A DNA stretch of 64,000 nucleotides from a virus: the IMG/VR virus record IMGVR_UViG_3300047564_005433, positions 1 through 64,000 of that record. One strand, written 5' to 3'. Under the pieces are notes generated by a model. The model was given only the letters and a program-made list of their open reading frames with translations, was not told the origin of the DNA and made no database searches. This document shows positions 1 to 64,000 of this stretch, in pieces. The translations under genes were made by a program, and so were the position numbers. The stretch's first letter is position 1. Each line of letters begins with the position of its first letter.

Positions 1-1
1 T

Positions 2-19
2 TTTGTTGGCGCCAACAAA
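2..19. repeat. Perfect 18-bp palindrome
   Basis: The sequence TTTGTTGGCGCCAACAAA reads the same on both strands. It lies at the extreme left edge, so its gene context is unknown. It could be a protein-binding site or the stem of a hairpin; there is no T-run next to it within the window that would make it a terminator. Confidence 0.5.
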
Positions 20-96
20 TTGGTCTCCGCCTGAGAGCTAAGCTTGGGGGCGAATCACGCAAACGCGGCGACCAGAAATTTCCAGTCCGTGCGCTG

Positions 97-180
97 CTCT
101 CCATTGACAGAGCAATGGAGGGAAGTGATGGCCTAAGCGTGAAGCGATTAACAAGAGCTAATCGCTTCAGAGGCTTAGGC
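97..180. other. Two strong stem-loops downstream of the nrdB-like gene
   Basis: Two inverted repeats sit side by side in the 228 bases beyond the stop of the RNR small-subunit gene. The first pairs CTCCATTG (99-106) with CAATGGAG (113-120). The second is a compound stem: GCCTAAGC (131-138) pairs with GCTTAGGC (173-180), and inside it AAGCGATTA (142-150) pairs with TAATCGCTT (159-167). There is no uridine tract, so this is not an ordinary terminator. A structured 3' UTR or small RNA is possible; no family was recognised. Nothing convincing is encoded in 20-228. Confidence 0.5.
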
Positions 181-228
181 TCTGTCTGCCCGATGCTAAC
201 GCAGAGCGGGAACTCGGTCAATATAACA

Positions 229-963
229 CTAGGCCCTGCCGTAGGAAGGCAGATTAGTATTGGCCGCCTCAAAGAACGCAGGCATTCGGCTGCGTTGCGT
301 TTCCGCAAGACCGTCTGCCTTGCCCTTCTCAAACAAGCTATCACTCTGCTTGAGCCAGAAATCTTTGTTTAACCATTTATTTTCGCTAGCGCCCAGCGCA
401 TCAAATGCCCACAATGCAGTGGCACGACGCAGTTTGTTCAAGCTCTGCCCAGCATTCTCATCAAGCTCTTTAGCAACAAGGCTATGCACGCCAACGTGGG
501 TAATCTCGTCACGACTAATATCAGCCGCCACTGTGCGAATGCCCATGTCTCCATTGAAACGGAAGAACGGCAGCACAACAAAGAAAATACTGCGCTCAAG
601 AATGGCAGCTTTCAAAATGGGATGGGCAGGATGCTCTTGCCATGCCTTCAAGATGCCCTCCACTTCCTGCTCGGCCTTTTCATTAGCACCATGAGCAGCA
701 ACGATGTAGTTAAGAGCTTGGTCATGCCGCTGCTCGTCTTCTTGGTTGTGCCGCAGTGCTTCCACCACTCCCGGAGTGGAAGGCAGATCACGCTGTAGCC
801 CTTGCTCCAGAAAGTCCTTTACGGGCAGCTCCAAGTGACGCAATGCCAGTAGCTTGCCCAAAGTGGCTTCACTGCCTTCCTGCACAATGCCCTTGTCCAC
901 GGCAACGGCCTGCCAAGGCCGTTTTTTAGCAATCATTGACAGATAGGGGCTCTTCGTCGTCAT
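229..963 (-). CDS. nrdB: Class I ribonucleotide reductase small subunit, lacking the usual radical tyrosine
   Basis: This 244-residue protein has the metal-ligand pattern of the ferritin-like RNR beta subunit: EDEQRH (Glu..His), a Glu in ILERSIFF, and SRDEITHV (Glu..His). It should generate the radical or oxidant used by the large subunit encoded just upstream to make deoxynucleotides. In classical NrdB the radical Tyr is four residues after the first ligand His; here that residue is Leu (RHDQAL), so a stored Tyr122-type radical is not possible at that place. It is shorter than bacterial NrdB (about 350 residues). I chose the ATG at 963: an upstream in-frame extension to 1068 would be translated through a terminator. 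No Shine-Dalgarno sequence precedes the ATG. Family call strong; radical chemistry inferred. Confidence 0.85.
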   Translation of the reverse strand: MTTKSPYLSMIAKKRPWQAVAVDKGIVQEGSEATLGKLLALRHLELPVKDFLEQGLQRDLPSTPGVVEALRHNQEDEQRHDQALNYIVAAHGANEKAEQEVEGILKAWQEHPAHPILKAAILERSIFFVVLPFFRFNGDMGIRTVAADISRDEITHVGVHSLVAKELDENAGQSLNKLRRATALWAFDALGASENKWLNKDFWLKQSDSLFEKGKADGLAETQRSRMPAFFEAANTNLPSYGRA

Positions 964-997
964 GGTCGTGGTATCGTTCAGTGGGTGTTGAGGAGAA

Positions 998-1017
998 AAG
1001 GGGCCTTCCGGCCCCTT
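998..1017 (-). terminator. Hairpin terminator between the nrdA and nrdB-like genes
   Basis: GGGGCC (1000-1005), loop TTCC, GGCCCC (1010-1015). On the minus strand the stem is followed by TTTTCTCC, on the plus strand by TTCTTTTTT, so it could work in both directions. Its place between the two RNR subunit genes suggests unequal expression of the subunits or partial read-through. Confidence 0.7.
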
Positions 1018-1025
1018 CTTTTTTG

Positions 1026-2471
1026 TCATTCTGAGCAAGCAGCGCAGAATCCAGCCTCCAGCGAACAAGACGCAGAATCCTGCTCAGCCTCTTTATTGAG
1101 GCCAAACATACTCTTAAAATCGTCGTCCAACGCAGCATATGCGTCGTCCTTGCGCTGAGTGTCAGGCAGGACTTGCAAGCTGTAATAGAGGCTCGTCTGA
1201 GGAGAGTCTAGCCAATCCTTCAGGAAGGCTTCGTCATAAATCACCACATCTGACCAAGAATTAAACGAATAGCCATGGAAAAGACCAGTACGTTGATACA
1301 ACTGCACTAGCCCATTGGCAGCTTTATAAAACGCATCCCAGCCCACTTCCGCAGCAGTTTCCACTTCCCCGTAATCAAAGCTCTCCACGCCAAAAGTGCC
1401 GCTGTCGCGATCTACAGTCCGAGCAATGGGAGGGGCAATTTCAGGGGCAGTCGTAAAGCCACGACTGTCGAGATAGCGATAGGAGCAGGAGGCGGTGGGG
1501 GCAATGCAGAAGGCACGCTCCATGCCATGCTCGCGAGCAATATCAGCAGCGCCATCAATACCCTTATAGAGAGCGTAGACGGCTTTTCCGGCCACGGTGT
1601 CTTTCCAATGGTGCGCCCAAGGATGGGGATCGTCCACCAAGAAAGCATCAAGAGCTTCACCAAACTCTTTGTAGCTAATTCCATGGATGGAAAGAAAATT
1701 AGCCAAGCCAAGAATGCCGAGGCCTACTTGCTTGTCAATGGAAGGGGAAAGATATTCACCAGTGTCGCCCACGCCAGTGCGACCATGCAGTTCACAAAGC
1801 TGCGTCATGCCCTCGACAAATGCTCCTTGAATGTTATCAAGCGTGCATGCGCCCAAATTAACGTGCTGAAGAAGGCAAGTACCACGATGCGGAAGATAAA
1901 CTTCCAGGCAAACATTAGCCCGGATGCGCTTTCCACGACTGTCGTAGCGGATTTTGTTGAGCCAGAGATCGCCAGAAGAGACGGCACGAAGACAGGCATT
2001 GATCAGTTCAGGAGACGATGCAGAAAGGAAATTTTCATCAACGTTCAAGCAACGCTTCACCCAGGGAAGCTCACTGCGTGATGCACTAACAAATTCAATG
2101 GCGTCAGGAGAAGAGTAGTCAAGATGAAGAACTACGGCTCCATTCTTATACAAACCGCCCCTACGCAAGATTTCATTAAGCGTGGAATAAATCTTGCCAA
2201 AACTTACTGGTCCACTTGCCACGAGGCCTTTGCCATTTTCAGCCCCCCTCTCACGCAAAGAAGACAAATGAACAGCGACGCCCGCACCATTGCGCAAGCC
2301 GTGGCTAACAAACCGCCAAGACGCTTCAATGCCATCTTCGCCCTCCATTGAATCTTCTACGTTGAAGACAGTACAGCTCACTGGCAAGCGGCCATCAGGG
2401 CTGTCTAGCCAATCTTGCACGCGTCCTGTCCGAGCAATCGGCTCACATTTTGCCTTTTCCTTCAGCTTCAT
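1026..2471 (-). CDS. nrdA: Class I ribonucleotide reductase large subunit (short form)
   Basis: This 481-residue protein reduces ribonucleotides to deoxyribonucleotides. Key residues are visible: a first redox Cys in LPVSCTVFN, the thiyl-radical motif N-V-C-L-E (Asn, Cys, Glu), the second redox Cys in RGTCLLQ, the phosphate-binding APTASCS segment, and a C-terminal FCAACSE pair that could relay electrons. It has no ATP-cone and is far shorter than the 700-850 residues of most NrdA, resembling the short RNRs of some cyanophages that were once filed as class II. The adjacent ferritin-like gene supports class I. An ATG at 2492 lies inside a perfect hairpin-terminator, so I start at the next ATG (2471, MKLKEKAK). 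It is followed by a terminator and then the small-subunit gene. Confidence 0.88.
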   Translation of the reverse strand: MKLKEKAKCEPIARTGRVQDWLDSPDGRLPVSCTVFNVEDSMEGEDGIEASWRFVSHGLRNGAGVAVHLSSLRERGAENGKGLVASGPVSFGKIYSTLNEILRRGGLYKNGAVVLHLDYSSPDAIEFVSASRSELPWVKRCLNVDENFLSASSPELINACLRAVSSGDLWLNKIRYDSRGKRIRANVCLEVYLPHRGTCLLQHVNLGACTLDNIQGAFVEGMTQLCELHGRTGVGDTGEYLSPSIDKQVGLGILGLANFLSIHGISYKEFGEALDAFLVDDPHPWAHHWKDTVAGKAVYALYKGIDGAADIAREHGMERAFCIAPTASCSYRYLDSRGFTTAPEIAPPIARTVDRDSGTFGVESFDYGEVETAAEVGWDAFYKAANGLVQLYQRTGLFHGYSFNSWSDVVIYDEAFLKDWLDSPQTSLYYSLQVLPDTQRKDDAYAALDDDFKSMFGLNKEAEQDSASCSLEAGFCAACSE

Positions 2472-2482
2472 AAGACGACAAA

Positions 2483-2500
2483 AGGGGACCATGGTCCCCT
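2483..2500 (-). terminator. Perfect 18-bp palindrome followed by TTTT on the minus strand
   Basis: AGGGGACCATGGTCCCCT is self-complementary and followed on the minus strand by TTTTG. It lies after the small gene at 2558-2749 and directly before the RNR large-subunit gene, and argues against translation starting at the ATG it contains. Confidence 0.6.
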
Positions 2501-2557
2501 GAGAATCAACAGAGGCAGGCTAGCGCAGGAAGCCTTCAGGAAAGAGGAAGAAAGCCT

Positions 2558-2749
2558 TTAATCGCAAAGGCCGTCTGAGTCTTCCATGGAGAGCAAATCA
2601 TTCACGAACAGGCGAGCCTCGTTTGTCGTGCGGAAATAAAAAGGCTTCCCATCAATAGCGGCAAACCATTGGAACTCCGGCTTGCTAAAACATGGCCACA
2701 ATTTATACGGGCCAATATTAAATGGCTGGCGATCAGGAAGGCCCCACAT
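2558..2749 (-). CDS. Small protein of unknown function
   Basis: The gene encodes 63 residues rich in aromatic residues (for example EFQWFAAIDGKPFYF) and ends in a short acidic segment. It starts with an ATG at 2749 and is followed by the terminator at 2483-2500, so it may form its own unit upstream of the RNR genes. There is no signal peptide or membrane segment. I do not recognise the family. Confidence 0.55.
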   Translation of the reverse strand: MWGLPDRQPFNIGPYKLWPCFSKPEFQWFAAIDGKPFYFRTTNEARLFVNDLLSMEDSDGLCD

Positions 2750-2879
2750 AGAAGCTTTGCGAAGATTATCTCACGCTAGCCGTTATTAACAATTGCATAA
2801 GTGGCATTTAATACAAAATGCAGCTTTCCCATTGAATCCTTAAGAAACTTGGAAGAATTTAGTCAAAATGTTCGCCACG

Positions 2880-3200
2880 ATACTGAAAACGCCACATTTG
2901 AGCCACAGTGCGAGATACGATAGCCTTAGCGGAGCCGCTGACAACTGCTTGGAATGCTCCGTCGCAAGACGACGCTCCTCAGACGAGAGCCTCAAGCGAG
3001 CGTAGCCCCCAAGGGCGGAGCGTCTACTAACAAAAGGCTAAGTAAGCTGCTCGATCATGACCGCGAGCCCCAAAGGCGAGCTTTCCCTCCGAGCAGCGAA
3101 AAACAAAAGGCTGGTCCTGTTCCTAAGTAAAGGGCTTCCCTTCGTGCGCGTCGCTACCAAGAGAGTGCTAAAAGGCTTTTTTATATCAAGAAGGTCTAGC
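2880..3200. ncRNA. Non-coding region with two related long stem-loops, candidate structured RNA
   Basis: No convincing gene fits in 2750-3232. Instead there are two consecutive inverted-repeat units: GACGCTCC (2971-2978) with GGAGCGTC (3017-3024), and GCTGCTCG (3046-3053) with CGAGCAGC (3090-3097). Both loops carry a related core, AGCCCCCAAGGGCGGAGC in the first and GAGCCCCAAAGGCGAGC in the second, and both are followed by AACAAAAGGCT. A third AAAAGGCT at about 3170 is followed by six T residues. The tandem, structured design suggests RNA or a repeated protein-binding element; strand and function are not known. Confidence 0.4.
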
Positions 3201-3202
3201 AC

Positions 3203-3220
3203 GGAGGCCTTAAGGCCTCC
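3203..3220. terminator. Perfect GC-rich palindrome, possible plus-strand terminator
   Basis: GGAGGCCTTAAGGCCTCC is followed on the plus strand by TTTCTC and on the minus strand by no T-run. It would end transcription rightward out of the structured region, or mark the end of the 17-residue minus-strand ORF at 3233-3286. Confidence 0.45.
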
Positions 3221-3232
3221 TTTCTCAGGAAA

Positions 3233-3286
3233 TTAAACGATGGAAAGGGAGGTGATGTAAATTGTTTCGTCTTGCTCTTTGCTCAT
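3233..3286 (-). CDS. Possible 17-residue leader-type peptide
   Basis: A very short ORF (MSKEQDETIYITSLSIV) is preceded by AAGGAGGAGAACG directly before its ATG, one of the strongest Shine-Dalgarno sequences in this part of the window, where most genes have none. Thirteen bases after its stop begins a perfect 18-bp palindrome. The combination recalls a leader peptide or decoy mini-gene. It may also be chance. Confidence 0.3.
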   Translation of the reverse strand: MSKEQDETIYITSLSIV

Positions 3287-3419
3287 CGTTCTCCTCCTTG
3301 GGGAGGCTCACTAGCTTAACCATTGCCTAGGACGCTTCATCTGCGCCTCTGCGAGGCTTGATTCAGCGTGTGGCAACTAGCTTTTTGCTTGTTAGCTTTG
3401 CTACAACGCAACGCTTGGC

Positions 3420-3779
3420 ATGAGCGTCTACTCCCTGCAACCAACAAAGCTCTGCCAGCTTTGCAACGAAGCAAAGCCTTTCGTAGCCTTTCCTTCTCAG
3501 CCTCGTAATCGCGACCGTCTCGACTCCCGCTGTCGCACTTGCATTAACCAGCACCAATCTCTTCGCTCTCGCCTGAAACGACAATTCCCTGCCCCTCCTC
3601 CAGGGCCTTGCCCAATCTGTCAAAAACATACTGAACGCTGGGTGTTAGATCATTGCCACAATACAGACGCCTTCAGAGGTTATATTTGCTCCTCTTGTAA
3701 TCTTGGCCTAGGACATTTCGATGATTCGCCCGCCATGGTAAAAGCAGCTCTTGATTATTTGCTAAGTATAAATACTTAG
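3420..3779 (+). CDS. Recombination endonuclease VII-like nuclease
   Basis: This 119-residue protein has two Cys pairs near the N-terminus (LCQLCNEA, CRTCINQH) and then a second zinc-binding core, CPICQK, with the Endonuclease_7 hallmark LDHCHNTDAFRGYICSSCN followed by LGHFDDSP. T4 endonuclease VII resolves Holliday junctions and branched DNA; small relatives in phages are often free-standing homing-type nucleases. The gene is on the plus strand and isolated between non-coding regions, opposite to its neighbours, which fits either an acquired nuclease or a gene read toward the DnaA-box region. The start at 3420 is the only ATG before the first Cys pair. Confidence 0.85.
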   Translation: MSVYSLQPTKLCQLCNEAKPFVAFPSQPRNRDRLDSRCRTCINQHQSLRSRLKRQFPAPPPGPCPICQKHTERWVLDHCHNTDAFRGYICSSCNLGLGHFDDSPAMVKAALDYLLSINT

Positions 3780-3901
3780 ACGATTTTCCAGGTGAAAAAT
3801 GGCCCCACTTTTCGGAGGATATACCCCAGCCCCCCACTTTACTTTTGCCGGGTTACTGCGCTGTATCCGTTGATACCGTTTCACAATACGTTACAGAAAA
3901 G

Positions 3902-3934
3902 TTTTCCACAGGCCTGTGGAAAAACTGTGGAAAA
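3902..3934. other. Cluster of three DnaA-box-like sequences
   Basis: TTTTCCACA (3902-3910) faces two inverted copies, TGTGGAAAA at 3915-3923 and 3926-3934, so three nonamers occupy 33 bp. The form TTTTCCACA is the DnaA-box variant I associate with cyanobacterial origins. The cluster lies in a 344-bp stretch (3780-4123) without a gene. An origin that recruits host DnaA is a reasonable inference; the first pair also forms a palindrome. Confidence 0.55.
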
Positions 3935-4022
3935 ACTCCTGCAATTGGAGAGATGCTCCCTAGATTCTCCAATCTCCTAGTGTTCACCGATCCTACGGAC
4001 TCTCGCCACACGGTCACCCTAT

Positions 4023-4106
4023 GGGCCCTGCAGGCATTGAAAAGGGCCCTTATGGGCCCTTGTGGCTGGTTTGATTGTGGGGCCCTTATGGGCCCTTGTG
4101 GGGCCC
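4023..4106. repeat. GGGCCC cluster with a duplicated 22-bp unit
   Basis: GGGCCC occurs six times in 84 bp (4023, 4044, 4054, 4080, 4090, 4101). A 22-bp unit of the form GGGCCCTTATGGGCCC plus TTGTGG occurs at 4044-4065 and again at 4080-4101. Each GGGCCC is itself a palindrome. The cluster lies between the DnaA boxes and the convergent end of the GP88-family gene. Function unknown; the regular spacing suggests a binding array. Confidence 0.6.
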
Positions 4107-4123
4107 CTCAGCATTCTTGATTG

Positions 4124-5035
4124 TCAGGCGATGCAGAATGATTCTTTATCGGCTGCGGTGTAGTTAATGCCGTGGGGTAGTTTGAAACGCAAGCCTACGA
4201 TATGGCCACCAGTTATATCAGACGGACGAAAATCAGTCAAATCACCATCTAGCACTGCGAACACTCTCCCGGTCATTCTGTCACTGGGTAGAAAATCGAA
4301 GCGCGAACAGTCAACATACTGAGGCAAATCCTGGCCACGTTTGAGAGAGAATGCGGCGGCCACGTTAACGCCAGATTGCAACGCGTCCCGGCAAATCTTA
4401 AGGTTCTGGGGATTGTTCCACCCGTCAAAACTAAACGTAAGATGATAGCCAAGCCGCTTACATTCTGCCCAATTGCGTTTGATTTTCGTATAATCATAAA
4501 ATTGCACCCTTGGCCCTCCATTGTTTGCGATGTAGTTAAACACTTCAAAGATGTTGCGCTTGCCGATAGGCAGATCCTGGCCAAACTTAACGCGGCAGAA
4601 TGCTGCAAACTCTGGCGTGATGGTAAAATCTACATTCTCCCACGCTATATCGCTTGTGCCGTTTAGTCTGATTGCAATGGGCTCGCCTGAATGTTTGGCA
4701 AGCTTGCCTAAGATTGCACAAACAATCAGCCGCGCAAATCTCTGTTTGTCTGCTGCGAATGCTAAAGTTCGGCGGATTCTTGCCGCTTGTTTGTTTGTCA
4801 TATAAACGGGGTTGCCTGCAAAATGTAGGCAAATCTTGCGACAATTTCCAGCGCCGGGGCAAACATTAACGCCACTGGTGTTGTCTGGGGCCAAATGTAG
4901 GATGTAGGTTTGAACTTTAGACTTCTCAGTTTTGGGATTGGTCGAGAGCAAATCACGGGCGCTGATTTTATATTGTTTGGCCATGGAAGCCAAATCAGCG
5001 GGCAGTTTGGCGCGACTGTTGATTGTTGCAGGCAT
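4124..5035 (-). CDS. GP88-family phage protein
   Basis: The 303-residue product has the signature I associate with the phage gene product 88 family: a segment beginning SGVNVCPGAGNCRKICL (three spaced Cys) near residues 55-75, then a basic region (NKQAARIRRT) and a central part with FYDYTKIKRNW and FSFDGWNNP. The Cys pattern suggests a metal or cluster site, but the biochemical role of the family is, to my knowledge, not settled. The gene lies on the minus strand between the origin-like repeats on both sides, 42 bases after a small ORF. The ATG at 5035 gives a natural start. Confidence 0.7.
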   Translation of the reverse strand: MPATINSRAKLPADLASMAKQYKISARDLLSTNPKTEKSKVQTYILHLAPDNTSGVNVCPGAGNCRKICLHFAGNPVYMTNKQAARIRRTLAFAADKQRFARLIVCAILGKLAKHSGEPIAIRLNGTSDIAWENVDFTITPEFAAFCRVKFGQDLPIGKRNIFEVFNYIANNGGPRVQFYDYTKIKRNWAECKRLGYHLTFSFDGWNNPQNLKICRDALQSGVNVAAAFSLKRGQDLPQYVDCSRFDFLPSDRMTGRVFAVLDGDLTDFRPSDITGGHIVGLRFKLPHGINYTAADKESFCIA

Positions 5036-5077
5036 GATTTTAGTTTGAGAATGTTTGCGGAATGTTTGGATGATTGT

Positions 5078-5260
5078 CTATTGTTCGCCTGGCAGTTTGA
5101 TCTCAAGAATTCGAGCACTCCTAAAAGCATTCAAGGCGCCCATAACTGCAGAACTGCGCGATAATTCGGGATTAACTCGCATACCCTCGCTGAACAACAA
5201 GAATGCGGCGTTAAATTCTGCCTCAGTCAGCGTAGGGATTTGGCGATTGTTTGTGGCCAT
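5078..5260 (-). CDS. Small protein of unknown function
   Basis: A 60-residue protein (MATNNRQIPTLTEAEFNAAF...) predicted to be mostly helical, with no membrane segment. The start at 5260 is preceded by the bases TTTCAAACC, the same context (AAACC before ATG) as many small genes farther right. It lies directly upstream of the GP88-family gene on the same strand and could share a transcript. No family recognised. Confidence 0.5.
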   Translation of the reverse strand: MATNNRQIPTLTEAEFNAAFLLFSEGMRVNPELSRSSAVMGALNAFRSARILEIKLPGEQ

Positions 5261-5505
5261 GGTTTGAAACGGTTTGGAGAGGGTCGGTGGAATCGCTTCC
5301 GTCCGATGCATGCATCCTGCCAAATTTCAACGGGCTTGCATAGTGTGCGGTTTGGCAAACCGTCCACTGGTGTTAAGCGTTGCGGCATGGTACCAGGCCG
5401 CGCGATGCTCGCAACATCCGAACTAAAGAGATGAACGCGCCCGCGCGTACCATGGCAGCCGCCCATAGGTCAACCGTTGCAACATTCCGCAACATTCCAG
5501 CAAAT

Positions 5506-5635
5506 AACGCCATCGTGATAATGCAAACAACACAAGCGCAGAATCACAAACAACGCCATCGTGATAATGCAAACAACGCAAGCGTGATAATGGCAAGGGT
5601 ATCATCACGCCATAACGCTATCGTGATATCACGAT
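5506..5635. repeat. Iteron-like CGTGAT repeats and a 16-bp palindrome
   Basis: A 25-bp sequence starting AACGCCATCGTGATAATG occurs perfectly twice (5506-5530 and 5552-5576, period 46), followed by a shorter relative at 5575-5592. The core CGTGAT then recurs in both orientations, ending in the perfect palindrome ATCGTGATATCACGAT (5620-5635). Further copies of the core lie at about 5851 and, inverted, at 5874. Such iterons typically bind an initiator or repressor. No gene is credible across 5261-6017; the open frames here are repeat-derived. Confidence 0.65.
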
Positions 5636-5743
5636 TCCAGGCGCAAGCTTTTGTAACATTTCGTAACATAAGCTCAGCTTATCACTTCTATAAGCTTGGT
5701 TTATCAGTACAAACGTACTATGTGACAGTTGAGAATTGGCACA

Positions 5744-5773
5744 AGTACGCCTGTACTATAGTACGCCTGTACT
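5744..5773. repeat. Tandem 16-bp repeat of AGTACGCCTGTACT
   Basis: AGTACGCCTGTACT occurs at 5744-5757 and 5760-5773. Each copy is partly palindromic (AGTAC...GTACT), and the surrounding 100 bp is full of alternating GCGCAT and ATATGC steps. It is probably part of the same regulatory or origin array as the neighbouring repeats. Confidence 0.55.
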
Positions 5774-5880
5774 ACTATGCCTCTATGCGGCTATGCGCAT
5801 ACAACGATATCGCGATATGCGCATATGCGCATAAAAGCATATAACGGTAGCGTGATACGATTTTATGATTTCATCACGAT

Positions 5881-5995
5881 AAAATTTTAAAATTTTCCCA
5901 AGATACGCCCCTAGCCGGACCCAAGATACGCATCTAGCCGGTTCCAATTTTTCCTGATACGCATCTAGCCGTGCCCAAGATAGGAAACCAGCCGG
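5881..5995. repeat. AT-rich box and four direct repeats of about 22 bp
   Basis: AAAATTTTAAAATTTT (5881-5896) is followed by four imperfect direct repeats at 5897-5918, 5920-5941, 5951-5972 and 5974-5995. The best-conserved elements are GATACGC and CTAGCCG. An AT-rich box next to ordered direct repeats is the textbook layout of an iteron origin. The last repeat runs into a strong hairpin at 5991-6010. Confidence 0.65.
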
Positions 5996-6010
5996 GCCTT
6001 GTAGCCCGGC
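5991..6010 (+). terminator. Strong hairpin with T-run on the plus strand
   Basis: GCCGGGC pairs with GCCCGGC around the loop CTTGTA and is followed by TTTTGCTTT on the plus strand. It isolates the repeat region from the small-gene block on its right; on the minus strand it lies 8 bases after the stop of the 51-residue gene. Confidence 0.65.
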
Positions 6011-6017
6011 TTTTGCT

Positions 6018-6173
6018 TTACCAGCCATGCCCATCAAAAGCAGCCTTCACAGCCGCTTCTTCGCTTTCATACGGCCCTCCCACCCCTTCTCCATCGTCCT
6101 CATACCAATACCAGCCTTCAACTAGTTCAGTGCCTTTGCAGCAATCGTCGTTGAAGAAATCAATGAGGATCAT
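6018..6173 (-). CDS. Small acidic, Trp/Tyr-rich protein
   Basis: A 51-residue protein starting MILIDFFNDDCC, with GWYWYEDDGEG and a helical tail ESEEAAVKAAFDGHGW. The pattern (aromatic pair, acidic turn, then a Glu-rich helix) is one I have seen in small cyanophage hypothetical proteins, without known function. Its ATG overlaps the stop of the SSB-like gene by one base (TGATG), so the two are translationally coupled. Confidence 0.65.
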   Translation of the reverse strand: MILIDFFNDDCCKGTELVEGWYWYEDDGEGVGGPYESEEAAVKAAFDGHGW

Positions 6174-6433
6174 CAGAGAGGCCTGCCTAGATGTTCAATG
6201 GTTTCAATGCGAACAGTCCTATCAATGGTGAGAGTACCAATCAAGCCAATTAAACTCCCCTCGTCCATTGAAAAAGCTTGTTCTGCAAGGATACCCCATG
6301 CTTCACAAGGCACTGGAGTGGTTTTAGAGCCCCTGGCAATAACGATGTCAAAGGAAGCATGAGCAGAGCCATTGGGAGGCTCTTGATAATGAATGGGGCC
6401 AAGACGGCCAATAAGCGTCATTTGCCTGCTCAT
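6173..6433 (-). CDS. Short SSB-like OB-fold protein
   Basis: The 86-residue product begins MSRQMTLIGRLG and continues with ASFDIVIARG, PVPCEAWGILAEQAF and GSLIGLIGTLTIDR. This strand pattern, with a conserved EAWG...LIGLIGTL stretch, matches short single-stranded-DNA-binding OB-folds (SSB or PriB-like) but lacks an acidic C-terminal tail. It would coat single-stranded phage DNA or act as a primosome accessory. It overlaps its upstream neighbour by one base (TGATG) and its downstream neighbour in the same way, forming a three-gene coupled unit. A second SSB-like gene lies at 24612. Alternative: an unrelated OB-fold protein. Confidence 0.6.
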   Translation of the reverse strand: MSRQMTLIGRLGPIHYQEPPNGSAHASFDIVIARGSKTTPVPCEAWGILAEQAFSMDEGSLIGLIGTLTIDRTVRIETIEHLGRPL

Positions 6434-6621
6434 CAATCTTCCTCGATAATGCGGAAATCAGGATCGTTGCCTTTCTTTATCCATCGGCATTGATTTAGCT
6501 CAGGAAACACCAAGAAAAGCTTATCGTGGTGATTTTGTTCAACAATGGCAGTGGTGAGCTTAGTGCCAATCCGGCTTTTGCCTTTCTTGCTAATTGCAAG
6601 GATGTTAATAGCGTCTTGCAT
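6433..6621 (-). CDS. Small protein of unknown function
   Basis: The protein has 62 residues, starting MQDAINILAISKKGKS and ending in an acidic tail (FRIIEED). A longer frame to 6717 uses a non-ATG start and is unlikely; the ATG at 6621 is preceded by TTTGAAACC, the local start context. Its stop overlaps the start of the SSB-like gene, suggesting a joint function, but the family is not recognised. Confidence 0.6.
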   Translation of the reverse strand: MQDAINILAISKKGKSRIGTKLTTAIVEQNHHDKLFLVFPELNQCRWIKKGNDPDFRIIEED

Positions 6622-6625
6622 GGTT

Positions 6626-6760
6626 TCAAAGGATGGTAATGAAGGAAAGGAAGAAGCTGCCTGCTTGTTTTGCTGCTGCTCGCAGGGCCTCGTCGTGGTT
6701 TGCTGCTTCAACGACAATACGCTGATTGTTGGAGCAATTGATGAAGAGAAAGCTTTTCAT
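6626..6760 (-). CDS. 44-residue protein of unknown function
   Basis: A short ORF (MKSFLFINCSNNQRIVVEAANHDEALRAAAKQ...) that follows the promoter-hairpin cassette at 6775-6806 and is the first gene of the unit running to 6018. It looks like a small alpha-beta protein. The ATG has the AAACC context without a Shine-Dalgarno sequence. No family recognised. Confidence 0.5.
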   Translation of the reverse strand: MKSFLFINCSNNQRIVVEAANHDEALRAAAKQAGSFFLSFITIL

Positions 6761-6774
6761 GGTTTTAGAAAGGA

Positions 6775-6806
6775 GAGGCTCGCGCCTCGTGAGATAACAA
6801 TACAGC
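6775..6806 (-). promoter_or_regulatory. Promoter with a GNRA-capped 5' leader hairpin (cassette 1)
   Basis: On the minus strand a -10 box TATTGT (6802-6797) is followed seven to eight bases later by the stem GAGGC-GCGA-GCCTC (6788-6775), which would form the extreme 5' end of the transcript. The gene at 6626-6760 starts 14 bases after the hairpin. A terminator lies directly upstream. The same arrangement recurs at 8038, 8483, 8973 and 14083. Confidence 0.5.
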
Positions 6807-6809
6807 ATG

Positions 6810-6829
6810 AAGGGGGCCGAAGCCCCCTT
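6810..6829 (-). terminator. Hairpin terminator after the 6856-7614 gene group
   Basis: AAGGGGGC (6810-6817) pairs with GCCCCCTT (6822-6829) around CGAA. It separates the upstream transcription unit from the promoter of cassette 1. Confidence 0.6.
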
Positions 6830-6855
6830 ATTAACAAAACGCAACAATGCCTTCA

Positions 6856-7158
6856 TCAAGCCAGTTGCCTTTGCAGGAAGTCCCAGGTCCACTTGCTCTT
6901 GGTGGAAGGGCGTAGCAGCTCGTAAGCCTCGTGATCGACGATGGTATCGCCTGCGCTGTCCACATGCCCTTCAATATCAAGCTGCCAGATGCCCTTGCAG
7001 GCCCCATCAGCCCCATAAATGCCGATGATGTGCTCTCTATCTTCCATGGCAAGCCTCACGTGGAAAATAAGCTGCTGGAGCGAAGCGGCCTGGTAGGAGC
7101 CCTTAGTGCAGGAGAAATACGGGCCGTTGTCTTGGAAGGTCTTGATGGTGGTGATCAT
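6856..7158 (-). CDS. Protein of unknown function
   Basis: The 100-residue product (MITTIKTFQDNGPYFSC...) has a central stretch DREHIIGIYGADGACKGIWQLDIEGH that looks like a small beta-rich domain, and a Trp-rich end (KWTWDFLQRQLA). It overlaps the upstream gene by four bases (ATGA) and is followed by the terminator at 6810-6829, so it is the last gene of its unit. Not recognised. Confidence 0.6.
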   Translation of the reverse strand: MITTIKTFQDNGPYFSCTKGSYQAASLQQLIFHVRLAMEDREHIIGIYGADGACKGIWQLDIEGHVDSAGDTIVDHEAYELLRPSTKSKWTWDFLQRQLA

Positions 7159-7379
7159 TGGTCGTAAGTGGAAAGGGGCTCGTCTTCAATGGAAAAGGCA
7201 AGTTGTTTGAGCTGATCCAGAGCAGCTTGGATAACATATCCTCTGCTAACAGAACTTTCGTCAAGCAGCTCTTCTAGCGCTCTAATTTCATCGTGCAGTT
7301 CTTCAATGGAAGAGAAAGTGCGTGCAGCATAGGGCACGCCATATTCATCTTCTGAAACAAAAGAAACGGGAAAAGGCAT
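7155..7379 (-). CDS. Small acidic helical protein
   Basis: The 74-residue protein starts MPFPVSFVSEDEYGVPY and then forms a long amphipathic segment, SIEELHDEIRALEELL, likely a coiled coil. Four-base overlap (ATGA) with the next gene and a 4-base gap from the previous one place it inside one operon. An upstream frame extension lacks an ATG. No family recognised. Confidence 0.55.
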   Translation of the reverse strand: MPFPVSFVSEDEYGVPYAARTFSSIEELHDEIRALEELLDESSVSRGYVIQAALDQLKQLAFSIEDEPLSTYDQ

Positions 7380-7383
7380 GGCT

Positions 7384-7614
7384 TTAAGGAGAAACAATGG
7401 TCCAGGAAAGATAGTTGTCAGAGTGACGAATAAGGCGAATGAATCCTCGCTCTTCGAGCTTTTCCATTGCCTTTAAATGATCTGCAAGTCTATTGCCTTG
7501 CAAGGGACATTTTGGAGCCTTGCATGGTTCATCTCCATGCTTTTTCTTGTGGGCTAAATAATGCAAATAGATGTTGCGTTGATTAATAGAAAGTGCAAGT
7601 TGTGAATTGTTCAT
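7384..7614 (-). CDS. Small protein with winged-helix-like sequence
   Basis: This 76-residue product (MNNSQLALSINQRNIYLHY...) has paired Cys (PCKAPKCPLQG) in the middle and then HLKAMEKLEERGFIRLI, which resembles the recognition helix and wing of a winged-helix DNA-binding fold. That is inference only. It overlaps the preceding small gene by four bases (ATGA). Confidence 0.5.
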   Translation of the reverse strand: MNNSQLALSINQRNIYLHYLAHKKKHGDEPCKAPKCPLQGNRLADHLKAMEKLEERGFIRLIRHSDNYLSWTIVSP

Positions 7615-7790
7615 AGTGCAGCCCATTCATGACGAATAGCGCGAATAGCTTTCACGTTCCAGCATTCAGGAAAACGATGCTCAGCCAGTGTTTTAGCTTC
7701 TTCTTCGCTGGTGGCATCAAGGTTTATAGTTTGCCAGTTGAAATAGATGTCGCCGTAGCGGTGCTCGATGGTAACAGAATAAGTGTGCAT
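7611..7790 (-). CDS. 59-residue protein of unknown function
   Basis: This frame (MHTYSVTIEHRYGDIYFNW...) codes a compact protein with a beta-hairpin start and a Glu-rich helix (SEEEAKTLAEHRFPECW), a layout common to small phage proteins that resemble the 6018 gene in style. The stop overlaps the next ATG (ATGA), which strongly supports that it is real although it is short. Function unknown. Confidence 0.55.
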   Translation of the reverse strand: MHTYSVTIEHRYGDIYFNWQTINLDATSEEEAKTLAEHRFPECWNVKAIRAIRHEWAAL

Positions 7791-7810
7791 TGTTTTAAGG
7801 AAGGATTAAA

Positions 7811-8020
7811 TTAGCCTTGTGCGCAACGCATAGCGTCTGCACGAAGAAGTCTTTCTACTGCCTCTGCATCAAGATCTACGTGACCAAACGGGCTTTCGTA
7901 GTCACAAAAATAAAATCGAATGCCTTCTGCGAGAAGAAGAGAAAGCATTTGCTCTGGCGTGCGTAGCTCAGCGTTAGCGACGAGCTGCAGTGCTTTTGCT
8001 TGGGTTTCGTTGAGGATCAT
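7811..8020 (-). CDS. Small protein of unknown function
   Basis: The product has 69 residues (MILNETQAKALQLVANAEL...), mostly helical, with LRTPEQMLSLLLAEGIRFY. It is the first gene behind promoter-hairpin cassette 2, and its ATG carries the CTAAAACC context. A 20-base gap separates it from the 59-residue gene. No family recognised. Confidence 0.5.
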   Translation of the reverse strand: MILNETQAKALQLVANAELRTPEQMLSLLLAEGIRFYFCDYESPFGHVDLDAEAVERLLRADAMRCAQG

Positions 8021-8037
8021 GGTTTTAGAGGAGAGGA

Positions 8038-8065
8038 GAGGCTCGCGCCTCATGAAAGAACAATA
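8038..8065 (-). promoter_or_regulatory. Promoter with a GNRA-capped 5' leader hairpin (cassette 2)
   Basis: Minus-strand -10 box TATTGT (8065-8060), then TCTTTCAT, then GAGGC-GCGA-GCCTC (8051-8038), identical in stem and loop to cassette 1. Start codon of the gene at 7811-8020 follows 17 bases later. Confidence 0.5.
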
Positions 8066-8073
8066 GTCTGAAA

Positions 8074-8091
8074 GAGGCCGTGATCGGCCCC
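8074..8091 (-). terminator. Hairpin terminator after the DnaJ-type zinc-finger gene
   Basis: GGGGCCG-ATCA-CGGCC followed by TCTTTC on the minus strand, ending the single-gene unit at 8102-8464. Confidence 0.5.
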
Positions 8092-8101
8092 GTTGTAACA
8101 A

Positions 8102-8464
8102 TCAGTCACAAAGCTGAGTTTTGATGCCAGTGGCAGCAGCGTTGCGCCACAGCTCACGAGCCTCTTGGGCATCGTCAATACGCTTGCACCACTTATCTTT
8201 GCCCCACTCTTTCATTTGGCCATGGGAGGGGCTGGTGTAGGAGCGCCAGGTGCGACAACGCAGGAAGGCATGCCAGAACTTGCCATTGAGCATGAACACT
8301 TCCAGCACCACGTCAGAGCTATCACCAATGAAGCTCTTGAAAGAGATGGTGCCAGTGCCGCTGCAGGCGAAGCAATCGCCGTTTGCAATGTGGCTGAAAT
8401 GGGGAAGCTTGCCAGAGCCGTTGCAGACGGGGCAGGTGGCAGTTTCGTGAGTGGTGGTGGACAT
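8102..8464 (-). CDS. DnaJ-type zinc-finger protein without a J domain
   Basis: The 120-residue protein carries two CxxCxGxG repeats of the DnaJ cysteine-rich kind, CPVCNGSGKL near residue 11 and CFACSGTGTI near residue 31, which together form one zinc site in DnaJ. There is no J domain, so it cannot act as a classical Hsp40. The rest has a basic, aromatic region (LRCRTWRSYTS). Similar small zinc-finger proteins are found in plants and cyanobacteria and often act in protein assembly or redox processes; a role here is speculative. It forms a single-gene unit with its own promoter-hairpin cassette upstream and a terminator downstream. Confidence 0.65.
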   Translation of the reverse strand: MSTTTHETATCPVCNGSGKLPHFSHIANGDCFACSGTGTISFKSFIGDSSDVVLEVFMLNGKFWHAFLRCRTWRSYTSPSHGQMKEWGKDKWCKRIDDAQEARELWRNAAATGIKTQLCD

Positions 8465-8482
8465 GGTTGGTTGCTTAACGAG

Positions 8483-8510
8483 GAGCGTCGCCGCTCATGA
8501 GAGAACTATA
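8483..8510 (-). promoter_or_regulatory. Promoter with a GNRA-capped 5' leader hairpin (cassette 3)
   Basis: Minus-strand -10 box TATAGT (8510-8505), the best match of the series, then TCTCTCAT and the stem GAGCG-GCGA-CGCTC (8496-8483). The stem has a different sequence from cassettes 1 and 2 but keeps the loop and position, which looks like compensatory change. Confidence 0.55.
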
Positions 8511-8522
8511 CAGCATGGCAAA

Positions 8523-8542
8523 GCAGGGCCTTACGGCCCCGC
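8523..8542 (-). terminator. Hairpin terminator
   Basis: GGGCC-GTAA-GGCCC, extended by AGC/GCT pairs and followed by TTTG on the minus strand, after the gene at 8571-8957. Confidence 0.5.
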
Positions 8543-8570
8543 TGCTGGCGTTGATATTTCGTTACAAAGC

Positions 8571-8957
8571 TCAGTCCCAGTGGTTGATGCGAAGCTGCTT
8601 GCCGCTCCAGATGCGCATGGTGCGTTGCAGTTTGCTGTTCCACAGCCATTCTTCACCATCGCGATCCGTCTTGATGCGGAAGCTCTTGACAGGAGCCTCC
8701 ACTAGCTCACCGCCTTGATTGTCAGCACGGTTCTGGAAGACCAGCTTGGGCTTGCGAGTGAGTTCGGGCACTGCGTGGCCGCCTTCAGGGCCGTTGTCCA
8801 CTTCATGGCTCTGAATCTGCTGCACCCAGGCAGTTTTCTCCGTGCAACGCACCACCACGTAGAAATCGACGATGGTCATGGAATAGCCCCATGAGCTGGA
8901 GAGGATGGTGCCAGGCTGAAGCTGGGTGCCTTGGAGGGGAGGAGCAACGAGGGTCAT
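8571..8957 (-). CDS. Protein of unknown function
   Basis: The 128-residue protein (MTLVAPPLQGTQLQPGTILS...) is predicted to be beta-rich: SWGYSMTIVDFYVVVRC, TAWVQQIQSHEV and KSFRIKTDRDGEEWLW form alternating strands, possibly an SH3-like barrel. No catalytic motif seen. It is a one-gene unit between the cassettes at 8973 and the terminator at 8523. A similar fold style appears in the 66-residue gene at 9080. Confidence 0.55.
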   Translation of the reverse strand: MTLVAPPLQGTQLQPGTILSSSWGYSMTIVDFYVVVRCTEKTAWVQQIQSHEVDNGPEGGHAVPELTRKPKLVFQNRADNQGGELVEAPVKSFRIKTDRDGEEWLWNSKLQRTMRIWSGKQLRINHWD

Positions 8958-8972
8958 GGTTTTTGATTGAGG

Positions 8973-9001
8973 AGGCGTCTCCGCCTGTGAGAAGAACAAT
9001 A
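8973..9001 (-). promoter_or_regulatory. Promoter with a GNRA-capped 5' leader hairpin (cassette 4)
   Basis: Minus-strand -10 box TATTGT (9001-8996), nine bases, then AGGCG-GAGA-CGCCT (8986-8973). GAGA is again a GNRA loop. The ATG at 8957 follows CCTCAATCAAAAACC. Confidence 0.5.
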
Positions 9002-9009
9002 CAGCATGG

Positions 9010-9030
9010 CAGGGCCTCTATCGAGGCCTG
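9010..9030 (-). terminator. Hairpin terminator after the 9080-9280 gene
   Basis: CAGGCCTC pairs with GAGGCCCTG around a short AT-containing loop; it separates the 66-residue gene from cassette 4. The T-run is weak. Confidence 0.4.
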
Positions 9031-9079
9031 TTACAAAGAGAAACATTTCATGTTTCCGACGAAGCGCAAGCGCTTCTGC

Positions 9080-9280
9080 TTAATAAAGGCTCTCGATGCG
9101 AAACGGGCGGAGCCTGCCCATGCGGAGCTTGTCTTCCTTGACAAATTGCTGGCTATTGGTTTTTGTATTCTTGATTTTATGCAGGCCAGTGTCAGTGATC
9201 TTCACCACTGTATATTCGCCTCTCCATTGTTGAAAGCCTGAATCGTAAAGATCAACGAGGGTTCCAATGGGGAAAGGCAT
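9080..9280 (-). CDS. Small SH3/KOW-like protein
   Basis: The 66-residue product (MPFPIGTLVDLYDSGFQQWRGEYTVVKITDTGLHKI...) has the sequence rhythm of a single SH3-like beta-barrel: a G-T-L-V-D-L start, a central WRGEYTVVKI strand pair and a basic end. Such small barrels bind nucleic acid or protein; nothing more specific can be said. Followed by the terminator at 9010-9030. Confidence 0.5.
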   Translation of the reverse strand: MPFPIGTLVDLYDSGFQQWRGEYTVVKITDTGLHKIKNTKTNSQQFVKEDKLRMGRLRPFRIESLY

Positions 9281-9375
9281 GATAGTATTTGTGTTCCCAA
9301 CAATTTCTTTGTGGGCGTTACCAGCGACGGAGCACGCTGTGAGGGCTAGGCCTCGTGAAGCCTAGCCCAGCTCTA

Positions 9376-9636
9376 CTATCGTTGCTGGTCGCAAATACCA
9401 GCGAGCATTTCGCCTGCGTATTGGTGAGCTTCACGAAGATTGTCAAGAGCTGCTTGGCGCTCGTCGCGAGCCTTGTAGAAAGCATCTGGTCCTTGAGGAT
9501 AAAAATCCCGACCATTAAGCTCGGCTTTTACTAGAGCATCAATGGCTTTGTCAATGGCTTGGTAAGCATTGGCGTAGCCGTCTCTGAGCGTGGTGAAGCC
9601 AGTGCCGTTAAGGTGGATGGTGGGGATGGTTGCCAT
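9376..9636 (-). CDS. Small helical protein of unknown function
   Basis: An 86-residue protein (MATIPTIHLNGTGFTTLRDGY...) with a long helical centre (NAYQAIDKAIDALVKAEL) and an Arg/Glu-rich segment (KARDERQAALDNLREAHQY). The segment looks like a helical hairpin. The ATG has the TCAAACC context. It stands as a single-gene unit behind a TATTGT -10 box at 9659-9664 and before the next cassette. Not recognised. Confidence 0.55.
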   Translation of the reverse strand: MATIPTIHLNGTGFTTLRDGYANAYQAIDKAIDALVKAELNGRDFYPQGPDAFYKARDERQAALDNLREAHQYAGEMLAGICDQQR

Positions 9637-9658
9637 GGTTTGAGGCGCGAACGAGGGA

Positions 9659-9664
9659 ACAATA
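9659..9664 (-). promoter_or_regulatory. -10 box of a degenerate cassette
   Basis: Minus-strand TATTGT followed by TCCCTCGTTCGCGCCTC and then AAACC-ATG. The right arm GCCTC of the leader hairpin is kept but the left arm is lost, so the 5' stem is not expected here. Confidence 0.4.
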
Positions 9665-9672
9665 CAAAAGAA

Positions 9673-9690
9673 AGGGGCCTGATGGCCCCT
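9673..9690 (-). terminator. Hairpin terminator of the 9704-10826 operon
   Basis: AGGGGCC-TGAT-GGCCCCT; on the minus strand followed by TTCTTTTG. It ends the five-gene operon whose last gene is the HicA-like one. Confidence 0.65.
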
Positions 9691-9703
9691 TTGTCACAAA
9701 GCT

Positions 9704-9895
9704 TTACAAAGACAAAAGTCGCTTGATGTCGCGCTCCACATTCTTCAAGCTGTGTCTGTCTGTCGTGCTTTTGCTGCAGACCAGCATTTTGCCAGAAGAA
9801 TGCTTAAAAACATAATGCTTTGTTTGTCTATGCAAAACAAAGCCATGCTTTTTAACAAGCGCAAACAATTCTCGTCTATTGTCCTTGAGAGCCAT
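9704..9895 (-). CDS. HicA-like protein (YcfA/mRNA-interferase fold)
   Basis: The 63-residue product contains the HicA-like core KHGFVLHRQTKHYVFKH, with Gly, then His at the position of the catalytic residue, followed by LVCSKSTTDRHSLKNVERDI. HicA toxins cleave mRNA, partnered by HicB antitoxin. No HicB-like gene is adjacent: the upstream gene, which overlaps by one base (TAATG), is 76 residues and does not show a HicB pattern, although it could act as a partner. Free-standing HicA-like proteins exist in phages, with unproved roles. It is the last gene of a five-gene operon. Confidence 0.6.
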   Translation of the reverse strand: MALKDNRRELFALVKKHGFVLHRQTKHYVFKHSSGKMLVCSKSTTDRHSLKNVERDIKRLLSL

Positions 9896-10125
9896 TAAGC
9901 GTCGCCAGCAAGTATTTGGCCAATTTCTGTTTCTGGGCCATCGCTGTAAACGAGGCAATTAGATTTCCAGGACAAAGGATTTTTACCTTCTCCCACCTCT
10001 TCCGACCAGATAGAAGGACGTTCGTTGGAGACTATTTCATTGGCGAAATCCTCCGCTTCGCAACTGTCTTCAGCCCAAACATAGGCTTGGTAGTTAATTT
10101 CAACAACGTACAGTTTCTTTTCCAT
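9895..10125 (-). CDS. Small acidic protein upstream of the HicA-like gene
   Basis: The protein has 76 residues (MEKKLYVVEINYQAYVWAEDSCEAEDFANEIV...). The start resembles the beta-alpha beginning of many small phage proteins (strand YVVEINYQAYVWAE followed by a helix EAEDFANEIV). It ends with EIGQILAGDA and overlaps the HicA-like gene by one base, so a functional pairing is possible. Not a recognisable HicB. The longer frame to 10143 lacks support. Confidence 0.55.
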   Translation of the reverse strand: MEKKLYVVEINYQAYVWAEDSCEAEDFANEIVSNERPSIWSEEVGEGKNPLSWKSNCLVYSDGPETEIGQILAGDA

Positions 10126-10127
10126 GA

Positions 10128-10334
10128 TCAAAGCACCTTCCAAATGTCATCTTGCAAAGCGTCTGCAAGCGTGATTAGCAAGTCTTTCTTGCTTTTATAA
10201 GCGGGCTTATTAACGCGGGAAAGAATAAAAGAGCGAGCAGAAGAACGATCATTGGAGCTGTAATCTTGCCATTTGTGCTTGGCATTGTCAGAAACCATTT
10301 TGGCAATGGCTTGTTGCGTTTTGGTGAGAGGCAT
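10128..10334 (-). CDS. Small basic protein of unknown function
   Basis: A 68-residue, lysine- and serine-rich protein (MPLTKTQQAIAKMVSDNAKHKW...), mostly helical, with RSFILSRVNKPAYKSKKDLL. The charge suggests nucleic-acid binding but no fold is recognised. It follows its upstream neighbour by 3 bases and precedes the next by 2. Confidence 0.5.
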   Translation of the reverse strand: MPLTKTQQAIAKMVSDNAKHKWQDYSSNDRSSARSFILSRVNKPAYKSKKDLLITLADALQDDIWKVL

Positions 10335-10337
10335 GGT

Positions 10338-10544
10338 TCAAAGATTTCGGGAGTGGATGTAAATAGACAAGCTTTTAATTTTGCCTTCTAACTTGCCAAT
10401 GTAATTAAACAGGCGCTCAAGCATCACGCCGTCTTCTTCCATTAGCTCTTCTGCTACTGGTCGCCCTTCGGGGAGCAAATACCGAGAAAACAGCACCCTG
10501 TCTCTGTTTGACATGCGTGGTTTGTTTTTACGAAAGAAGCGCAT
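10338..10544 (-). CDS. Small protein of unknown function
   Basis: 68 residues (MRFFRKNKPRMSNRDRVLFSRYLLPEGRPVAEELME...) with a basic N-terminus and a heptad-like tail (LERLFNYIGKLEGKIKSL) that may form a short coiled coil. It lies 3 bases after the SH3-like gene in the same operon. Not recognised. Confidence 0.5.
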   Translation of the reverse strand: MRFFRKNKPRMSNRDRVLFSRYLLPEGRPVAEELMEEDGVMLERLFNYIGKLEGKIKSLSIYIHSRNL

Positions 10545-10547
10545 TGT

Positions 10548-10826
10548 TCAGAAGACGAGGGTTTGTCCATTGGCTTTGATGCTTGTCACGCGCTCACAAT
10601 CAAACGAACGCCAAGCACCTTCCCCTTCTTTACGAGCGATGGAGAAATCACGACAACGGACAATGCTGGGCTTTTTGATTACCGTGCCAGTGCCCTTGAT
10701 TTCCTTGGTGTCCCAGGGATTGAACTGGAGCTTGCGCAGGGAACCGTCTGCCTTAACGAATTCCACTGAAACAATGCTGTGGCCAGCATTGAAGATGAAC
10801 TGTTTAATGCGGGAGGTTTTGTCCAT
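10548..10826 (-). CDS. Sm/SH3-like beta-barrel protein (WYL_2-like)
   Basis: The 92-residue protein begins MDKTSRIKQFIFNAGHSIVSVEFVKADGSLRKL and ends with GAWRSFDCERVTSIKANG. The pattern V-x-F-x-KADG-x-x-RK, a middle GTG, and the final WRSF-[DN] with ERV-I matches small Sm-like SH3 barrels annotated in phages and often compared with WYL proteins. These may bind nucleic acid or small molecules. It is the first gene of the operon down to 9704. Start ATG at 10826 is preceded by CAGCTCCTC with no Shine-Dalgarno. Confidence 0.6.
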   Translation of the reverse strand: MDKTSRIKQFIFNAGHSIVSVEFVKADGSLRKLQFNPWDTKEIKGTGTVIKKPSIVRCRDFSIARKEGEGAWRSFDCERVTSIKANGQTLVF

Positions 10827-10908
10827 GAGGAGCTGTCGCCAGCGAAGGAACGAGGAAGAAAGAAAGGGGGAGCCTCTTGCGAAGCTCCTTTCCGATCGAC
10901 CGAAGGAA

Positions 10909-11106
10909 CTATAGGCTCAACTGAGCGGGGCTGTCAAGCCTTGGTACGGGGAAGCCGTTGGCAATGCGGCAGTAGCGCTCAGGATGCAGGAGCATGCACT
11001 TCTCCAAGCCTTCCTTGTTGGGCAGCACGTTAGGGGAAGCTGCAATGGCAAAGGCACCTAGACCAAAGATGAGGCTTACGAGCAGGAAGGAAGCGGTGTC
11101 TTTCAT
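10909..11106 (-). CDS. Small secreted or membrane-anchored protein
   Basis: The product has 65 residues. The N-terminus MKDTASFLLVSLIFGLGAF followed by AIAASPN is a typical signal peptide or single membrane helix with an Ala-rich cleavage site. The mature part has two Cys (EKCMLLHPERYCRIANG) that could pair in the periplasm. It overlaps the RlpA-like gene by four bases (ATGA). Location and coupling suggest an envelope or lysis-related task, for example a partner of the RlpA-like protein. No family recognised. Confidence 0.6.
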   Translation of the reverse strand: MKDTASFLLVSLIFGLGAFAIAASPNVLPNKEGLEKCMLLHPERYCRIANGFPVPRLDSPAQLSL

Positions 11107-11456
11107 AGCTTTGAAATGCAAACGTTTGTAACGCCTTGCGAGGGGCGGGCAATACGAGAGAAAGCGCCGATGGAAAGATCGAGAATGCGCCCTCCGTAGA
11201 ATGGCCCGCGATCTGAGACGGTCAACACCACTTGCTTTCCATTGTCACGGTTCTTAACAAGAAGCTTCGTGCCAAATGGAAGCCATGGATGGGCGGCGAT
11301 CATTGCTTGGGGATTCATGGGGCGACCATTGGCCATTGTCTGCCAGGCGTAGCCATCACCATGCCCTCCATAGAAGCTTGCTTCACCACATTGGAGCGTT
11401 GCTGCTTGCGCCTGGAGAGGGCATAGCAGCAGGAGAGAAAAAAGGAAACGTTTCAT
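11103..11456 (-). CDS. Secreted RlpA-like double-psi beta-barrel protein
   Basis: The 117-residue protein starts with a clear signal peptide (MKRFLFSLLLLCPLQAQA-A) and continues with the RlpA signature: GEASFYGGHGDGYAWQT, TMANGRPMNPQAMIAAH, LPFGTKLLVKNRDNGK and SDRGPFYGGRILDLS. Bacterial RlpA proteins are septal lytic transglycosylases that cut denuded glycan strands. The Asp of SDRGPF and the His of AAH correspond to the usual active-site region. A signal peptide means export by the host Sec system rather than holin. It is coupled by ATGA overlap with a small secreted protein. The alternative is a superinfection or envelope-modifying role, rather than lysis. Confidence 0.85.
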   Translation of the reverse strand: MKRFLFSLLLLCPLQAQAATLQCGEASFYGGHGDGYAWQTMANGRPMNPQAMIAAHPWLPFGTKLLVKNRDNGKQVVLTVSDRGPFYGGRILDLSIGAFSRIARPSQGVTNVCISKL

Positions 11457-11587
11457 CAATTAGTACGAAAGAACTAGCGAGGGCCATGCCGTCTCCGACA
11501 AGGCAGCCCCTATTGTGCCATGAAACTGCTCGTTGCTGCCGAACGGACTTGGCGTGTTATGCTTTTGAAGCACTCGGCCCTAGCGGC

Positions 11588-11704
11588 TTAATTGCTGCTC
11601 TCGTCTTCGGGCGAGCCGTGAGGATGGGCGTTTCTGATGATGCGGGCGAAGATCGAACGATCTAGCCAAGGAGTTTTTGCATGGTCTCCTGCGAGGCGCA
11701 TCAT
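11588..11704 (-). CDS. Possible 38-residue protein
   Basis: A short frame (MMRLAGDHAKTPWLDRSIF...) begins with tandem ATGs preceded by GTAGGGAG, a reasonable Shine-Dalgarno. It ends with charged residues and has no recognised family. It sits alone between the RlpA-like gene and a bidirectional terminator at 11754-11771. Low confidence. Confidence 0.3.
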   Translation of the reverse strand: MMRLAGDHAKTPWLDRSIFARIIRNAHPHGSPEDESSN

Positions 11705-11753
11705 CTCCCTACGCAACTGATGGGAAACAGAAAAATCGGAGGGTGTAAAGAGA

Positions 11754-11771
11754 AGGGGCCGCAAGGCCCTT
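11754..11771. terminator. Bidirectional hairpin terminator
   Basis: AGGGGCC-GCAA-GGCCCTT with TTTTTCTTTT on the plus strand. No clear plus-strand gene ends here. The minus-strand side has only TTCTCTTT. Confidence 0.55.
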
Positions 11772-11826
11772 TTTCTTTTGCCAATACAAAGCCAGTTAGA
11801 CTCAGGCAATACAAGATCAGCCGATC

Positions 11827-11994
11827 ATGAAGCTTTCTGCAGAGCAGGAAAGAGAAAGGCTTAAACGATGGATGGCAAGCGGGGAAGTTTATGACCCTCG
11901 CAACGAAGAAGATTTTGACACTTGGTCCGTAGGGATGGAGCCTCTTCCTGGTGATACAACGTGGGCAAAGAAAAAGCCCCTTGAGGGGCTTTAG
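11827..11994 (+). CDS. Possible 55-residue plus-strand protein
   Basis: A frame encoding MKLSAEQERERLKRWMASGEV... with many charged residues and two Trp. Its last codons lie inside the hairpin AGCCCC-TTGA-GGGGCT that serves as terminator for the opposite-strand operon, and there is no ribosome-binding site, so it could be chance. Codon composition is gene-like. Confidence 0.35.
   Translation: MKLSAEQERERLKRWMASGEVYDPRNEEDFDTWSVGMEPLPGDTTWAKKKPLEGL
11975..11990 (-). terminator. Terminator of the 12062-13383 minus-strand operon
   Basis: AGCCCC-TCAA-GGGGCT followed by TTTTTCTTTG on the minus strand. A strong intrinsic terminator after the paralogue block. Confidence 0.7.
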
Positions 11995-12061
11995 CAGGAT
12001 TCTTGATAAATGGCGTTTATTGGAAATCCTGATAATTGACGAGGGCTCTCAGTGGGTCTGA

Positions 12062-12280
12062 CTACTGGTCTTCAAGCTCATCAGCGATGGCGAGTAAGTC
12101 GTCCGCGTCGCACTGCCATATGTCGTGGCCAGGATGCCTCTGCGTATGGGCTACAGCAGCACGAAGGGCGGCGGCAGCAATGTCCCTAGAGTCATTTAGG
12201 ATGTCATCTGGGCCATAGCAGCAAGCGCCATTGGCGGCATCCAACACAGCTTGGGCAGCAGGTGAAAGTTGTTGAGTCAT
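12062..12280 (-). CDS. SLAAQAV-type small protein, copy 1
   Basis: The 72-residue protein begins MTQQLSPAAQAVLDAAN, has a central DSRDIAAAALRAAVAH segment and ends LLAIADELEDQ. This matches a family of small proteins (start S-x-AAQAV, middle IAAAxLRAxA, end LLAIAxELE) that I know from cyanobacteria-associated phages and picocyanobacteria; the function is unknown. A second copy lies at 12782-13030 and the intervening and following genes belong to the same recurring set. It ends before the terminator at 11975. Confidence 0.7.
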   Translation of the reverse strand: MTQQLSPAAQAVLDAANGACCYGPDDILNDSRDIAAAALRAAVAHTQRHPGHDIWQCDADDLLAIADELEDQ

Positions 12281-12292
12281 TAGTTGATCGGA

Positions 12293-12763
12293 CTAAGAGG
12301 GCTGGGGCAAAGCGTTGGCGGGGAGCCAGTGGGAAAAGCCCAGCCATTGGACAGAAGGCAACACGTGTTGAGTTGGTACTAAATACCAAGATTCCCAAAT
12401 GTCGTCGTCTTCCGGGTTGTACTGGTGAAAACCCCAACACCTCCCTTCTTCATCGCAATCTTCCGGTCCTGGCAGGCGCTCGCTCACTGGGATGGACTGA
12501 GTTGAACTATCTGGAGATCCCGGATGGTTGCCCCAGCGAGCAAGGACAGCACGGGCATAGGCACGCCAGCTTTCGGGCTCACCGCTCTGGTCGATCTCGG
12601 TGAACAGCTCGTCAAGAGCCTCATCAGTCGGCTCCTCCGGCTCAGGCTCAGCCAGGGCGTCGCGGACACGCAGCATTAGGGGAGACAAGTGCATCCGATC
12701 TGTGGGAATACCGCTATCAATAGCGTCAACCAACTCAGCGCACAGTCGTTTGTAATCGGTCAT
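12293..12763 (-). CDS. DUF551-containing protein
   Basis: The 156-residue protein has an N-terminal helical region (MTDYKRLCAELVDAIDSG..., then an acidic EPEPEEPTDEALDELF) and a C-terminal DUF551-type domain: SIPVSERLPGPEDCDEEGRC...GFSHWLPANALP, with the signature ISVSERLP and the final HWLP. DUF551 is a small phage- and prophage-associated domain without known activity. It lies between the two SLAAQAV-type copies in one operon. Alternative start codons further in would shorten the helical region only. Confidence 0.7.
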   Translation of the reverse strand: MTDYKRLCAELVDAIDSGIPTDRMHLSPLMLRVRDALAEPEPEEPTDEALDELFTEIDQSGEPESWRAYARAVLARWGNHPGSPDSSTQSIPVSERLPGPEDCDEEGRCWGFHQYNPEDDDIWESWYLVPTQHVLPSVQWLGFSHWLPANALPQPS

Positions 12764-12781
12764 GGTGTTAAGTGAGGTGGA

Positions 12782-13030
12782 CTACTGGGCATAAAGCTCA
12801 TCAGCAATAGAAAGAAGTTGCTGACGGCATTTTTGTCTTGTGTCCCGCTCAAGCTGCCAACGCTCATCAAGAAAGTGAAGCGGCTCTTCTGGAACTATTT
12901 GATCTGCAACAGCACGTAAAACAGCGGCTGCAATCTCTTCAGCTTGGCAAGGATAGTCGTCTGGATCAAAAGAGCTGACATAAAGGGCAGCTTTTGCTAC
13001 TGCTTGTGCAGCAAGTGAAAGTTGAGACAT
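12782..13030 (-). CDS. SLAAQAV-type small protein, copy 2
   Basis: The 82-residue protein begins MSQLSLAAQAVAKAALYV and has YPCQAEEIAAAVLRAVADQI, a charged insert (HFLDERWQLERDTRQKC) and the end QLLSIADELYAQ. It is paralogous to the 12062-12280 gene along its whole length, except for the insert. The Cys residues differ between copies. Function unknown. Confidence 0.7.
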   Translation of the reverse strand: MSQLSLAAQAVAKAALYVSSFDPDDYPCQAEEIAAAVLRAVADQIVPEEPLHFLDERWQLERDTRQKCRQQLLSIADELYAQ

Positions 13031-13044
13031 AGAAGTGATGTTGA

Positions 13045-13383
13045 CTACTCGGGCAGGGATTCAAGAGCTGTCTTGATGGTTTCAAGGTCTTGGTGAAACT
13101 CTCTGGTGTCATCAGCGCCTGTGGCTATGGCATAGAGAGCACCCAGCGCCTGCTCCTTCAAGCTCGGCGGCTTGGTGCGGCGGGCGGTGCGGAGACCCCG
13201 GCTTAAAGTTTCCCAGTGATCTGCAACTAGCAACTCACAGCACGCCTCCAGCTCCTGATCAGCGCCAGCCTGGTAAGCCTGAACAAACAAAGAGTCAACA
13301 TCAGCGCCCATGGCTAGAGCCTGTTTGCACCAGGCATCAACCTGCCACTGCGGCGGAGTAATCGGATGGTTTTTGTCAGTCAT
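13045..13383 (-). CDS. Conserved cyanophage-type protein (HPITPP family)
   Basis: The 112-residue product starts MTDKNHPITPPQWQVDAWC and contains GADQELEACCELLV and TKPPSLKEQALGAL, ending in an amphipathic helix. The HPITPP start, the ELEACCE motif and the PPSLKEQAL block define a family I associate with picocyanobacteria and their phages, often next to SLAAQAV-type proteins as here. Function unknown. The ATG at 13383 is chosen because the upstream extension has no family similarity. Confidence 0.7.
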   Translation of the reverse strand: MTDKNHPITPPQWQVDAWCKQALAMGADVDSLFVQAYQAGADQELEACCELLVADHWETLSRGLRTARRTKPPSLKEQALGALYAIATGADDTREFHQDLETIKTALESLPE

Positions 13384-13417
13384 GAGAAAGAGAAGTGTGT
13401 AGAAATTGGCAATTTGG

Positions 13418-13591
13418 CTAGATGGAAGTGATGAGACGATAGCGCTTGAGGATTTCCTCTTGCTCTTTATCTCGCCAGTATTGAAGCCTACGCTCAAGCC
13501 TTGCCGTGGCAAGTTGCATTACGCTTCGCTTGTCATGGTCCCAATCAAGCAATGGATCAGAATTGCTGGCCAAAGAGCTGCTCGTAGGCAT
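13418..13591 (-). CDS. Small basic protein of unknown function, start uncertain
   Basis: A 57-residue frame (MPTSSSLASNSDPLLDWDH...) whose C-terminal half (MQLATARLERRLQYWRDKEQEEILKRY by pieces ARLERRLQYW and KEQEEILKR) is a strongly charged helix. It overlaps the upstream gene by 35 bases at this start; a TTG farther in would remove the overlap. Not recognised. Confidence 0.45.
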   Translation of the reverse strand: MPTSSSLASNSDPLLDWDHDKRSVMQLATARLERRLQYWRDKEQEEILKRYRLITSI

Positions 13592-13733
13592 GAGAGATAG
13601 CGCGAAATTTCCTAAGATGATGATCCCTATCTTTCGCCAACAATTCCGCGAGATCTTTAACGAGCTGGTCGCCATTGTCATTGTCAAAGTATTCAAAAAT
13701 AGCGTCCGTAAGTGTGTCTTTGGGCGTGCTCAC
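13557..13733 (-). CDS. 58-residue protein with GTG start
   Basis: The frame begins with GTG (MSTPKDTLTDAIFEYF...), overlaps the preceding stop as GTGA, and is preceded by AAAGGAGG, a near-perfect Shine-Dalgarno that lies inside the end of the upstream gene. The protein is acidic then basic (AELLAKDRDHHLRKF) and mostly helical. Function unknown; the translational coupling makes it credible despite its size. Confidence 0.6.
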   Translation of the reverse strand: MSTPKDTLTDAIFEYFDNDNGDQLVKDLAELLAKDRDHHLRKFRAISHAYEQLFGQQF

Positions 13734-14062
13734 AGTTTGCCTCCTTTAATGGCATTGTTGTAGTTCATCAGATATTCTTCAAAATCAGCGCCAGTGGGAG
13801 CTTCTTTACAAAGCTCTTCATGGTTCTCCTTGAGCATTTCCAAGCTCACAACAAATGCACAACGAATGCGATTCAAAGCAAGTTGTTGCACGAGATTGGG
13901 CTCTTCATCAATAGCCTTTTCAATGGTGCAAATGTATTCCTGCAGATCAGTCATGGCAAAGCTGCGCGTCACCATTGGCTGACCAAAGCTCATGGCAAGC
14001 TCGTTGTCCTTAAAAGCAGAAACGGGATGGTTCGGCAGCAGGTGATTGAAAGAGACGGTCAC
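13730..14062 (-). CDS. Protein of unknown function with GTG start
   Basis: A 110-residue protein if started at the GTG at 14062 (MTVSFNHLLPNHPVSAF...), or 74 residues from the inner MTDLQEYICTIEKA. The second half is helical (CAFVVSLEMLKENHEELC). I prefer the GTG because it follows the leader hairpin of cassette 5 at the usual distance and the peptide in between looks protein-like. The gene carries the Shine-Dalgarno of its downstream neighbour in its last codons. Not recognised. Confidence 0.5.
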   Translation of the reverse strand: MTVSFNHLLPNHPVSAFKDNELAMSFGQPMVTRSFAMTDLQEYICTIEKAIDEEPNLVQQLALNRIRCAFVVSLEMLKENHEELCKEAPTGADFEEYLMNYNNAIKGGKL

Positions 14063-14082
14063 GATGGAAAAGCGGAGGGCTA

Positions 14083-14110
14083 GCGACGTTCGCCGTCGCA
14101 TGGCCATAGT
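14083..14110 (-). promoter_or_regulatory. Promoter with a capped 5' leader hairpin (cassette 5)
   Basis: Minus-strand -10 box TACTAT (14110-14105), six bases, then GCGACG-GCGAA-CGTCGC (14099-14083). The stem is one pair longer and the loop is GCGAA, again containing GCGA. Confidence 0.45.
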
Positions 14111-14123
14111 ATGCCATCAAAAA

Positions 14124-14142
14124 GGCCCCCATCAAGGGGGCC
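14124..14142 (-). terminator. Strong terminator of the 14155-14577 gene
   Basis: GGCCCCC-TTGAT-GGGGGCC followed by TTTTT on the minus strand. Confidence 0.7.
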
Positions 14143-14154
14143 GTTCATAAATCG

Positions 14155-14577
14155 TTACAAAGCTCGTGCTGGCTTTCGCAAGGCCTGCGTGGCAATGCTC
14201 AAATTCTTAGTGATGGGCAATGGCTTTTCCCTCCACTTGATGGCAATGGCATGGCAAGTGCCCACTGGCATCAGCTCAGCGTGCCTGTAAGCCCTGTCCA
14301 GCAGAATTTGATAGGCCTGGCGTTTTGGTTTGCTCATTGGCCCCTCGGGCTCTTCAATGTTGGTGCGAGCGAAATCAGCCAGCTCCGTGATGTCATCTAG
14401 TTCGTTCGTGGCAATAACAAAATGCCTGCCACGTTGCTGCACCTTTCGCCATGCTGGATGAATGGGAGGGTTTTCCATGGCCAAGGCTTGCGCTTCTTCT
14501 CGGAGTTGAGGAGGAATGCAAATGTGAACCATGCGAGGCAAGGAATGCTCTTCAACCAAGGAGAGCTGATAATCCAT
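14155..14577 (-). CDS. Protein of unknown function
   Basis: A 140-residue protein (MDYQLSLVEEHSLPRMVHIC...) with PPQLREEAQALAMENPP, a strand-rich centre (RGRHFVIATNEL) followed by ITELADFARTNI, and a basic C-terminal region (SKPKRQAYQILLDRAYRH). The middle resembles small phage proteins whose family I cannot name. The upstream frame extension to 14637 is unlikely because the ATG at 14577 has the local start context (TAACC). Confidence 0.55.
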   Translation of the reverse strand: MDYQLSLVEEHSLPRMVHICIPPQLREEAQALAMENPPIHPAWRKVQQRGRHFVIATNELDDITELADFARTNIEEPEGPMSKPKRQAYQILLDRAYRHAELMPVGTCHAIAIKWREKPLPITKNLSIATQALRKPARAL

Positions 14578-14746
14578 GGTTAGGCGAAACGGAATTGTCC
14601 GAAGCGAAAGGAACGAGAGCCAATGGCAAGGCGACATTCGCCAAAACCATCGTACATAGTGCCAAGAAGAAAGCTATTCCTCCATTGGAAACAAAATCGT
14701 CCTAGGCGGAAATGGCCAGTGGCATCAGTGCAATGGAAAGAGAACG

Positions 14747-14935
14747 TCATGGGCTGGTTTTGTCTTTAGTGACAGTAGCTTCAATGGCATTAGCAAGCTG
14801 CAGCTTGCTTAAATCAGGAAATTGTTTCGTACTAACACGAATCATTTCCACTGCCGCCAAAATGCCTTCATTCATGGCGTCTTCAGTGACTTTTGCAATC
14901 ACTGCACGCATTGCAGCTTCTTCTATTGGTGTCAT
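14747..14935 (-). CDS. Small helical protein of unknown function
   Basis: 62 residues (MTPIEEAAMRAVIAKVTEDAMNEGILAAVEMIRV...), Ala- and Met-rich and helical throughout. It overlaps the upstream zinc-ribbon-like gene by four bases (ATGA) and is the last of a run of four coupled genes (15730 to 14747). Not recognised. Confidence 0.55.
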   Translation of the reverse strand: MTPIEEAAMRAVIAKVTEDAMNEGILAAVEMIRVSTKQFPDLSKLQLANAIEATVTKDKTSP

Positions 14936-15117
14936 TTGTTAATAACAGGAAGTGATTGGCCCAGTGTCTCAAGCCAGCAGAGCATACACCAATGGCCGTT
15001 ATGACCAGGAATCGTACTCACAATGGTATGGGGATGAACACCGTGTTTTGGGCAATCAATTTTGGCAGCTTCAACAACGAGAGTGCTTTTCCACTCTAGG
15101 TCTGTCAATTGTGTCAT
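14932..15117 (-). CDS. Small zinc-binding-like protein
   Basis: 61 residues (MTQLTDLEWKSTLVVEAAKIDCPKHGVHPHTI...). The residues CPKHGVHPH and later HWCMLCWLE could bind one zinc ion as a small ribbon. Overlaps both neighbours by four bases (ATGA), showing translational coupling. Function unknown; a nucleic-acid or protein-interaction role is plausible. Confidence 0.6.
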   Translation of the reverse strand: MTQLTDLEWKSTLVVEAAKIDCPKHGVHPHTIVSTIPGHNGHWCMLCWLETLGQSLPVINK

Positions 15118-15284
15118 AACTGTGGATCTTCAGGAAGCGGAGGAATTTCTTCAATGAGAGCAATCTTTACATCGGGGCGCATTGCAAGAAGAAAATGCTC
15201 TGCTTGTTTTGCTGAAATTGCCCCAAGGGCAATTTTCTTCCCTTCTGAAGTGGTAATACAAAACGTACGACAAAGTGAGGCCAT
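15114..15284 (-). CDS. 56-residue protein of unknown function
   Basis: The frame (MASLCRTFCITTSEGKKIALGAISAKQAEHFLLAM...) is preceded by AGGAGGAAAG and overlaps the upstream stop by one base (TAATG) and the downstream start by four (ATGA). The sequence alternates short strands and a helix with an acidic Pro-rich end (EIPPLPEDPQL). No family recognised; coupling makes the gene credible. Confidence 0.55.
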   Translation of the reverse strand: MASLCRTFCITTSEGKKIALGAISAKQAEHFLLAMRPDVKIALIEEIPPLPEDPQL

Positions 15285-15730
15285 TACCAACTTTCCTCCT
15301 CAAGCTCTTCAAGGATGTGTTGACTGAGCGTTTGTTCAAGCATGGGCTTCCATCCGCCGTCGCCTCCAATGCTATTAATTTCTCCCAAGAGATGGAGGGC
15401 ATCAGCAACGCGAGTGGCGTCCATCAGACAGCTACAGGCCATACTCGGCTCCTCGCCAATCAGCTCCTCAAACATGCCAATGTGCAGCTCAAACCATTTA
15501 CCAAGACAGAACAGGGCAATTTGCCTGTAGGTTTCGTCGCCATGCTTTTCGAGCATGGCTTCAATGGTGGCGGCCAGCTTTGGAGGAATGCCTACGGTGC
15601 CATGGTCCTGCAGGCCAGGGGAGATTGAAGAGGCAATAGCTTGACGCTTGCCGTCTTTGGCGGCTACGGCTTGGCGCAGGAAATCGTCAACGGAGGCGAA
15701 TTGATCCAATGCAAGGAAGCGTTTCGTCAA
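15284..15730 (-). CDS. Protein of unknown function with TTG start
   Basis: The 148-residue protein (MTKRFLALDQFASVDDFLRQ...) is helical, with GIPPKLAATIEAMLEKHGDETY and FELHIGMFEELIGEE. No ATG lies near the beginning of the frame; TTG at 15730 is the best start, right after the palindrome GGCGCCTTAAGGCGCC (15735-15750). Four downstream genes are coupled to it. Function not recognised. Confidence 0.5.
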   Translation of the reverse strand: MTKRFLALDQFASVDDFLRQAVAAKDGKRQAIASSISPGLQDHGTVGIPPKLAATIEAMLEKHGDETYRQIALFCLGKWFELHIGMFEELIGEEPSMACSCLMDATRVADALHLLGEINSIGGDGGWKPMLEQTLSQHILEELEEESW

Positions 15731-15754
15731 TAATGGCGCCTTAAGGCGCCGTTG

Positions 15755-16510
15755 TCAATAATCATCTTCATTAATTGTTTGTAAAGGCATGGTTTCAGGA
15801 ATGGGCTCACTTTCTGGCTCGGCATCAAAGCTGATGGTCTCAGCAGACGCAAGGAGAGAATTGCCACGTCGTTCTTCCGTAGCCTTCGCTTCCTTCTCCT
15901 TTTCAATGGTGGAAGACAAGTCTTTTAGGAAGGTTCGGTAGGAAGTGTCTTGGTTTTCTACTGGCTTGATTTCGTTCAAGCCCAGCAGCTTTGCTTGTTC
16001 CACCAAGGAGTTTTTGGCCACGTTAAGGAACGAAGCATCACCAGCGCTTTCTTCTATCTTCACCATTTCCTTTCCGCCATCGTCACCGCCGTCCATGATG
16101 GTCACTGTCTTTTTGCGCTTACTGGTTTCAAAGCTTGCCAATGCAAGATCTTTTAGGTCCATTTGCTCTTTCAACAAACGCGCCCGATGAGTGTCTTGAT
16201 TCTTGAGAATCTCTTGCGTGTATAGGTCTCTGTTGAAATGCCTATCTCCATTGACTGTTTCTTTGCTTAGTTTTAGTACATTCGCGATCTGACGATTGCT
16301 CATCTTCGCTGCCAACAATTCTTGCACCATCCATCGCCTTACGCCAAGCATTTCCTTTGTATAAATGCCAGCACCATGCGTGCCGCCCTTTGATTTATGC
16401 TCGCGGATGGTTTCGTATTGCGTAATTGGTACGCCTGCCTTTTCTAAGGCTTTCCTCGCATAAGCTTCTTCTTCTTCAGGCGTGGCGAATTCAATCTCTG
16501 GACGAGGCAT
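15755..16510 (-). CDS. Helix-turn-helix protein, possible small-terminase-like DNA-binding protein
   Basis: The 251-residue protein has an N-terminal acidic stretch (ATPEEEEAYARKALEKAG), a predicted DNA-binding HTH around residues 63-90 (LLAAKMSNRQIANVLKLSKETV), then a long helical region with LLKEQMDLKDLALASF and charged C-terminal sequence. Terminase small subunits share an N-terminal HTH of this kind followed by a helical oligomerisation part, but no large subunit is visible in the window, so a regulatory protein is equally possible. The order around it (between small accessory genes) does not decide the matter. Confidence 0.5.
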   Translation of the reverse strand: MPRPEIEFATPEEEEAYARKALEKAGVPITQYETIREHKSKGGTHGAGIYTKEMLGVRRWMVQELLAAKMSNRQIANVLKLSKETVNGDRHFNRDLYTQEILKNQDTHRARLLKEQMDLKDLALASFETSKRKKTVTIMDGGDDGGKEMVKIEESAGDASFLNVAKNSLVEQAKLLGLNEIKPVENQDTSYRTFLKDLSSTIEKEKEAKATEERRGNSLLASAETISFDAEPESEPIPETMPLQTINEDDY

Positions 16511-16516
16511 TGTTTA

Positions 16517-16687
16517 TTATTTTGCTCCTCGCATTGTATCCCCTTTTCCATGGAGAGTACGGACAAACAATTCAGTGAAACGTTCCATGCGAGAAGCCAC
16601 GACAGTGGCTGGACCATCATCAATTGCTTTCTTGAGCATGCAAAGCTCTTCCCACTCAGAGTCAGACAATGGCACGATGATTTCCAT
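16517..16687 (-). CDS. Small protein of unknown function
   Basis: 56 residues (MEIIVPLSDSEWEELCMLKKAIDDGP...), with a helical centre (VVASRMERFTELFVRTL). Ends 6 bases before the HTH gene. No recognised family; weak start context. Confidence 0.45.
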   Translation of the reverse strand: MEIIVPLSDSEWEELCMLKKAIDDGPATVVASRMERFTELFVRTLHGKGDTMRGAK

Positions 16688-16729
16688 AGTTAAGCAAAGG
16701 GGCGCATAAAGCGCCCCGTTTCTCCACAA

Positions 16730-16945
16730 TCAATGATACTGCCAGAAGGCTTTTTCTAGCAAATCATCAAAATCGTTAAGCTTTTTAGGGCAATACTTTC
16801 GGACAAATTCTTCCATTTCCTTATGGAAGCTATCGACAATTTCTGCATAGGCAGCATCTAGTCCACGAGCGTCCATTTCATGCTCAGCTTCGCGCTCATA
16901 AGCAAGAGCCATGCAATCTTTTGGATTGGTGCAAAATTCACGCAT
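16730..16945 (-). CDS. Small acidic helical protein
   Basis: A 71-residue protein (MREFCTNPKDCMALAYEREA...), with EHEMDARGLDAAYAEIVDSF and a basic-acidic end (KKLNDFDDLLEKAF). The start at 16945 overlaps the preceding stop by eight bases. Not recognised. Confidence 0.5.
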   Translation of the reverse strand: MREFCTNPKDCMALAYEREAEHEMDARGLDAAYAEIVDSFHKEMEEFVRKYCPKKLNDFDDLLEKAFWQYH

Positions 16946-17174
16946 TAGCCTGCTCCTGAGTGGCGAAGCCATTATCAATTAATTGCTTGATTTCATGCAA
17001 GCTAGAGCGCCAATGGCGCTCGCCATTCTCATCCCTTGCTCCATAAATTGTTCGGGCCGCTGGTTGCGGCCCTTTGCTTGGCTTTGAAAAACCGTGATGG
17101 ACAATAGGCAAAATTTCTGCCCCATTGTGCTCTAGGAGGGGAAGCTTGTCTACTGGTTGAGGCGGGAGAAGCAT
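16938..17174 (-). CDS. Protein of unknown function
   Basis: 78 residues (MLLPPQPVDKLPLLEHNGAEIL...) with a proline-rich N-terminus, then RTIYGARDENGERHWRSSLHEIKQLIDNGFA. It is the rightmost gene of the small-gene block. No promoter or Shine-Dalgarno is obvious. Not recognised. Confidence 0.5.
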   Translation of the reverse strand: MLLPPQPVDKLPLLEHNGAEILPIVHHGFSKPSKGPQPAARTIYGARDENGERHWRSSLHEIKQLIDNGFATQEQANA

Positions 17175-17570
17175 TGCGCTGGTAGATTCCTTTGCAATGT
17201 TAAGAGCGTTTTAGACGATTGAAGGTTGTTTATGCCTTTTGTCTAGAACGTTCCGCCTTGGGGGCTCCACTATGTCTTGAACGGCATTGCGAAGGTTTGA
17301 GGCATCGTCTGGCTTTGATCGTTTTGTTAGGTGATCTTGGCCTGATGATTGAGCGCTCCGCCCTGGGGGGCTACGCTTGCCCTCGCTGGCCAGGCAGCGT
17401 AGGCTTGGTAGCCCCCTCATGCCCTGCTGAGCATGTCTGGATGCACGCGGGACATTCCGGAACCAGTGTACAGCCCCCCACCAAATTTCCACAAGAGGGC
17501 CAATCCTTGAACTGTCTTCCTCTATGGAAAAACGGGCTGATGGTAGGATTCTTGGGCTTCGCAAGCCACC
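17175..17570. repeat. Gene-free stretch holding two copies of a GC-rich dispersed element
   Basis: No credible gene is visible. GTTCCGCCTTGGGGGCTCC (17250-17268) and GCTCCGCCCTGGGGGGCTAC plus GCT (17355-17377) resemble each other and, as reverse complement, 2999-3021. The second copy forms a strong fold: GGGGGCTAC pairs with GTAGCCCCC near 17411-17419, enclosing CTACGCT and AGCGTAG. Overlapping open frames carry the repeat as ERSALG peptides and are best regarded as artefacts. Confidence 0.55.
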
Positions 17571-17726
17571 ATGACTGCTTCCCTTCCTGACGGTTTCAAG
17601 ATTATTAAGCTCCCTCGTAACGGCCCCAAGCCAGGGCAAAGCACCAAAGACTGGCTCTATGGCAAGGACAAAAATTGCCAAGCCGAGCGTGACGCTGCTA
17701 AATGGCAGGAGGGCAAGCGTGCCTGA
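17571..17726 (+). CDS. 51-residue basic protein
   Basis: The frame (MTASLPDGFKIIKLPRNGPKPGQ...) is followed by a gene that overlaps its end, with AGGAGG inside its last codons. It is rich in Lys and polar residues (STKDWLYGKDKNCQAERDA). Compact and gene-like, but with no family match. It starts a two-gene plus-strand unit that ends at the terminator 17923-17940. Confidence 0.5.
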   Translation: MTASLPDGFKIIKLPRNGPKPGQSTKDWLYGKDKNCQAERDAAKWQEGKRA

Positions 17727-17913
17727 AGAAATGGACTACAAACAGGCCTACTTAGAGATTGTCTCAGTGGTGGCGCCAAGGTTTCCAGAATGCTCCATCT
17801 ATACCGTCGATCTGGTTCGGCTCTTAGCCTTCGAGAACGATACGTTGAGAATGGCGCTGAATTTACCACTGGCCACTAAGGTTGTGGCAGCCATTGAAGA
17901 CGATTTGAATTAA
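17719..17913 (+). CDS. Small acidic protein with GTG start
   Basis: 64 residues (MPEEMDYKQAYLEIVSVVAPRF...), helical, acidic. The GTG at 17719 lies six bases after AGGAGG, the better-placed start; an ATG at 17731 would lose four residues. It ends just before the strong terminator at 17923. Not recognised. Confidence 0.5.
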   Translation: MPEEMDYKQAYLEIVSVVAPRFPECSIYTVDLVRLLAFENDTLRMALNLPLATKVVAAIEDDLN

Positions 17914-17922
17914 GCAAAGCAA

Positions 17923-17940
17923 AGGGGCCATCAGGCCCCT
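17923..17940 (+). terminator. Strong plus-strand terminator
   Basis: AGGGGCC-ATCA-GGCCCCT followed by TTTTT. It serves the 17571-17913 unit and lies next to the converging 38-residue gene. Confidence 0.75.
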
Positions 17941-17943
17941 TTT

Positions 17944-18060
17944 TCATTCTTCGTCTTCGTCTTCGTAGTCTTCTTCAAGATCATCTTCAAAGATTTCAGG
18001 AGCTTCTTCAACGATGGGAAGAGGAGCAGCACTTTCGCTGTTATCAAAAATTAGCTTCAT
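17944..18060 (-). CDS. 38-residue highly acidic peptide
   Basis: The frame ends in a run of acidic residues (EDDLEEDYEDEDEE) after MKLIFDNSESAAPLPIVEE. It has its own -10 box TATAAA (18086-18081) upstream and a stop adjacent to the converging terminator. Such acidic tails occur in DNA-mimic and SSB-like tail peptides; nothing proves that role here. Confidence 0.45.
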   Translation of the reverse strand: MKLIFDNSESAAPLPIVEEAPEIFEDDLEEDYEDEDEE

Positions 18061-18080
18061 AATTTCATGAGCGCTTTCTG

Positions 18081-18086
18081 TTTATA
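18081..18086 (-). promoter_or_regulatory. -10 box TATAAA upstream of the acidic peptide gene
   Basis: Minus-strand CTAGTATAAACAG lies 21 bases before the ATG at 18060. No clear -35 box. Confidence 0.35.
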
Positions 18087-18158
18087 CTAGAAAAAGCTGC
18101 TCGCTACGGTAGGCAGCGGGGAGGCTAGCAATAGAGCCTCCCTCCTATTGCGAGACAG

Positions 18159-20213
18159 TTAGAACCAATCATCCTCGTCTTCCTTCACGGGAAGACTTTC
18201 ATTGGCTTGACATAGCACAAAGTCCTCAGCCGCTACGGGAATGGGGGCGAAAATTTCATCGTCTTTTTCATTTTCAACTTCCGTGAAAACTGGTTCTTCC
18301 TGAAAATCCAAGTCAGGCTCCACGTAGTCCCACGAATGGTAGAGGCGATCCCGCTCCCCATTGGGACCAACAATAAAGCTGCTGCTAATTAAGCCTTGCC
18401 GCCTGGCCACTTCCAGCATCTTGCCCGTGGAGCCAGTGTCAAAACTGCCAGAAAGCATTGCCACTTGTTGCTTGGTGAAGCGTTCAGTTTTGCGCATTTC
18501 CACGACGTTCACCACTTGATTCAACTCTTCCAGGGAGCCACCAACTGGTCCTGCATAGTGCCAACCATACGTGAGATTGTCGCGCTTGAGCACGTGCTTG
18601 CCCGTGAGGCCACTCCTGCTCTTCATCCACTCCAGCGTAAATTCATTTGGATCGAAGCTTTCAGAACGCGTGAGCTTCACCACTTCACTAACGTTGTCCA
18701 CAAAGCTTGTTGAGTCGCGCAGGCCTCCGCTTTTGTTGAGGTGGTGGAGAATGAGGATGGAGCAGCGATAAGTGTTGGCAAGATCACGCAGGCCGTAAAT
18801 AACGTCACCAGCGTTGCTCTTCACCATATCCACGTCCATGCCAGCAAGGCAAGCAGTGAGGCTATCAATCACCACAAACAGCGGACGTTCTTTCCTCACG
18901 TATTCTTCAAGCTGCCTCATGTGAGCAAACCGCCAGGTTTCCCAAAATTCAATGGTGCGAGGAGCAAGGGCAGTGTCTTGATAGCCAATAACGGAAAGCT
19001 TTTCGCTGGTATCAATGAGGGGCTCGTCACTTTGGCAAATGAGAGTGCGGCCCTTCATGCAACGCCTGCCGCTCCACTTTGTACCAAGACCAATATTGAG
19101 CGCCCAGTTATATGCCACTGTTGATTTGCCCGTGCCGCCTCCAGCAGCAAGCAATGTCACGCTTCCCAAGGGGATGATGCCAGCAATGAGCCATTCACGA
19201 GCTTTGTCAGCATTGGCAATAGAAAGTGCATCAATACTTTCAAGCTCTTCTCTGCCATAGATGCGTTCTTTTGCTTCGGCAATGATCTTCTCAACATTCT
19301 GTTGGCTCATCTTCACGCCACGTTGCTCTAGCCAATTACCAGTTTCGTAAGCAATGCGTGAATCATTGGCATAGAGGCCAACAAAATTTTCAATGGTGGA
19401 AATAATCTCCTCGTAAGCAGGCTTTCCGTCTTGCCCTTGATGGCGGCTTTTGGAAACAATGGAGGAGAGAAGATCGTCTTTAGAAGCGCCTTCCTCAATG
19501 TAATCGCCTAAGTCGTAGCCATTTCCAGAAGGAAGATTGTCCCATTCCCATGAACGAGGGTCTGCATAAAGCCAACTTGCCCCAGGATTATCACTGGCAA
19601 TTTCTGCCATGAAAGCAACGCCCTGCTCGTCACGATCAGGACAAAGGACAAGCTTTTTGTTGCGGAAGAGGCTTGAATAGTCACCGTTTGTGCGATATTG
19701 CTTGCTGCCACCGAGGAAAGTGATACAAGGAATATCAAGAGCCCACACTGCTTCGCACGTCAATTCGCCTTCGACAATAAAGATGGGAAGGCCAGTTTCG
19801 TCGCTTTTTGCTATTGCATCGTCGTAACGATAAGGAAGAACATTCGCCTTGATTTCCTTGAGCGCAGTTTTATGGCCCTTCTCATTTTTGTCAATAGTGG
19901 GAAAATCTTGCCAAATCTTTTTGCTGCCTGAAGTGTCGTCACGATGGACAATTACCACTTCCTTTCCATTGTTATTTTTGTAGACAAACGAATAGTTACC
20001 AGCGTCACGAGGGGGCTTCTCCCATCTGGTGAGCGGGGCTAAAGCATCGCGAATTTCAGCACGGTGAGCAGGGCTGGTGTCATGCCAGCAGTTGTATCCC
20101 CCGTTGTTCTTGTTGACAGTGAAATCATTCCCGCCGCATGCAGGGCATTGATACTTGCCTGGCTCGTTGCTTGGCTCCAGTTGTTCGAGGTGATCGAGGA
20201 TGGAGAAGGTCAT
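18159..20213 (-). CDS. Bifunctional primase-helicase (zinc ribbon, TOPRIM, RecA-like helicase)
   Basis: The 684-residue protein has an N-terminal zinc ribbon (CPACGGNDF and NGGYNCWHD, residues 22-45), a TOPRIM domain near residues 155-215 (IFIVEGELTCEAVWAL, then KKLVLCPDRDEQG) and a RecA-like ATPase near 355-530 with Walker A GGTGKST, Walker B LFVVIDSL and the sensor ILILHHLNKSGG. The order matches phage primase-helicase proteins of the RepA/AAA_25 type that prime and unwind at the fork. It is divergent from the plus-strand recombination genes and separated by a 143-base promoter region. After the stop there is a GC hairpin (about 18118-18143) without a T-run. The ATPase family call is firm; primase activity is inferred. 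Confidence 0.88.
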   Translation of the reverse strand: MTFSILDHLEQLEPSNEPGKYQCPACGGNDFTVNKNNGGYNCWHDTSPAHRAEIRDALAPLTRWEKPPRDAGNYSFVYKNNNGKEVVIVHRDDTSGSKKIWQDFPTIDKNEKGHKTALKEIKANVLPYRYDDAIAKSDETGLPIFIVEGELTCEAVWALDIPCITFLGGSKQYRTNGDYSSLFRNKKLVLCPDRDEQGVAFMAEIASDNPGASWLYADPRSWEWDNLPSGNGYDLGDYIEEGASKDDLLSSIVSKSRHQGQDGKPAYEEIISTIENFVGLYANDSRIAYETGNWLEQRGVKMSQQNVEKIIAEAKERIYGREELESIDALSIANADKAREWLIAGIIPLGSVTLLAAGGGTGKSTVAYNWALNIGLGTKWSGRRCMKGRTLICQSDEPLIDTSEKLSVIGYQDTALAPRTIEFWETWRFAHMRQLEEYVRKERPLFVVIDSLTACLAGMDVDMVKSNAGDVIYGLRDLANTYRCSILILHHLNKSGGLRDSTSFVDNVSEVVKLTRSESFDPNEFTLEWMKSRSGLTGKHVLKRDNLTYGWHYAGPVGGSLEELNQVVNVVEMRKTERFTKQQVAMLSGSFDTGSTGKMLEVARRQGLISSSFIVGPNGERDRLYHSWDYVEPDLDFQEEPVFTEVENEKDDEIFAPIPVAAEDFVLCQANESLPVKEDEDDWF

Positions 20214-20302
20214 GGGGGAAGGTGAGATGAAAGTGTTCTAGCACCAGAATCCTGCCGCTGCAAGGCTTTCACAATTCTTAACGCGCTCTTCAGTCCCAAG
20301 CC

Positions 20303-20330
20303 TTGACCTCCTGGCCATAACGGCTATATT
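20303..20330 (+). promoter_or_regulatory. Sigma70-type promoter for the plus-strand recombination operon
   Basis: TTGACC (20303-20308), a 16-base spacer and TATATT (20325-20330) lie 26 bases before the first ATG of the plus-strand operon. This is the best -35/-10 pair I found in the window. Confidence 0.6.
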
Positions 20331-20356
20331 GGCCATGTCCCTCGCAAGGCAAAACC

Positions 20357-20431
20357 ATGGAGCTTTGGCTGGCCGCCATTATCGGCTTCAGCATTGGCTA
20401 CCTTCTCGGCCCTTTGTTTTATGACCATTGA
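20357..20431 (+). CDS. Tiny membrane peptide
   Basis: A 24-residue frame (MELWLAAIIGFSIGYLLGPL...) forms one hydrophobic helix. It begins in the AAAACC context, right after the promoter at 20303-20330, and overlaps the next gene by 11 bases. It may be a real small membrane protein or a leader. Confidence 0.35.
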   Translation: MELWLAAIIGFSIGYLLGPLFYDH

Positions 20432-20663
20432 TCACGGCGAACCGAAGAAGAGTCGCCACTTCACCCTCACTGACACCGCCTACTCTCATTTGAAGGATAT
20501 TGCCCATGAAGCACGACTGAGCCTCAGCGAGACTGTCGAACGTCTCATCCGCACCACTTCTCCATGGGAAGGAAATGCAGTGCTTTCTGACGGTGCATTC
20601 TCCTTGGTAGAAGACCATTCCATTGTTTCTGAAATTGAGGATTATGAAGGTTTCTCAGCTTAA
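20421..20663 (+). CDS. Ribbon-helix-helix-like DNA-binding protein
   Basis: The 80-residue protein (MTIDHGEPKKSRHFTLTDTAY...) contains SRHFTLTDTAYSHLKDIA followed by LSLSETVERLIRTT: one strand and two helices, the arrangement of Arc/MetJ-type repressors. The C-terminal third is acidic. As the first substantial gene of the operon behind the 20303 promoter, it could autoregulate. ATG at 20421 is taken as start. Confidence 0.6.
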   Translation: MTIDHGEPKKSRHFTLTDTAYSHLKDIAHEARLSLSETVERLIRTTSPWEGNAVLSDGAFSLVEDHSIVSEIEDYEGFSA

Positions 20664-20919
20664 GCTTGCTTGCGAAGAGTTTCTTCTGGAATTTCCCGAC
20701 ACAGAAGTGAAGCTTCTCTGGGAAGAAGGCGTTCTCACTGAGAATTACGATCCCGAATGTTTAGAAGAGCCCACTGACGTGAGGATCATCAGCGACTGGC
20801 CGCTTCCTGGTGAAAGCCTAGTCAATAAAGCTGAAAATCCTGAGAAGATGTTTGTCATCATGTATGGCGAATATCAGCCTTCAGGCTTTGGCTACAAAGC
20901 AGTTGCTTGTCTTGATTGA
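20644..20919 (+). CDS. Small acidic protein of unknown function
   Basis: 91 residues (MKVSQLKLACEEFLLEFPDTEVKLLWEEG...), strongly acidic with a beta-rich end (KMFVIMYGEYQPSGFGYK). It overlaps its upstream neighbour by 20 bases and its stop touches the next ATG. Not recognised; the style suggests a structural adaptor for the neighbouring proteins. Confidence 0.55.
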   Translation: MKVSQLKLACEEFLLEFPDTEVKLLWEEGVLTENYDPECLEEPTDVRIISDWPLPGESLVNKAENPEKMFVIMYGEYQPSGFGYKAVACLD

Positions 20920-21107
20920 TGGAAACGCCCAATCTCACCACCTCCGAGTTTTATGCTCGCATGAAGCAAATGGATCTTGATGTGATTGATTGCCTTGATT
21001 CTTTCCTTTTGGATACTGGCGTAGGCGTTGCTGGGCTGCGTCTTTCGTTCAGCAAAGAAAGCGAAGAATATCTTCTTGATTGGCACTTCGTTTTTCCTGA
21101 AGAATGA
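20919..21107 (+). CDS. Small protein of unknown function
   Basis: 62 residues (METPNLTTSEFYARMKQMDLD...). The end (SEEYLLDWHFVFPEE) is acidic and aromatic. It overlaps the annealing-protein gene by four bases (ATGA). Not recognised. Confidence 0.5.
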   Translation: METPNLTTSEFYARMKQMDLDVIDCLDSFLLDTGVGVAGLRLSFSKESEEYLLDWHFVFPEE

Positions 21108-22042
21108 ACCACACTATCCTCACCTACTCCCCCTCCGACTTTTTCAGCATGGAAGACTCCGCAAAACAAGCAATGATGGACCGTTACAACGGCGTCTTCT
21201 CCCCCCTAGAGATCAGCGCTGAAGCTTTTAAGGCTGCTTACGACACACCTGACATTGGCCCCCACATTGAAAAGGACTACAAAGGCCTCTCCTATCTGTC
21301 GTGGCCGTTTGCCTTTCGCTATCTGAAGGAGCATTTCCCGACGTTGTTTGTAGCGTTTGAAGAGAAGACCATTGGCTGGCCCGTATTTGGCGAGCCTGGC
21401 GCCTTCATCCTTCGCCCCTATCTCACTGATGGAATCAAGCGCACGCCTGCGCTGGTGTTCCCCATCATGGACCGCAAGCACAATTCCATTCAACAGCTCG
21501 ATGGTCGTGCAATTAGCGACAACATCCAACGTGCCAGTGTCAAAGCCATCGCTACGTTCACGGGCCTTGGTCTTCGGCTCTATGCCGGAGAGGACATTCC
21601 TAAGGAGGAAGCGCCAAAGCTGCAGCAGGACACGCTCAAGACGCCTGCACGCACGAAGAGTGCCGCTAAGGAAAGCACTGCTGCTTCTGGAAGCGAGGGG
21701 CCTGTTGCCGCCGCTGATACAGGGTCCGCTGAACCCTTCGATGCAAAGGCAGCTCTTACGGCAGTGTGCAAAGCCAATCCTTTGAACTATGTCGACGAAA
21801 AAGCTTCTATGGCTGCAGGTAAAGCTGCTCTTGAAAGTATTGGACTTGCTCGCGCCACAGAAATCAAAAGCTGGCAAGCCTTCGGAAACGTCGTCGCAGC
21901 AATGATGACACTATGGGCTAAGCAAGAGCAAATTGTCATCAGCAAAGCTGAAATGACAGAAGAAATCAATGCCGTGCGTGGCCTTGAAGACACCAGTGCC
22001 ATTATTGAGGGGATGAAGGCTTTCGTGGCAAAAAAGAAATAG
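21104..22042 (+). CDS. Sak-type single-strand annealing protein (DUF1071)
   Basis: The 312-residue protein has the DUF1071/Sak core in residues 60-170: KGLSYLSWPFAFRYLKEHFP, then GRAISDNIQRASVKAIATFTGLGLRLY. These proteins bind single-stranded DNA and anneal complementary strands during phage recombination and replication restart. The region after residue 180 (SAAKESTAASGSEGP) is low-complexity, and the last 100 residues form a separate helical segment. It lies upstream of an exonuclease and SSB-like genes, the usual recombination partners. A hairpin with a short T-run follows. Confidence 0.85.
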   Translation: MNHTILTYSPSDFFSMEDSAKQAMMDRYNGVFSPLEISAEAFKAAYDTPDIGPHIEKDYKGLSYLSWPFAFRYLKEHFPTLFVAFEEKTIGWPVFGEPGAFILRPYLTDGIKRTPALVFPIMDRKHNSIQQLDGRAISDNIQRASVKAIATFTGLGLRLYAGEDIPKEEAPKLQQDTLKTPARTKSAAKESTAASGSEGPVAAADTGSAEPFDAKAALTAVCKANPLNYVDEKASMAAGKAALESIGLARATEIKSWQAFGNVVAAMMTLWAKQEQIVISKAEMTEEINAVRGLEDTSAIIEGMKAFVAKKK

Positions 22043-22052
22043 ACCTAGCGGC

Positions 22053-22074
22053 GGCCCGCCTAGCGCGGGCCTTT
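22053..22074 (+). terminator. Hairpin after the annealing-protein gene
   Basis: GGCCCGC-CTAGC-GCGGGCC then TTTG. The short T-run suggests partial read-through into the downstream operon genes. Confidence 0.5.
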
Positions 22075-22093
22075 GCTGGCACTGTTTGCATTG

Positions 22094-22234
22094 ATGATGA
22101 CTTTCTTCCCATTGTTGAGCTTCCTCCCAAGCTATTTAGCTGATGATCCTCTTGGCTTGTTTCTTCTCGTTACTTTCACATGCTTGATCCTTGCTCTGTC
22201 AATCCTCGCCATCCTTTCGTTGATAGTCCCATGA
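22094..22234 (+). CDS. Small membrane protein
   Basis: 46 residues (MMTFFPLLSFLPSYLADDPLGL...) with two hydrophobic segments (FFPLLSFLP and FLLVTFTCLILALSILAIL). It overlaps the next gene as ATGA, which supports expression. A role in the envelope or as a small accessory is possible; not recognised. Confidence 0.5.
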   Translation: MMTFFPLLSFLPSYLADDPLGLFLLVTFTCLILALSILAILSLIVP

Positions 22235-22449
22235 GCCGCTTCACTTTTCTGAATGAAGATGGAGAAACCAAGATCTCCCATTCATTCCATAACATTTGCT
22301 GTCCAGAAATTATGCACAATTTCAAGGACTTCCTTCTTGGTTGCGGCTTTCTTGAAAGCACAGTAATTGAGGCCATGTATGGAGTGATTGAAGAATACGA
22401 AAGCCTCCATCCTCAAAAGGATAATGGAAAATCATCGTCAATTGATTGA
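22231..22449 (+). CDS. Small protein of unknown function
   Basis: 72 residues (MSRFTFLNEDGETKISHSF...), with KDFLLGCGFLESTVIEAMYG and an acidic end (SLHPQKDNGKSSSID). ATGA overlap with the membrane peptide. Not recognised. Confidence 0.5.
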   Translation: MSRFTFLNEDGETKISHSFHNICCPEIMHNFKDFLLGCGFLESTVIEAMYGVIEEYESLHPQKDNGKSSSID

Positions 22450-22744
22450 TGCTTGCCATGAAGCATTCTGGAGCTTTCCTGAAGATACGCTTAGCAGTGA
22501 TCGTCGCATTGCTGCATTGCTCAAGGCTATTGCTGACTTTCCTCTGGCTGATCGAACTTTTCTTTCTCAAACTGCACACCGTATTCTCATGGCCGATATT
22601 GGCAAGTGCTCGGGCGATGGATGTCCTGTCAAGGAAAACTGTTGGCGTTATTTGGCGCCTGCTTCCGATTGGCAGAGCTATTTCGCTCCGCCTCCATTCA
22701 CGGAGGAAGGCTGCGACTACTTCTGGGACGTGAACGAGAAATGA
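22424..22744 (+). CDS. Protein with Cys pairs, unknown function
   Basis: 106 residues (MENHRQLIDACHEAFWSFPEDTL...). A segment GKCSGDGCPVKENCWRYLAP carries four Cys and may bind metal. The ATG follows AAAGGATA, a fair Shine-Dalgarno. It overlaps its neighbours by 26 bases (5') and is followed by the exonuclease. Not recognised. Confidence 0.55.
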   Translation: MENHRQLIDACHEAFWSFPEDTLSSDRRIAALLKAIADFPLADRTFLSQTAHRILMADIGKCSGDGCPVKENCWRYLAPASDWQSYFAPPPFTEEGCDYFWDVNEK

Positions 22745-22747
22745 GCA

Positions 22748-23548
22748 GTGGCCTGTTACGATCTATGCCTAGCCTCCCTTCAAATGCAAGCATTTCCCCG
22801 TTACGAACCGAACCGGCTCCAAATTCAAAAGAAGCGTTATTATCATTTGAACGGTTTTCCAAATGTTCCCGAAGGGTATGTTTTGCCCTCTGTGACAACT
22901 ATTGCGAGCGCGTGTTCAGCGCCTGGCAAGATTGCAGCGCTAATGAACTGGCGAAAAAAGGTGGGCAATGAAGAAGCTAATCGTCGCACTCGTAATGCTG
23001 TGGATCGAGGCAATTGGCTTCACGGTGTTCTAGAAGATTTCTGGAATGGTGAAGACATTCAAGAGCATCTTGATTCTCACGAAAACTACGTGCCTTATTT
23101 TGAGAGCATTGTTGGTTTTCTTGAGCGCGTTGATAGTCCATTGCTCGTCGAAAGTGCCATTGCCTGGTACGATCCTGCGCAAGAAATTGGCTATTCAGGC
23201 ACCTTTGATATGCTCGCCAAAATGAACAGCGGGCAATATGCCCTGCTTGATTGGAAGACAAGCTATAAAGAGAAGCCTGATACACAGCTAGCCGACTATC
23301 GCATGCAGCTTGGTGCCTACGTTCAGGCCATTGAGCAGATGTATGACATTGAAGTTAATGAAGCACATTGTGCCATTGCCATCCACGATCCTGATACTGG
23401 CCATTCCCAAGAAGCGCAAATCGTGAGTCTCTCAGCGGGGGAGCTTGCCATGCAGGCGGGCATCATGGTGCAGAAGGTGCAGCAGTTCTTCTTCGAGCAT
23501 TACCCAGGCGGACGCCCCTTAATGATTTCTATGGACCGAGGAGCTTAA
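22748..23548 (+). CDS. PD-(D/E)XK exonuclease (Cas4/RecB-like)
   Basis: The 266-residue protein carries the PD-(D/E)XK signature in order: an early Glu (LVESAIAWYDPAQEIGYSG), Asp in GTFDMLAKM, the LLDWKTS motif with Glu/Asp and Lys replaced by D-W-K, and YRMQLGAYVQA. Such nucleases resect DNA ends for annealing proteins, as encoded upstream. The last eight residues (MISMDRGA) are duplicated at DNA level beyond the next gene. The start may be GTG at 22748 or the ATG at 22784 (MQAFPRYEP); neither has a strong ribosome-binding site. Confidence 0.8.
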   Translation: MACYDLCLASLQMQAFPRYEPNRLQIQKKRYYHLNGFPNVPEGYVLPSVTTIASACSAPGKIAALMNWRKKVGNEEANRRTRNAVDRGNWLHGVLEDFWNGEDIQEHLDSHENYVPYFESIVGFLERVDSPLLVESAIAWYDPAQEIGYSGTFDMLAKMNSGQYALLDWKTSYKEKPDTQLADYRMQLGAYVQAIEQMYDIEVNEAHCAIAIHDPDTGHSQEAQIVSLSAGELAMQAGIMVQKVQQFFFEHYPGGRPLMISMDRGA

Positions 23549-23549
23549 C
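23525..23549. repeat. 25-bp direct repeat, left copy
   Basis: ATTTCTATGGACCGAGG-A-GCTT-A-AC; codes for the end of the exonuclease. Right copy at 24516-24540 with two mismatches. The two copies bracket the NDT-HNH fusion gene (period 991 bp). Confidence 0.85.
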
Positions 23550-23550
23550 G

Positions 23551-24513
23551 ATGGCTATTGAACACACGTTTAACTCAGTACAGCAGCGCAATCTCATCGA
23601 ACCACTTGCCGTTTATTTTGCTGGCAAAGTTCGGAAAGGAATGCAAGATTACAGGGCAATCCTGTTCCACGACGACAGGATAATGTCACGAGTTGTAAAG
23701 AGCGAACTGAAAATCTTTAACCAGCTTCCCAGGGAGTGCCCGGCAGGGACCGTTATTTATGCGGGACCGAGCGCTTTATCTTGCGACCATGGATGCTGGC
23801 ACGACAAGAAATACGAGATTGGCGCAAATCATGGCATAGTTAATCCCTGGGGGCCGCGTAAAGATTTATCTTTTCCCGATGGAGGATCAATCCATGTTGG
23901 ACGCGAATGGTTATCCTACTTTCAGCAAAAAACTGACTGTCCCAACGGAAGCAACGGGCTCTCAAAAGCACAAGCTGTAGAACGTTGCTTGTATCAAATT
24001 AGGATGTGCGATGCTCTTTACGCATACATAGATGAACTCGATTGTTATGGTACTATTTCCGAAATTGGCTACGCATATGCACTGGGAATTCCAATTTACA
24101 TTGTCTTTGACGACAAACTAAAGAATGCTTGTGATGAATACGAAGATTCGGGCGGACATGGAAAATACCAAGTTGCACGCAATGATTTTTGGTTTATTGC
24201 AGAAATGGCCACACAATGCGCGTGGGGGAAGCCATGGGAATTAATACATGAGATTGCGTTTTCAAGGCAAAAAGATAGTAAATTCTCAAAAGCAAAAAGG
24301 GTTGGAATTAGGCCTAAAGATCGAGTGGTAGTACTTGTTCGCGATCAATACACTTGCCAGATGTGTGGTGTATCCAGGGCAGACGGAGCAGTTCTTGAGA
24401 TTGATCACATTCATCCAGTATCCAAAGGTGGCACTAACACTCTTTCGAATTTGCAAGTACTATGCCGCGAGTGCAACGCTGGCAAAAGCGACCACGTTTT
24501 ACCCATGCCTTAA
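23551..24513 (+). CDS. Nucleoside 2-deoxyribosyltransferase-like domain fused to an HNH nuclease
   Basis: The 320-residue protein has an N-terminal half with NDT features: VIYAGPSAL, DALYAYIDELDCYG, TISEIGYAYALGIPIYIVFDD, with the conserved Glu of SEIGYA that acts as nucleophile in NDT enzymes. The C-terminal 60 residues are a complete HNH nuclease: YTCQMCG, EIDHIHPVSKGGTN, NLQVLCRECN. NDTs exchange or remove bases from deoxynucleosides; HNH nucleases cut DNA. The pair in one chain could modify or recognise a nucleotide pool and cut DNA. The gene is bracketed by 25-bp repeats, so it looks like an inserted unit. A homing endonuclease that picked up an NDT domain, or a defence-type effector, are the main alternatives. 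Confidence 0.75.
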   Translation: MAIEHTFNSVQQRNLIEPLAVYFAGKVRKGMQDYRAILFHDDRIMSRVVKSELKIFNQLPRECPAGTVIYAGPSALSCDHGCWHDKKYEIGANHGIVNPWGPRKDLSFPDGGSIHVGREWLSYFQQKTDCPNGSNGLSKAQAVERCLYQIRMCDALYAYIDELDCYGTISEIGYAYALGIPIYIVFDDKLKNACDEYEDSGGHGKYQVARNDFWFIAEMATQCAWGKPWELIHEIAFSRQKDSKFSKAKRVGIRPKDRVVVLVRDQYTCQMCGVSRADGAVLEIDHIHPVSKGGTNTLSNLQVLCRECNAGKSDHVLPMP

Positions 24514-24515
24514 CA

Positions 24516-24540
24516 ATTTCTATGGACCGAGGCGCTTGAC
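24516..24540. repeat. 25-bp direct repeat, right copy
   Basis: Second copy of the sequence at 23525-23549; if translated in the same frame it would again spell ISMDRGA and a stop. Confidence 0.85.
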
Positions 24541-24611
24541 CTCTGTCCACGCTGGCGTTATGCTGGCAATGCCCTTCCAGGGCCAACCACTCTCCTTTTG
24601 AGGAACACTAC

Positions 24612-24884
24612 ATGCCCTCTGGCAATCTGCCCGTATTCAGCGGCACCATTGATCTCACTTCCGACATTCTGAACGCTGCCAAAAAGCAAGGCCCCAACGA
24701 TCAAGGAAACTATTCCTTCCGCGTGGCCCTGTGGAACAATGACAAGCGTGATAAGGACACTGCCCCTCATTACAAAGGGCAAGTGACTGTCAACAAAATG
24801 CAGGACTCTCCCAAGGCCTATTCCAGCTTCTGGCGCAATGAAGAAGCAGGCAGCAGCTCTGGCTCTTCAGACGATCTGTTCTGA
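24612..24884 (+). CDS. SSB-like protein with acidic C-terminal tip
   Basis: The 90-residue protein (MPSGNLPVFSGTIDLTSDIL...) has beta-strand segments (NYSFRVALWNND, YKGQVTVNKM) consistent with a small OB-fold and ends in a Ser/Gly-rich linker plus SSDDLF, similar to the acidic tip of SSB that docks partner proteins. It would coat single-stranded DNA for the annealing protein and exonuclease encoded upstream. Shine-Dalgarno TGAGGAA precedes the ATG. Followed by a strong terminator at 24907. The fold call is inference. Confidence 0.6.
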   Translation: MPSGNLPVFSGTIDLTSDILNAAKKQGPNDQGNYSFRVALWNNDKRDKDTAPHYKGQVTVNKMQDSPKAYSSFWRNEEAGSSSGSSDDLF

Positions 24885-24906
24885 ACTTCGTTTCCATTGT
24901 TCATGA

Positions 24907-24929
24907 GGGCGCTAATGCGCCCTTTTCTT
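24907..24929 (+). terminator. Strong plus-strand terminator
   Basis: GGGCGC-TAAT-GCGCCC followed by TTTTCTTTTC, between the SSB-like and the Dcd-like genes. Confidence 0.75.
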
Positions 24930-24941
24930 TTCTTCAAAACC

Positions 24942-25526
24942 ATGCTTCTGAATGACAAGGAAATCAGCATTCTTGCTGAAAATGATATTATTTTTCCTTT
25001 CGTCGCGGAGAAAACCAGAGAGCTTCCCAATGGAACAAAAGCCCTCTCATACGGACTGAGCCATGCCGGATACGATCTCAGGCTCTCGCCAAGGGGCTTT
25101 ATGGTCATCAACAACAACAACCCCGTGGAGGCCCTGGACGTTAAGAGCTTCAATAAGGAGCTGATGTATGAGGCTTCTCCCGTCGAAGAAAATGGCTCTA
25201 CGTTCTTCGTGCTGCCCCCGTTCTCCTACGCTCTTGGCGTGAGTGTGGAATTGCTGACAATGCCGTCTAACATCATGGGGATCACAGACGGCAAAAGCAC
25301 GTATGCCCGGCAAGGCACCATCATTAACGTTACGCCAATTGAGCCTGGCTGGTCTGGTCATCTCACTATTTGTATTGTCAATCCCTTGGCTTTTCCCGTT
25401 CGTATTTATGCCAACGAAGGGATCGTGCAAGTCATGTTCGCTCGCCTCTCCAGTGCAGCAGATCAGGATTATGGACAAGGCAAATATCAAAACCAAGGCG
25501 CTAACGTAGCATTTGCTGCCGTCTGA
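24942..25526 (+). CDS. dCTP-deaminase-like protein without the catalytic glutamate
   Basis: The 194-residue protein has the trimeric dUTPase/dCTP-deaminase fold signature: GYDLRLSPRGFMV near residue 45, LPPFSYALG, then GKSTYARQGTIINVTP with IEPGWSGHLT and IYANEGIVQV. Dcd converts dCTP to dUTP to feed thymidylate synthesis; ThyX lies downstream. In Dcd the active-site Glu lies in a T-L-E-[LI]-[SYF]-N motif right after G-H-[LIV]; here that place reads T-I-C-I-V-N. The general base is therefore Cys or absent. The protein may be inactive, regulatory, or use another base. Start ATG at 24942; the upstream frame starts inside the terminator. Confidence 0.75.
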   Translation: MLLNDKEISILAENDIIFPFVAEKTRELPNGTKALSYGLSHAGYDLRLSPRGFMVINNNNPVEALDVKSFNKELMYEASPVEENGSTFFVLPPFSYALGVSVELLTMPSNIMGITDGKSTYARQGTIINVTPIEPGWSGHLTICIVNPLAFPVRIYANEGIVQVMFARLSSAADQDYGQGKYQNQGANVAFAAV

Positions 25527-25529
25527 TTA

Positions 25530-25892
25530 GTGAGTGCTCTTGAAGACCAGTTTCTCGGACTGTGGCAAGCTAATTTTCCCGATCTTCCATTGATCAGAGA
25601 ATTTAGCGACGTGCCAACATGGGAAGCTGATTTTCAAGAGCGCTATGCAAAAAGCAAGCGATCAAAGCGCTATAGGGCAGACTTCGCTCATCTGCCCTCA
25701 CAAAGCCTCATCGAAATTCAAGGGGGCACATTCAGTAGGGGCCGGCACGTAACCGGCTCTGGCTACGAGCGTGATGCCCGCAAATTTAATCTTGCCACCA
25801 TTGGTGGCTGGAAAGTGTTCCTTCTTACCACCCAAACGGCCAAGGAAACTTTTTGGCTTGAGCGGATTGCTGCTTCATTGCGAACTGCGTAA
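25530..25892 (+). CDS. PD-(D/E)XK-type endonuclease (VRR-NUC/DUF559-like)
   Basis: The 120-residue protein (MSALEDQFLGLWQANFP...) shows KRYRADFAHL, then LIEIQGGTFSRGRHV and GYERDARKFN. The DF, then EIQGG arrangement resembles a restriction-endonuclease fold in which Asp and Glu bind metal; the Gln in place of Lys is a known variation in small phage resolvase-like proteins. It may resolve or nick branched DNA in the recombination operon. GTG start, three bases after the Dcd-like gene. The converging gene at 25825 overlaps its 3' end by 68 bases. Confidence 0.6.
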   Translation: MSALEDQFLGLWQANFPDLPLIREFSDVPTWEADFQERYAKSKRSKRYRADFAHLPSQSLIEIQGGTFSRGRHVTGSGYERDARKFNLATIGGWKVFLLTTQTAKETFWLERIAASLRTA

Positions 25893-26199
25893 CGGCATCA
25901 GCGGCCTCCCCTAGCAGCTCATCAGCAGCTTCCAGATCGGCCTGTTGCATCTGCATGGCTTGACGCAGTTCTAGATTTTCCTTTACCAGCGATGTGACGG
26001 CTTCTTGCATATTGCTCCAGCCTTCCATCATCGTGCAGGCCACTTCCCGCAACTTCTCAATGTCAGTGCATTCGCTGAGCGCCTTCTTGTTGGCAACGAG
26101 AGCAAAATCTCGTTCCATACTGCGTTCAAAAGGCCCCATAATGCCAATACAATCTTGACCATTGTATTTTAAGCCAATGGGAATCGAGAAGGTGCTCAT
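25825..26199 (-). CDS. Coiled-coil protein of unknown function
   Basis: A 124-residue protein on the minus strand inside a plus-strand operon (MSTFSIPIGLKYNGQDC...). The middle and end are helical with heptad-like spacing (LVKENLELRQAMQMQQADLE). It overlaps the converging nuclease gene by 68 bases. The long open frame and protein-like sequence favour it being real, but antisense overlap lowers confidence. Confidence 0.45.
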   Translation of the reverse strand: MSTFSIPIGLKYNGQDCIGIMGPFERSMERDFALVANKKALSECTDIEKLREVACTMMEGWSNMQEAVTSLVKENLELRQAMQMQQADLEAADELLGEAADAVTQFAMKQQSAQAKKFPWPFGW

Positions 26200-26229
26200 T
26201 GCTCTTGCATTGTTTCGTTTAGCCTAGCC

Positions 26230-26556
26230 ATGCAGCGATTTGGCAAACGGTTTGTTTATCGGGTGGACGATGGGAAGGATGCCGTAAAATGCGGGACGGG
26301 CTACCGCCCCTACAAGCTTCCCTGCACTCCTCGCAACCATGAATGGCTGGTCGGACAAGAAGTGGTGTACGTGCAACGCACAGCAGCAGGGTGGATGCCC
26401 TCTTCTATTGTTGGCACCATTGAAGGCTTTGATGCAAGCGGACGCGCCAGGAAGGCACGAGTACGCTGGCATTCGGCTACGAACATTGCTCCTACAATCA
26501 GCTTGCAACGACTTCGGCCCCTCTCGCTAATCAACCATGCTTACCAAGGCAACTGA
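26230..26556 (+). CDS. Small basic protein with KOW/SH3-like sequence
   Basis: 108 residues (MQRFGKRFVYRVDDGKDAVKC...). The middle, EWLVGQEVVYVQRTAAGW followed by GTIEGFDASGRARKARVRW, has the rhythm of an SH3-like or KOW barrel and is basic, which suits RNA or DNA binding. It overlaps the next gene by 20 bases. Not recognised. Confidence 0.5.
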   Translation: MQRFGKRFVYRVDDGKDAVKCGTGYRPYKLPCTPRNHEWLVGQEVVYVQRTAAGWMPSSIVGTIEGFDASGRARKARVRWHSATNIAPTISLQRLRPLSLINHAYQGN

Positions 26557-26746
26557 CGATCTCCTTAAGGATCTTTCTAAAACTGCAGGCGTGCTGCTTG
26601 CGGCTTTTGGCATTCTGTGCTTGCGGGCATGGCTTGTAAGCATTTGCGCAGGCCTACTGTTTCCTGCTTTTTCTTTGGGCTTTTGGAATTGGGTGTTGAT
26701 TGTTGCCACCTTTCGCGCCCTTATTGCTACGGACAAAGCTGAATGA
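26537..26746 (+). CDS. Small membrane protein
   Basis: 69 residues with an N-terminal amphipathic helix (MLTKATDDLLKDLSKTAGVLL) and two hydrophobic stretches (AAFGILCLRAWLVSICAG and FWNWVLIVATFRALIA). It overlaps the ThyX gene by four bases (ATGA). Possibly a small inner-membrane protein; no holin evidence. Confidence 0.55.
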   Translation: MLTKATDDLLKDLSKTAGVLLAAFGILCLRAWLVSICAGLLFPAFSLGFWNWVLIVATFRALIATDKAE

Positions 26747-27450
26747 TGGCCAAGATTGATCCGCTGATGGATGGCATCAGCTTCGTGCGTCTCATTGATT
26801 GGATGGGAAGCTCGCTTGACATTGTTTGTGATGCCAGGCAAAGCTTTGATCAAAGCAGCAGCGAATGGTCCGAAAAGGATCAAAAGCTTCTTAACTATCT
26901 AGTGCAGCACAAACACACTAGTCCGTTTCGTGGCGTGGTCACAAAATGGCAAGTGAAAGCTCCGCTGTATGTTTGTAGGCAATGGTGGAAGCATGTTATT
27001 GGCGGGACGTTCGCTAATGACACGCTTGGCTGGAACGAGAAGAGCTTTCGCTATTGCGAAGCTGATGATGAGGCCTACTACATGCCTCGCGAATTCAGAC
27101 AGCAAAGCTCCAGCAACAAACAAGCCTCTAGTGGGCCTCTGGAGCCCAGTATGAACCAAGTGGCAATGATTGAATATGCCAAGGCTCTTGAGCAGGCAAA
27201 GCAAGCTTACAGGGCGCTGCTGACGCTAGGTGTGGCGAAGGAACAAGCCAGGGGCATTTTGCCAATGGCGACTTTTTCTACTTTTACATGGACCTGCAGT
27301 CTCCAGGCCCTCCTGCACTTTGTTTCATTGCGTGACAGCCCCGACAGTCAAGGGGAAATCCAAGCCTATGCTCAGGCCATGGTAGTATTGGCGCGTCCTC
27401 TTTTCAAAGAAGCATTCGAAGCATTTGAAAGCCATGGCAGCACCTTCTAA
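26743..27450 (+). CDS. thyX: FAD-dependent thymidylate synthase ThyX
   Basis: The 235-residue protein makes dTMP from dUMP with FAD and methylene-tetrahydrofolate. ThyX motifs are visible: HTSPFRGVV (conserved H-x-S-P-F), the signature area CRQWWKHVIGG...GWNEKSFRY, corresponding to RHRxxSxNExSxRY with the first Arg and NE-S-RY kept, and FVSLRDSPDSQGEIQAYA near the C-terminus. It works with the RNR and the Dcd-like protein on dTTP supply. It is the last metabolic gene of the operon and overlaps an HNH gene by 17 bases. Confidence 0.9.
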   Translation: MMAKIDPLMDGISFVRLIDWMGSSLDIVCDARQSFDQSSSEWSEKDQKLLNYLVQHKHTSPFRGVVTKWQVKAPLYVCRQWWKHVIGGTFANDTLGWNEKSFRYCEADDEAYYMPREFRQQSSSNKQASSGPLEPSMNQVAMIEYAKALEQAKQAYRALLTLGVAKEQARGILPMATFSTFTWTCSLQALLHFVSLRDSPDSQGEIQAYAQAMVVLARPLFKEAFEAFESHGSTF

Positions 27451-27985
27451 AATTGTCAATCCCCGACCTTGGGCAGTGCCATTCCCGCGTGCATTCAATG
27501 CCGGAGAAGGCACTCTTTACGAACGCTTTTCTTCGTATGTTTACAGGAAGAAAGACCATGAATGCTGGCCTTGGGTGGGCGCCATCACCCATGCGACTGG
27601 ATACGGGCAAATTACTGAATGGCGAGACAACAAGCGCGTAAGTCGGAGGGCACATCGCTTGGCATGGGAATTTTGCTTTGGCCCAATACCAGGCGAACTA
27701 CTTGTTCGGCACATGTGTCACAATCGAGCCTGCTGCAATCCAACACATCTTCTTCTCGGTACAGCTAAAGATAATTTCGATGACAAAATCAGGGCAAAAC
27801 GCGAAGGTAATTCGGTGATGCTTAAAGGCGAAGACAATGTAAACTCTAAGCTTACGGAGGCAGAGGTAATGGAGATTCGGGCGACCAACGGCAAAACAGT
27901 TCGCCAAATGGCGAAAGAATATGGTGTAAGCAAAACTTTGATTAGCGCAGTTCGCTGCAATAAGGCTTGGAAATCCTTCATCTAA
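27434..27985 (+). CDS. HNH homing-type endonuclease with helix-turn-helix tail
   Basis: The 183-residue protein has a HNH_3-type core: CWPWVGAITHATGYGQ, RAHRLAWEFCFGPIPGELLVRHMCHNRACCNPTHLLLGT with the His, Asn and Cys ligands, and a C-terminal modular DNA-binding tail, KLTEAEVMEIRATNGKTVRQMAKEYGVSKTLI, which is a HTH repeat typical of intron- or free-standing homing nucleases. It overlaps the ThyX stop by 17 bases, i.e. has slipped in behind ThyX without breaking it. The start at 27434 (MAAPSKIVN) is the ATG. Strong call. Confidence 0.85.
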   Translation: MAAPSKIVNPRPWAVPFPRAFNAGEGTLYERFSSYVYRKKDHECWPWVGAITHATGYGQITEWRDNKRVSRRAHRLAWEFCFGPIPGELLVRHMCHNRACCNPTHLLLGTAKDNFDDKIRAKREGNSVMLKGEDNVNSKLTEAEVMEIRATNGKTVRQMAKEYGVSKTLISAVRCNKAWKSFI

Positions 27986-28002
27986 CTAAAACCATTTTAA
28001 TT

Positions 28003-28350
28003 ATGACTGACGCTGTGAATCATCCCCGTCATTACGCTAAAAATGGCGGCATTGAATGTATTGAGGCCATTGAAGCTTCAATGGACAAAGACGATTTCCG
28101 TGGCTTCCTCAAAGGGAACATTCAAAAATATGTTTGGCGTTATGAAGAAAAAAATGGCCTAGAAGATTTGAAGAAGGCCAGTTGGTATCTTGATCTTCTC
28201 ATCTTCAATATAGAAAGCGAGCCGCAACAAGAAGCCGTTGAAGCCCTTGAGAATGCTTCTATGGAATGCAAAGATGGATTCTGTCCAATGCCTGGAATTC
28301 GCTATGACCTTCCTGGAAAGCAAATCACTTTTGCCCCAGTAGAAGGCTAA
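28003..28350 (+). CDS. DUF3310-type phage protein (T7 gp1.7-like)
   Basis: The 115-residue protein begins [24 protein letters not shown] and contains [33 protein letters not shown]. This is the DUF3310 signature found in many phages; T7 gp1.7 of this family is a nucleotide kinase acting on dTMP and dGMP. It fits the nucleotide-metabolism genes upstream. The ATG at 28003 is preceded by TTTTAATT. Strong family call, kinase activity inferred. Confidence 0.85.
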
Positions 28351-28829
28351 GCAGCACTACAACAAAGCCCCCACAAGGGGGCTTTTTCATGCTCAATTTT
28401 TTGGTGCATCGGCAGGACAATCCCTTTCTTTTCGCACCACTCCTCAAGATGCTTTTGGTCAGTGTGAGCGCTAACAAAGCTATTGCAATACACCCACGCC
28501 ATCACAATTTCCTCTCGTTGCTCCGTCCAAAAAGGTTGCACTCGCCACCATTCAAGCATCGGCAAGTCTCCCTTCTTGAGATTACAGCTCTTACATGCCG
28601 GAAGCATGTTCCAGCGCGAGAAGTGTGGGCCGCCTTTGCTCTTGGGAACAATGTGATCAATCGTAAGCTTTTCTCCCCATTCTCCGCAATAAGCGCAAGC
28701 GCATTGCCCAAATGGTCCCCTCAAAAAATAGTCTTCAAAAATACTCTTACGGAATCTACGTTTTGCATCACCAGGGCGAAGTTCAATGAGAGAATAAAGC
28801 AGCTCATCAGGACCATTCGCTCTAAGCAT
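28347..28829 (-). CDS. HNH endonuclease
   Basis: The 160-residue minus-strand protein has an HNH core: [25 protein letters not shown], then [15 protein letters not shown], with the Cys pairs, His, and Asn of HNH_5-type nucleases. The N-terminus ([24 protein letters not shown]) and C-terminus ([15 protein letters not shown]) add DNA-binding or coiled segments. It faces the DUF3310 gene and the terminator hairpin 28364-28387 lies within its 3' end. Free-standing homing or a DNA-packaging-associated HNH are alternatives. Confidence 0.85.
28364..28387 (+). terminator. Strong terminator of the plus-strand recombination operon
   Basis: AAAGCCCCC-ACAA-GGGGGCTTTTT. Located inside the 3' end of the converging HNH gene. 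Confidence 0.75.
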
Positions 28830-28915
28830 GGCACTATTTAGTTGTCTTGCCCATAGTTTAACGCTAAATAATGCCCCATGAATTTCGTCTAGAATTAGAG
28901 CATTGATTGTCGGCT

Positions 28916-29125
28916 ATGGACAGTTTCAAGGACGGCCTTGCAAATTTCGTAGCCACCATCACGGCTGGCATGTTGCTTTCAACGGGCGCCATGCTTATAG
29001 CCGTAGGCACTCAACAAGCAAGAGTGGCAGTACAAATTGAAACCGTCACAGAGAAGCTTTCTACGCTCACAGACAAGATGAGCGAAATGGAAGCAAGAGT
29101 ACGAAACCTAGAGATTGAACGCTAG
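28916..29125 (+). CDS. Small membrane protein with coiled coil, holin-like candidate
   Basis: 69 residues: MDSFKDGLANFV, then a hydrophobic helix (TAGMLLSTGAMLIAVG) and a long charged helix (VTEKLSTLTDKMSEMEARV). One membrane helix with a soluble coiled coil fits XhlA-type or holin partner proteins. It lies two genes before the endolysin, in the usual place for a holin/anti-holin pair. Inference. Confidence 0.5.
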   Translation: MDSFKDGLANFVATITAGMLLSTGAMLIAVGTQQARVAVQIETVTEKLSTLTDKMSEMEARVRNLEIER

Positions 29126-29155
29126 GCTATTTATATTCCCGTTGCATCTCTCGTC

Positions 29156-29299
29156 ATGAGCGGCATTGAATGGTTCGTGATTGGTGGCATCATTGTTGCT
29201 GCTGTTGACCAAATCATCGAACGCACTCCCTACAAGGAAAACAATATCATCCAGCTTCTGCTGACTGGCCTCAAAGCAGTCTTCCGCGTGAAGGGCTAA
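29156..29299 (+). CDS. Small hydrophobic protein, holin-like candidate
   Basis: 47 residues (MSGIEWFVIGGIIVAAVDQIIERTPYKEN...). One predicted membrane helix (FVIGGIIVAAVDQII) and a basic end. It ends 4 bases before the endolysin ATG, the position expected for a holin. The size is small for a classical holin, so it may work with the 28916 gene. Confidence 0.55.
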   Translation: MSGIEWFVIGGIIVAAVDQIIERTPYKENNIIQLLLTGLKAVFRVKG

Positions 29300-29303
29300 A
29301 GCC

Positions 29304-30248
29304 ATGTGGCCTTCAAATCGGGCTTTCTGGGACGAATGCTTCCAGACAGCCCGTAAATATGGTGCTCGCTATCCTGAGCTTGTGGCAGCACAATGCTGCC
29401 TAGAGAGTGGCTTTGGTAAGCACACGTCTGGTAAGCATAACTACATCGGCGCCAAAGGCGAAGGCACTACTACCACCACTCAAGAATTTTACGATGGTCA
29501 GTGGGTGACTATCAAAGCTGGTTTTATTGATTTTCCTAGCCTTGCTGCTTGCATTGAATACTTAGTTACGCGCTGGTATAAAGACTATCGTCAATTCAAG
29601 GGCATTAATCATGCTCCCAATCGTTACGCTGCGGCACGAATGCTCAAGGAGCAAAGCTATGCCACTGATCCGGCGTATCCAGCAAAATTGTCTAAGCTCA
29701 TGAAGGAATATGCTCCTGAGAGCACTGCTGTTACTATGATCGGCCCCAAGAAACGTCCGCAAGATTTTGGCTTCAAGAAAGGCGATTCGCATTTGATTGT
29801 GAATGATGCCGTTGAGACCATGAAAGCTTTCTCTTTTGAAGGGAAGCTTCTATGGGAAATCCCTTGTCTTGCTCGCGGACAATACAGTGATTTTGAATGG
29901 AAGATTAAAAATTCTGACTGTCCTCCTGGTCTGTACAAGATCGGCGCCATCTACAAAGACTACGAGCGAGTGGGTGATAAGCCTGCCTATGATCGTACGC
30001 TCATGGCTTACGGCTGGTATAGCTTTGACATGGTGGAACTAGAGAATCAGGAAGCTAAATATGGCCGTGCAGGAATTATGGTCCACGGTGGATCCAGCGC
30101 CCTTGGATGGCCTGGAGCTTGGGCGCCAAACCAAGCGCTTATGCCAACTCACGGCTGTTGTCGCTGTAAAAATATTGATCTTCGCGATAAAATTTTGCCT
30201 CTCACTAAAACTGGCACAGTATATATTTCAGTTTTTCAGGAAGGCTGA
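29304..30248 (+). CDS. Endolysin: glucosaminidase-type domain fused to an L,D-transpeptidase-like domain
   Basis: The 314-residue protein has an N-terminal GH73-like domain (VAAQCCLESGFGKHTSGKHNYIGAKG, with the catalytic Glu of LESGFG) and a C-terminal YkuD-type domain (GIMVHGGSS and MPTHGCCRCKN, with the catalytic His and Cys of HGC-x-R). Glucosaminidases cut the glycan; YkuD enzymes act on peptide cross-links as L,D-transpeptidases. A lytic enzyme with both is not the usual endolysin architecture. It lies behind two holin-like genes and overlaps the next gene by one base. Lack of a signal peptide agrees with holin-dependent release. Confidence 0.8.
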   Translation: MWPSNRAFWDECFQTARKYGARYPELVAAQCCLESGFGKHTSGKHNYIGAKGEGTTTTTQEFYDGQWVTIKAGFIDFPSLAACIEYLVTRWYKDYRQFKGINHAPNRYAAARMLKEQSYATDPAYPAKLSKLMKEYAPESTAVTMIGPKKRPQDFGFKKGDSHLIVNDAVETMKAFSFEGKLLWEIPCLARGQYSDFEWKIKNSDCPPGLYKIGAIYKDYERVGDKPAYDRTLMAYGWYSFDMVELENQEAKYGRAGIMVHGGSSALGWPGAWAPNQALMPTHGCCRCKNIDLRDKILPLTKTGTVYISVFQEG

Positions 30249-30652
30249 TGAATTGGCAGTCTTGGTTTAATGCTCTTTGCTACGAACTAGGCTTATGGGC
30301 CGCCTCAAAGCGGCCTTCTCTTGCTCTTCAGCCATGGTTCAAGCAATTAATGGCTTGGTGCAGGCCTGACTGGGCAGAGTGGAAAACCAAAGGCGTCATG
30401 CAGAAAGTTGACCAGCAAGCAAAAACGCTGGTTAAACAATGGGAAGAAGAGGAACGAGAATCAAAAGCAAATGCCCTTGCATGGGAAGCCCACAAGCTTT
30501 TTCCTGGTGCCATCGTCACGCCCCTTCCAGATGCCATTGTTCCATCAGTGCTCATTGAAACAGCCCCACCAGCGAACGCTAGTGAGGCCGTGAAAGCCCT
30601 TGGCGGTGAGCTAAGAATCACCTATCGCTTGCCAGACCAAGGAGAGTCCTGA
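30248..30652 (+). CDS. Protein of unknown function next to the endolysin
   Basis: 134 residues (MNWQSWFNALCYELGLWAASKRP...), Trp-rich in the first half (WFKQLMAWCRPDWAEW), then charged helix (QWEEEERESKANALAWEAHK) and a Pro-rich end. It overlaps the endolysin by one base (TGATG), so the two are coupled. A spanin-like or lysis-accessory role is possible but there is no signal peptide or lipobox. Confidence 0.5.
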   Translation: MNWQSWFNALCYELGLWAASKRPSLALQPWFKQLMAWCRPDWAEWKTKGVMQKVDQQAKTLVKQWEEEERESKANALAWEAHKLFPGAIVTPLPDAIVPSVLIETAPPANASEAVKALGGELRITYRLPDQGES

Positions 30653-30830
30653 GGCGCTTCCATTTAGCAAGCTCCTTCTCGTGATAATCCTCCCACGAAG
30701 CGATGGTTTCGCTAAGAGCCTTGCAGGCCATAGCCGGATCATCGTCCGTTAGCAGCTCTGCAAGAATGTCGGAGAGACCCTCGGTCTGCTGCTTGTACCA
30801 TTCGCCCTCTGCAACAAAAGGAAAGGCCAT
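30618..30830 (-). CDS. Small acidic protein of unknown function
   Basis: 70 residues (MAFPFVAEGEWYKQQTEGLSD...) with an acidic middle (LTDDDPAMACK) and basic end. It is the last gene of the minus-strand structural block. Overlaps the converging 30248-30652 gene by 35 bases. Not recognised. Confidence 0.45.
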   Translation of the reverse strand: MAFPFVAEGEWYKQQTEGLSDILAELLTDDDPAMACKALSETIASWEDYHEKELAKWKRLRTLLGLASDR

Positions 30831-30856
30831 GGGAAGGGGCATATTGCCCCCATAGC

Positions 30857-32080
30857 TTAAGTGATTTCCACCCAGCCGATCATGCCAAGTGCTTTAGCGC
30901 TGACTGCACTATCGACGGTCAAGATGAGAGTGTCGCTTTCGCCAGAAGCATTTTGCCCTAGGGCAAGACGAATGGCCACTGCAATGTCGTAATTATTCGC
31001 ACTGCCTTGACTGACAAAACCTGCGTCAACCACTGTGCCGCCTGTGGCAGTACCACTAGTTGTCACTTCCACATTGCCCCTTTGATTGTCCGCAGCACTC
31101 CAAGTGACGTCACTCAGTGTTGGATTTAAACGCAAACGCCACAACACCACATCACTAGAAGCAGTGGCAGTAGAAATTCTTACGGGGAGAATAACATTAC
31201 CAGTGCGACCACTTGCCATGCGAATACCAGCGGTGATGCGCTCCCCAGATGTATTTGGAACAGTGCTTAAATCGTGATTCACTGAATACACGGCGCCATC
31301 TGGCTCATATCCCCCCTCGCTAAGAATGCTGCTACAAATTTGCTTCATGGTGCGTCCTGAAGCTTGAGCGGAAGCATTGTGAATGCGATAGGACAATGGC
31401 AAAATAGCCGTTGTCATATATGCGCTAGTCAGTGTGTTGTAGTGATTGAATTCATGGCAATAAATGATCTCGCCGTTAATTACAAAGCCAGTCCTCACTC
31501 GCCCCACGCCAAGCCATTCAAGATCGGCAGTGAAAATCTGAGCTTTAGAGAAGTCGAGCGAATCAAGAGTGTTAATGTTCCACGCTGATTGATCAACTAC
31601 GTTTTCAACAACTGCGCCAGACGTGAAGCTTCTGATGACCATTTGCAACGTAGTACCACTTGCCCTAATCATCACTCCATTCTGGTCATCAAAGAAGCCC
31701 ACTTCTTGAATGAGACCTGCTGTTGGAGTGGTGCCAGCGAAGCTTTGCATGATCATCATGCTTTTTCCTGGTTGGTACGGGAAGTATTGCTTAGTTCTAC
31801 GCAGCACTGTATCGCCAGACGCAGTGGTGGTCGTCAAAGCAGTGCTGCTTTCGTTTGTTAAATACGTGACCACGCCTCCATTGGACACGCGATCAAACCA
31901 TTGGTCAGCACGCTTGTTGTAACGCATCGTGCTATCAAAAAGCGTATAGGGAGCGCTCGTGCGAGCACGCCCAAAAGCATCAACTGCTCCACTATCAGGG
32001 CCTGTCTTTAAAATCTGCCCGCGATAATCAGATTGAATGTGAGTTTCAAACTGTTCGCCCCCAGCAATTATTTGTCCCAT
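30857..32080 (-). CDS. Virion structural protein (tail or fibre-associated)
   Basis: The 407-residue protein is Ser/Thr/Gly-rich and beta-type throughout, beginning MGQIIAGGEQFETHIQSD and with GRARTSAPYTLFDST, SFAGTTPTAGLIQEVGFFDDQNG and repeated Thr-rich strands. The early segment G-R-x-R-[TV]-S-x-P-x-TLFDS is one I associate with phage virion proteins found near tail fibres. Not a receptor-binding protein by any clear motif. It has its own -10 box TACAAT (32106-32101) 20 bases upstream of the ATG. Confidence 0.7.
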   Translation of the reverse strand: MGQIIAGGEQFETHIQSDYRGQILKTGPDSGAVDAFGRARTSAPYTLFDSTMRYNKRADQWFDRVSNGGVVTYLTNESSTALTTTTASGDTVLRRTKQYFPYQPGKSMMIMQSFAGTTPTAGLIQEVGFFDDQNGVMIRASGTTLQMVIRSFTSGAVVENVVDQSAWNINTLDSLDFSKAQIFTADLEWLGVGRVRTGFVINGEIIYCHEFNHYNTLTSAYMTTAILPLSYRIHNASAQASGRTMKQICSSILSEGGYEPDGAVYSVNHDLSTVPNTSGERITAGIRMASGRTGNVILPVRISTATASSDVVLWRLRLNPTLSDVTWSAADNQRGNVEVTTSGTATGGTVVDAGFVSQGSANNYDIAVAIRLALGQNASGESDTLILTVDSAVSAKALGMIGWVEIT

Positions 32081-32100
32081 GGAAAAGAATGCTTTCTTTC

Positions 32101-32106
32101 ATTGTA
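32101..32106 (-). promoter_or_regulatory. -10 box TACAAT upstream of the 407-residue virion protein
   Basis: Minus-strand CTAGTACAATGAAAG lies just after a terminator and before the ATG at 32080. The same TACAAT box precedes the tail-protein gene at 42574. Confidence 0.45.
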
Positions 32107-32118
32107 CTAGCAAAAGAA

Positions 32119-32138
32119 AAGAGGCCTTTCGGCCTCTT
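32119..32138 (-). terminator. Strong minus-strand terminator
   Basis: AAGAGGCC-GAAA-GGCCTCTT followed by TTCTTTTG, after the 43-residue basic gene. Confidence 0.75.
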
Positions 32139-32140
32139 GA

Positions 32141-32272
32141 TTATTTGCCTTGTCCTCGCGGAAGCTTTCGACCGTGCGAAGCTTTACTATTTGCTCCATT
32201 GCCTTGGCGCGTGCGCTTGCTTTTATTTGGCTGATGAAGCTTTTGCCCGTTAATGGTTTTGCTTGATGCCAT
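32141..32272 (-). CDS. 43-residue basic peptide, conserved cyanophage type
   Basis: The frame MASSKTINGQKLHQPNKSKRTRQGNGANSK... is rich in Lys, Arg, Gln and Asn and has no hydrophobic core, like small phage internal proteins that bind nucleic acid. It overlaps the preceding gene as TGATG. I recall similar peptides in cyanophage genomes, without known function. Confidence 0.55.
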   Translation of the reverse strand: MASSKTINGQKLHQPNKSKRTRQGNGANSKASHGRKLPRGQGK

Positions 32273-32583
32273 CAGGACCAGGGCACTCCAGTGCCATTAG
32301 TGGGAGTGCGCTGTTGAGAAATTTGCTCTGCGAGAGCGGCTTCAATTTCAGCCACTTTTTCGTCGCCAAACTTTTCCTTCACCCAACCAGTAACGATGTC
32401 CGGCGTAAGTTGCGCATAAGGAATTTCATCATCTTCGTCGGGAGCTTCAAGCCCAAGACTGCCATACGCCGAACTGGCATATGTGCCGTCATCAGCAGAA
32501 ATTGTATAATGAACCGTGTAGACGATTCCATCAGCAAGGTGGCGCTCAAGATTGGCGACGCCCCATTGGTAAGTGATTGCCAT
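32272..32583 (-). CDS. Conserved phage protein (DUF7936-like)
   Basis: 103 residues: MAITYQWGVANLERHLADGIVYTVHYTISADDGTY, then ASSAYGSLGLEAPD, an acidic turn, and TGWVKEKFGDEKVAEIEAALAEQI. The start (strand-helix, then a YTVHW-like segment) and the GWVKEKxG-x-x-KVAEIEAAL end match a family common in tailed phages of aquatic bacteria; probably a small virion or assembly protein. It lies between the integrase terminator and the 43-residue gene. Confidence 0.65.
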   Translation of the reverse strand: MAITYQWGVANLERHLADGIVYTVHYTISADDGTYASSAYGSLGLEAPDEDDEIPYAQLTPDIVTGWVKEKFGDEKVAEIEAALAEQISQQRTPTNGTGVPWS

Positions 32584-32625
32584 GATTAAAAAGAATGGTC
32601 TTTGTTAGTTTAACAATGGAAAAGA

Positions 32626-32650
32626 AGGCGGCTTCTTCGGGAAACCGCCT
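32626..32650 (-). terminator. Terminator after the integrase gene
   Basis: AGGCGG pairs with CCGCCT around a 13-base loop, extended by inner pairs, and TCTTTTCC follows on the minus strand; the stem begins at the integrase stop codon. Confidence 0.65.
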
Positions 32651-33504
32651 CAAAGCACTGGCATCTCGTATTCCTGCGTGCTATTGCAATAGTGCTTGAA
32701 AATCACTTCGCTTGTATTGCCTGCCCAGTTGGCCACTTGTGGCACGGGAATGCCAGCTTCAATCCAGCGGCTAATAGCAGTGTGGCGACAATCATACGGC
32801 CTATAAACATGGGAAATTAGCCCTGCTTCATGCAGAGGCGAAAGCTTTTTCCTGAAATAGCTCTGAAAGGCAAGCCGATTCCATGGAAAAATAAATTCGT
32901 TTTCGCGAGGAAGCTCAGCAAGGATTTCTTGGCAACGAGCATTGATAGGCACCCAACGGCGCTTGTTGGTTTTCGTGCTGTTCTTTAAACCATGAGTGAG
33001 TGTATAGTTTTGGTGTACCAAAAGCTTATTTTCCTTAATATCGTCCCACTTGGCTGCCCTCACTTCTCCAGTGCGCATTGCAGTTTGCAACATAAATTCC
33101 GTGTACCAAGACCAATTAACATCGCGATAAGTTAGCTTCGCTTCTAATGCGGCAAGGACTAGGCCAGTTTCATTTCGAGGGATGACAACGATTTCCTCCT
33201 CGCGTTGAGGAGCCTTTGGCATTTTGAAGCTTGCCAATGGATTGCGAGCAACGATTGCCACGTCTTCTTGCGCCGCCCATTTGTACATAGTCTTGATGTA
33301 CATAGCAACGCGCCTTGAAGTGAGCACTGGCTTCTCTCCTAAAGCCCAAATCATTAATTTTCGTGCCTCGTTAATGTCTTGAATGGGGCAGCGAGCAAGC
33401 CATTTACCCACCTGCTTGTAGTCTGAAGTGAGACTGGTTGGACATAAAGAAATGGAGCGCTCTTCGACGAAGGCGCTCCAGAGGCTTGAGACAGTGGTGG
33501 TCAT
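32650..33504 (-). CDS. Tyrosine integrase
   Basis: The 284-residue protein has the phage integrase layout: an N-terminal core-binding-like domain (LWSAFVEERSISLCPTS...) and a C-terminal catalytic domain with Arg in LQTAMRTGEVRAAKWDDI, the Box II area YRPYDCRHTAISRWIEAGIPV and the Tyr in VIFKHYCNS. Compared with the classical R..H-x-x-R..[HW]..Y set, the first His is replaced by Tyr (YDCR) and the second by WAGN; these are seen in divergent integrases. It should catalyse site-specific integration of the phage. It is embedded in the tail-gene block and ends at its own terminator. Confidence 0.85.
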   Translation of the reverse strand: MTTTVSSLWSAFVEERSISLCPTSLTSDYKQVGKWLARCPIQDINEARKLMIWALGEKPVLTSRRVAMYIKTMYKWAAQEDVAIVARNPLASFKMPKAPQREEEIVVIPRNETGLVLAALEAKLTYRDVNWSWYTEFMLQTAMRTGEVRAAKWDDIKENKLLVHQNYTLTHGLKNSTKTNKRRWVPINARCQEILAELPRENEFIFPWNRLAFQSYFRKKLSPLHEAGLISHVYRPYDCRHTAISRWIEAGIPVPQVANWAGNTSEVIFKHYCNSTQEYEMPVL

Positions 33505-33575
33505 GCTGGTCTTAAGAGGAGACTCAAGTTACCAGCTTTGCAAGGCCTTGTCAAGTCAAAGCCTTCTGGCTCTGG

Positions 33576-33839
33576 CTAAAGAATTGACAAGCCGCCCTTG
33601 TGATCCAGCCCCACTGTAAGAAAAACAGTGCGAGTCGTCTTAATGTCGCCCATGCTTTTCTTGAACTCTTCAGTTTCTTTTTCGGGATACTTTGGTTCGT
33701 ACTGCATGGTTTCCGGGTTCAAACGATTGCACTCGGCATCACCAAGGTGGTAGGTGTTGAGTGCTGCTTGTGCTTCTTTGATCTGCTCAGAGTCAAGACA
33801 AAACGACACTGGCACCTTAAAGGTTGCAATTAAATTCAT
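33576..33839 (-). CDS. Small protein of unknown function
   Basis: 87 residues (MNLIATFKVPVSFCLDSEQIK...), acidic, with EPKYPEKETEEFKKSMG and a beta-strand end (TVFLTVGLDHKGGLSIL). A -10 box (TATTAT near 33868-33873) precedes it. It lies next to the integrase on the same strand; an excisionase role would be speculative, as no HTH is visible. Confidence 0.5.
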   Translation of the reverse strand: MNLIATFKVPVSFCLDSEQIKEAQAALNTYHLGDAECNRLNPETMQYEPKYPEKETEEFKKSMGDIKTTRTVFLTVGLDHKGGLSIL

Positions 33840-33867
33840 GGTTACTAGAGCAAGTGTCTTGCCACCT

Positions 33868-33873
33868 ATAATA
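33868..33873 (-). promoter_or_regulatory. -10 box TATTAT upstream of the 33576-33839 gene
   Basis: Minus-strand CCTTATTATAGG, about 30 bases before the ATG at 33839. Plus-strand reading also contains TATAAT (33867-33872), so direction is uncertain. Confidence 0.3.
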
Positions 33874-33966
33874 AGGTTTCACCCAGTGGCGTTACGATGC
33901 CGCTGCGCCCTCAGGCTTAGGTCTGGGGGCAATTTAATGCCTTGCCAGACCCAGAGGAGAAGGGGA

Positions 33967-36414
33967 CTAGGCGCTTTCGAAAACAGCAACTTTGGCCTGC
34001 AGCTCAGCAATCATTGCTTGCTGCTCCTGAATCGCCTTGATGCACAGCGACACCATGTTTCCGTAGGCAAGGGCATCTGGCGTACCATCATCCGCGTATT
34101 GGACAAACTCTTGCAAGCCAGCGGCATCCACTTCTTCAGCAATCAAGCCACCATAAACAGTATTGCCGTCAGATGCCGATTTTCCCTGATATGTAACTGC
34201 CCTCAACGCCATCAGCTCTTGTAGGCCGTATGGTGCGTCTTGAACGTTCTTCTTGTACTTCAAGGATGAAGTGCTTCTTTGAAGCTCACCTCCTGATGTG
34301 ACAAATAAGTTTGCCGCGCTAGCGGTTGTGTTGTTATAGGGAGAAAGTGTATCAGTTCCAGTCAGTATTACGCCATCGTTTCGGATAGTGAAGTGGACAA
34401 TGTCACCGCTTTCTGTAACCTCAAGAGAGTAAGCGCTTGAATCAGACGTCGAACCTTTAATCGTTGTTTTGCCGTTACTCGCAATCCTCATCCGCTCCGT
34501 CGGAGAACTCGCCCCATCCGCAGTAGTGGAGAACACTAATCTGCCTGGCATGTCGTTAGCGCCAGGGGTGCCGTCTACTTGGCATTGAATCACCGCAGCT
34601 TGCTTAAATCCTGTTCCATCGTTTCCTTCAATGGAAATATCCATCAATAAATCGTTATTACTGACGATGGTATTGCCACCGACAGAAGCATTTCTGCTCT
34701 TTTGAAAAACCAGGCCCGCGCCAGAAGTTGAATCAACAAAAGTAGCAAAATGTCCGACGCCATACGAACCGGCTACCTGCAAGTTTGCCAAATTGGACCA
34801 GTAGGGGCCGCTAAGCGCACTAGACGTACCAACCAAGAGCTGCCCCGAGTTTGAGATTCGGACTTTCTCGCTTGAATTGTTTGTGTACCAGATGTGTTCG
34901 CCTACATATCCTTGCGTCGCCGATCCAGTGATCTTGTATGCGTTTTGACCCGTATTAAAGGCGTCACTTCCTCTTGCTACTCCAAAGTCTCCATTGATAG
35001 AACTTACACTCCAGTTTTTGTAGTCCGTTGCAGCGTTCGTATCGGTAAGCCACAACAGACCGCCGTTGTTTGGAAAAGCATTTGCAGATGAACCTGCAAG
35101 CCGCAATACGCCTCTAGCGTCAGTAGTGCCAATCCCTACGTTGCCTGCGGAGTTGATTACCAACAAAGGTGTTGTGAACGTTGTCCCCCCTACAGCGGTA
35201 GATGGCGTGATCTCAAGTGCATTATCTACATTTTGTTGAGCGCCTATTTTCCAGTTATATTTTGTGCCTGTTCCATAAAAGATAGCCGCACCAGTATCGC
35301 CAGCATCATTTGATCCAATACTTACAACTGTTGCGCCGCCAGCAACGTGTAACTTTGAGCCAGGCGAACTAGTCCCCACGCCTACGAACCCTGCCGAGGT
35401 GATGCGCAGGCGTTCGGCGACTGTGCCCGCACCCGTGCGTGTCCGGAAATAAATAAAATCGCTGTTGAGTTCAAGAGGCGCGTAATCGCCTTGGTCGTTA
35501 TTAAGAGCCGAGACAATTCCGCCACCTCCTGCACTTCTGGCTGTTACCGCAAGACAGTCACCGCCCGAAGAAGCTTTAACGGCAAATAGATTAGCCGTTG
35601 GGCTACCTTGAACTTCAAAAGCATTGATAGGGTTTGCGGCAGCCACACCCACTCGCCCATTCGCATCCACAAACAACCTGCCAGACCCACCAGTGCTGAT
35701 GGCTACTTGGTCTGCACCGGGGGAGTAGATGCCGGTGTTGGTGTCGCCAGTGAATGCAATGGAAGGTGCAGCAGCACTACCACCTGCAGCGCTAAAAATG
35801 CCAGTGGTTTGAACTGTCTGGCTGCCGAAATCAGGACTAATCTTGGTGCCAGCAATGGCGGCGCTTGAATTAATATCTGCGTTGACGATGGTATCATTTC
35901 TAATCATCGTACTGGTCACTGTTTCACTATCACCAGTAGTGACAACGGTGCCGCTTACATTTGGCAAAGTAATAGTACGATCCGCTGTGGGATTGACAAC
36001 AGTCAAAGTGGTCTCAAAACCATCATCTACACTGCCTTCAAAAATAAGATCGGCAGAAGGCCCCATGGTCAAGGAGCCAGTCATGGTGTCGCCAGTAGAA
36101 TTTACAAATTCACCAGCTTCACTGCGCCATGCAGCGCCGTCCCAAATCTTGAAGACATAAGTGCCGCCACTGGTATCAAGCCATTGCTCGCCAAGGCTAT
36201 TACCAGCAGTGCCACCACTTGCAGGGCTAACATTAGGAGCCGTTGCTCCCACATGCACAGGCCCCACTTTTACTAGACTTCCATTGCTGTCCTTGAAAAA
36301 CATTCCAGGACTACCACTTGCATAGTTAATGGCAACTTGCCCATCAACCATGGAAGCAGGATTAGGACGCTTGTTAAGCGTCGATGAACGCAGATGCTGA
36401 AGAACACCAGCCAT
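33967..36414 (-). CDS. Tail fibre with C-terminal S74-type intramolecular chaperone
   Basis: The 815-residue protein starts MAGVLQHLRSSTLNKRPNPASMVDGQVAINY and contains repeated beta-rich segments of fibre style (GNVGIGTTDARGVLRL, SGGDCLAVTARSAGG). The final 110 residues match the Peptidase_S74 chaperone: SSLKYKKNVQDAPYGL, VYGGLIAEEVDAAGL, MVSLCIKAIQEQQAMIAELQ. Such chaperones help trimerise the fibre and then cut themselves off. The FEGS...ITLPNVSGTVVTTGDS module also occurs near the end of the upstream 1666-residue protein, so the two fibres share parts. Confidence 0.85.
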   Translation of the reverse strand: MAGVLQHLRSSTLNKRPNPASMVDGQVAINYASGSPGMFFKDSNGSLVKVGPVHVGATAPNVSPASGGTAGNSLGEQWLDTSGGTYVFKIWDGAAWRSEAGEFVNSTGDTMTGSLTMGPSADLIFEGSVDDGFETTLTVVNPTADRTITLPNVSGTVVTTGDSETVTSTMIRNDTIVNADINSSAAIAGTKISPDFGSQTVQTTGIFSAAGGSAAAPSIAFTGDTNTGIYSPGADQVAISTGGSGRLFVDANGRVGVAAANPINAFEVQGSPTANLFAVKASSGGDCLAVTARSAGGGGIVSALNNDQGDYAPLELNSDFIYFRTRTGAGTVAERLRITSAGFVGVGTSSPGSKLHVAGGATVVSIGSNDAGDTGAAIFYGTGTKYNWKIGAQQNVDNALEITPSTAVGGTTFTTPLLVINSAGNVGIGTTDARGVLRLAGSSANAFPNNGGLLWLTDTNAATDYKNWSVSSINGDFGVARGSDAFNTGQNAYKITGSATQGYVGEHIWYTNNSSEKVRISNSGQLLVGTSSALSGPYWSNLANLQVAGSYGVGHFATFVDSTSGAGLVFQKSRNASVGGNTIVSNNDLLMDISIEGNDGTGFKQAAVIQCQVDGTPGANDMPGRLVFSTTADGASSPTERMRIASNGKTTIKGSTSDSSAYSLEVTESGDIVHFTIRNDGVILTGTDTLSPYNNTTASAANLFVTSGGELQRSTSSLKYKKNVQDAPYGLQELMALRAVTYQGKSASDGNTVYGGLIAEEVDAAGLQEFVQYADDGTPDALAYGNMVSLCIKAIQEQQAMIAELQAKVAVFESA

Positions 36415-36418
36415 GATT

Positions 36419-36474
36419 AAAGCCTTTCGGAATTACAGGAGACTAATTAGTCTTTTGCAATTCTAAAAGGCTTT
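36419..36474 (-). terminator. Long nested hairpin between the two fibre genes
   Basis: AAGCCTTT pairs with AAAGGCTT, GAATT with AATTC, and AGACTAATTAGTCT at the centre is self-complementary. It lies 4 bases before the S74 fibre ATG. It could be a terminator with read-through or a translational control element; a T-run is lacking. Confidence 0.45.
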
Positions 36475-36486
36475 CTTTTCTAGTGA

Positions 36487-39400
36487 TTAGAACGTTCCTT
36501 CGTCAACAGTGGCATCAATGGTGCCAGCAGAGAAGTTACCGCTTGAATCGCGGGCAACAATTGCGCTAGCAGTGTTGGCACTAGTGGCAGTCGTTGCGCT
36601 ATTGCTAACCTTTCCAGCGGTGGAAATTGTACTGAGCTTAGTGTCGGCAATGCTGCCTGCAAGCATCGCATTTGTGACAGTGCCGCTATCTCCAGTGGTA
36701 ACAATGGTGCCAGTAGTGTCTGGCAGCGTAATCACCTTGTCCGATGTGGCATCAGCAGCGGCGAGTTGAATTTCAAAAGCATTGTCGGTGGCGCCTTCAA
36801 AAAGCAACGTGCCAGTGGTGCCAATAACCACTTCGCCAGTAATAGTGCCGCCTGCACGGGGCAATGCAGCATTGGCCAGGTCGTAAGCGCTCTTCACTGC
36901 AGTGGCAGTAGCTGCAAGCGTAGAACTTGTGGTGGACGTGCTGTCAGTAAGAATGACAGTACCACGAACGCTTGTTGTGGCATCTGGGATGGAAATAACT
37001 GGCGTGGTGGAGCCACTAACAACAGTGAGAGGAGCGTTCACACTCACTGAAAGAACAGTGCCACTTGCGGGCGTAGCCCATTTCACTCCAGTGCCAAGTG
37101 CTGAATCAGCCGTCAACACTTGTCCATTGGTACCAACTGCTTGCTTCAGTAGAACAGTGCCACTGCCAACAAGAAGATCACCTTTGGTATAAGCATTAAA
37201 GCTTGTGCCGCCATAGCCAATGGCAAGAATGCCACTCGCTACATTGTTTACATTCCTGCATTCAGTGCTAACTTCTTCAATTGCCGCTTGCACATTTCCT
37301 GCAGCAATGCCTGCGGCAGGCGAGAATGCAACTTGCGAGGCAGTCTGAGAAAGATAGGTGGAGCTAACGTCCACTTCCGTCCATGCCGTGCCATTGCAAA
37401 GCAAGATGTCCGGCGGTTGCAAAACAGTGGTAGGAGCTGGTGAAACGCCAGTACCTCCGCTGGAGACCACCACGTAATAGCGATTAAAAGTGGCCGATGG
37501 AGTGGGAAGTGGTTGTCCTACACTCAAGCCAACTGCTGCACCATCGCTACTTGTGCTGGCAATGGTATTTCCGCTTGCGTTATAAGTGCCAGCAAAAATA
37601 ATTTCGCCAACACTAATGCCAACTGGGTTCCAAACGTTACCATCCCACAGATAGAGATCTTTCTCCAATGGATTGAAGAAAAATTGTCCAATAAAATCAG
37701 CAACTGGCGGTGCTTCACCAAACTGACTTACGGAATAGTTTGCCAGTTTTGAAGCAAGAATGGAATCATCTGCAATTAAGCCACTGCCAAATGTGCCTGT
37801 CGTAATCTTGGAAGCAGGAAGAGAAGGAATGTCGTCTGCTACAAGAGACGTTTCGCCAGCATTAACGTGTCCTTCCGTATCTACCGTCACTTTGTAATAA
37901 GTGCCAGAAGCCACGCTGTTTGCGTGATTGAAGATGCCGCTAACAGTGACTAAGCCAGTACCAGCTTGTGCCACACCTAGTGCAGCAATGGTTGCCTTGG
38001 GAAGGTCATCAGCGGAGATAGCTCTAAAAGTCGGAGCAGCATCAGCACTGCCACTAGCTGGGCCAGCAAAGAAACGAGCAGCAACTTGCGTGTTTAAGGA
38101 AGGAACAATGGATGCACTAAATTCATCCGGGTAGGAAGTGGCAAAGCTATAAATAGTGTCGCCAGAAATAACCGTAGTAGAAAGGCCAGCTTGCCGCTGC
38201 CAAGTGCTTCCATTCCATGTGTATTCGTAGCCCGTACCAGTATTTAGCCATTGTTGGCCAATGAATTCACCGCTGCCCGTTGGCGTGGAACCAGCGACAA
38301 TGGCGGCAGAATTATCTGCCATCTTGACGCCAGTGACTGCTCCATTGGCAATCTTGGCAGTAATAACAGCGGCATCATTAATCTTCGCTGAAGTGACTGC
38401 AGAATTAGCAATGGTTGCAGCAAACGCTCCAGTGCCAGTGCCCGTCACGTCTCCAGAAAGAGTGATTGTTTGATCGCCAGTATTAGTGCCGGTGGAAGTG
38501 CCAGAGAAAGTGCCATCTTGAACGGCTAATGTGCCAAGTCCAAGCGTTTCTCTAATGTCTGCAATACTGGCATCGTCAAGGATAGAACGAGCAGCAGAAG
38601 TGCAAGCAATTTCTTCTACAGTGCCGCCGCTTGCGGAAAAGCGCCCAAGAATGACATCGCTAGAACTTGTGGATTGAATTTTGCTGTAGGAAACTGCCGC
38701 GTCAGCAATTTTGACAGCAGTAACGCCACTGTTGACAATCTTGGCAGTGGTAACTGAATCGCTGGCAAGCTTGGCATCCGTGATGTTTCCATCAGCAATC
38801 TTGATGGTGGTTACGCCACTGTCAGCAAGTTTTGCAGTGGTAATTGCACTGTCGGCAATATTCGCAGTGACAATGGAGGAGGAATCATAATCGCCGCTTC
38901 CAACTGTATTTTTTACAGCTAGCGAACCAAGGCCAAGCGTTGTACGTTGTGCGCCTGCATCAGCATCATCAAGAATGGCACGACCAGCAGCAGTGATTGC
39001 ACTAGTGGCGTAAGTGTCAGACGCAGTGGTATAAATGAGCTGACCAGATGCAGTGGTCAGTCCTGCAATTGAAGCCAGGGCGGAATCATAAGCCTGCACG
39101 TCAGTGCCAATAACCAAGCCAAGATTGGTGCGGGCGCCAGAAGCAGTAGATGCGCCTGTACCGCCGTCTGCAATGGCAAGATCAGTGATGCCACTGATAA
39201 TTCCCCCATTGATCGTGGCGTAAGAGATGGTGCCACTACTAAGCACTGCCGTGCCACCAGTGATTGCCACGCCAGAAGCAGCTTGCACTGCCATGGTGCC
39301 AAGGCCAAGTGTTGTACGCTGAGCAGCAGCATCGGCATCGTCCAGAAGCGCCCTACCAGCCTCAGTGAGCGTGATGCTTTCCACGTTGCCACTGCCAGCG

Positions 39401-41487
39401 GAAGCCCGACCAAGAAGCACGCCACTTGCTACTTGCTGGATCTTGGCGAACGTAACTGCATTGTCTGCAATGGCGGCGGTAGGAATGGAGCCGCTTGCAT
39501 AGCTTCCAGAGGGAATGGAGCTAGCAGTAATGACAGCGCCGGAAAGTTCTCCAGAAGAAAGACTTAACTTGCTAATGGTGACAGCACCAGATGCAATCTT
39601 TGCAGTAGTAATTCCGCTATCAACGAGCTGTGCAGTATTGACACTGCCGCTTGCCATCTTGGCGAGAGTTACGGCGGAATCGACAATGTTGATTGTGGCA
39701 ACGGATCCGCTGGACAGCTTTTCTTGGGTGACTCCGCTATTGACTAGTTGGCTCGTTCCAACACTGTTACTCGCCATCTTGGCAAGCGTTACAGCAGCAT
39801 CAACAAGATTAACGGTATCAACAGCGCCACTAGAGAGTTTCGACTGGGTGATGCCGCTATCAACGATATTTGCAGTTGCCACTGCATTCGCTGCCAGTTT
39901 GGCTTGAGTGACGCCACTGTTGACCAAATTGATGGTATTGACGCTATCGGCTGCAAGCTTTGCAAAAGTGACGCCACTATCAACTAAATTAATAGTTGCC
40001 ACTGCATCGGCAGCAAGTTTCGCTTGGGTGATTCCGCTGTTGACAATGTTGATTGTCGCCACCGCGTCAGTGGCAAGTTTTGCCTGGGTGACGCCACTAT
40101 CAACAAGCTGAGAAGTGTCAATGCTATTGCTTGCCATTTTGGCAAGCGTCACCGAAGCATCAATAATATTAATGGTATCAATGGACCCACTCGCCAACTT
40201 GGCTTGTGTGATGCCGCTATTGACAATCTGAGAAGTGCCAACACTATTGCTTGCTAATTTTGCAATCGTTACAGAGGAATCGACGATATTGACGGTATCC
40301 ACAGCTCCGCTAGAAAGCTTTGCCTGAGTGATGCCACTATCGACAATATTGACAGTAGCAACGCTGCCAGAAGCAAGCTTTGCCTGAGTGATGCCACTAT
40401 CAACTACATTGACAGTTGCCACGGCATTTGCAGCCAGCTTAGCTTGAGTGACGCCACTGGCAACAATCTGAGCAGTATCAACGCTATTGCTCGCCATTTT
40501 GGCGAGCGTAACGCTACTGTCAACAAGATTAATCGTTGCGATTGCTCCACTTGCAAGCTTTGCTTGAGTGACGCCGCTATCAACTAATTGAGCAGTGCCA
40601 ACACTGCCACTGGCCATTTTTGCAATGGTAACGGCGCTATCAACAATATTGATTGTCGCCACTGCATCGCTTGCTAGCTTTGCCTGCGTAACACCACTAT
40701 CAATAAGATTGACAGTGCCAACGCTATTTGCAGCAAGTTTGTTTTGAGTGATGCCACTATCGGCAATATTGGTGGTGCCAACTACGCCACTTGCTAGCTT
40801 GGCTTGCGTAACACTGCCGTCAACAATTTGAATGGTTCCAACAGAGTTGGAAGCCATTTTTGCCAGCGTAATACCACTAGCAGCCAAATGAACAGTGTCA
40901 ATGGCGCCAGCGCTTACATTGGCGCCAGTAATACCACTAGTTTGAATTTTGGCAGAAGTTACGGCGCCATCAAGGATTTTTACAGTTTCTACTGCATCGC
41001 TAGCAAGCTTGCCAGCAGTAATGGCAAGATTGTTTATTTTGCCGGTGGTAACACTGAGGTCTTCAAGGAGAGACGTGTTAATTGTATTGCCAGTGGCAAC
41101 CACCCCAAGTTCAAGCGTTGAACGAGCAGCAGCAGCATCCGCATCGTCAAGAAGCGTGCGAATGTAAACCGTACAATCAATCTCCTCTACATCACCAAGA
41201 GACGTGCCGCGACCCAGTAATTTATTGGCACTTACTTGCTGGATTTTGTCGTAAGTGAGAGTATTGGCAGCAATGGAAGAACCAGTTAATTTTGCCGCAC
41301 TGCCTTGATTGATCTTGGAAATATCGAGCGTTGAAGCATCAGCAAGATTAAAGCCTGCCTGAATCAGGCTCTTTACTTGCACCTTCTTGGTTTGATTGGC
41401 GCTAACGTCTGCAATAGGCAATACGTCGTTTGAAGCTACGCCTCCCTGAGGAAGTTCGACGAGTTCCGTAATTCTTTGATCGGCCAT
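36487..41487 (-). CDS. Long repetitive tail fibre-type protein
   Basis: The 1666-residue protein begins MADQRITELVELPQGGVASND. Residues about 218-637 comprise about 21 copies of a 20-residue repeat of the form INIVDSGVTQAKLASGAVAT, encoded by 60-bp tandem repeats. Before and after it are modules of the form RALLDDADAAAQRTTLGLG (four or more copies) and Trp-rich units (GQQWLNTGTGYEYTW). The C-terminal end contains the FEG...TTGDSGTV module shared with the next fibre. There is no S74 domain at its own C-terminus. Repeats of this kind build thin, flexible fibres and can vary in copy number. It lies between the tail tip genes and the second fibre. Confidence 0.8.
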   Translation of the reverse strand: MADQRITELVELPQGGVASNDVLPIADVSANQTKKVQVKSLIQAGFNLADASTLDISKINQGSAAKLTGSSIAANTLTYDKIQQVSANKLLGRGTSLGDVEEIDCTVYIRTLLDDADAAAARSTLELGVVATGNTINTSLLEDLSVTTGKINNLAITAGKLASDAVETVKILDGAVTSAKIQTSGITGANVSAGAIDTVHLAASGITLAKMASNSVGTIQIVDGSVTQAKLASGVVGTTNIADSGITQNKLAANSVGTVNLIDSGVTQAKLASDAVATINIVDSAVTIAKMASGSVGTAQLVDSGVTQAKLASGAIATINLVDSSVTLAKMASNSVDTAQIVASGVTQAKLAANAVATVNVVDSGITQAKLASGSVATVNIVDSGITQAKLSSGAVDTVNIVDSSVTIAKLASNSVGTSQIVNSGITQAKLASGSIDTINIIDASVTLAKMASNSIDTSQLVDSGVTQAKLATDAVATINIVNSGITQAKLAADAVATINLVDSGVTFAKLAADSVNTINLVNSGVTQAKLAANAVATANIVDSGITQSKLSSGAVDTVNLVDAAVTLAKMASNSVGTSQLVNSGVTQEKLSSGSVATINIVDSAVTLAKMASGSVNTAQLVDSGITTAKIASGAVTISKLSLSSGELSGAVITASSIPSGSYASGSIPTAAIADNAVTFAKIQQVASGVLLGRASAGSGNVESITLTEAGRALLDDADAAAQRTTLGLGTMAVQAASGVAITGGTAVLSSGTISYATINGGIISGITDLAIADGGTGASTASGARTNLGLVIGTDVQAYDSALASIAGLTTASGQLIYTTASDTYATSAITAAGRAILDDADAGAQRTTLGLGSLAVKNTVGSGDYDSSSIVTANIADSAITTAKLADSGVTTIKIADGNITDAKLASDSVTTAKIVNSGVTAVKIADAAVSYSKIQSTSSSDVILGRFSASGGTVEEIACTSAARSILDDASIADIRETLGLGTLAVQDGTFSGTSTGTNTGDQTITLSGDVTGTGTGAFAATIANSAVTSAKINDAAVITAKIANGAVTGVKMADNSAAIVAGSTPTGSGEFIGQQWLNTGTGYEYTWNGSTWQRQAGLSTTVISGDTIYSFATSYPDEFSASIVPSLNTQVAARFFAGPASGSADAAPTFRAISADDLPKATIAALGVAQAGTGLVTVSGIFNHANSVASGTYYKVTVDTEGHVNAGETSLVADDIPSLPASKITTGTFGSGLIADDSILASKLANYSVSQFGEAPPVADFIGQFFFNPLEKDLYLWDGNVWNPVGISVGEIIFAGTYNASGNTIASTSSDGAAVGLSVGQPLPTPSATFNRYYVVVSSGGTGVSPAPTTVLQPPDILLCNGTAWTEVDVSSTYLSQTASQVAFSPAAGIAAGNVQAAIEEVSTECRNVNNVASGILAIGYGGTSFNAYTKGDLLVGSGTVLLKQAVGTNGQVLTADSALGTGVKWATPASGTVLSVSVNAPLTVVSGSTTPVISIPDATTSVRGTVILTDSTSTTSSTLAATATAVKSAYDLANAALPRAGGTITGEVVIGTTGTLLFEGATDNAFEIQLAAADATSDKVITLPDTTGTIVTTGDSGTVTNAMLAGSIADTKLSTISTAGKVSNSATTATSANTASAIVARDSSGNFSAGTIDATVDEGTF
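39577..40836 (-). repeat. About 21 tandem 60-bp coding repeats
   Basis: Each unit encodes 20 residues of the pattern [IVST]-[NQ]-[IL]-V-[DN]-S-[GAS]-[VI]-T-x-[AEN]-K-[LM]-[AS]-[SADT]-[GDN]-[AS]-[VI]-x-T. Many differences between units are in third positions, so the array is old or under selection. Borders are approximate; two or three diverged units precede it. Confidence 0.8.
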
Positions 41488-41528
41488 CTCTCAAAAAGGC
41501 AGGGCTAAATACAGTCTAGTCTCTCTCG

Positions 41529-41542
41529 ATAATAGCTATTAT
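41529..41542. promoter_or_regulatory. 14-bp palindrome containing TATTAT upstream of the long fibre gene
   Basis: ATAATAGCTATTAT is self-complementary; the minus-strand half gives a -10-like TATTAT 42 bases upstream of the ATG at 41487. Could be promoter and operator together. Confidence 0.4.
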
Positions 41543-41563
41543 TGCCCGCTGCTCTTTGCCTTG

Positions 41564-42574
41564 TTAATCCACCACTTCTTTTAACAGGTAATCAAGGCCC
41601 TGTTCAAGGTAAATGGCATCATAATCTTCCTTCAGAATGTACTCTGCAGGCACTCCCACTCGAATTTTGAATTCTCCAGTGGTAACAAAGTCAACAGAAC
41701 ACGCCACCAACGCATCGGAAGTAACAGTGACGCCTGCTCTTGTTACCACTGCTTCAATATCGTAATAAACTTCCTCCCTAAAGCCTGGCGTTTCTTCTGT
41801 AGAGGATATGGCAAGTAAAGCCTTAAAGCTGCTTCCCACGTCCAGGCGGTTAATCACTTGTAACAGAAATAGCGGTATGTCTTGGTTTGCTACTGTTTCA
41901 TAGCTAAACAAGCATTCAATGCTTCCATTGCCACTTAACAAGCCAGCCGAATACTGCTGCTTAAAGCGATCAGACAAACTCGTTGTCTCCATCGCAGCCC
42001 TGTCCGTATTAATCTCAAATGATGTGACAGAACCAAGTGTATTGTATCTAGTGTCTCTTACGCCCACTGTAATATCAATGGGTTCGCCATAAAAGTCTGC
42101 TAAAGCATATTCGCTTGCCCTTTCATTATTCACTGCATCGGCAAAAGTGGGAAACAAGCGAATGCCTCCCACTGCATTAATGTGGGCATAAGCCGTTAAG
42201 CTATTTGCAATGACATAATCACTGAGCCTAAACTCGTCATATCCTGCAGGCGGTAAATCGCTACTGGTGCTAATTTCATCATCTAACCACCCCGCCAATC
42301 CAGCGGTGCTTCCCGAAGACCATACCACTGCGCTATAGCCATCAACATCCTGTCCAGGTATGTCCCAAAATGTGGCAGGCATAAACAAAAGACCTCTTGG
42401 ATCTTCTGTTGAAATCTCAAGGAAATCTCCTGTGATTAAATTATTATCGCTCCCATCAAAACTAAAGCGATTTAATAGTGTGTTTACATCGCTAGCGGAA
42501 ACAGTGGCCGTGAAAGTGTTCTCGCCCCCTCGCTGAAGCTTGATAGCGCCTGTGTGGCCAACAAAAAACGTCAT
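41564..42574 (-). CDS. Tail protein related to the adjacent tube-like protein
   Basis: The 336-residue protein begins MTFFVGHTGAIKLQRGG, echoing the start MPFYTGRTGKLRLGG of the next gene upstream. It has strands typical of tail tube domains (SVTSFEINTDRAAMETTSLS, SGNGSIECLFSY) and a C-terminal acidic end. It may be a duplicated and extended tail-tube-type protein at the distal tail, or a baseplate-associated structural protein. It is preceded by a TACAAT -10 box. Not a recognised named family beyond that. Confidence 0.6.
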   Translation of the reverse strand: MTFFVGHTGAIKLQRGGENTFTATVSASDVNTLLNRFSFDGSDNNLITGDFLEISTEDPRGLLFMPATFWDIPGQDVDGYSAVVWSSGSTAGLAGWLDDEISTSSDLPPAGYDEFRLSDYVIANSLTAYAHINAVGGIRLFPTFADAVNNERASEYALADFYGEPIDITVGVRDTRYNTLGSVTSFEINTDRAAMETTSLSDRFKQQYSAGLLSGNGSIECLFSYETVANQDIPLFLLQVINRLDVGSSFKALLAISSTEETPGFREEVYYDIEAVVTRAGVTVTSDALVACSVDFVTTGEFKIRVGVPAEYILKEDYDAIYLEQGLDYLLKEVVD

Positions 42575-42597
42575 CTCGCTTCAGCGACTATTCTTCC

Positions 42598-42603
42598 ATT
42601 GTA
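42598..42603 (-). promoter_or_regulatory. -10 box TACAAT upstream of the 336-residue tail protein
   Basis: Minus-strand TTCGTACAATGGAAG, about 24 bases before the ATG at 42574; same box as at 32101-32106. Confidence 0.4.
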
Positions 42604-42635
42604 CGAACAATGCAAATTGTAAATTAAGCTTCTGA

Positions 42636-43055
42636 TCAAGTGGTACCAGTAAGAGTGACAGAAGTGAGGGGGCCGTTGATTGTAAAGTTGAACGAAACAG
42701 TGGTTAGCTCGTCGGTGGACGAAGTTATGCTGGCACTGTTAATAAAAGCATCGGCAGTGAAAGACTGACTGGTGCCCACTTCAAAAGTGAGAGCCACTTC
42801 ATCTGTGTCAGTGACAGCGCCAGTTTTAGCAATCTTTTCAAGAAGATTGGTCACATCAGTGGTGTCGCCGTTGTAATACGACAGCGTGGCGCTACCAGTG
42901 GCACTAAACAGCCCAGGAGTGAACGTATTCGCGGTATCTCCCAGTGCCGTAGTATCAAGCATGTTTACGGAAGTATCAAGCGTCCAGTTACGAACTTTTG
43001 ACACCTCGCTGCCGCCAAGACGCAGCTTACCAGTGCGACCAGTGTAAAAAGGCAT
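42636..43055 (-). CDS. Tail-tube-like protein
   Basis: The 139-residue protein begins MPFYTGRTGKLRLGGSEVSKVRNWTLDTSVNMLDTTALGD and continues with ATLSYYNGDTTDVTNLL and a Thr-rich beta end. The VRNWTLDTSV...TTALGD pattern is shared by small phage tail-tube proteins. Its place after the J-like tail-tip gene suggests a distal or minor tube element rather than the main tube. Preceded by TATCAT (43081-43076). Confidence 0.65.
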   Translation of the reverse strand: MPFYTGRTGKLRLGGSEVSKVRNWTLDTSVNMLDTTALGDTANTFTPGLFSATGSATLSYYNGDTTDVTNLLEKIAKTGAVTDTDEVALTFEVGTSQSFTADAFINSASITSSTDELTTVSFNFTINGPLTSVTLTGTT

Positions 43056-43075
43056 TGTCTTAAAGCTTTTTGTTT

Positions 43076-43081
43076 ATGATA
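43076..43081 (-). promoter_or_regulatory. -10 box TATCAT upstream of the tube-like gene
   Basis: Minus-strand CTCGCTATCATAAAC, 21 bases before the ATG at 43055. Confidence 0.35.
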
Positions 43082-43100
43082 GCGAGATTTACCATGCGTG

Positions 43101-46100
43101 TTAGTCAATTAAGAACGCATCGTCAAAATTGGCAATCTTTGATAAAGTGGCGCCGCCAACTTCTTCGCAAGGATGTTCAATAGCGCTAATCGTAATCTCA
43201 CCTTCCTCTTCCATTGAAACGTCAGTCACGCGAAATACGCGCTTCACTTCAGATGGTATGCCAAGCACAAACAACCATCCTTCATAATTTATCAGCGCGG
43301 AGGATTGATTGTCAACAATGGAAACAGAGGAAAGTTTAGTGGGCGAATCTTGGCCGTTATAAAGCAAGATGGTATAGCTTCCGTTTATGGCATCTTCAAC
43401 TAATGGAATATTCAGCTTTCCACCTTCCTCGATGACGCCACTTCTAATATCATCCCATTGATCTCTACCTAATTGCACGTAAATATAAGATCCAGGAGCA
43501 ACAGGGCTTTCAGTGGGGAATGTTTTAAATTCAATGGCACGACGAGAGAAGCGACGTTGCTGGCAAAGAAGCTTGCCATATTTAATCGCCTGCTCTCTGC
43601 TGCTTACGAAAGTAGACAGGTCAAAAGTTTGACGGATGCTATCAGCTTCAATGGCATCAGCTCGCATGATTTGCAAGCTAGTGTTTTGAGGGAAAACATT
43701 ATCGTCTGCAGTGTTCCTATAGACAATGGTGGCGATTAAATCTTGCGTATTGTCCCCATAGTCAAGAAACTCCTCTTTGTAACTGTCCTCCAAAATATTG
43801 CCTTGATTAAACAAGGCGGAAATTTGAATGGCCCTTGAAATCCTATAGAGAGGGTCATAAGGTACTGCCGGAATGAGGGTTTCCTTGCCGCCAATGCGCG
43901 CAAACTCAAGCAAGCTAAACGGAGCGGTTTGCGCCCAAAATTCACGCCATGACGTGGGATCAGCAATCACGCCGTCCATAAACAATTCATTTTCTTCGCA
44001 AAAACGCTGCGAAATACTAAGCTGCTTTTTGTCTATGCCATTTTCATTGGCATAGGCAGCAATACCGTTTTCCTTGTCAAGGATGGTATCTAAAAAAATC
44101 TCTGGCGCATAGCTAGTTGATTCAACGGCATCTCCGTAATTTCCCTCTGTATCAAGAAACTTTCTAACCTTCTTTCCCTTATTCACCCATGCACTAAGCG
44201 AACGCAAATCTCTCACTCCTTGCCCGCTATAGATATTCAAGCCAAGCATTGCCATGCCATCGTAAATAGACGGCGTAAGTGCTTGCTTTTGTTGCTCTGT
44301 TACTGCGACAAGAGCAATTTCTGCTCCACTTTCAAAAGAAAAGGAAATTTGCGTGTCACTACGAAGTGAGAACAGGCCCCATTCATCAACAAATTTAGGA
44401 GTGCGATTAAGTGGAGGGCGACGGCGAATTGTATTAACAGGATCGCGTCCTTTGTAAACAAAAGAAAACCCGTTGCCAAACGTAATTTGCTTGCCAGCAA
44501 TGGATCCCTTCGTTCCAGCAGTGCGCAAATAAATCATGGGCATATCATTGCCATCGTTGTGAGTGCGCAATTCTGCTGCTAAGTCAACAATGGGCTCAAG
44601 CTTAAATTGCCATTTTGCTTTTGATGGCGCAATAAATCGTAGTCCTACATAGGAGTCAAGTTCCTTGCCATTTCTAATGGCAAAAACGTATGGAACCAAG
44701 CTGTATTGACTAGTGGGATCAAAAGGATCCTTGTACCACAGCCAGAACATAGAAGTGCGATTGCGAATGCCATTGTCACTATCTTTATGGCCCTGCTGAT
44801 CTTCTTCTGCATATTTATTCATGCGCCCTTGAATGCGTTGAAACACCTTGGCCTTAAATGCAAAATTAACCACTTCACATTTTGTTATACATTCGTAACG
44901 GATTTCATCAATCTTGGCAATACATTTGGTGTTGAAATAGTCATTCCACGAATCTTCGTCCTTTAGTTGCGCGACGATGTTGTTTAAATTCGCCACTGCC
45001 GCGTTATAACTCGCAGTCCATGCGGATTGAGCTGCGTTTTCAGCGCTGGAATCCCGCTCGACATTGCTTGCAACTTCGGCTCTTCTTTTCGTAAGATTGC
45101 GCCGTCTAGCTTTTAACTTTTTACGCTCTTCTCTAAGATCAGTATTTTTCGCACCATCGTAAAGACCCTGTTCAATGGCACGAGTGGTAAGGCGTGAATA
45201 CTGGTCTTTTAGTTCTCCCTTCTTGGCACGCTTAACTGCAATTTGTTTTGCCTTTTCTTCTTTTGCATCTTGGAGCTGACGCTTTTGTGCATTAGTTCTG
45301 CTTCCAGCGGGAGTATCCCTAATAGTGCCAATTGTATTTTCTGCAGCATCTATCTTATCGTTTGCGCTTTTAATGTCATTTTCAAGCTGATCAATGGCAA
45401 GCCTAATGCCTTTAAAGACCCCCTCTTCTTTAATGACATTCAAAAGTTCGCTGCCCGTAAGATTGCCTTTCAAGATGGCAGTGGCACTTTCAATGGCATT
45501 GTCAATTTCCTCTAGCTCAGCATCAAAAGCTGCAATCTTATCAGCTCCAGGCCCTTTAAATCGTTCTGCAAATGCAGCACTTTTTTCCGTATTAAGAGTG
45601 CTGATCGTGTTTTCGGCTTCTCGCTTTTGCCTCCTTAGATCCTGCTCGTTTTCTTGATAACGCCTAGTGCCATAATCCTCTTCGCAAAGCACTCCGCTTT
45701 CGACGCATTCAAAAACAAAAGTGCCCTCAATGTCGCTCCCGTTTTGAATATTATCCGCACGTAATTTAAACTTCGCCGCGCCAATCTTATAAGTGCTAGC
45801 AGGATCAAAGGTGTTGATATAAGCGCTTCTTAAATCAATAGCCGCACGCTCCACTTGATCAGTAGGCTTATTGTCATCTTCACTGAAAACAACAAAAAGC
45901 AAACTACCCTTTGGAAGAGCTGGTCTCACTCCAGTGGTCGGCCATGTGTTAGGCCAATAAATCCCTCTGCCTTGTACAGGAAAACCATTGAGAACCGACT
46001 GTGGCACGTTAATGCCTAAGGAGTCTTGCTTTAAATTGCCTTCATCATCTCTATCTTCTACTTGCACTCGCAATGGCACAACGTCGTACAGTCCTAGTGA

Positions 46101-46826
46101 AGAACTAGTTGTAGGGGAGAAAGCTTGGCTATAACCTTGTGTTCTATTTTGCCCATTGGTAATGACAGTGCAAAGATCGGCATTGCCAGTGGTATAAACT
46201 GGATCGTCTTCTGCTCGTACATCAGTGGGCAGCTTTCTGTCTTTAAAGAAAAGCCTGCTCTGATCTTCGTTGGCGTAAAGAAAATAGCGCTGCGAAGCCA
46301 GGTCCCTAAGTGGGGTTTGACCAAATGCAGTGCGACCATAATCAAAACTTTGAATGGGACCAGCACCTATGACTGTCAACATCTGCATGTACTGGCTAGT
46401 GCCAAAACTATGCACTGCAGACCAAACAAGAGAAGTGTTAACGCGCAATCCTCCTGCTAGCTTGTTTTCGTCAGCATTGGTATAAATTAAGTTGACGGGT
46501 TCTCCATATCGAGCAACTTCTTGAAGCGAATTGAAGCCATAACGCGGAGCAAAAAATGGATTACGGGATTGTCTTCCCATTTTGTCGCCTGGAACTTCAG
46601 GCTTTGGCGCAAGTAATGTTGCTGCAACTTGCGCAACCGTGCCAACAATCGAGATGATTGCAGCGGCTAACGCCCATTCGGCCCCTGTTCCCATCCTTAC
46701 GTCAAGGATGGTGCCCTGCTTTTCGTCGCGGTAATTTAACCTGGCTAAATAAAACTGCCAATACTCTTCCTCAGAAATTTGCAGAGCATCAATAAGAGCA
46801 CGTTCGTAAGGAAGAAGCTTTCTCAT
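43101..46826 (-). CDS. J-like tail tip / central fibre-hub protein
   Basis: The 1241-residue protein has an N-terminal hydrophobic segment (WALAAAIISIVGTVAQVAA) near residue 50, the pattern NPFFAPRYGFNSLQEVARYGEPVNLIY that marks J-like tail-tip proteins, then a charged, helical insert around residues 385-590 (EAENTISTLNTEKSAAFAER and so on) and a beta-rich second half. J-like proteins form the tip and carry host-binding parts. Neighbours (NlpC/P60-like, minor tail, tape measure) are in the usual tail-tip order. It overlaps the next gene by four bases (ATGA). Confidence 0.85.
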   Translation of the reverse strand: MRKLLPYERALIDALQISEEEYWQFYLARLNYRDEKQGTILDVRMGTGAEWALAAAIISIVGTVAQVAATLLAPKPEVPGDKMGRQSRNPFFAPRYGFNSLQEVARYGEPVNLIYTNADENKLAGGLRVNTSLVWSAVHSFGTSQYMQMLTVIGAGPIQSFDYGRTAFGQTPLRDLASQRYFLYANEDQSRLFFKDRKLPTDVRAEDDPVYTTGNADLCTVITNGQNRTQGYSQAFSPTTSSSLGLYDVVPLRVQVEDRDDEGNLKQDSLGINVPQSVLNGFPVQGRGIYWPNTWPTTGVRPALPKGSLLFVVFSEDDNKPTDQVERAAIDLRSAYINTFDPASTYKIGAAKFKLRADNIQNGSDIEGTFVFECVESGVLCEEDYGTRRYQENEQDLRRQKREAENTISTLNTEKSAAFAERFKGPGADKIAAFDAELEEIDNAIESATAILKGNLTGSELLNVIKEEGVFKGIRLAIDQLENDIKSANDKIDAAENTIGTIRDTPAGSRTNAQKRQLQDAKEEKAKQIAVKRAKKGELKDQYSRLTTRAIEQGLYDGAKNTDLREERKKLKARRRNLTKRRAEVASNVERDSSAENAAQSAWTASYNAAVANLNNIVAQLKDEDSWNDYFNTKCIAKIDEIRYECITKCEVVNFAFKAKVFQRIQGRMNKYAEEDQQGHKDSDNGIRNRTSMFWLWYKDPFDPTSQYSLVPYVFAIRNGKELDSYVGLRFIAPSKAKWQFKLEPIVDLAAELRTHNDGNDMPMIYLRTAGTKGSIAGKQITFGNGFSFVYKGRDPVNTIRRRPPLNRTPKFVDEWGLFSLRSDTQISFSFESGAEIALVAVTEQQKQALTPSIYDGMAMLGLNIYSGQGVRDLRSLSAWVNKGKKVRKFLDTEGNYGDAVESTSYAPEIFLDTILDKENGIAAYANENGIDKKQLSISQRFCEENELFMDGVIADPTSWREFWAQTAPFSLLEFARIGGKETLIPAVPYDPLYRISRAIQISALFNQGNILEDSYKEEFLDYGDNTQDLIATIVYRNTADDNVFPQNTSLQIMRADAIEADSIRQTFDLSTFVSSREQAIKYGKLLCQQRRFSRRAIEFKTFPTESPVAPGSYIYVQLGRDQWDDIRSGVIEEGGKLNIPLVEDAINGSYTILLYNGQDSPTKLSSVSIVDNQSSALINYEGWLFVLGIPSEVKRVFRVTDVSMEEEGEITISAIEHPCEEVGGATLSKIANFDDAFLID

Positions 46827-47218
46827 TGTTTAATATCTGGCAGCATTTTAAATAGCTTCAACGATGGAAATAAGCGAGACCAGTATGATCTGCCTCCTCG
46901 TGAAACCGTAAGTATTCCCCCATCATAAGCCACTCCAACTGCTATCTCGCCTCCTAATTTTGGCAAAATAATTGCAACATTGCCATCTTTTTTCTCAAAA
47001 GTTCTTTTGCCATTTTCAAACAACCATCTCACAATTCGCCGCATTGGCAAATTGCCAGAATCATATTCATCATATGCCCATCGAAACTCATCCTCATAGT
47101 CGTGCAATCCAAGCCGTCGCCTTACTTCACATACGAGCATAAAACAATCGCTCTTTCCATTGCCCTCGCAAAAGCGAGCCCTCCGTTCATATTGCAAGCC
47201 AATTAAATCATTGATCAT
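46823..47218 (-). CDS. NlpC/P60-like tail protein, probably catalytically incomplete
   Basis: The 131-residue protein has MINDLIGLQYERRARF and GKSDCFMLVCEVRRRLG, resembling the Cys-containing helix of NlpC/P60 peptidases that sit at siphophage tail tips (K-like). The second catalytic segment, expected as G-[IV]-x-x-x-x-x-[HN] with His, reads VGVAYDGGILTVSRG, where the His is not visible. It may therefore be structural. ATGA overlaps on both sides show coupling in the tail-tip operon. Confidence 0.6.
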   Translation of the reverse strand: MINDLIGLQYERRARFCEGNGKSDCFMLVCEVRRRLGLHDYEDEFRWAYDEYDSGNLPMRRIVRWLFENGKRTFEKKDGNVAIILPKLGGEIAVGVAYDGGILTVSRGGRSYWSRLFPSLKLFKMLPDIKQ

Positions 47219-47754
47219 CGTAGGTTTACTTCTGCATTCAATGGCAAAATGCCAACATTTTTAGACGTGAATGTACGACGAGGAAAACTTGCTCCTACAC
47301 TGTCCATGGAAGAACGAAATCGAAGCTCAACGGTTGTATCGTCAAATGAAGCTCCTACGCCCACGTAAAATTCTTCATATTGCGCCGTTGCAGAAGCAAG
47401 GCTATACGATGCGTAGTCTGTAATATCACCAGTGCTTGCCATCCATATGGTTTTTAAGGAAAGTTTGCTAAGCCTATTGCCATTTCCTTCTTCTACCATT
47501 GCTACGGTAAATTCACTATGGGGAAACAGCAGTCGCAATATACTGTTATCTCCATTCAATGCTGCTAATGCTCCTTCAGCTCGAAATGGCGCAAAACGAT
47601 ATACCGGCGAAGCAGTGCCAGGCACTGCTACAGCGGCAAAATCTTTGCCAAAAAAATAGTTTTGGTATAAATGCTGTCGTCCTTGTGGCGCCTTTTCTGT
47701 TGGCGGCGTTTCAATGGAAGCAAAATTGGCAATGTGAATAGTGGTGGCAGTCAT
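47215..47754 (-). CDS. Minor tail protein (tail tip)
   Basis: 179 residues (MTATTIHIANFASIETPPTEK...), beta-rich, with YRFAPFRAEGALAALNGDN and DTTVELRFRSSMDSVG. Order between the NlpC/P60-like gene and another minor tail gene is that of distal tail proteins (lambda L/M-like). The ATG at 47754 overlaps the preceding stop; the upstream M at 47760 is not an ATG. Family not identified. Confidence 0.6.
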   Translation of the reverse strand: MTATTIHIANFASIETPPTEKAPQGRQHLYQNYFFGKDFAAVAVPGTASPVYRFAPFRAEGALAALNGDNSILRLLFPHSEFTVAMVEEGNGNRLSKLSLKTIWMASTGDITDYASYSLASATAQYEEFYVGVGASFDDTTVELRFRSSMDSVGASFPRRTFTSKNVGILPLNAEVNLR

Positions 47755-47756
47755 AA

Positions 47757-48152
47757 TCAAGCGCCAGAATAATCAAGCTCGCCAATGAGCCTCACTGTAA
47801 CAGTGCTACGCCCATTGAATACGCTTTCCACTTGTGGAGGCTCAGCGTATTCCCAAAGGATGTTAGCAGGAGCCTGTAGAACGCCTTTTAGCTCAGAGGA
47901 AGTGCCAGAAAAAACAGCATCAGGGAGAGTGAAGCGAGCATAGTTGCCAAACTGTCCGTAGTAGTGATCAAGAATGGCTTTTGTATTTACGTCAGAAATG
48001 TTTTCAAACTGAAGATCAATGGCATGGCCAAATGAGCGATTGCCAAACACTCGTTTAACAGTGGCACCAGACAAACCACGATAAGTTTTAGTGGGAAACT
48101 GCCCTGGAGAATAAGAACGTCCAGTTGGTCTAATGGAAGGAAATATTGCCAT
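47757..48152 (-). CDS. Minor tail protein
   Basis: 131 residues (MAIFPSIRPTGRSYSPGQFPTK...), with RVFGNRSFGHAIDLQFENIS and LDHYYGQFGNYARFTLPD. The pattern of a short N-terminal arm then a compact beta domain fits lambda gpM-type minor tail proteins that follow the tape measure. Starts exactly at the tape-measure stop (overlap of one base). Confidence 0.65.
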   Translation of the reverse strand: MAIFPSIRPTGRSYSPGQFPTKTYRGLSGATVKRVFGNRSFGHAIDLQFENISDVNTKAILDHYYGQFGNYARFTLPDAVFSGTSSELKGVLQAPANILWEYAEPPQVESVFNGRSTVTVRLIGELDYSGA

Positions 48153-51100
48153 CAGCGGATACCAATACTAGAACGAGTGGAGGGGCTTTGCTTAATCTTA
48201 TCGAGCGTCATTGACATACCTCGTTGAGCACCGCCTGCAATGGAAGCTCGACGAGTTTCTGCCATTGCTTGCTCTAATTGTTCGCGGCTAACGTATTCTA
48301 CGCCATTGATCTTAGTAGTTTCAAACTTCATGCTGAGAGAGGGCGCCTGAGGCATGCCGGGGGCATTGCCTCCCATCATGTCGCGAGCGGAACGTCCTCC
48401 GAGCTGCACGGGAATGGAACGGCCATCGGGAAGGGGTACAACTGCTTCGTTGTACTTGCCTTCGCCTACTAAGCCAAGAGTAGGACCAGTGACCACTCCA
48501 CCATTAGCGAAAGCTTGGAATCCGCCAGGGGCAATACCTCCATTTGCAAACGGCGTAAATCCAGGTCCTTCCAGCATCGGGTATTTAGTAAATCCAGAAG
48601 TATCAAGACCTCCTTTTCCTCCGCCTCCTCCTCCACCAAGTCCAGCAAACATCTTTGCAATGCCAATGGCAATGTAAGTGGCAATCATTTGCGAAGCTGC
48701 TTGAGACAATGCTTGCCCCACGCTTTGCAAGAAGCTTGCAAACACTTCCTTGGCAGTGGCGGTGCCAGAGATCATGCTGGTAACGCCTTCAGTGAGCACA
48801 TTGGCAAATGCGCTGCTCACGCCAGCAATGGCTCCCTGCAGACCCTCGAATACGCTCCTGAGCTGCATGGCAGCAGTTTCAACATTTGCAAGTTGCGTGG
48901 CGTAATCAGTGTCGCCATACTGCTCCATTGCCCGTTCAAACACGCCCGCAGCACTTCCCGTAAAGCCGGCCCTCAGCCCACCACCAATTGCGCTCAAACC
49001 GCGTTGAGCCTCGAAAAGTCCTTGCTCCTTTTCAAGAAGCTTAAGGTTTTCAATACGAAGGCGAATTTGATCTCGAAGCCCGTTTGTACGACTTTCAATT
49101 AATTTTTGCTCGTCTGCTCTCAGCCCTGCAATTTTTTCTTCAACGATAAAATTAGCCTGCTGTTCTGCAGTGAGTTCGCCAACGCCATTTTTAAGATTGT
49201 TCAACAATGCCTCTTGTTTTTCAATCTCTAAATTCTCATTACGTAAGGCATCAATAAACGGCTTTTCAAGCTGAAGCCTTGCGCCCTTCACTGCAATATC
49301 TCTTTGTTTTTCGGCTATAGCCAGCCCGTTTGCCAGTTTGACTTCCTGATCCTTGATGGCAAGAGCTTTGTCGGCAGCACTTAAATTATCGTTTCTAATT
49401 TTTTCGGTTTCCAGGCGGAAGCGCTCTTGCAGTTCCGCTCTTTCCGTCTCAAGAGTGAGTTCAGCAAGTTTAATGTCGTAAGACGTTTGCGACAGCAAAT
49501 TCGCCTGCAACTGCTGATCCAGTATTTGCTTCTCTGCATCAAAGCGTTGCTTGATAAAATCAAGTTGGCTTCTGTTGTACGTATCAAGTTCTTTGCCTTT
49601 TTGTGTTCTACCGTCGCCTTCTGATGGTGAAATTGGAGCAAGCACTGCTTGCTGTTGCACTTGCTGTTCTTCAAACTTGATTTGTCTTTGCCTAAAAGCA
49701 GCTTCCGATTGAAGTCGTTGAGCTTGCGGGGCAAGCGCCATAGCCTCACTACGCTTAACGTAAATCGGGCCTCCCGGCGCCTGCTGAGATTGAATACCAC
49801 CTAACTGCTGCAATTGACTCAGTTCTTTCTGGCTCACTGGAACAAGCCTGTCCCCGCCTGGCTGCTGTGCTCCCTGTCGTCCAGCAATTTGTCCAATTAG
49901 TTGATACGCAGACTGCGCCTGCTGCTCTGCCGCCCTTGCTTCCGTTTGAGACATAGAGCGAATTGCTTGAGCGGCTCCAAGCGCTTTAGCTTTTGTATCG
50001 GCTAGCGCTTGGTTCATGCTCATGAATTTTTCAATGAGCATACTGATGCCAACAATTACAAGCCCCACTCCAGTAGTGGCGAAGAAAGTGCGCAATGTAA
50101 TGCCAGCAGTGCGAATAGAGGCGGCAGTGGTCTGGGCAGTGGCGCCAGTAGCGGCCATCATTCCTCTAAAAGCAGTAAGAGTGCTAGTACCAGTAGCCAC
50201 GCGAGTGTTGAAGATTACAAGCTGTAAAGCATTAGCGGCCCATAGCCCCTTCATCACATTGAGGGCAATATTAATTGGCAACGCAATGGCATATAGCCGA
50301 GCCAGATAACCAACAATCGGATTTCCCGCAATTTGCAGGAGCACCTTACTCACTTCAAGGGCTATGCGAGCAAATTGGCCAAATTGCTCAATCAATAAAG
50401 CAGCATTTTGCCTAATTCCATCGAACGCTGGCCGCAGTCTTTCAAGCTCTTGTGCAATGGCAAAACCGCCAGCCGTTTGCGCCGCCATGCCAGTAAAAAA
50501 CGACTTAAATCCGTCCGAAATCTCTTTAATGCCAGACGTTAGTGGCACCACTACGCCATTGAGGAAGTTAATTGCAACAGGCTCAAAGCTCTCATACAAG
50601 AGAGTCATTGAGTTTTGCATGCGATTAATGACGCCTTGGAAAGTCCGAGCGGCTCCTTCGGCTCCAGAGCCAAATTCCTGCTTCATCACAATGCCAACAT
50701 TTTTCAGCAACGCGACCATCGCTTCGCCTTTGTAGGCACCGTCTTCCAGCGCAGCAGAAAAGTCTTGAATTGCTTTTGGCCCTTCAAATCCAGCAGCTTC
50801 CGCAAACAACGCCATCGCACCGGGCAACACGTCACCCAGTTGCCCTTTAAGTTCTTCGCTCATCACTTGGCCTTTGCTTGCCATTTGAGCAAAGGCATAG
50901 TTCACGCGATCAACTTTATCTGCGCTCATGCCAAACGTGGCAGCAGCTTGCGTGATGCCAGTGAACAAATCTCTAATCTCATCTCCGCTAAACCCAGCAG
51001 GAGCCATGGAAGCATAAAGCTTAGTAAAACCATCGCGGGCCGATTGCAGCGGCACGTTATATTTATCAACTAAATCAAGAATGAGCTGATTAGAGGCGGC

Positions 51101-52759
51101 AGCTTCTTCTGCGGTGGGCGAAATAGCGCCAAGCGTATTACGGAAATTTTGAAGCTGGCTTACAGCCGCACCCACTTGTGCCGGAAAATTTTGAATGAAA
51201 GCAAGCATTTTATATGCCTGCCCAAATAGCAGTACTTGCTTAGTGGCAAACGCAAATTCAGAGCCGAGTTCGCGAATAACACCAGCGCCAGGGAGATTAA
51301 CGCCACCAAGAGCGCGCCCAAAGCCTCCCATGCCACCGGTTCCACCCCTGCCTCCTCCAGAAGGCGGGACGATGCCACCTCCGCCTCCTCCAATGGGAGC
51401 AGGAATACTTGGTGCTCGCATGAATTGCTGTTGCCCAAGAGCGGCACCAGTTCTCACTGCATTGAAACGCATTTGACCGATTGGCGTTGTACCGCCCGCT
51501 GCTGGCAGGAGTCCAGCCACTTGACTTCCCGGCCCAAGTAAGGGCTGTCTACTAATGGGAGCCTTGGGTGCTTGAGCAATTTCCCTTGCAACTGCTTGTA
51601 AATAAGTGCGCACAGCGCCTGCTAAAATATTGTTTAGCTCAAGCATGCTTGCTTGAGACGGTCTTCCTGGGAGAAATCCAGCAATGCGGCCAGCCCCAAG
51701 CAATGGCTGGCGTGAAATGGACGGCCCCATGTCCCGCACGCTCACCTGCCTAATACCAGCACGGATAGTGTCAAGGAAGGCATTGGCTGCTTCTCGCAGC
51801 ACTCGCTTCATCTCCTCTCCCAGAGCAGACGGGAGATAGCGCTGAGCCGCAAAAGCCGTACCAGGCAGTGCGCCGGGAGTTGCGCCAGGGGGCAGTGCTC
51901 TTCCGGTGTCAGAAGGGCCAATTGCAATGCGTTGGCGAGGTGGAACAGTCGCCGGAAAATCAACAGGAGGCAATGCTCGCGCTTGCCCCACTTGCCGACT
52001 AATTTCGGCAGCGCTCATGCCGCCGACCATTAGCGCCATTCGTGCAAGGCGATCAAGCATGCGGCGCATTTGGCGCGTGGCAGATCGCTCCGCGATCTCC
52101 ATAGCTTTTAATAAGCCCAGCTCAAAACCCTTGCCAGCGTCTTCGCCTATTTTTCTGAATTCCCTTGAAGGCGAAGCAATCCCTAAAACGCCTTTAATCG
52201 TTTTGATAAGGTTTTCTCCGATGGATGCAGCGGCAGTCTTTAATCGCTCGTCCTGACTTGCGAGACCATTAAGAAGGCCAGCAATTGCGTCGCGCCCAAC
52301 CAAATCAAGAGCTGCAACCATCGCAGCTTTTGTACGTGCTATTTCTTTATCAAATTCAAGAATTCCAGCTTTCGCAGCAGCCTTGTAAAGCTTTGCAACT
52401 TCTTTAGATCCAATGCCTCCAGATTGCGGACCAGGAAGAAGTGCTCCCATCCCCATTTGTTGCCGCACTCCACCTTGCCCAGCGGCTCTAACTCTCCCCA
52501 AATTTTCAAGTTCTTTGGCGAGCGTTTTCGCGTTTGCAATTTCGGCCTGCAAATTTGTATTGACATTTAACGTATAACTTCTTCGCCTAATATTTGCACC
52601 AAGAGCATTCAGTTCGTTCTGGACAGAGCGCCGATCAAGCTGCACCTTAATTGGCAGGTTATATCCAGCCGCCGCTTGCCCCAGTCCTGTTAATTGCTGC
52701 CTAAAAAAACCCAGGTCAAGACTTACCTTCAGCTTCAGTTCGGCGTCTTGAGCTGCCAT
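48152..52759 (-). CDS. Tape measure protein
   Basis: The 1535-residue protein is helical and Ala/Gln-rich with a tape-measure domain around residues 520-760 (MASKGQVMSEELKGQLGDVLPGAM is in this zone; also VDKYNVPLQSARDGFTKLY). It has a hydrophobic stretch (GLVIVGISMLIEKFM) and long coiled-coil parts (EFKEQQVQ... and TYNRSQLDFI). By the usual 0.15 nm per residue the tail would be about 230 nm long. The gene follows the chaperone frameshift pair, as in lambda-like tails, and carries a -10-like TATAGA at 52791-52786. Confidence 0.9.
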   Translation of the reverse strand: MAAQDAELKLKVSLDLGFFRQQLTGLGQAAAGYNLPIKVQLDRRSVQNELNALGANIRRRSYTLNVNTNLQAEIANAKTLAKELENLGRVRAAGQGGVRQQMGMGALLPGPQSGGIGSKEVAKLYKAAAKAGILEFDKEIARTKAAMVAALDLVGRDAIAGLLNGLASQDERLKTAAASIGENLIKTIKGVLGIASPSREFRKIGEDAGKGFELGLLKAMEIAERSATRQMRRMLDRLARMALMVGGMSAAEISRQVGQARALPPVDFPATVPPRQRIAIGPSDTGRALPPGATPGALPGTAFAAQRYLPSALGEEMKRVLREAANAFLDTIRAGIRQVSVRDMGPSISRQPLLGAGRIAGFLPGRPSQASMLELNNILAGAVRTYLQAVAREIAQAPKAPISRQPLLGPGSQVAGLLPAAGGTTPIGQMRFNAVRTGAALGQQQFMRAPSIPAPIGGGGGGIVPPSGGGRGGTGGMGGFGRALGGVNLPGAGVIRELGSEFAFATKQVLLFGQAYKMLAFIQNFPAQVGAAVSQLQNFRNTLGAISPTAEEAAASNQLILDLVDKYNVPLQSARDGFTKLYASMAPAGFSGDEIRDLFTGITQAAATFGMSADKVDRVNYAFAQMASKGQVMSEELKGQLGDVLPGAMALFAEAAGFEGPKAIQDFSAALEDGAYKGEAMVALLKNVGIVMKQEFGSGAEGAARTFQGVINRMQNSMTLLYESFEPVAINFLNGVVVPLTSGIKEISDGFKSFFTGMAAQTAGGFAIAQELERLRPAFDGIRQNAALLIEQFGQFARIALEVSKVLLQIAGNPIVGYLARLYAIALPINIALNVMKGLWAANALQLVIFNTRVATGTSTLTAFRGMMAATGATAQTTAASIRTAGITLRTFFATTGVGLVIVGISMLIEKFMSMNQALADTKAKALGAAQAIRSMSQTEARAAEQQAQSAYQLIGQIAGRQGAQQPGGDRLVPVSQKELSQLQQLGGIQSQQAPGGPIYVKRSEAMALAPQAQRLQSEAAFRQRQIKFEEQQVQQQAVLAPISPSEGDGRTQKGKELDTYNRSQLDFIKQRFDAEKQILDQQLQANLLSQTSYDIKLAELTLETERAELQERFRLETEKIRNDNLSAADKALAIKDQEVKLANGLAIAEKQRDIAVKGARLQLEKPFIDALRNENLEIEKQEALLNNLKNGVGELTAEQQANFIVEEKIAGLRADEQKLIESRTNGLRDQIRLRIENLKLLEKEQGLFEAQRGLSAIGGGLRAGFTGSAAGVFERAMEQYGDTDYATQLANVETAAMQLRSVFEGLQGAIAGVSSAFANVLTEGVTSMISGTATAKEVFASFLQSVGQALSQAASQMIATYIAIGIAKMFAGLGGGGGGGKGGLDTSGFTKYPMLEGPGFTPFANGGIAPGGFQAFANGGVVTGPTLGLVGEGKYNEAVVPLPDGRSIPVQLGGRSARDMMGGNAPGMPQAPSLSMKFETTKINGVEYVSREQLEQAMAETRRASIAGGAQRGMSMTLDKIKQSPSTRSSIGIR

Positions 52760-52785
52760 CTTGATTCCGCTTACTTTCTCTTCAT

Positions 52786-52791
52786 TCTATA
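52786..52791 (-). promoter_or_regulatory. -10-like TATAGA upstream of the tape measure gene
   Basis: Minus-strand GATTATAGAATGAAG, 27 bases before the ATG at 52759 and just after the end of the frameshift product. Confidence 0.35.
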
Positions 52792-52792
52792 A

Positions 52793-53766
52793 TCATTGAT
52801 CCTGATTACGTCCGGCGAAGTTTTTAAGCTCGTCGGCAAGCAGTGCGATAACGCGCCCGTCCATTCTCTTCGTCTTCATTAAACGTTGCAGAACAATCAA
52901 GCTTTCGTCCGTCACGCCATCATCTTTCTTCAGTTTTTTCGTGTCAAATGGTAAGAAATCATCCGGCTTGACTTTGCTTTTCTTGCCCGCCAGCATTCCT
53001 GCTGCCATCGTACCAAGCTTCGCAACGGCAACGCTGCTCACATTGTATTTTGCAATATCATGACGATCAAGATATTTCAATGCACGCTTAACATCATCAA
53101 GCTTTTGGAGGCCAAAATTTTTGGCGCTCCATCGCTCATCCTTGAAATCTGAAGCAGAGAGTCTGAAATAAATTTCGTTCCAATCCGTCAAATTCTTAAG
53201 TTGTTGCCTAGCTCGTGCTTCAAGCTTTTCTGCTACTGAGGACCATTCCTCTTCGTCGCTTTTTTTGCTGCCATGGCCTCCTGCGTCTCAGCATTTTGCT
53301 CTTCAGCAATAAACTCCACTACCTTCGCAATGGCCTTACGGGGAAGAGTTTTAGTGTCTTCAAGCTCCCAATCAGAAAGGTCTTGCCAGTCGCCATCAAT
53401 CATGCCTTGCCCGCGAGAACGAATGAAGGCAGTAACCATGCGAGCATTGGTAGCTTCTACAGATGACCCACTGGTAATCATTGCCAGGGTCTCTTCAGTG
53501 AAGTCAGAAAGCAATTCTGCTTCAGTAATGGTGCTACCGCCTTGCAATAGGGCAAAAGCCTCGTCCAGAGGAATCTCGCGCTGAGCGGCAATTCGCTTGG
53601 CAAGCTGGACGGCGCGAATAGTGGCTTGGCTTTGCAGTTTGCTAATTTCTTCCTGTTCAATGGATTCAGCAACAAGCCAGCTACCATAGCGCTTCAGGCG
53701 AATTTCGGGCAGCAGCTCAAAATAACCTTCAGTTTTGGTCTGAACCAGAAAGCTGTATTTGCTCAT
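52793..53766 (-). CDS. Tail assembly chaperone G-T fusion by -1 frameshift
   Basis: The zero-frame gene (53233-53766, 177 residues) ends soon after GCA AAA AAA GCG. A -1 shift on the A-AAA-AAA heptamer (53266-53260) leads into a frame that continues as SDEEEWSSVAEKLEARA and joins the region starting TDWNEIYFRL without any stop, ending at 52793. The downstream frame has no ATG of its own near its start. This is the gpG/gpGT arrangement that assembles the tail around the tape measure in siphophages. Confidence 0.75.
53233..53766 (-). CDS. Tail assembly chaperone G
   Basis: 177 residues (MSKYSFLVQTKTEGYFELLPE...), with ATIRAVQLAKRIAAQREIPLD, a helical middle and a Lys-rich end (AMAAKKATKRNGPQ) that holds the slippery heptamer. 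It lies between the 53729 gene and the tape measure, where gpG is expected. Start at ATG 53766; upstream residue choice is a non-ATG. A stem-loop after the slippery site was not clearly visible. Confidence 0.8.
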   Translation of the reverse strand: MSKYSFLVQTKTEGYFELLPEIRLKRYGSWLVAESIEQEEISKLQSQATIRAVQLAKRIAAQREIPLDEAFALLQGGSTITEAELLSDFTEETLAMITSGSSVEATNARMVTAFIRSRGQGMIDGDWQDLSDWELEDTKTLPRKAIAKVVEFIAEEQNAETQEAMAAKKATKRNGPQ

Positions 53767-53992
53767 GATCAAGAATGTTAAGCAATGCGTTGAACACCTT
53801 CACTCGCTCATGGGAAGAGCGAAATTCAGGCGGCACTTCAACCAACATTGAATGATTGTCGTTGCTAATTCTAATGGTCTGTTCTCGGCAGGAAATAAGG
53901 CACAAAATGCCAACTTCCAAAGCAGTGCCGTCCACCAAGCAATTAATGGCATGCACTGTATTGTCTGCGCTCCACAAATAGTCAACTTTCAT
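53729..53992 (-). CDS. Small protein of unknown function in the neck region
   Basis: 87 residues (MKVDYLWSADNTVHAINCLVD...), beta-rich, with VGILCLISCREQTIRIS and EVPPEFRSSHERVK. It overlaps the chaperone gene by 38 bases and the HK97-gp10-like gene by four. Location between neck and chaperone genes suggests a tail or neck factor. Not recognised. Confidence 0.5.
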   Translation of the reverse strand: MKVDYLWSADNTVHAINCLVDGTALEVGILCLISCREQTIRISNDNHSMLVEVPPEFRSSHERVKVFNALLNILDHEQIQLSGSDQN

Positions 53993-54438
53993 TGCAATGC
54001 TGTTCTAATGCGCCCTTTGAGCTGTCTGCTTACATTACTGCCAGCAAACAAATCTCGCTGCTGAAATACATCCGTCCATTGCCGTGGAGAAAGGTTGGTA
54101 CTGAGTCCTTCATGCACATACCAAGCGTATCCTCTCCCGCTATCATTCTTTGCATCCCAGTCCCAAGAGGCGGTAATATCAATGCCCCCTTGTGAAATAG
54201 AAAAACTGTCGCGCCCGCTTCGGTAGAGTTCTCCTAAGTCAAAAATATCGCGAGGGCTGCTAACAGTTTCTCCATTTTTCCTTTCAGTTTCTCCGTCATA
54301 AGGCCATTTTTCTTCAAGAAATTGGTCACGGAAGTAATCATTCACGTCAAAACGCGTCCAAGTCTCAAAGGCTTTTACGAGCTTTGCCTCTAAGCTTTTT
54401 GCATTGACGATGGCCCCTCCAACGATAGTTGCGCTCAT
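53989..54438 (-). CDS. Head-tail joining protein (HK97 gp10-like)
   Basis: 149 residues (MSATIVGGAIVNAKSLEAKLV...) with FDVNDYFRDQFLEEKWPYDGE, GELYRSGRDSFS and a C-terminal basic part (SRQLKGRIRTAL). Its size, the start with a helix and a GELYRSG/SGGI-type strand, and position between the tail terminator and the chaperones agree with neck proteins of the HK97 gp10 class. Moderate confidence in the family. Confidence 0.55.
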   Translation of the reverse strand: MSATIVGGAIVNAKSLEAKLVKAFETWTRFDVNDYFRDQFLEEKWPYDGETERKNGETVSSPRDIFDLGELYRSGRDSFSISQGGIDITASWDWDAKNDSGRGYAWYVHEGLSTNLSPRQWTDVFQQRDLFAGSNVSRQLKGRIRTALQ

Positions 54439-54845
54439 GATGCAATAAGAGGACGAAGAACAAGATCAGGAATCAAAAAGCGAGAACGCTCGTAAGCAAT
54501 ATCATCACCCGGAAAATATCTTTGCGTGGCATCAGGAAATCGCCGCACCATTCTGTCCATTGCCAAAGCAAGCGTATTGGAGCTTGGCGTGTATTGCACC
54601 ATTATCACTTCCCATACCTGCGTAACTTTTACAGTGCCTCCCAATGGAGATGCAGGCGTAAGCTGTGGAAACTCCCTCATTGTCACCTCCAGCCCTTTCA
54701 CCTTCCATTCTTTGGGCACACTTTGCCTGCCCACTACATACACTGCAGGAATCGTCGCGGCATTGGGTAGCGTATAAGTGCCAATCAGATTGGGCGATGC
54801 AGAAAGCAGCTCGGTGATAGTCTCACGCAGTTGAGAAATGTTCAT
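54435..54845 (-). CDS. Tail terminator-like protein
   Basis: 136 residues (MNISQLRETITELLSASPNLIG...), with AVYVVGRQSVPKEWKVKGLEV, TQVWEVIMVQY and SNTLALAMDRMVRRFPD. The fold style (N-terminal helix, then alpha-beta core) and its place before the neck protein fit a gpU-like tail terminator. It starts right behind the terminator at 54847-54874. Confidence 0.5.
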   Translation of the reverse strand: MNISQLRETITELLSASPNLIGTYTLPNAATIPAVYVVGRQSVPKEWKVKGLEVTMREFPQLTPASPLGGTVKVTQVWEVIMVQYTPSSNTLALAMDRMVRRFPDATQRYFPGDDIAYERSRFLIPDLVLRPLIAS

Positions 54846-54846
54846 T

Positions 54847-54874
54847 AAAAAAAGCCTGCCCCGTAGGGACAGGC
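54847..54874 (-). terminator. Strong intrinsic terminator between two virion genes
   Basis: GCCTGTCCC pairs with GGGGCAGGC (54854-54874 by stem) and seven T residues follow on the minus strand, directly ahead of the ATG at 54845. Probably sets the ratio of the upstream structural genes. Confidence 0.75.
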
Positions 54875-54896
54875 TAGCGAAAACAATGGAAAAGAA

Positions 54897-55475
54897 TCAG
54901 GAGTTAGGAGCGCTCGGGATGAGGCTGCCAGTATTCTCAGCATTCTGGTGAATGCCGATGCGGCCACGGCTGGTCAGATCAAAAGTCACTTCCACGAGGT
55001 TGTCAGCAGGATAGCTCTCGTTATAGTTCATCACGCATGCAACAAATGCCACGCGATCATAGTAGTAAGTGGTACCAGAAGCTCCGAGCTGCTTATTAAT
55101 TTCCACGTACACTTCGTGGTTCTTGTTGTAACGGCTTTCGCTAACCACTTGGAAAGCTTCGTCAAAGCTGTTGGGCAGGAACACAGTACCATCAACATCC
55201 TTCTGAAAATAAGACGTGATGGAGGCAGTAGCTTGGCTGGTAACAATCACGCTATCAGCGAAACCGCCGCCACCCAGCAGATAAAATTCTTGGTTGCCAT
55301 CATTGAAGGCAACAGAAGCAGTTGTAGCCGCCTGCAGAGTGTAGAGAGTGGGGGCGCCGCTTACGGTGAAGGTAGCGCCAGATTGAGTGATAACGGGACG
55401 AGCAGTGCCAGCAATAGAGCCCACGCGGACAATCACGTCCTGGCTCTTCACTAGCTCAGTGGGATGGTAGAGCAT
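54897..55475 (-). CDS. Probable major tail protein
   Basis: The 192-residue protein (MLYHPTELVKSQDVIVRVGS...) is beta-rich and Ser/Thr-rich, with a Gly cluster (EFYLLGGGGFADSV) and NKNHEVYVEINKQLGAS followed by YYYDRVAFVACVMNY and DNLVEVTFDLTSRGRIGI. The size, the lack of cysteine-rich motifs and the place before the tail terminator, chaperones and tape measure suggest the tail tube, but a head-decoration role cannot be excluded. The strong terminator immediately after it is what one expects of a highly expressed gene. SD AGGAA precedes the ATG. Confidence 0.5.
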   Translation of the reverse strand: MLYHPTELVKSQDVIVRVGSIAGTARPVITQSGATFTVSGAPTLYTLQAATTASVAFNDGNQEFYLLGGGGFADSVIVTSQATASITSYFQKDVDGTVFLPNSFDEAFQVVSESRYNKNHEVYVEINKQLGASGTTYYYDRVAFVACVMNYNESYPADNLVEVTFDLTSRGRIGIHQNAENTGSLIPSAPNS

Positions 55476-55503
55476 GAGAAATTCCTCGATGGAAAGAAGA
55501 GAG

Positions 55504-55893
55504 TTAAGCGTTGTCCACGCTTCCTTTGCCAATCAGTCTAAAAATGCCCCTGATCGGCGTACCTAAAAACTGCCAATAGTGAATAGCAATTTGTTCGTTA
55601 GGCAACAGTTCAAATCTTCCTTCTCTTCCATTGATGGTGGCTTTTGCACTATCGCCAACAGTTACGCCAGACAGCGTAAGGGGACTGGTCATCCTGCCTT
55701 CCATGTAGACGGCAGTCAGATCAGCCCCCAACAGTTGGTCGTAACGAGGATTGGCTTTTTGCTTCAATGTGGCATAAAACGTAACTCCCGTGCTAACGGG
55801 CACGTAATTACCAGTTTCAGCATCAAGCGCATAGCCTGAAGCCACGTGAAATACCAGAGTGGCATTAGCAAGTGGCTCCAGAAAGTTACTCAC
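55504..55893 (-). CDS. Head-closure or neck protein
   Basis: 129 residues starting with GTG (MSNFLEPLANATLVFHVASGY...). It has YATLKQKANPRYDQLLGAD and MEGRMTSPLTLSGVTVG and a C-terminal basic stretch (RGIFRLIGKGS). GTGA overlaps the previous stop. Its place after the connector suggests a head-completion stopper. Confidence 0.5.
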   Translation of the reverse strand: MSNFLEPLANATLVFHVASGYALDAETGNYVPVSTGVTFYATLKQKANPRYDQLLGADLTAVYMEGRMTSPLTLSGVTVGDSAKATINGREGRFELLPNEQIAIHYWQFLGTPIRGIFRLIGKGSVDNA

Positions 55894-56201
55894 ACGACAA
55901 ACCCAACAGAAGAAAGAGGAAGATTGTTGGTCATTCGTTTAAACTCCTGACCATATTGAGTAGCATCAAGCCCCTCGCCATATACTTTGCCGTCAGTGGC
56001 ACCAATTTGAATGCCCATTTGAGCAAGCTGAATGGCAATGATATGAGCAGCAAGGAACTTTACAGCCCTATCAGTTTGATCCCCAAACACATCGCTAGAG
56101 GCATCGTAAGAAGCCTCTGCAATGGCGCCATTGACGATGCCAGAAGGATGCGGGCTGAATTCAGGAAAGCGCTCAAGAAAGCTTGCATAAGAAACTGCCA
56201 T
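55890..56201 (-). CDS. Head-tail connector-like protein
   Basis: 103 residues (MAVSYASFLERFPEFSPHPSG...), with FLERFPEF near the start, AVKFLAAHIIAIQLAQMGIQI and a basic end. The F-x-x-RFPEF start followed by a helical AAHI-region is typical of DUF4054 or gp6-like head-tail connectors. It lies after the capsid genes, as expected. Confidence 0.6.
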   Translation of the reverse strand: MAVSYASFLERFPEFSPHPSGIVNGAIAEASYDASSDVFGDQTDRAVKFLAAHIIAIQLAQMGIQIGATDGKVYGEGLDATQYGQEFKRMTNNLPLSSVGFVV

Positions 56202-56203
56202 AA

Positions 56204-56590
56204 TCAGGCCTTCCCAATACGAATGGCTTCCGTGCGCTTTGCAATGGCATTCCTCACGCGAACGCGGCCTTCAATTTTCTTCCAATCAGCAAGACGATCT
56301 GCATCATGGATGAGTTCGATGGCACGAATGGCTTGCGTGAGAGGAAGTTCGCTAAGGCTTTGAACATTTTCAGGCAGGTCTTCTACCATCACTTGTTCTT
56401 TCATTTCTTCAATGGCGCCAATAGCAAGAAGCTTCTTGACCGTACCATTTTCCTTCGCCTCCTTCCATTTCTCATCAGGAATTTCCTGATTAAGACCAGG
56501 CGTCAGTTGAATGAGCCCGCTCTTGGTAATAATGCCAAACCCTGCATCACGAGGGGGATTTTCAAGTTCGGGACGATAAGCAATCAGCAT
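56204..56590 (-). CDS. Protein of unknown function in the head module
   Basis: 128 residues (MLIAYRPELENPPRDAGFGIIT...) with IPDEKWKEAKENGTVKKLLAIG followed by LSELPLTQAIRAIELIHDAD. Charged and partly helical; sits between the major capsid protein and the connector. Possibly a head-assembly factor; not recognised. Confidence 0.55.
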   Translation of the reverse strand: MLIAYRPELENPPRDAGFGIITKSGLIQLTPGLNQEIPDEKWKEAKENGTVKKLLAIGAIEEMKEQVMVEDLPENVQSLSELPLTQAIRAIELIHDADRLADWKKIEGRVRVRNAIAKRTEAIRIGKA

Positions 56591-56646
56591 TGTTCAAGAA
56601 AAACAATTGCTAATAGCTTAACGCCCCTCTTCTTGATTAACTATCC

Positions 56647-57555
56647 TCAGGCAGAGGCCTGCACATAGATCATGCTCTTGGGATAGTACAGAGCAACGCC
56701 ACCCACACGGGCATGGGCAGGAACGATGAATTCCAGACCACGCTGTTGAGGCGGGAACAGCTCGAGAGGCTGAGGGATGTGCAGTTGCACTTTCTCAGGA
56801 TCACGCTTGTACACAACCATACGGTCAGTGTTCAGCACGCTGTTGTCGGCTTCCAACTGGTTGATGGGCTCAACGTTACGAATGTAGGGGTTGGTACGCA
56901 GGAAATACTCAAGCACAGTCACGTCCGAGCTGTCGGAGTTACGAGTGGTGCTGATCTTGTTGTAGTCCGCGTAGGACAGCAGAATGGTATCGGGCTGTTC
57001 CTTCATCTTGGAGCCGTTGATGATGGCAGTCACGCCATAGTTCAGCAGTTCCAGCATTTCCTGGGCAGTGGTACCAGTAGTGGTGAACCACTTGTCAGCA
57101 GCAACCACGTCCACGGTGGAGTTGTTGAAGAAACCAGCCAAGCCCACAGAGCTTTCGCCGAAGAAAGCAAGGCTTTCCACTTTCTCTTCATAGGCACGAC
57201 GCACAGCAGCAGCGCGACGCTGCTCCAGAGCGATGTTGGCCATTTGAGCAGCACGCAGTTCCTGCACGGTGTAACCGAAGCTGCCACCGAAGGAACGAAT
57301 GTTGATGCTCTTTTCCACTTGGCTGATGTCAGCGCGGGGCAGATCATCAGCAGCGTCCGCAATCAGACGGAACTCACCAGTGGAGTCCATGATGCGATAG
57401 GTGAAGGTCTGGGCGCCAGGACCAGCTTCAGCAGTGACGGGCAGAACAGTGGGATATTTAATATCCGCATACTGCACTTCAAAAACTTGGGGGCGAATGT
57501 ACTCAAGCTGACGCTCAAGGAACAGGCCCGCATCATCCATACGGAATTCAGACAT
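56647..57555 (-). CDS. Major capsid protein (DUF2184-type)
   Basis: The 302-residue protein (MSEFRMDDAGLFLERQLEYIRPQVFEVQY...) shows AGPGAQTFTYRIMDS, a central ELRAAQMANIALEQRRAAAVRRAYEEKVE and the end AHARVGGVALYYPKSMIYVQ. These match DUF2184/HK97-fold major capsid proteins of environmental siphophages. The ATG at 57555 follows AGGAGG; the upstream frame is the end of the previous gene region. Neighbours are the cement protein and the protease, as in other head modules. Strong call for the family, no subunit data available. Confidence 0.85.
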   Translation of the reverse strand: MSEFRMDDAGLFLERQLEYIRPQVFEVQYADIKYPTVLPVTAEAGPGAQTFTYRIMDSTGEFRLIADAADDLPRADISQVEKSINIRSFGGSFGYTVQELRAAQMANIALEQRRAAAVRRAYEEKVESLAFFGESSVGLAGFFNNSTVDVVAADKWFTTTGTTAQEMLELLNYGVTAIINGSKMKEQPDTILLSYADYNKISTTRNSDSSDVTVLEYFLRTNPYIRNVEPINQLEADNSVLNTDRMVVYKRDPEKVQLHIPQPLELFPPQQRGLEFIVPAHARVGGVALYYPKSMIYVQASA

Positions 57556-57571
57556 TGTTAAGAGCCTCCTA

Positions 57572-58132
57572 TCAAGAATCAGCAGAGAGGGTGAAGCTCG
57601 GACCATTCAGCTCCAGAACAGCGAGACCGCTGCCAGTGGTGGAGGTGAGGAAACGAGCGTTAGCGAGGCGCACAGTTTTGCCCGATGCAAAAGCATGGGA
57701 GAACTGACCAGCCTTGCCAGTGCCACTAGCGGAATACAGCACACGCACGGGCGATGCGGGAGTAACAGCGCCGGTCACGTAGACGGCCACTGCACCTTCG
57801 TTAGCCACGTTCATGGCTTGCTGATTCTTCACACCAGGACGGCTGTTGCTGTCGAGGGCAGTTTCATCAACGTAGGTGAGGACGTTAACGCCCAGCACAG
57901 TGTCAGAAGCGCCAGAAATGGTAGTGGCGGAATTAGCGATGGTACCAGCAGTGTTATACACAGCCAGATTACCAAAGGGAACAACAGCGCCAGTCTCGTT
58001 GACGTAGGTGCCGATGGTGTTGTCGCGGATGTCAGACAGTTGACCTTCCAGCAGTGCAGCATGCGCGAGGCTGTAAGCCTGTTGCACGCCACCAGCGGAG
58101 GCGGTGCCCGAAGCAGAGAAAGTTACGGCCAT
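57572..58132 (-). CDS. Capsid cement / decoration protein
   Basis: 186 residues (MAVTFSASGTASAGGVQQAYS...), Ala/Gly/Thr-rich and beta-structured, with YVNETGAVVPFGNLAVY, QQAMNVANEGAVAVYVTG and RVLYSASGTGKAG. Cement proteins of this type (DUF2190-like) bind the outer capsid. It lies between the protease-scaffold gene and the major capsid gene. AAGGAGG precedes the ATG. Confidence 0.65.
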   Translation of the reverse strand: MAVTFSASGTASAGGVQQAYSLAHAALLEGQLSDIRDNTIGTYVNETGAVVPFGNLAVYNTAGTIANSATTISGASDTVLGVNVLTYVDETALDSNSRPGVKNQQAMNVANEGAVAVYVTGAVTPASPVRVLYSASGTGKAGQFSHAFASGKTVRLANARFLTSTTGSGLAVLELNGPSFTLSADS

Positions 58133-58134
58133 AA

Positions 58135-58752
58135 TTACTTAGCCTCCTTAGAGATGGAAAGGGGCTTCTTCCAAGCATTCTGCAGCATGTCCATGTAGGA
58201 CGAAGGAGCAGAAACGGGAGAAGCAATGGAAGCTACGGCTTTGCGCAGCTCATCAGTGGTAACAGAATCTTTGCGACCCTCAGAGAGAGTGTCAAACATT
58301 GCTTGCACGTAGTCGTCGCTCTTCTCAGAAAGATCAAGCTCATCACCACGCACTGCCTTGATGGAGTCAACCATCACTTCGCGAGCAGTTTTGCCAGCGA
58401 AAGCATAAGCTGCATCGAGCACAGGCTTGGCTTTTTCAATGAGAGCAACGCGCTCTTCCACCATGGAATCAAGATTGATTTCCTTGGCAGCAGCGAGTTC
58501 AGCGGAAAGCTCTTCCACTTGCTCAGCCAGAGCATCAGCGCGACCCTCAGCGGAATCACACTTGCCCTTCATTTCTTTTTCCATGGCGTCCATTTCTTCC
58601 TTCATTTTGGAAGCTTCGGACATCATGCCGTCATACTTTTTCTTCATGTCCTCGTAGGACATTTTGGCGTCTTCCCGTTCTTTGGTAATCGCCAGAGCTA
58701 CGCTCTCGCTCACCTCGAACTCGGCGCCATCAAAATTGACCTTAGCAGTCAT
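58135..58752 (-). CDS. Possible nested scaffold product (internal start)
   Basis: An in-frame ATG at 58752, with GAGG eight bases upstream, begins MTAKVNFDGAEFEV and leads through the coiled-coil part. In lambda (C/Nu3) and related phages the scaffold is produced the same way. Length would be 205 residues. Prediction only. Confidence 0.4.
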   Translation of the reverse strand: MTAKVNFDGAEFEVSESVALAITKEREDAKMSYEDMKKKYDGMMSEASKMKEEMDAMEKEMKGKCDSAEGRADALAEQVEELSAELAAAKEINLDSMVEERVALIEKAKPVLDAAYAFAGKTAREVMVDSIKAVRGDELDLSEKSDDYVQAMFDTLSEGRKDSVTTDELRKAVASIASPVSAPSSYMDMLQNAWKKPLSISKEAK

Positions 58753-59328
58753 AGATGGATCCTCATTATTGGGGATTAAAGATGGATCAGCGGCATCTTG
58801 GCGATCAAGATGAAGCTTCACTTGCGGGCCAGCGCGGCCACGACGAACAACAGCGATGTGATTACCAAGGATTTCCTTTTGGATGCCATCGTAATGTTCA
58901 CCGCCATCAGTAACGCCAGGCGTAGGATCATAATTAACCCTATAGCCAGCGCTTACCTCACGAGCATCGCCACGCATGATGCGCTCAATGGTGTCTTGAT
59001 CAGTGATTGTCATCACAGCCTTGACAAAACCATTGTCGTACACCACTTCAGTGCCGCTAAATCCTACTTGGTAGTCTTTAGTATTTTCGGCATCAAGAAG
59101 GACGGGGGGATGCTCAGAAGTGATTGCCTTGCCCGCAAAGGAAGCAAGACTATCGGGAGAAGCCACTTCTGTTTCAGGCCTGTATTCGCGACGCACGGAG
59201 CCATCAGCATCTGTGTAGAGCTGAATACCAGTGCGAGCAATCGAGGCCCAAGCCCGAAGATAGCCTTCAGGCGTCACCTCATATTTCTCAATGGGAGAGA
59301 AATCGTAGCGACAAGATGTGGTGCTCAT
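58135..59328 (-). CDS. Prohead protease fused to scaffold region (DUF2213-type)
   Basis: The 397-residue protein has an N-terminal DUF2213-like protease region (MSTTSCRYDFSPIEKYEVT..., EHPPVLLDAENTKDY, RRGRAGPQVKLH), then from about residue 195 a long, acidic coiled-coil scaffold part (EASKMKEEMDAMEKEMKGKCDS). The layout of protease plus scaffold in one chain, before the capsid gene, is known in several phages. An internal ATG at 58752 preceded by GAGGATCCATCT may produce the scaffold alone (58135-58752). The gene has a TATAAT -10 box (59352-59347) and faces the repressor gene. Confidence 0.8.
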   Translation of the reverse strand: MSTTSCRYDFSPIEKYEVTPEGYLRAWASIARTGIQLYTDADGSVRREYRPETEVASPDSLASFAGKAITSEHPPVLLDAENTKDYQVGFSGTEVVYDNGFVKAVMTITDQDTIERIMRGDAREVSAGYRVNYDPTPGVTDGGEHYDGIQKEILGNHIAVVRRGRAGPQVKLHLDRQDAADPSLIPNNEDPSMTAKVNFDGAEFEVSESVALAITKEREDAKMSYEDMKKKYDGMMSEASKMKEEMDAMEKEMKGKCDSAEGRADALAEQVEELSAELAAAKEINLDSMVEERVALIEKAKPVLDAAYAFAGKTAREVMVDSIKAVRGDELDLSEKSDDYVQAMFDTLSEGRKDSVTTDELRKAVASIASPVSAPSSYMDMLQNAWKKPLSISKEAK

Positions 59329-59346
59329 ATAATCACTTTACCAATA

Positions 59347-59352
59347 ATTATA
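59347..59352 (-). promoter_or_regulatory. -10 box TATAAT of the head operon
   Basis: Minus-strand AAACTATAATTATTGG; 19 bases before the ATG at 59328. A perfect consensus -10 box; the -35 region overlaps the operator at 59371-59386. Confidence 0.6.
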
Positions 59353-59370
59353 GTTTACAATTGAAACGGC

Positions 59371-59386
59371 TATTCAGGACTGAATA
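59371..59386. promoter_or_regulatory. Palindromic operator candidate TATTCAG-GA-CTGAATA
   Basis: A 16-bp inverted repeat with two central bases, ending five bases before the XRE gene ATG at 59391. Its position fits both repressor autoregulation and blocking of the divergent head-operon promoter. Confidence 0.6.
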
Positions 59387-59390
59387 AAAA

Positions 59391-59675
59391 ATGTGGCTGC
59401 TTAAGAAAAGCGACGTGGATGTGCTTAAGATGCCTCATCAGCAGGCTCGTCTTCTCATTGCTTCTCGCATTAAAGAAGCCCGCCTTAATAGCGGGCTTTC
59501 TCAAAAGGACGTAGCTCAAGCTTTACATACAAGCCAAAGCTCTTATTCACGAATGGAACGCGCTGAACTGGCTCCAGATTGCGTGCAAATTCGCACTCTC
59601 AGTGGTCTCTATGGAATAAGCGTATTGTGGCTGATGGGCTACCCCTCGTTTATTCTCAACACGCGAAGAGATTAA
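59391..59675 (+). CDS. XRE-family HTH repressor or regulator
   Basis: The 94-residue protein (MWLLKKSDVDVLKMPHQQA...) contains ARLLIASRIKEARLNSGLSQ followed by QKDVAQALHTSQSSYSRMERAEL, the classic helix-turn-helix of CI/Cro/XRE regulators near residues 35-60. It lacks a large C-terminal cleavable domain, so it is more Cro-like or a short repressor. It is on the plus strand, facing the head operon, with the palindrome 59371-59386 next to its start. Together with the integrase this supports lysogeny control. Confidence 0.8.
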   Translation: MWLLKKSDVDVLKMPHQQARLLIASRIKEARLNSGLSQKDVAQALHTSQSSYSRMERAELAPDCVQIRTLSGLYGISVLWLMGYPSFILNTRRD

Positions 59676-59983
59676 TCCTCGTCGCCGTCATCATCACGAA
59701 GGTCGCGAAGTTGATCTTCAATGCCCTCCATAATGTATGACTTTGCCATTGCCTCAATTTCAAACGTAAGAAACTTAGTCGGATCAAAATGAGGGTCGGG
59801 CTTTTCGTAGACGCTCATCACATAGATGTGCGTCTCGTCTAGCCGGCCATTCTTGAAGCATTGCTTCTCCACTAGTTCCCATCGCGAAGTATTGCGGTGT
59901 TCGTTAGCAGAAAGAATGGCTAAAGCCTGCATCACGCCAATACCTTCATCTTCTTGCTCGATGACGCGCACGTATTCGCTCAT
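59672..59983 (-). CDS. Small acidic protein of unknown function
   Basis: 103 residues (MSEYVRVIEQEDEGIGVMQAL...), with VEKQCFKNGRLDETHIYVMS and an acidic end (LRDLRDDDGDED). It converges with the repressor gene and overlaps its stop by four bases; the two genes share only a few bases. ATGA overlap with the upstream gene. Not recognised. Confidence 0.5.
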   Translation of the reverse strand: MSEYVRVIEQEDEGIGVMQALAILSANEHRNTSRWELVEKQCFKNGRLDETHIYVMSVYEKPDPHFDPTKFLTFEIEAMAKSYIMEGIEDQLRDLRDDDGDED

Positions 59984-60291
59984 TGGCTTGTATTACGACT
60001 TTCTACCATCTTAATGATGCGTTTAGCCCATGCCCTCCCGGCATCTCCTCCCCATAGCAACCAAGCAATATATCCAGCGTCGTTTTCCCCGCCGCTTTTA
60101 TTCTTCTCATGACGAGAAAAGAATGCAGACATACGTTTGATTGTGGCATAGCTGATCTTGCTGCCACCAGCCAAATCACCAGCTCTAGCAACGCCACTGC
60201 CAATGCTCTGTTTACCAGCTTCCTGCGTTGTTAAGCCGCCTTTGCCATGCTTCTTGCGCAGTTCTAGTCCTCGACGGGCAGCACTTCGCAC
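59980..60291 (-). CDS. Head-module-associated protein with RHEKN motif
   Basis: 103 residues with GTG start (MRSAARRGLELRKKHGKGGLT...). It has a basic N-terminus, KISYATIKRMSAFFSRHEKN, and YIAWLLWGGDAGRAWAKRIIKM. The R-A-A-R-x-G-L-x-L-x-x-x-G then FFSRHE then WLLWGGDAGxAWA motif set occurs in phage proteins encoded near portal or prohead genes. Function not known. It overlaps its neighbour by four bases. Confidence 0.6.
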   Translation of the reverse strand: MRSAARRGLELRKKHGKGGLTTQEAGKQSIGSGVARAGDLAGGSKISYATIKRMSAFFSRHEKNKSGGENDAGYIAWLLWGGDAGRAWAKRIIKMVESRNTSQ

Positions 60292-60326
60292 AGCAGCAGG
60301 AGGGGAGAAACTCTCAGCGTCTCCCC

Positions 60327-60584
60327 TCAGCGCTTTTTTCCGCAGCTCCCATCCATTTCCTCTTCTTCCTCTTCCTCTTCGCCAATCATCTCCTTAAAGA
60401 ATCCCATGTAGTATTCATCGCTCATGTCTTCTTTCGGTTTGCGCGTCATGCCAGCTTCAGACAAGGCAATTGCTAGTGCCTGCTTCGGGCTCTTCACCGC
60501 CTCGCCACTGCTGCTCTTTAGCTTGCCACTTTTGTATTCGCGCATCACCTTGGCAATTTTTACCTGCTTTTCCTTCTTGGTCAT
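60327..60584 (-). CDS. DUF6496-type small basic protein
   Basis: 85 residues (MTKKEKQVKIAKVMREYKSGKLKSSSGEAV...), with KSPKQALAIALSEAGMTRKP and an acidic Glu run (GEEEEEEEEMDG) near the end. The KVMREYKSGKL and ALAIALSEA motifs define the DUF6496 family seen in phages and environmental bacteria. A histone-like or DNA-binding role is possible but unproven. Confidence 0.65.
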   Translation of the reverse strand: MTKKEKQVKIAKVMREYKSGKLKSSSGEAVKSPKQALAIALSEAGMTRKPKEDMSDEYYMGFFKEMIGEEEEEEEEMDGSCGKKR

Positions 60585-60611
60585 AACGCTAAATGCTTTC
60601 CTTAAGCATAA

Positions 60612-61328
60612 TCAATGGATGAATCCTATAGGAGCAGTGGCAATGTTCATGCCAGGGAAAAGCTTGTCGCGATACAAAACCATGCCAGTAATGAGACGTT
60701 CGGCAATGAAGGCCAACGCTCGCTTGTCATAGCCTCCAATGCGAAGAAACTGCTCTTCGTGCTTATGCCAAATGGGAGCAAGCGCGACAAACAATGCGCT
60801 CATGAATTGTTTGTATTGCACGTTGGCTCCCCTGGCCATATTGCAGCCAATAAAGCTATTTTGCTTCCAAATGGCATCAATTTCTTCACGAGAGAAAATC
60901 CAACTCCCAGAATCGGCAAGCTCTCTAGTTATTGCAGGAGCATCAAAGGCAGAATGTCCACCATAAAACTGCTGCTCCAGCGTGCAATTGAACAGTGCAG
61001 GCTCGGGAAAATACAACGTATTTTCGTCATACCATTGATCATTTGGCTCTAACCAATTACGCCTGTATTGCGCATTGCCAATGTTTTTCTCATTCGCATT
61101 GAGAATCATCCAAGAAATACAAGACAGCTCTCCCCAGCGACTATTAAGCCGCGAAAGGGAAGCATTCTCATCATCGAACACATAGCCCTGTAAACGAAGC
61201 GCTTCACGCTCTTCGCTTGACAAAACATGCGCCCCTCCCATGATGGGAACAATGGAAGAGCGAGCTTCGTAGCGCACTTTCTCGCCTGGAATGCAAACGG
61301 CATAAATAGTGCAATCAGACGGTTGCAT
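60612..61328 (-). CDS. DUF4422-like glycosyltransferase
   Basis: 238 residues. It contains SRLNSRWGELSCISWMILNAN followed by NIGNAQYRRNWL, similar to the Asn/Gly rich donor-binding region of DUF4422 sugar transferases, and IWKQNSFIGCNMARG and MVLYRDKLFPGMNIA near the end. It may transfer sugars to DNA, virion proteins or surface glycans. It overlaps its neighbour (61315) by 14 bases and is the last of the minus-strand glycosyltransferase set. Confidence 0.6.
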   Translation of the reverse strand: MQPSDCTIYAVCIPGEKVRYEARSSIVPIMGGAHVLSSEEREALRLQGYVFDDENASLSRLNSRWGELSCISWMILNANEKNIGNAQYRRNWLEPNDQWYDENTLYFPEPALFNCTLEQQFYGGHSAFDAPAITRELADSGSWIFSREEIDAIWKQNSFIGCNMARGANVQYKQFMSALFVALAPIWHKHEEQFLRIGGYDKRALAFIAERLITGMVLYRDKLFPGMNIATAPIGFIH

Positions 61329-62031
61329 ACACTTTCCTCGCAGACCAAAGCTCGTTGTAATTATTCACGCCTTTAGCGCCAAGACCAGTCAAGTCGCCAC
61401 CTCCTGCAGGCTTGCTCCAGGCCATGATCGTACCATCAGGCAGCACAAAAGCTCTATTCTTCTGGTCGTATGTTGGCGTTAGCTCAAGATAATCTCCATA
61501 GACGAAATTGGCTTGACTTCCGTTGAAAGCAAGCGCCTTGCCCAGTAACGTAGGACCAGTAGGGCACAATGGCGTGATTCCATAGTATTGATTTTGGCAA
61601 TTGGCCACAATCATTTCAATGGCCATTTGCAGCGCTGCATTGTTTGGCTTTGAATAGAGAACGGTGGTAGCGCATGCCCAACTGGTATAGCTGAACCGTT
61701 GAATGTCACGAAAAGCCAAGAATTCAATGCGATCCCCAAGGTCCACTGCGTTGAAAGCTCTCACGCCAATATCGAAATACCAGCCGCCAAGTTTGTTTAA
61801 CAAGCAAAACCGCCCAAGATCTGCTTTGTAAGAAAATGGCACCAGGCAATCATATGCCCACGCCACTTCTTCCCCATAGTTCTCCGCAATAAAAGCACGC
61901 AGTGAAGCGTCGCTGTAAATGACATGCTCCGCACTGGGGAAGCACGCATCAATGGTGCCAGTGGCGTGCTTAAGAAATGGACTCAGCTCTTCCGCTGGAT
62001 CAGTGGAAAGAAAGATTTGTGAAATTTGCAT
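61315..62031 (-). CDS. Glycosyltransferase with DXD motif (GT32-like)
   Basis: 238 residues (MQISQIFLSTDPAEELSPFL...). The hallmark is YKADLGRFCLLNKLGGWYFDIGV: a conserved A-D-x-x-R-x-x-x-L-x-x-x-GG-x-Y-x-D that binds the donor, with the DXD-like FDI. The rest of the core (CPTGPTLLGKALAF) agrees with sugar transferases containing DXD. The ATG at 62031 is chosen over an upstream non-ATG. It is adjacent to another glycosyltransferase gene, which suggests a stepwise modification. Confidence 0.7.
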   Translation of the reverse strand: MQISQIFLSTDPAEELSPFLKHATGTIDACFPSAEHVIYSDASLRAFIAENYGEEVAWAYDCLVPFSYKADLGRFCLLNKLGGWYFDIGVRAFNAVDLGDRIEFLAFRDIQRFSYTSWACATTVLYSKPNNAALQMAIEMIVANCQNQYYGITPLCPTGPTLLGKALAFNGSQANFVYGDYLELTPTYDQKNRAFVLPDGTIMAWSKPAGGGDLTGLGAKGVNNYNELWSARKVYATV

Positions 62032-62036
62032 GGTGA

Positions 62037-63260
62037 TCAAACAATTTTGGCGGGAGTACCAAAGCCCTTAAATTCGGGCTCTGCAGGCTTGGTGGCGAGT
62101 GTTTCACTCACTGCATCTTTAAGCTGCTGTTGAATGTAGGGCCAAGTAAAAGGCTCTTCATGCAGACGGTTATAGCACCATTGCCCATGCTTCTTCAAAA
62201 TGTCGCGATTCTCATAGTAATAAGTGAGAATATTGGCGGCACACTCAGGGTCTGGCAACAATCGCTCAAGTCCATAGTTCCTATCAGTCTCACTGGCGTT
62301 GCATTCAATGCGAGGCATCTCATCAAAAATTTCAGCCAAGCTCGTATGATCAGGAACCACTTGCGCCACGCCAGTGGCACCATGTTCCGAGTTGACCAAG
62401 CCCCACCCTTCGCCAATGCAAGTGTTAATGCCAATATCAGCAGCGTTATACACTTGATTGAGCTGTTCAATGGGGAGGCAATTGTCCACTGAATAATGCG
62501 GGCTTGTCAAGATAAGCTTGCCAGTGGCATCAAACCCTTCGTCACGCGCAACGCGCTTAAATAATGGAACCAACTCCCATCCCAAATCCTTGCTGCCCAT
62601 ATTGAGCCATAGCCGAGCATCGTCTTTGTCCTTGGCAAATTTGATGAATGCTTTAATGGTCAAGTCGATGCGCTTACGCGGCTGATTTCTATTGCCATTG
62701 AACACGACAAACACATCTTCTGGTACGCCAAGTTTCTTGCGGCATTCCTGCTTGTCGAGCGGGAAGAACTTCGTGAAATCAGTGCCATGGCCAATGATAC
62801 GCACGGGCTTTGTATAGCCCATCAGTTCAAGCTCTTTCTTGGCAAATTCTGTGTAAGTGGCAAGGCCGTCCCACTCCATCATGGGCTTGGCCAGATCTGG
62901 GAACAAACCGTAGGAGTCAATGGGTGTGTAGACGAACCATTTGAAACCGAGCTGCTCCTTGAGGGGCTTCGCCTTTTCCCATAGTTGCAATGCAATCCAA
63001 ATATCGTTTGTCACCCACACAAGATCGGGCTTAAAAGCTTGAATAACTCCAGTGATGCGATGGGAACCGAATGGGTCGGAGCCATGAAGCATGGCTGGAT
63101 AAACCGTATAGTTCTTTGCTTCTGGATGTGGGTCTCCATGAAAGTTGACCGCCAAAACCGCCACTTCATGCTCTTCTGCCAGTGCGGGCAGCAAATATTG
63201 AGCCACTCTCCCAAAACCAGTTTCTACAAAAGCATCGCCACAGTACAGAATACGAGCCAT
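62037..63260 (-). CDS. GT4-type glycosyltransferase
   Basis: The 407-residue protein begins MARILYCGDAFVETGFGRVAQYLLP, a typical GT-B N-terminal loop, and has VFNGNRNQPRKRIDLTIKAF and VYNAADIGINTCIGEGWGLVNSEHG, the E-G-x-G-L-x-x-x-E donor-binding motif of GT4 enzymes. Substrate unknown. SD GAGGAG precedes the ATG. It shares the divergent intergenic region with the plus-strand gene at 63322. Confidence 0.85.
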   Translation of the reverse strand: MARILYCGDAFVETGFGRVAQYLLPALAEEHEVAVLAVNFHGDPHPEAKNYTVYPAMLHGSDPFGSHRITGVIQAFKPDLVWVTNDIWIALQLWEKAKPLKEQLGFKWFVYTPIDSYGLFPDLAKPMMEWDGLATYTEFAKKELELMGYTKPVRIIGHGTDFTKFFPLDKQECRKKLGVPEDVFVVFNGNRNQPRKRIDLTIKAFIKFAKDKDDARLWLNMGSKDLGWELVPLFKRVARDEGFDATGKLILTSPHYSVDNCLPIEQLNQVYNAADIGINTCIGEGWGLVNSEHGATGVAQVVPDHTSLAEIFDEMPRIECNASETDRNYGLERLLPDPECAANILTYYYENRDILKKHGQWCYNRLHEEPFTWPYIQQQLKDAVSETLATKPAEPEFKGFGTPAKIV

Positions 63261-63294
63261 GATCTCCTCTAAATCTTCGTCATCTTAAGGGCCT

Positions 63295-63302
63295 TTTATA
63301 CT
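63295..63302. promoter_or_regulatory. Overlapping divergent -10 boxes
   Basis: Plus-strand TATACT (63297-63302) and minus-strand TATAAA (63300-63295) overlap between the divergent glycosyltransferase genes. Confidence 0.4.
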
Positions 63303-63321
63303 GACGGCAAAAGGAGGCTAG

Positions 63322-64000
63322 ATGATTCTTCCAGAAGGCTCAATCCGCTTTTGCATTAGTACGTGCAAGAAGTTTGCTCCGCACACAATTCCCGTCATTA
63401 TTCCTAGCTTGCTTGCTGCTGGACTAAAGCCAGAGGAGATTTTGATTGTCAATGGTGGGCAAACCGTCAGGGCTTTCACCAGCTACAAAGACGTGCCAAT
63501 GCTGCTGACGCAGCAAAATTCCTTTGAATACACGCCGCTCATTGAAATTGTTGAGCATTCGATGGAGAGTCCATATTGGTTCCTCCTGCACGACACTTGC
63601 ATTGCAGGCCCCACTTTCAGACAGCTCGCTTACGAACCTCCAGTGAAAGCGCCAGAAAAGGTGGCAATGAAACACACGCCCTCCATGAGCATCGGTCTTT
63701 ACCGCCACGACTACCTCATGGCCCACAAGGAGCGCTTGGTGGCCATTAAGAACACAGACAGCTCACCAGATGCGCTGCAGCAATGGAAGCAATGGGGCGT
63801 ACCGAACGAAGACTATATGCTCTGGAAACTCCAGGACGTGCCTTGCCATATTTACCACCCCGATAAGCATGGTCCTGATGAATGGAATTATCAAGGGCAT
63901 GCCGATCCATATGGCACTGGCATGCAGCGTCGCATTGAATATTTCCCTCAACTGCACCTTGCTAAAGCCAAAAGCAATTGGCAGGGCGTTCAACCCCACC
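63322..64000 (+). CDS. Glycosyltransferase-like protein, partial at the window edge
   Basis: The frame (MILPEGSIRFCISTCKKFAPHTIPVII...) remains open to the window end, giving 226 residues so far. It follows AAGGAGG with correct spacing. Segments SPYWFLLHDTCIAGPTF and MKHTPSMSIGLYRHDYL resemble GT-A-type sugar transferases but no family is firmly recognised. It is the start of a plus-strand unit that diverges from the other glycosyltransferases. Confidence 0.6.
   Translation, partial: MILPEGSIRFCISTCKKFAPHTIPVIIPSLLAAGLKPEEILIVNGGQTVRAFTSYKDVPMLLTQQNSFEYTPLIEIVEHSMESPYWFLLHDTCIAGPTFRQLAYEPPVKAPEKVAMKHTPSMSIGLYRHDYLMAHKERLVAIKNTDSSPDALQQWKQWGVPNEDYMLWKLQDVPCHIYHPDKHGPDEWNYQGHADPYGTGMQRRIEYFPQLHLAKAKSNWQGVQPH

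Follow-up and report, generated by a model that had tools for sequence, protein, structure and literature searches.

The cyanobacterial LexA regulon, which comprises recA, lexA and other genes, is read through a 14-bp box, RGTACNNNDGTWCB (PMC3091678). Host LexA operators are known from a phage of another host group: in GIL01, a temperate phage of Bacillus thuringiensis, host-type LexA boxes lie in the region of promoter P1 so that phage expression can follow the SOS response, and both the binding and the need for the phage protein gp7 were demonstrated by experiment (PMC4551915). Borrowing of a host stress regulator has also been predicted for T4-like cyanophages, whose sites for the nitrogen-sensing NtcA are scattered, at 1-16 per genome (PMC3037559). 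The locus described here resembles all three, and is most likely a switchboard in a Synechococcus virus that carries near-exact copies of host recA LexA sites. It differs from the host regulon in being viral, with two to three boxes, a tandem pair of which is spaced 16 bp apart, and with adjoining dyads; from GIL01 in its cyanobacterial host, its AGTAC-N4-GTACT motif and the further operator types interleaved with it, and in being known from sequence alone; and from the NtcA sites in that LexA-type sites, with Fur-type sites in relatives, are clustered in one hub. Our literature search, whose coverage was incomplete, found no reports of LexA or Fur boxes in cyanophages.

The DNA analysed (the window) covers the first 64,000 bases of a virus record of 73,391 bp. 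An exact 127-bp repeat is common to both ends of the record, which is therefore probably a complete, circularly assembled genome. This 73.4-kb genome is related to Synechococcus phage S-CBS4, a short stretch of which was the sole DNA match in the phage collection; the integrase encoded at 32650-33504 shares 80% identity with its counterpart in the freshwater Synechococcus phage S-LBS1. Thus the host is very probably a Synechococcus-like cyanobacterium, and the phage may be temperate. S-CBS4 itself was uninformative as a comparator, as its record has no GP88-family gene and its ends fall where the array would be; that record (L044 and L043, its two ends) stops inside the gene block bordering the array in our window, and may be incomplete or carry a deletion. 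No LexA boxes were found in S-LBS1. Related loci (n=41) were instead retrieved with GP88 as the query; they are not independent samples, and counts refer to distinct sequences where so stated. A GP88 scan of genome contigs returned just two: a contig from a Sphingobacteriales MAG, and a phage contig placed in the bin of a Rhodobiaceae MAG. The latter (NYTN01000042.1) equals a cyanophage-like viral contig in length and match (L046 and L037), and is probably a misbinned phage.

The original prediction described positions 5506-5995 as a dense, gene-free array of repeats and palindromes beside an AT-rich box, possibly serving as an origin or a repressor-binding hub. The array is real, and every element listed for it is present. 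Repeated 10-mers number 38 in it, where Markov shuffles average 0.3 and never exceed 6; short inverted repeats number 29, where the shuffles average 4.4 and never exceed 12. Among other 490-bp stretches its direct-repeat count was matched by repetitive coding sequence at 40 kb only, and its palindrome count by none. The perfect repeat AACGCCATCGTGATAATGCAAACAAC occurs twice, exactly 46 bp apart, within an array of 23-bp period, and the four 22-bp repeats resolve into three clear copies and a degenerate fourth. No known gene covers the array; the small genes flanking it are both on the minus strand, and all genes neighbouring it run leftward. The array keeps its position beside the same gene in many relatives, and the functional unit exceeds the predicted interval, taking in a GTTGC repeat, a promoter-like element and a conserved leader that extends to 5261. 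The features, from right to left, are as follows.

5990-6016, plus strand: terminator-like GC hairpin, then T-rich sequence; not evident in the relatives read.
5902-5995, minus strand: CGGCT-N5/6-GTATC repeats, three clear and one degenerate, from a repeat scan.
5881-5896, no strand: AT-rich box AAAATTTTAAAATTTT, containing the predicted AAAATTTT tract (about 5881-5896); by eye not obvious in two relatives (L002 and L003).
5792-5832, no strand: three ATGCGCAT palindromes, from repeat and motif scans.
5760-5773, no strand: LexA-type box 2, AGTACGCCTGTACT, 16 bp from box 1.
5744-5757, no strand: LexA-type box 1, AGTACGCCTGTACT.
5721-5743, read on the minus strand: conserved dyad TGTGCCA-N9-TGTCACA, between LexA-type boxes 3 and 1.
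5706-5719, minus strand: LexA-type box 3, AGTACGTTTGTACT.
5668-5682, no strand: palindrome ATAAGCTCAGCTTAT; ATAAGC-type sequence in many relatives.
5653-5667, minus strand: direct repeat GTTAC-N5-GTTAC, from a motif scan of the record.
5620-5635, no strand: palindrome ATCGTGATATCACGAT, sharing a half-site with the iterons.
5501-5607, minus strand: four direct repeats of 23-bp period (family D2), unit TGTTTGCATTATCACGATGGCGT; comparable ones occur in about a third of relatives.
5479-5493, minus strand: direct repeat GTTGC-N5-GTTGC, immediately 5′ of the promoter -35.
5445-5473, minus strand: leftward promoter-like element TTGACC-N17-(TGG)TAC, aligned in 23 distinct sequences.
5261-5444, minus strand: conserved 5′ leader, with invariant arms CAACG (5382-5378) and CGTTG (5332-5328) and a GCGA-loop hairpin (5300-5289).
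5078-5260, minus strand: small ORF of 60 aa, the first downstream of the leader; it differs among relatives and has no Pfam or PHROG match.
4124-5035, minus strand: GP88-family protein (PF17338; Pfam E 8e-23), with invariant Cys residues in a 17-row alignment.

LexA-type boxes 1 and 2 agree at 13 of 14 bases with the Synechococcus WH8102 recA box CGTACGCCTGTACT, and box 3 agrees equally well with the recA box of Synechococcus CC9902, CGTACGTTTGTACT. All three fit the published consensus, which has only these three matches in the 73-kb record. With a LexA profile built from 48 published sites (median 16.9 bits, upper quartile 18.2), box 3 gives the best score of the record at 19.0 bits and boxes 1 and 2 come joint second at 18.5, the best match elsewhere reaching 11.3. 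When the same profile was applied to the relatives at 12 bits, it found 41 sites in 47 kb upstream of GP88 (1.2 kb per locus) against 8 in 435 kb of all other sequence, and the two large relatives G001 and G002 likewise have their best matches in the array region. Among relatives the arms of the boxes are constant and the four inner bases variable, as expected for a protein-binding palindrome. Several relatives have no LexA boxes at all; in five of the loci (L009, L013, L020-L022) multiple TTTAGCA-N5-TGCTAAA palindromes stand upstream of GP88 in their place.

The other elements of the array recur in the relatives to different extents. The dyad between boxes 3 and 1 is found in 12 related loci, in most of which it is flanked by LexA boxes. 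Two loci (L036 and L037) keep the dyad and have no LexA site above the profile threshold in the array region; here it is flanked instead by Fur-type boxes, GATAATGATTCTCATTCTC, with three mismatches to the 19-bp Fur consensus, of which L036 has about six. Two more (L004 and L027) carry both LexA and Fur-type boxes. In many relatives an ATAAGC-type sequence lies 3′ of the operator that follows the dyad, whether that operator is of LexA or of Fur type. The CGGCT-N5/6-GTATC repeats are present in about two thirds of relatives, in 1 to 6 copies. Within the 73-kb record the half-site ATCGTGATA of the palindrome at 5620 is confined to the array, and only two GTTRC-N5-GTTRC sites exist, both in the array region; the latter have some likeness to the RpaB HLR1 element, too loose to claim. 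Nor could the region be matched to a CRISPR or a known RNA, Rfam returning only weak, sub-threshold matches.

The tandem LexA-box geometry extends beyond these relatives. It occurs in 37 stretches among 2.9 million IMG/VR viral contigs, about half of them S-CBS4-like; the others have relatives among T7-like Prochlorococcus podoviruses, S-CRES3 and S-H1. We had been concerned that tandem AGTAC boxes might sit in phages of other hosts, but the contigs with identifiable relatives are mostly cyanophage (P-SSP6 89%, S-CRES3 78%, S-H1 38-48%; the terminase of L061 is 89% identical to those of Prochlorococcus podoviruses), with L070, L079 and some others having no host assignment. Up to six LexA-type boxes occur in a single contig (L089). 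The cultured Synechococcus phage S-CRES3 has a box identical to AGTACGCCTGTACT, and tandem AGTAC-type boxes adjoin a Fur-like palindrome in an intergenic region; an 800-bp intergenic region of this phage (L098, 3640-4360) holds Fur-like, LexA-type and CCCAACG-N2-TGGGT repeats. Fur-like 7-1-7 boxes are some 30 times enriched beside the LexA-box clusters of unrelated cyanophages, with 14 in the 18.8 kb within about 250 bp of 38 distinct clusters against 8 in 327 kb elsewhere. Zur, which is related to Fur and for which another box has been published, may read some of them. In a number of contigs (L060, L061, L063, L064, L071, L076, L079, L081) the LexA-type tandem arrays often lie within a few kb of DUF7227 or DUF7178 genes, which resembles the proximity of the window array to GP88.

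Leftward of the array, the promoter-like element scores below the threshold of a generic sigma-70 scan. Its arrangement, with a GTTRC direct repeat upstream and a leader of about 180 nt downstream, is common to the relatives. It is the best-conserved promoter of the locus, and the LexA-type boxes lie about 230-330 bp upstream of it; a possible second promoter, CTGTCA-N17-GATAAA, is a weak consensus match that overlaps box 3. Of 32 distinct leaders, 31 have at their end a GCGA- or GAGA-loop hairpin with a stem of at least 3 bp, whereas dinucleotide shuffles give 0.64; as these hairpins were chosen by loop and pairing the percentage paired is biased upward, but slid controls collapse. Both sides of the stem have changed at all seven pairs, and its covariation score of 0.648 compares with 0.180 in shuffles, none of 500 shuffles reaching the observed value. 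Such a GNRA loop with covariation implies that the leader DNA works as transcribed RNA, and so lends support to a leftward transcript that leaves the array and enters the small ORF and GP88. The leader has no Rfam match at gathering score, and nothing relevant at permissive E; it is a possible new cis-regulatory RNA, present in over 30 relatives and belonging to no Rfam family.

Could the array instead be the phage replication origin, with an initiator binding the 23-bp iterons and melting the AT-rich box, as the order and spacing of the repeats had originally been taken to indicate? The likeness is a real one: iteron-type plasmid and phage origins also combine tandem direct repeats with a nearby AT-rich box, and the regular 23-bp spacing of the four copies falls within the criterion of about 17-24 bp for such origins. 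The genes on both sides of the array in the window point the same way, and in the three largest genomes the array is 1.7, 2.2 and 3.4 kb away from the minimum of detrended GC skew. Skew does turn nearby (minimum at 4,019, about 1.6 kb away), but outside the array and in only some of the relatives; several have no change of sign, and upstream the skew stays negative for only about 9 kb. Related phages do carry the array, but the iteron core is in only about a third of them. Further, an adjacent initiator gene or DnaA boxes would be expected of an iteron-type origin, whereas the neighbours here are small ORFs and GP88, with a primase-helicase at 18-20 kb. A DnaA box is absent from the array, and the only perfect DnaA boxes in the 73-kb record, three copies of TTTTCCACA (which we take to be the cyanobacterial form), start at 3902, 3915 and 3926, within 33 bp (3902-3934) downstream of GP88 and beside the skew minimum at 4019. 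Taken together, skew in the three large genomes, skew in the flanks of relatives, iteron conservation and the DnaA-box scan do not support an origin in the array, which we consider improbable. Because it holds the only perfect DnaA boxes and adjoins the skew minimum, the intergenic stretch at 3.9 kb would be the better candidate, if an origin is here. Two perfect DnaA boxes occur at the matching place in L009 and L020-L022, and none in most other relatives. GC-rich repeats, GGGCCCTTATGGGCCCTTGTGG, lie between GP88 and these boxes (4013-4111), and one relative (L008, after 10909) has a palindrome, TTCTCAATAAGGCGCGTTATTGAGAA, where the window has DnaA boxes, making this a second variable site.

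Two further readings accept that the palindromes bind regulators and assign them differently. They could be operators of a phage-encoded repressor, such as the HTH_3 protein at 59391-59675, the likeness to LexA boxes being convergent; a CI-like HTH_3 protein is encoded by this phage, by S-CBS4 and by several relatives, and the dyads ATCGTGATATCACGAT and TGTGCCA-N9-TGTCACA have no assigned reader. For these other dyads such a repressor is likely. As an account of the AGTAC boxes we find it unlikely, if somewhat less so than an origin: it leaves unexplained their near-identity to host recA boxes and their presence in unrelated cyanophages and beside Fur-like boxes, and the 62 bp preceding the HTH gene show no AGTAC dyad. 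Alternatively, the array could be a decoy that titrates host LexA (Fur in relatives), so derepressing host repair or iron genes with no control of a phage promoter. Loci with as many host-type operators in one place as the LexA-type cluster of L089 or the Fur-type cluster of L036 would suit such a role. This phage has only three boxes, however, and their fixed arrangement around the dyad, with a promoter and RNA leader adjoining, points to regulation in cis; we regard a decoy as very improbable, the least probable of these readings.

We return to the repressor-binding hub, the part of the original prediction that is well supported: LexA-type operators, other dyads, an adjoining promoter and structured leader, and a position conserved across relatives all argue for it. 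In our judgement the array probably controls a leftward phage promoter from upstream, and is read by host LexA at two or three operators as well as by other DNA-binding factors. We infer LexA binding, and likewise that the outcome is repression, not activation or titration, and which genes respond and in which direction. In an undamaged cell, LexA dimers bound at 5706, 5744 and 5760 would hold down leftward transcription into the small ORF, GP88 and the genes that follow. On DNA damage, RecA-triggered cleavage of LexA would release leftward transcription, and the phage would thus sense host DNA damage via the host's own sensor. A phage-encoded LexA was considered and set aside, as no S24/LexA-type gene was found in this phage. 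Its CI-like HTH_3 repressor has 94 aa and no peptidase domain, so could not itself sense activated RecA in the manner of lambda. In G002 the LexA boxes are present and an integrase was not detected, and a simple lysogeny switch therefore does not cover all cases; the LexA link may bear on lytic timing and not on induction alone, and infection may be tuned to host stress.

More tentatively, and at somewhat less than even odds, we suggest that several unrelated cyanophage lineages possess a stress-sensing hub of this kind, in which operators of host LexA and of the host Fur family sit together around shared dyads and replace one another in the manner of cassettes, with a promoter and its structured RNA leader downstream, an arrangement that would tune infection or induction to iron status as well as to DNA damage in the host. 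That Fur-type boxes take the place of LexA boxes in some relatives suggests that one layout serves to monitor different host stresses. Near-copies of the host recA LexA box in a phage region make the connection between DNA damage in the host and gene expression in the cyanophage concrete and testable.

Follow-up and report, generated by a model that had tools for sequence, protein, structure and literature searches.

Messenger RNAs of Escherichia coli ompA and papA and of Bacillus subtilis aprE are stabilized by 5′ stem-loops (studies cited in PMC3997798). The viral element reported here resembles these stem-loops in being short, in lying near the 5′ end (a predicted end in our case), in having a free stem sequence, and in leaving an open ribosome-binding region downstream. 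It differs in that a single virus has it at many genes, in a cassette linked to a promoter and with a loop restricted to GCGA or GAGA, and stabilization is, for this element, a proposal. The lambdoid boxB hairpin of the nut site likewise occurs in the leader RNA of phages and joins a GNRA-like loop to a 5-bp stem, and one of our units (unit E) has the pentaloop GCGAA; in contrast to boxB, the viral hairpin sits at the extreme 5′ end of the predicted RNA with no boxA upstream, is present in many copies with their own promoters, and has no known N protein. Promoters of the N4 virion RNA polymerase contain hairpins of 5 to 7 bp, and these are similar to ours in being small, GC-rich, and located at a phage promoter, whereas the hairpin described here lies downstream of a sigma-70 −10 element, acts at the level of the sense RNA, is capped by a tetraloop, and occurs without such a polymerase gene. 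To our knowledge, little is known about regulatory RNA in siphoviruses of picocyanobacteria. The PhotoRC-II, manA, and wcaG motifs, found in marine samples and cyanophages, are also structured RNAs in putative cyanophage 5′ UTRs, but they lie upstream of psbA or of metabolic genes (Weinberg et al. 2010, PMC2864571), while the element studied here matches no Rfam family.

A repeated cassette at viral gene starts

The window, the whole 64,000-nucleotide stretch that we analyzed, belongs to a record of 73 kb that is related to Synechococcus phage S-CBS4. The same cassette was found in the window, in S-CBS4, and in many IMG/VR relatives, amounting to 89 distinct units with 30 distinct stems, and it runs in a constant order: a −10 hexamer, 7 to 9 nt (sometimes 11–12), a stem of 5 to 7 bp, a GCGA or GAGA loop, 14 to 20 nt, and a start codon. 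Many messages in these viruses of the cyanobacterium Synechococcus have a 5′ hairpin at their predicted start. In S-CBS4 (NC_016766), such hairpins are located near 66675, 67137, 67590, and 68728. The cassette occurs far above chance. When TATWGT was followed 13 to 15 nt on by GMGA, 49 of the 59 distinct sense cases (window and relatives) had stems of 5 bp or more, compared with 0/24 when the GMGA lay 23 to 35 nt past the hexamer and 2/38 when the two motifs were on the other strand. The first IMG/VR pattern scan returned, for the most part, chance single matches, a −10 sequence plus GMGA alone not being specific.

All five minus-strand hairpins reported by the first-pass annotation were found where it had placed them, and terminator-like hairpins lie upstream of each, also as it had claimed. 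Unit A (6775–6802) has its −10 TATTGT at 6802 to 6797, a predicted +1 A at 6790, the hairpin GAGGC GCGA GCCTC at 6788 to 6775 (covariance model E 8e-9), and an ATG at 6760; the terminator-like hairpin before it, read from the sequence, is AAGGGGGC TTCG GCCCCCTT (6810–6829, minus strand). Unit B (8038–8065) repeats this arrangement, with TATTGT at 8065 to 8060, +1 predicted at A 8053, the same stem and loop (GAGGC GCGA GCCTC) at 8051 to 8038 (E 7e-9), ATG at 8020, and a minus-strand terminator-like hairpin at 8074 to 8091, again read from the sequence. Unit C (8483–8510) uses TATAGT (8510–8505), a predicted +1 A at 8498, and GAGCG GCGA CGCTC at 8496 to 8483 (E 1.9e-7), with ATG at 8464 and a preceding minus-strand terminator-like hairpin, AGCGGGGCC GTAA GGCCCTGCT (8522–8543); its orthologs have stems that differ from that in the window. 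In unit D (8973–9001), TATTGT at 9001 to 8996 and a predicted +1 A at 8988 precede AGGCG GAGA CGCCT at 8986 to 8973 (E 1.5e-6; ortholog covariation) and an ATG at 8957; the upstream minus-strand hairpin read from the sequence, GGCCTC GATA GAGGCC (9013–9028), has a short T tract. Unit E (14,083–14,113) has the longer hairpin GCGACG GCGAA CGTCGC at 14,099 to 14,083, with compensatory stem changes among orthologs, a predicted +1 A at 14,101, a likely GTG start at 14,062, and a minus-strand terminator at 14,124 to 14,142. The −10 hexamers were where the first-pass annotation had put them except in unit E, where CATACT (14,113–14,108) is a better fit than the proposed TACTAT, because it gives the common 8-nt spacing and because distant orthologs have TTGACY exactly 17 bp upstream.

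A minus-strand site at 9640 to 9664 had been described as a degenerate sixth copy. Its TATTGT −10 is present, followed by an ATG at 9636 and preceded by a minus-strand terminator at 9671 to 9692, but there is no hairpin; about eight relatives share this hairpin-less leader, and other orthologs have the full hairpin. Outside the window, reading the last 9.5 kb of the record as one locus revealed an extra plus-strand unit at ∼71.8 kb, in which TTGACA-17-TTTAAT precedes GGGGC GCGA GCCCC. Across the whole set, a terminator-like hairpin lies upstream in 69/89 units versus 22/89 random 50-mers.

Covariation and selection on the sense RNA

The first-pass annotation argued that stems which differ yet stay paired indicate selection for structure, and alignment of related phages had been set beforehand as the test that could overturn this argument. 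Stems at the orthologs of one gene, a set assembled on orthology without reference to pairing, read AGGCG/CGCCT, GGGGC/GCCTC, or GGCCG/CGGTC, and all of them are paired, with compensatory changes; four of five pairs are altered on both sides with 100% pairing, and the covariation score is 0.865 versus 0.34 ± 0.07 for shuffled and at most 0.24 for slid alignments. In 33 diverse units, whose rows were picked by pairing, all five pairs are altered on both sides, and the score is 0.779 versus 0.263 ± 0.036. The argument therefore survived its test in both sets. A covariance model search, which the same annotation had suggested, recovered 57 units across 27 relatives, every one on the coding strand. 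The stem letters vary while pairing is kept, indicating that the RNA shape is under selection, and the compensatory changes fall at paired positions on the sense strand, as in a conserved structured RNA.

We also picked sites blind to pairing, using a GMGA loop, a start codon 13 to 20 nt on, and a TATAAT-like hexamer upstream. Over 5 bp, 37/126 such sense sites were perfectly paired and 40/126 more had one non-Watson–Crick pair; the corresponding antisense counts were 0/51 and 2/51. In the near-paired sites, G·U or U·G occurred 38 times against 4 for A·C or C·A, and imperfect pairs that are G·U and not A·C indicate selection on the sense RNA. These controls also bear on whether small, GC-rich hairpins might simply have arisen by chance where the phage DNA is itself rich in G and C. 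The short leaders fold with ordinary energies relative to shuffles (z −0.4 to −1.8), which taken alone would suit chance but is evidence neither way, and the strand, distance, loop, and covariation controls refute chance, leaving it next to no credibility.

The inverted repeat adjoins a promoter, so it could instead work as DNA, either as an operator palindrome by the −10 or, given that N4 promoters also have 5- to 7-bp hairpins, as a promoter of this hairpin type used by a polymerase of the phage. However, the arms drift around a fixed centre, and an operator would show the opposite; the stems accept G·U but not A·C; and the model matches are all on the coding strand. No RNA polymerase gene, single-subunit or multisubunit, was found in the record itself, S-CBS4, or two relatives (single-subunit search with PF00940, for which the positive control Syn5 matched). 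We rejected both DNA-level readings on the wobble asymmetry, the fixed centre with drifting arms, and the missing phage polymerase, and consider a DNA element very improbable.

Promoter signals and the predicted message end

Of 198 distinct units, 35 have TTGAC at 37 to 41 nt upstream of the stem base (∼1 expected), a position 17 bp from the hexamer. This spacing in many relatives reinforces the promoter reading of the first-pass annotation and indicates that the hexamer is a genuine −10 of host type: as in sigma-70-type promoters, a −10 stands at a fixed distance and a −35-like box at 17 bp. The −10 score peaks 14 nt upstream of the stem for GNGA hairpins only, and the distance to the hairpin is constant across differing −10 sequences. 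Units A to D in the window have no evident −35, the terminator occupying that place. By this geometry the hairpin is predicted to begin at about +2 to +4, so that the message 5′ end would lie at the hairpin, and the predicted unit A to D transcripts fold with the hairpin from +3. A minority of units have 11 to 12 nt from −10 to stem, leaving ∼5 unpaired nt.

The reading we favor, held at roughly even confidence and built on sequence comparison, is that this is a reiterated 5′-terminal hairpin that protects phage mRNAs against decay. Each unit would be a compact gene-start cassette transcribed by the host RNA polymerase, in which the terminator of the preceding gene sits in the −35 region or spacer, the sigma-70-type −10 comes next, transcription probably initiates at an A (in most cases that of a YCA), and the GMGA-capped hairpin lies 1 to 4 nt from the message 5′ end, followed by a pyrimidine-rich leader of 14 to 20 nt and an AUG, mostly without a Shine–Dalgarno sequence. 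Acting as RNA, the hairpin would most likely mask the 5′ end from host 5′-end-dependent decay, through the RNase E 5′ sensor, RNase J, or any pyrophosphohydrolase, and short phage mRNAs would thereby survive; together with the terminator hairpin at the 3′ end, it could close the message at both ends. The sequence analysis itself establishes the geometry of the cassette, its covariation, selection at the RNA level, the promoter signals, and the limited choice of loop, whereas we infer where exactly transcription begins, its early timing, and the stabilization. In Prochlorococcus MED4, the median mRNA half-life is 2.4 min, and cyanobacteria are without close RppH homologs (PMC10989914). We counted the absence of close RppH homologs against the protective reading, along with the loop restriction, the 11- to 12-nt minority, and the narrow hairpin-to-AUG distance, which a translational role predicts. 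If protective, the cassette would bear on how phage messages outlast short-lived host messages, and the proposal can be tested directly, because the leader is well defined, repeated, and covarying, its starts are predicted precisely, and S-CBS4 and Synechococcus CB0101 are a cultured pair. As a compact natural part that combines promoter and leader, the cassette could also find use in cyanobacterial expression.

Loop restriction, leader, and distribution

The 73 tetraloops found in cassette geometry include 63 with GCGA or GAGA and none with UUCG or GAAA. The loop is fixed while the stems drift, unlike the unconstrained loop expected of a 5′-terminal stabilizing stem-loop; a protective hairpin needs no special loop, and this restriction points to recognition. 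The first-pass annotation did not mention it, and it bears on mechanism. A loop-reading factor is possible: the GMGA hairpin may be a site for a putative phage or host RNA-binding protein acting on RNA polymerase (antitermination), translation, or stability, an explanation we regard as less likely than protection. The boxB-like stem length and GNRA-like loop, the GCGAA pentaloop of unit E, and the adjoining of every cassette to terminators are all consistent with it, as is the loop limit itself. On the other hand, a boxA cannot fit upstream, where there would be only 1 to 5 nt of predicted RNA; antitermination is hardly needed since each gene has its own promoter past the terminator; and no candidate protein was identified in a limited search. 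The broader form of the idea, in which a putative factor of S-CBS4-like phages (or derived from the host) marks all cassette mRNAs for selective stability, translation, or antitermination, is similarly doubtful. If true, it would constitute a one-structure regulon by which the virus distinguishes its messages from the host's, and the restricted loop offers a bait for such a factor.

The leader suggests another role. Over the 89 units, the hairpin-to-AUG gap is mostly 14 to 20 nt (mode 16–17) and 69% C+U, an SD-like motif is present in only 8/89 leaders, and the AUG is unpaired in the predicted leaders of units B to D. The hairpin could aid initiation on SD-less leaders by keeping the 14 to 20 nt open or by docking against the 30S footprint on its upstream side; the first-pass annotation had offered help with SD-less translation alongside protection from decay as the two candidate functions. 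We think this unlikely, as in one sub-class the AUG is just 5 to 9 nt past the hairpin, and the position of the hairpin is as constant relative to the start site as to the AUG.

A search of Rfam gave no family for the cassettes even with the E-value limit at 5, and we found no description of the element in the open-licence literature. The cyanophages S-CBS2, S-CBS1, Syn5, and P-SSP7 have no cassette, and megablast of 14 kb against known phages returned no match. Fourteen cyanobacterial genomes, including Synechococcus and Cyanobium, gave no significant match (best E 0.38) in a scan that scored 150 first-look candidates per genome with a model including the phage −10, so weak host relatives may escape it; on this result we rejected a host origin of the cassette. 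Also rejected was a link to the S-CBS4 gene annotated "RNase E" (phrog_645; window 15,755–16,510), whose protein has no Pfam match; by eye, this protein contains a helix-turn-helix-like stretch.

Cassettes in the window and among its relatives

The five minus-strand units (A, 6775-6802; B, 8038-8065; C, 8483-8510; D, 8973-9001; and E, 14083-14113) lie exactly where the first-pass annotation had placed them. Each opens with a terminator-like hairpin, which is followed by a -10-like hexamer and, after a short gap, by a hairpin with a GC-rich stem of 5-6 pairs and a GCGA, GAGA, or GCGAA loop; a start codon comes 14-20 nt further on. They head small genes or short operons without known function, and because these genes adjoin replication genes and encode small products of this kind, we infer that they are expressed early. 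The unit C product (8102-8464, minus strand) has paired CxxCxGxG-like motifs and a subthreshold match to Anti-TRAP (PF15777). Outside the 64-kb window, the 73,391-base virus record that contains it holds a further plus-strand cassette (L146:7939-7953, at ∼71.84 kb of the record) with a full -35 element, TTGACA-17-TTTAAT, and the hairpin GGGGC GCGA GCCCC.

To assess chance, we scanned 18 contigs retrieved via the unit D protein, 64 via another gene, and 29 via the motif, plus Synechococcus phage S-CBS4 (NC_016766). Of the 59 distinct sense-strand cases with TATWGT and, 13-15 nt on, GMGA (GCGA or GAGA), 49 had at least 5 bp paired, compared with 0/24 at a control distance of 23-35 nt and 2/38 on the opposite strand. 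When loop, start codon, and hexamer were the sole selection criteria, no more than one of the five pairs departed from Watson-Crick pairing in 77/126 sense sites and 2/51 antisense sites. At E up to 0.1, a covariance model built from 33 units identified 57 units across 27 relatives, without exception on the coding strand; the model also identified four units in S-CBS4.

The window encodes ribonucleotide reductase, primase/helicase, Sak, a head protease, a tape measure protein, and tail fibres; this gene content, together with a unit D protein 77% identical over its length to its S-CBS4 counterpart, ties it to S-CBS4, a phage whose host is Synechococcus CB0101. Proteins in common with the window were present in 28 of the 29 contigs retrieved by motif alone, and the remaining one (L321) is a 1.3-kb stretch of an already known relative (L175). 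The cassette had no significant match in S-CBS2, S-CBS1, Syn5, P-SSP7, or 14 cyanobacterial genomes; within the material tested it is restricted to the S-CBS4-like lineage. It corresponds to no Rfam family, and we found no description in the open-licence literature. Separately, the window protein at 15755-16510 (minus strand) carries the label "RNase E" in S-CBS4 (gp086, phrog_645). It matches no Pfam family and on visual inspection shows a helix-turn-helix-like stretch, MSNRQIANVLKLSKETVN; this label is probably a misannotation.

Stem covariation and selection on the RNA

Covariation of the stems in relatives was the test that the first-pass annotation had set for itself, and it bore out. In orthologs of the unit D gene, whose leaders were aligned without using pairing as a criterion, the stems were AGGCG/CGCCT, GGGGC/GCCTC, and GGCCG/CGGTC, with 100% of cells paired and both sides changed in four of five pairs. 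The covariation score, of a kind inflated by relatedness of the sequences, was 0.865 versus 0.34 ± 0.07 for shuffled and at most 0.24 for slid alignments. Orthologs of units C and E were likewise compensated, with other stems. Because 89 distinct units carry 30 different stems, no single change can account for the diversity; the letters are free provided pairing is kept.

The cassette could in principle be maintained as a DNA palindrome instead. Imperfect pairs were G·U or U·G in 38 cases versus A·C or C·A in 4, an asymmetry expected of a folded transcript and not of such a palindrome, which argues that selection acts on the RNA. We regard DNA-level explanations as nearly excluded. Many of the G·U cases are of common ancestry (GGGGC/GCCTC, GGCCG/CGGTC), and G·U also occurs in further stem types (GAGGC/GTCTC, GAGGC/GCTTC, GGGGC/GTCCC, CAGGC/GTCTG, and CGCCC/GGGTG).

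At the supposed degenerate sixth copy (9664-9640, minus strand), TATTGT is present and the hairpin is absent. Its hairpin-less leader, TTGTTCGCGCYTC, recurs in about eight relatives; full hairpins, such as GTTGG GCGA CCAAC and GAGGC GCGA GCCTC, occur in other orthologs of this gene. The site thus represents an alternative state of the leader and not the local decay of a cassette, and since the hairpin is missing in some orthologs and full in others, it is dispensable at individual genes. The hairpin-less form (9664-9636 in the window, minus strand) is conserved in the orthologs in L014, L175, L301, L308, and L319.

The promoter

The -10 score peaked at one distance upstream of GNGA hairpins, with no peak for hairpins with other loops. 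The hexamer varies by lineage and gene (TATTGT, TATAGT, TAGGAT, CATACT, CACAAT, TTTAGT, TTCTAT), and its distance to the stem stays nearly constant nevertheless. Among 198 distinct units, 35 had TTGAC 37-41 nt upstream of the stem base, equivalent to a 17-bp spacer to the hexamer; by our estimate from a 5-mer frequency of 1/1024, ∼1 would be expected. An example is L320, TTGACA-17-TATTGT-9-GAGGC GCGA GCCTC. Judged by its sequence context, the hexamer is a promoter -10 element. For unit E, promoter geometry favors CATACT over the TACTAT originally proposed, and distant E orthologs have TTGACY 17 bp before CATACT. Placing the -10 at -12 to -7 predicts initiation at the A of YCA and a stem beginning between +2 and +4. 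Neither single-subunit nor multisubunit RNA polymerase genes were found in the phages tested, so transcription from these promoters presumably relies on the host polymerase.

In three relatives (L016:3256-3285, L017:2831-2862, and L018:2136-2165), the terminator-like hairpin is exactly the 17-bp spacer from TTGACA to TATCTT/TATGTT, the same DNA serving promoter and upstream terminator. Operator-like palindromes lie across the -10 in some lineages (L022:6020-6065, L015:3948-3993, and L191:11270-11303; GGCGGCATCATGCCGCC; GAACTAACTTTAGTTTC), as if different repressors acted on promoters with a common hairpin.

Proposed function, loop restriction, and leader geometry

In each cassette message, a stable hairpin would sit at the predicted 5' terminus and protect that end. 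We consider this the most likely function, with about even confidence, because it requires only features already shown. Stem-loops protect the ompA, papA, and aprE mRNAs (references cited in PMC3997798) from the same 5' position as that predicted for the cassette hairpin. RNase E and RNase J both occur in cyanobacteria, which lack close RppH homologs (PMC10989914).

The main fact that 5'-end protection leaves unexplained is the loop. At sites held to the same hexamer, spacing, and start codon requirements, 73 sense tetraloops comprised 46 GCGA, 17 GAGA, 1 GCAA, and no UUCG or GAAA, and none of 15 antisense cases had a GNRA loop. The terminators upstream have different loops (e.g., TTCG, GTAA, GAAA, GATA), so the restriction is specific to the cassette. 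For this reason we give some weight to a boxB-like or translational factor that recognizes the GMGA hairpin, a tentative reading that we hold less probable than protection.

The AUG mostly lies 14-20 nt after the hairpin (mode 16-17), in a gap that is 69% C+U, and a Shine-Dalgarno-like motif was present in only 8/89. A purely translational role for the hairpin strikes us as improbable. A minority class has 11-12 nt upstream of the stem, its AUG often just 5-9 nt past the hairpin.

The region's best consensus promoter (TTGACA-18-TATAGT, 11/12) lies in the window at 10937-10826 (minus strand), followed by an 8-bp GCAA hairpin (10888-10869). The same leader also has a 4-bp hairpin, GCTG GCGA CAGC (10843-10832), five bases upstream of the ATG; similar GMGA hairpins 5-9 nt upstream of the AUG occur in relatives in the same gene array and constitute a second leader class.
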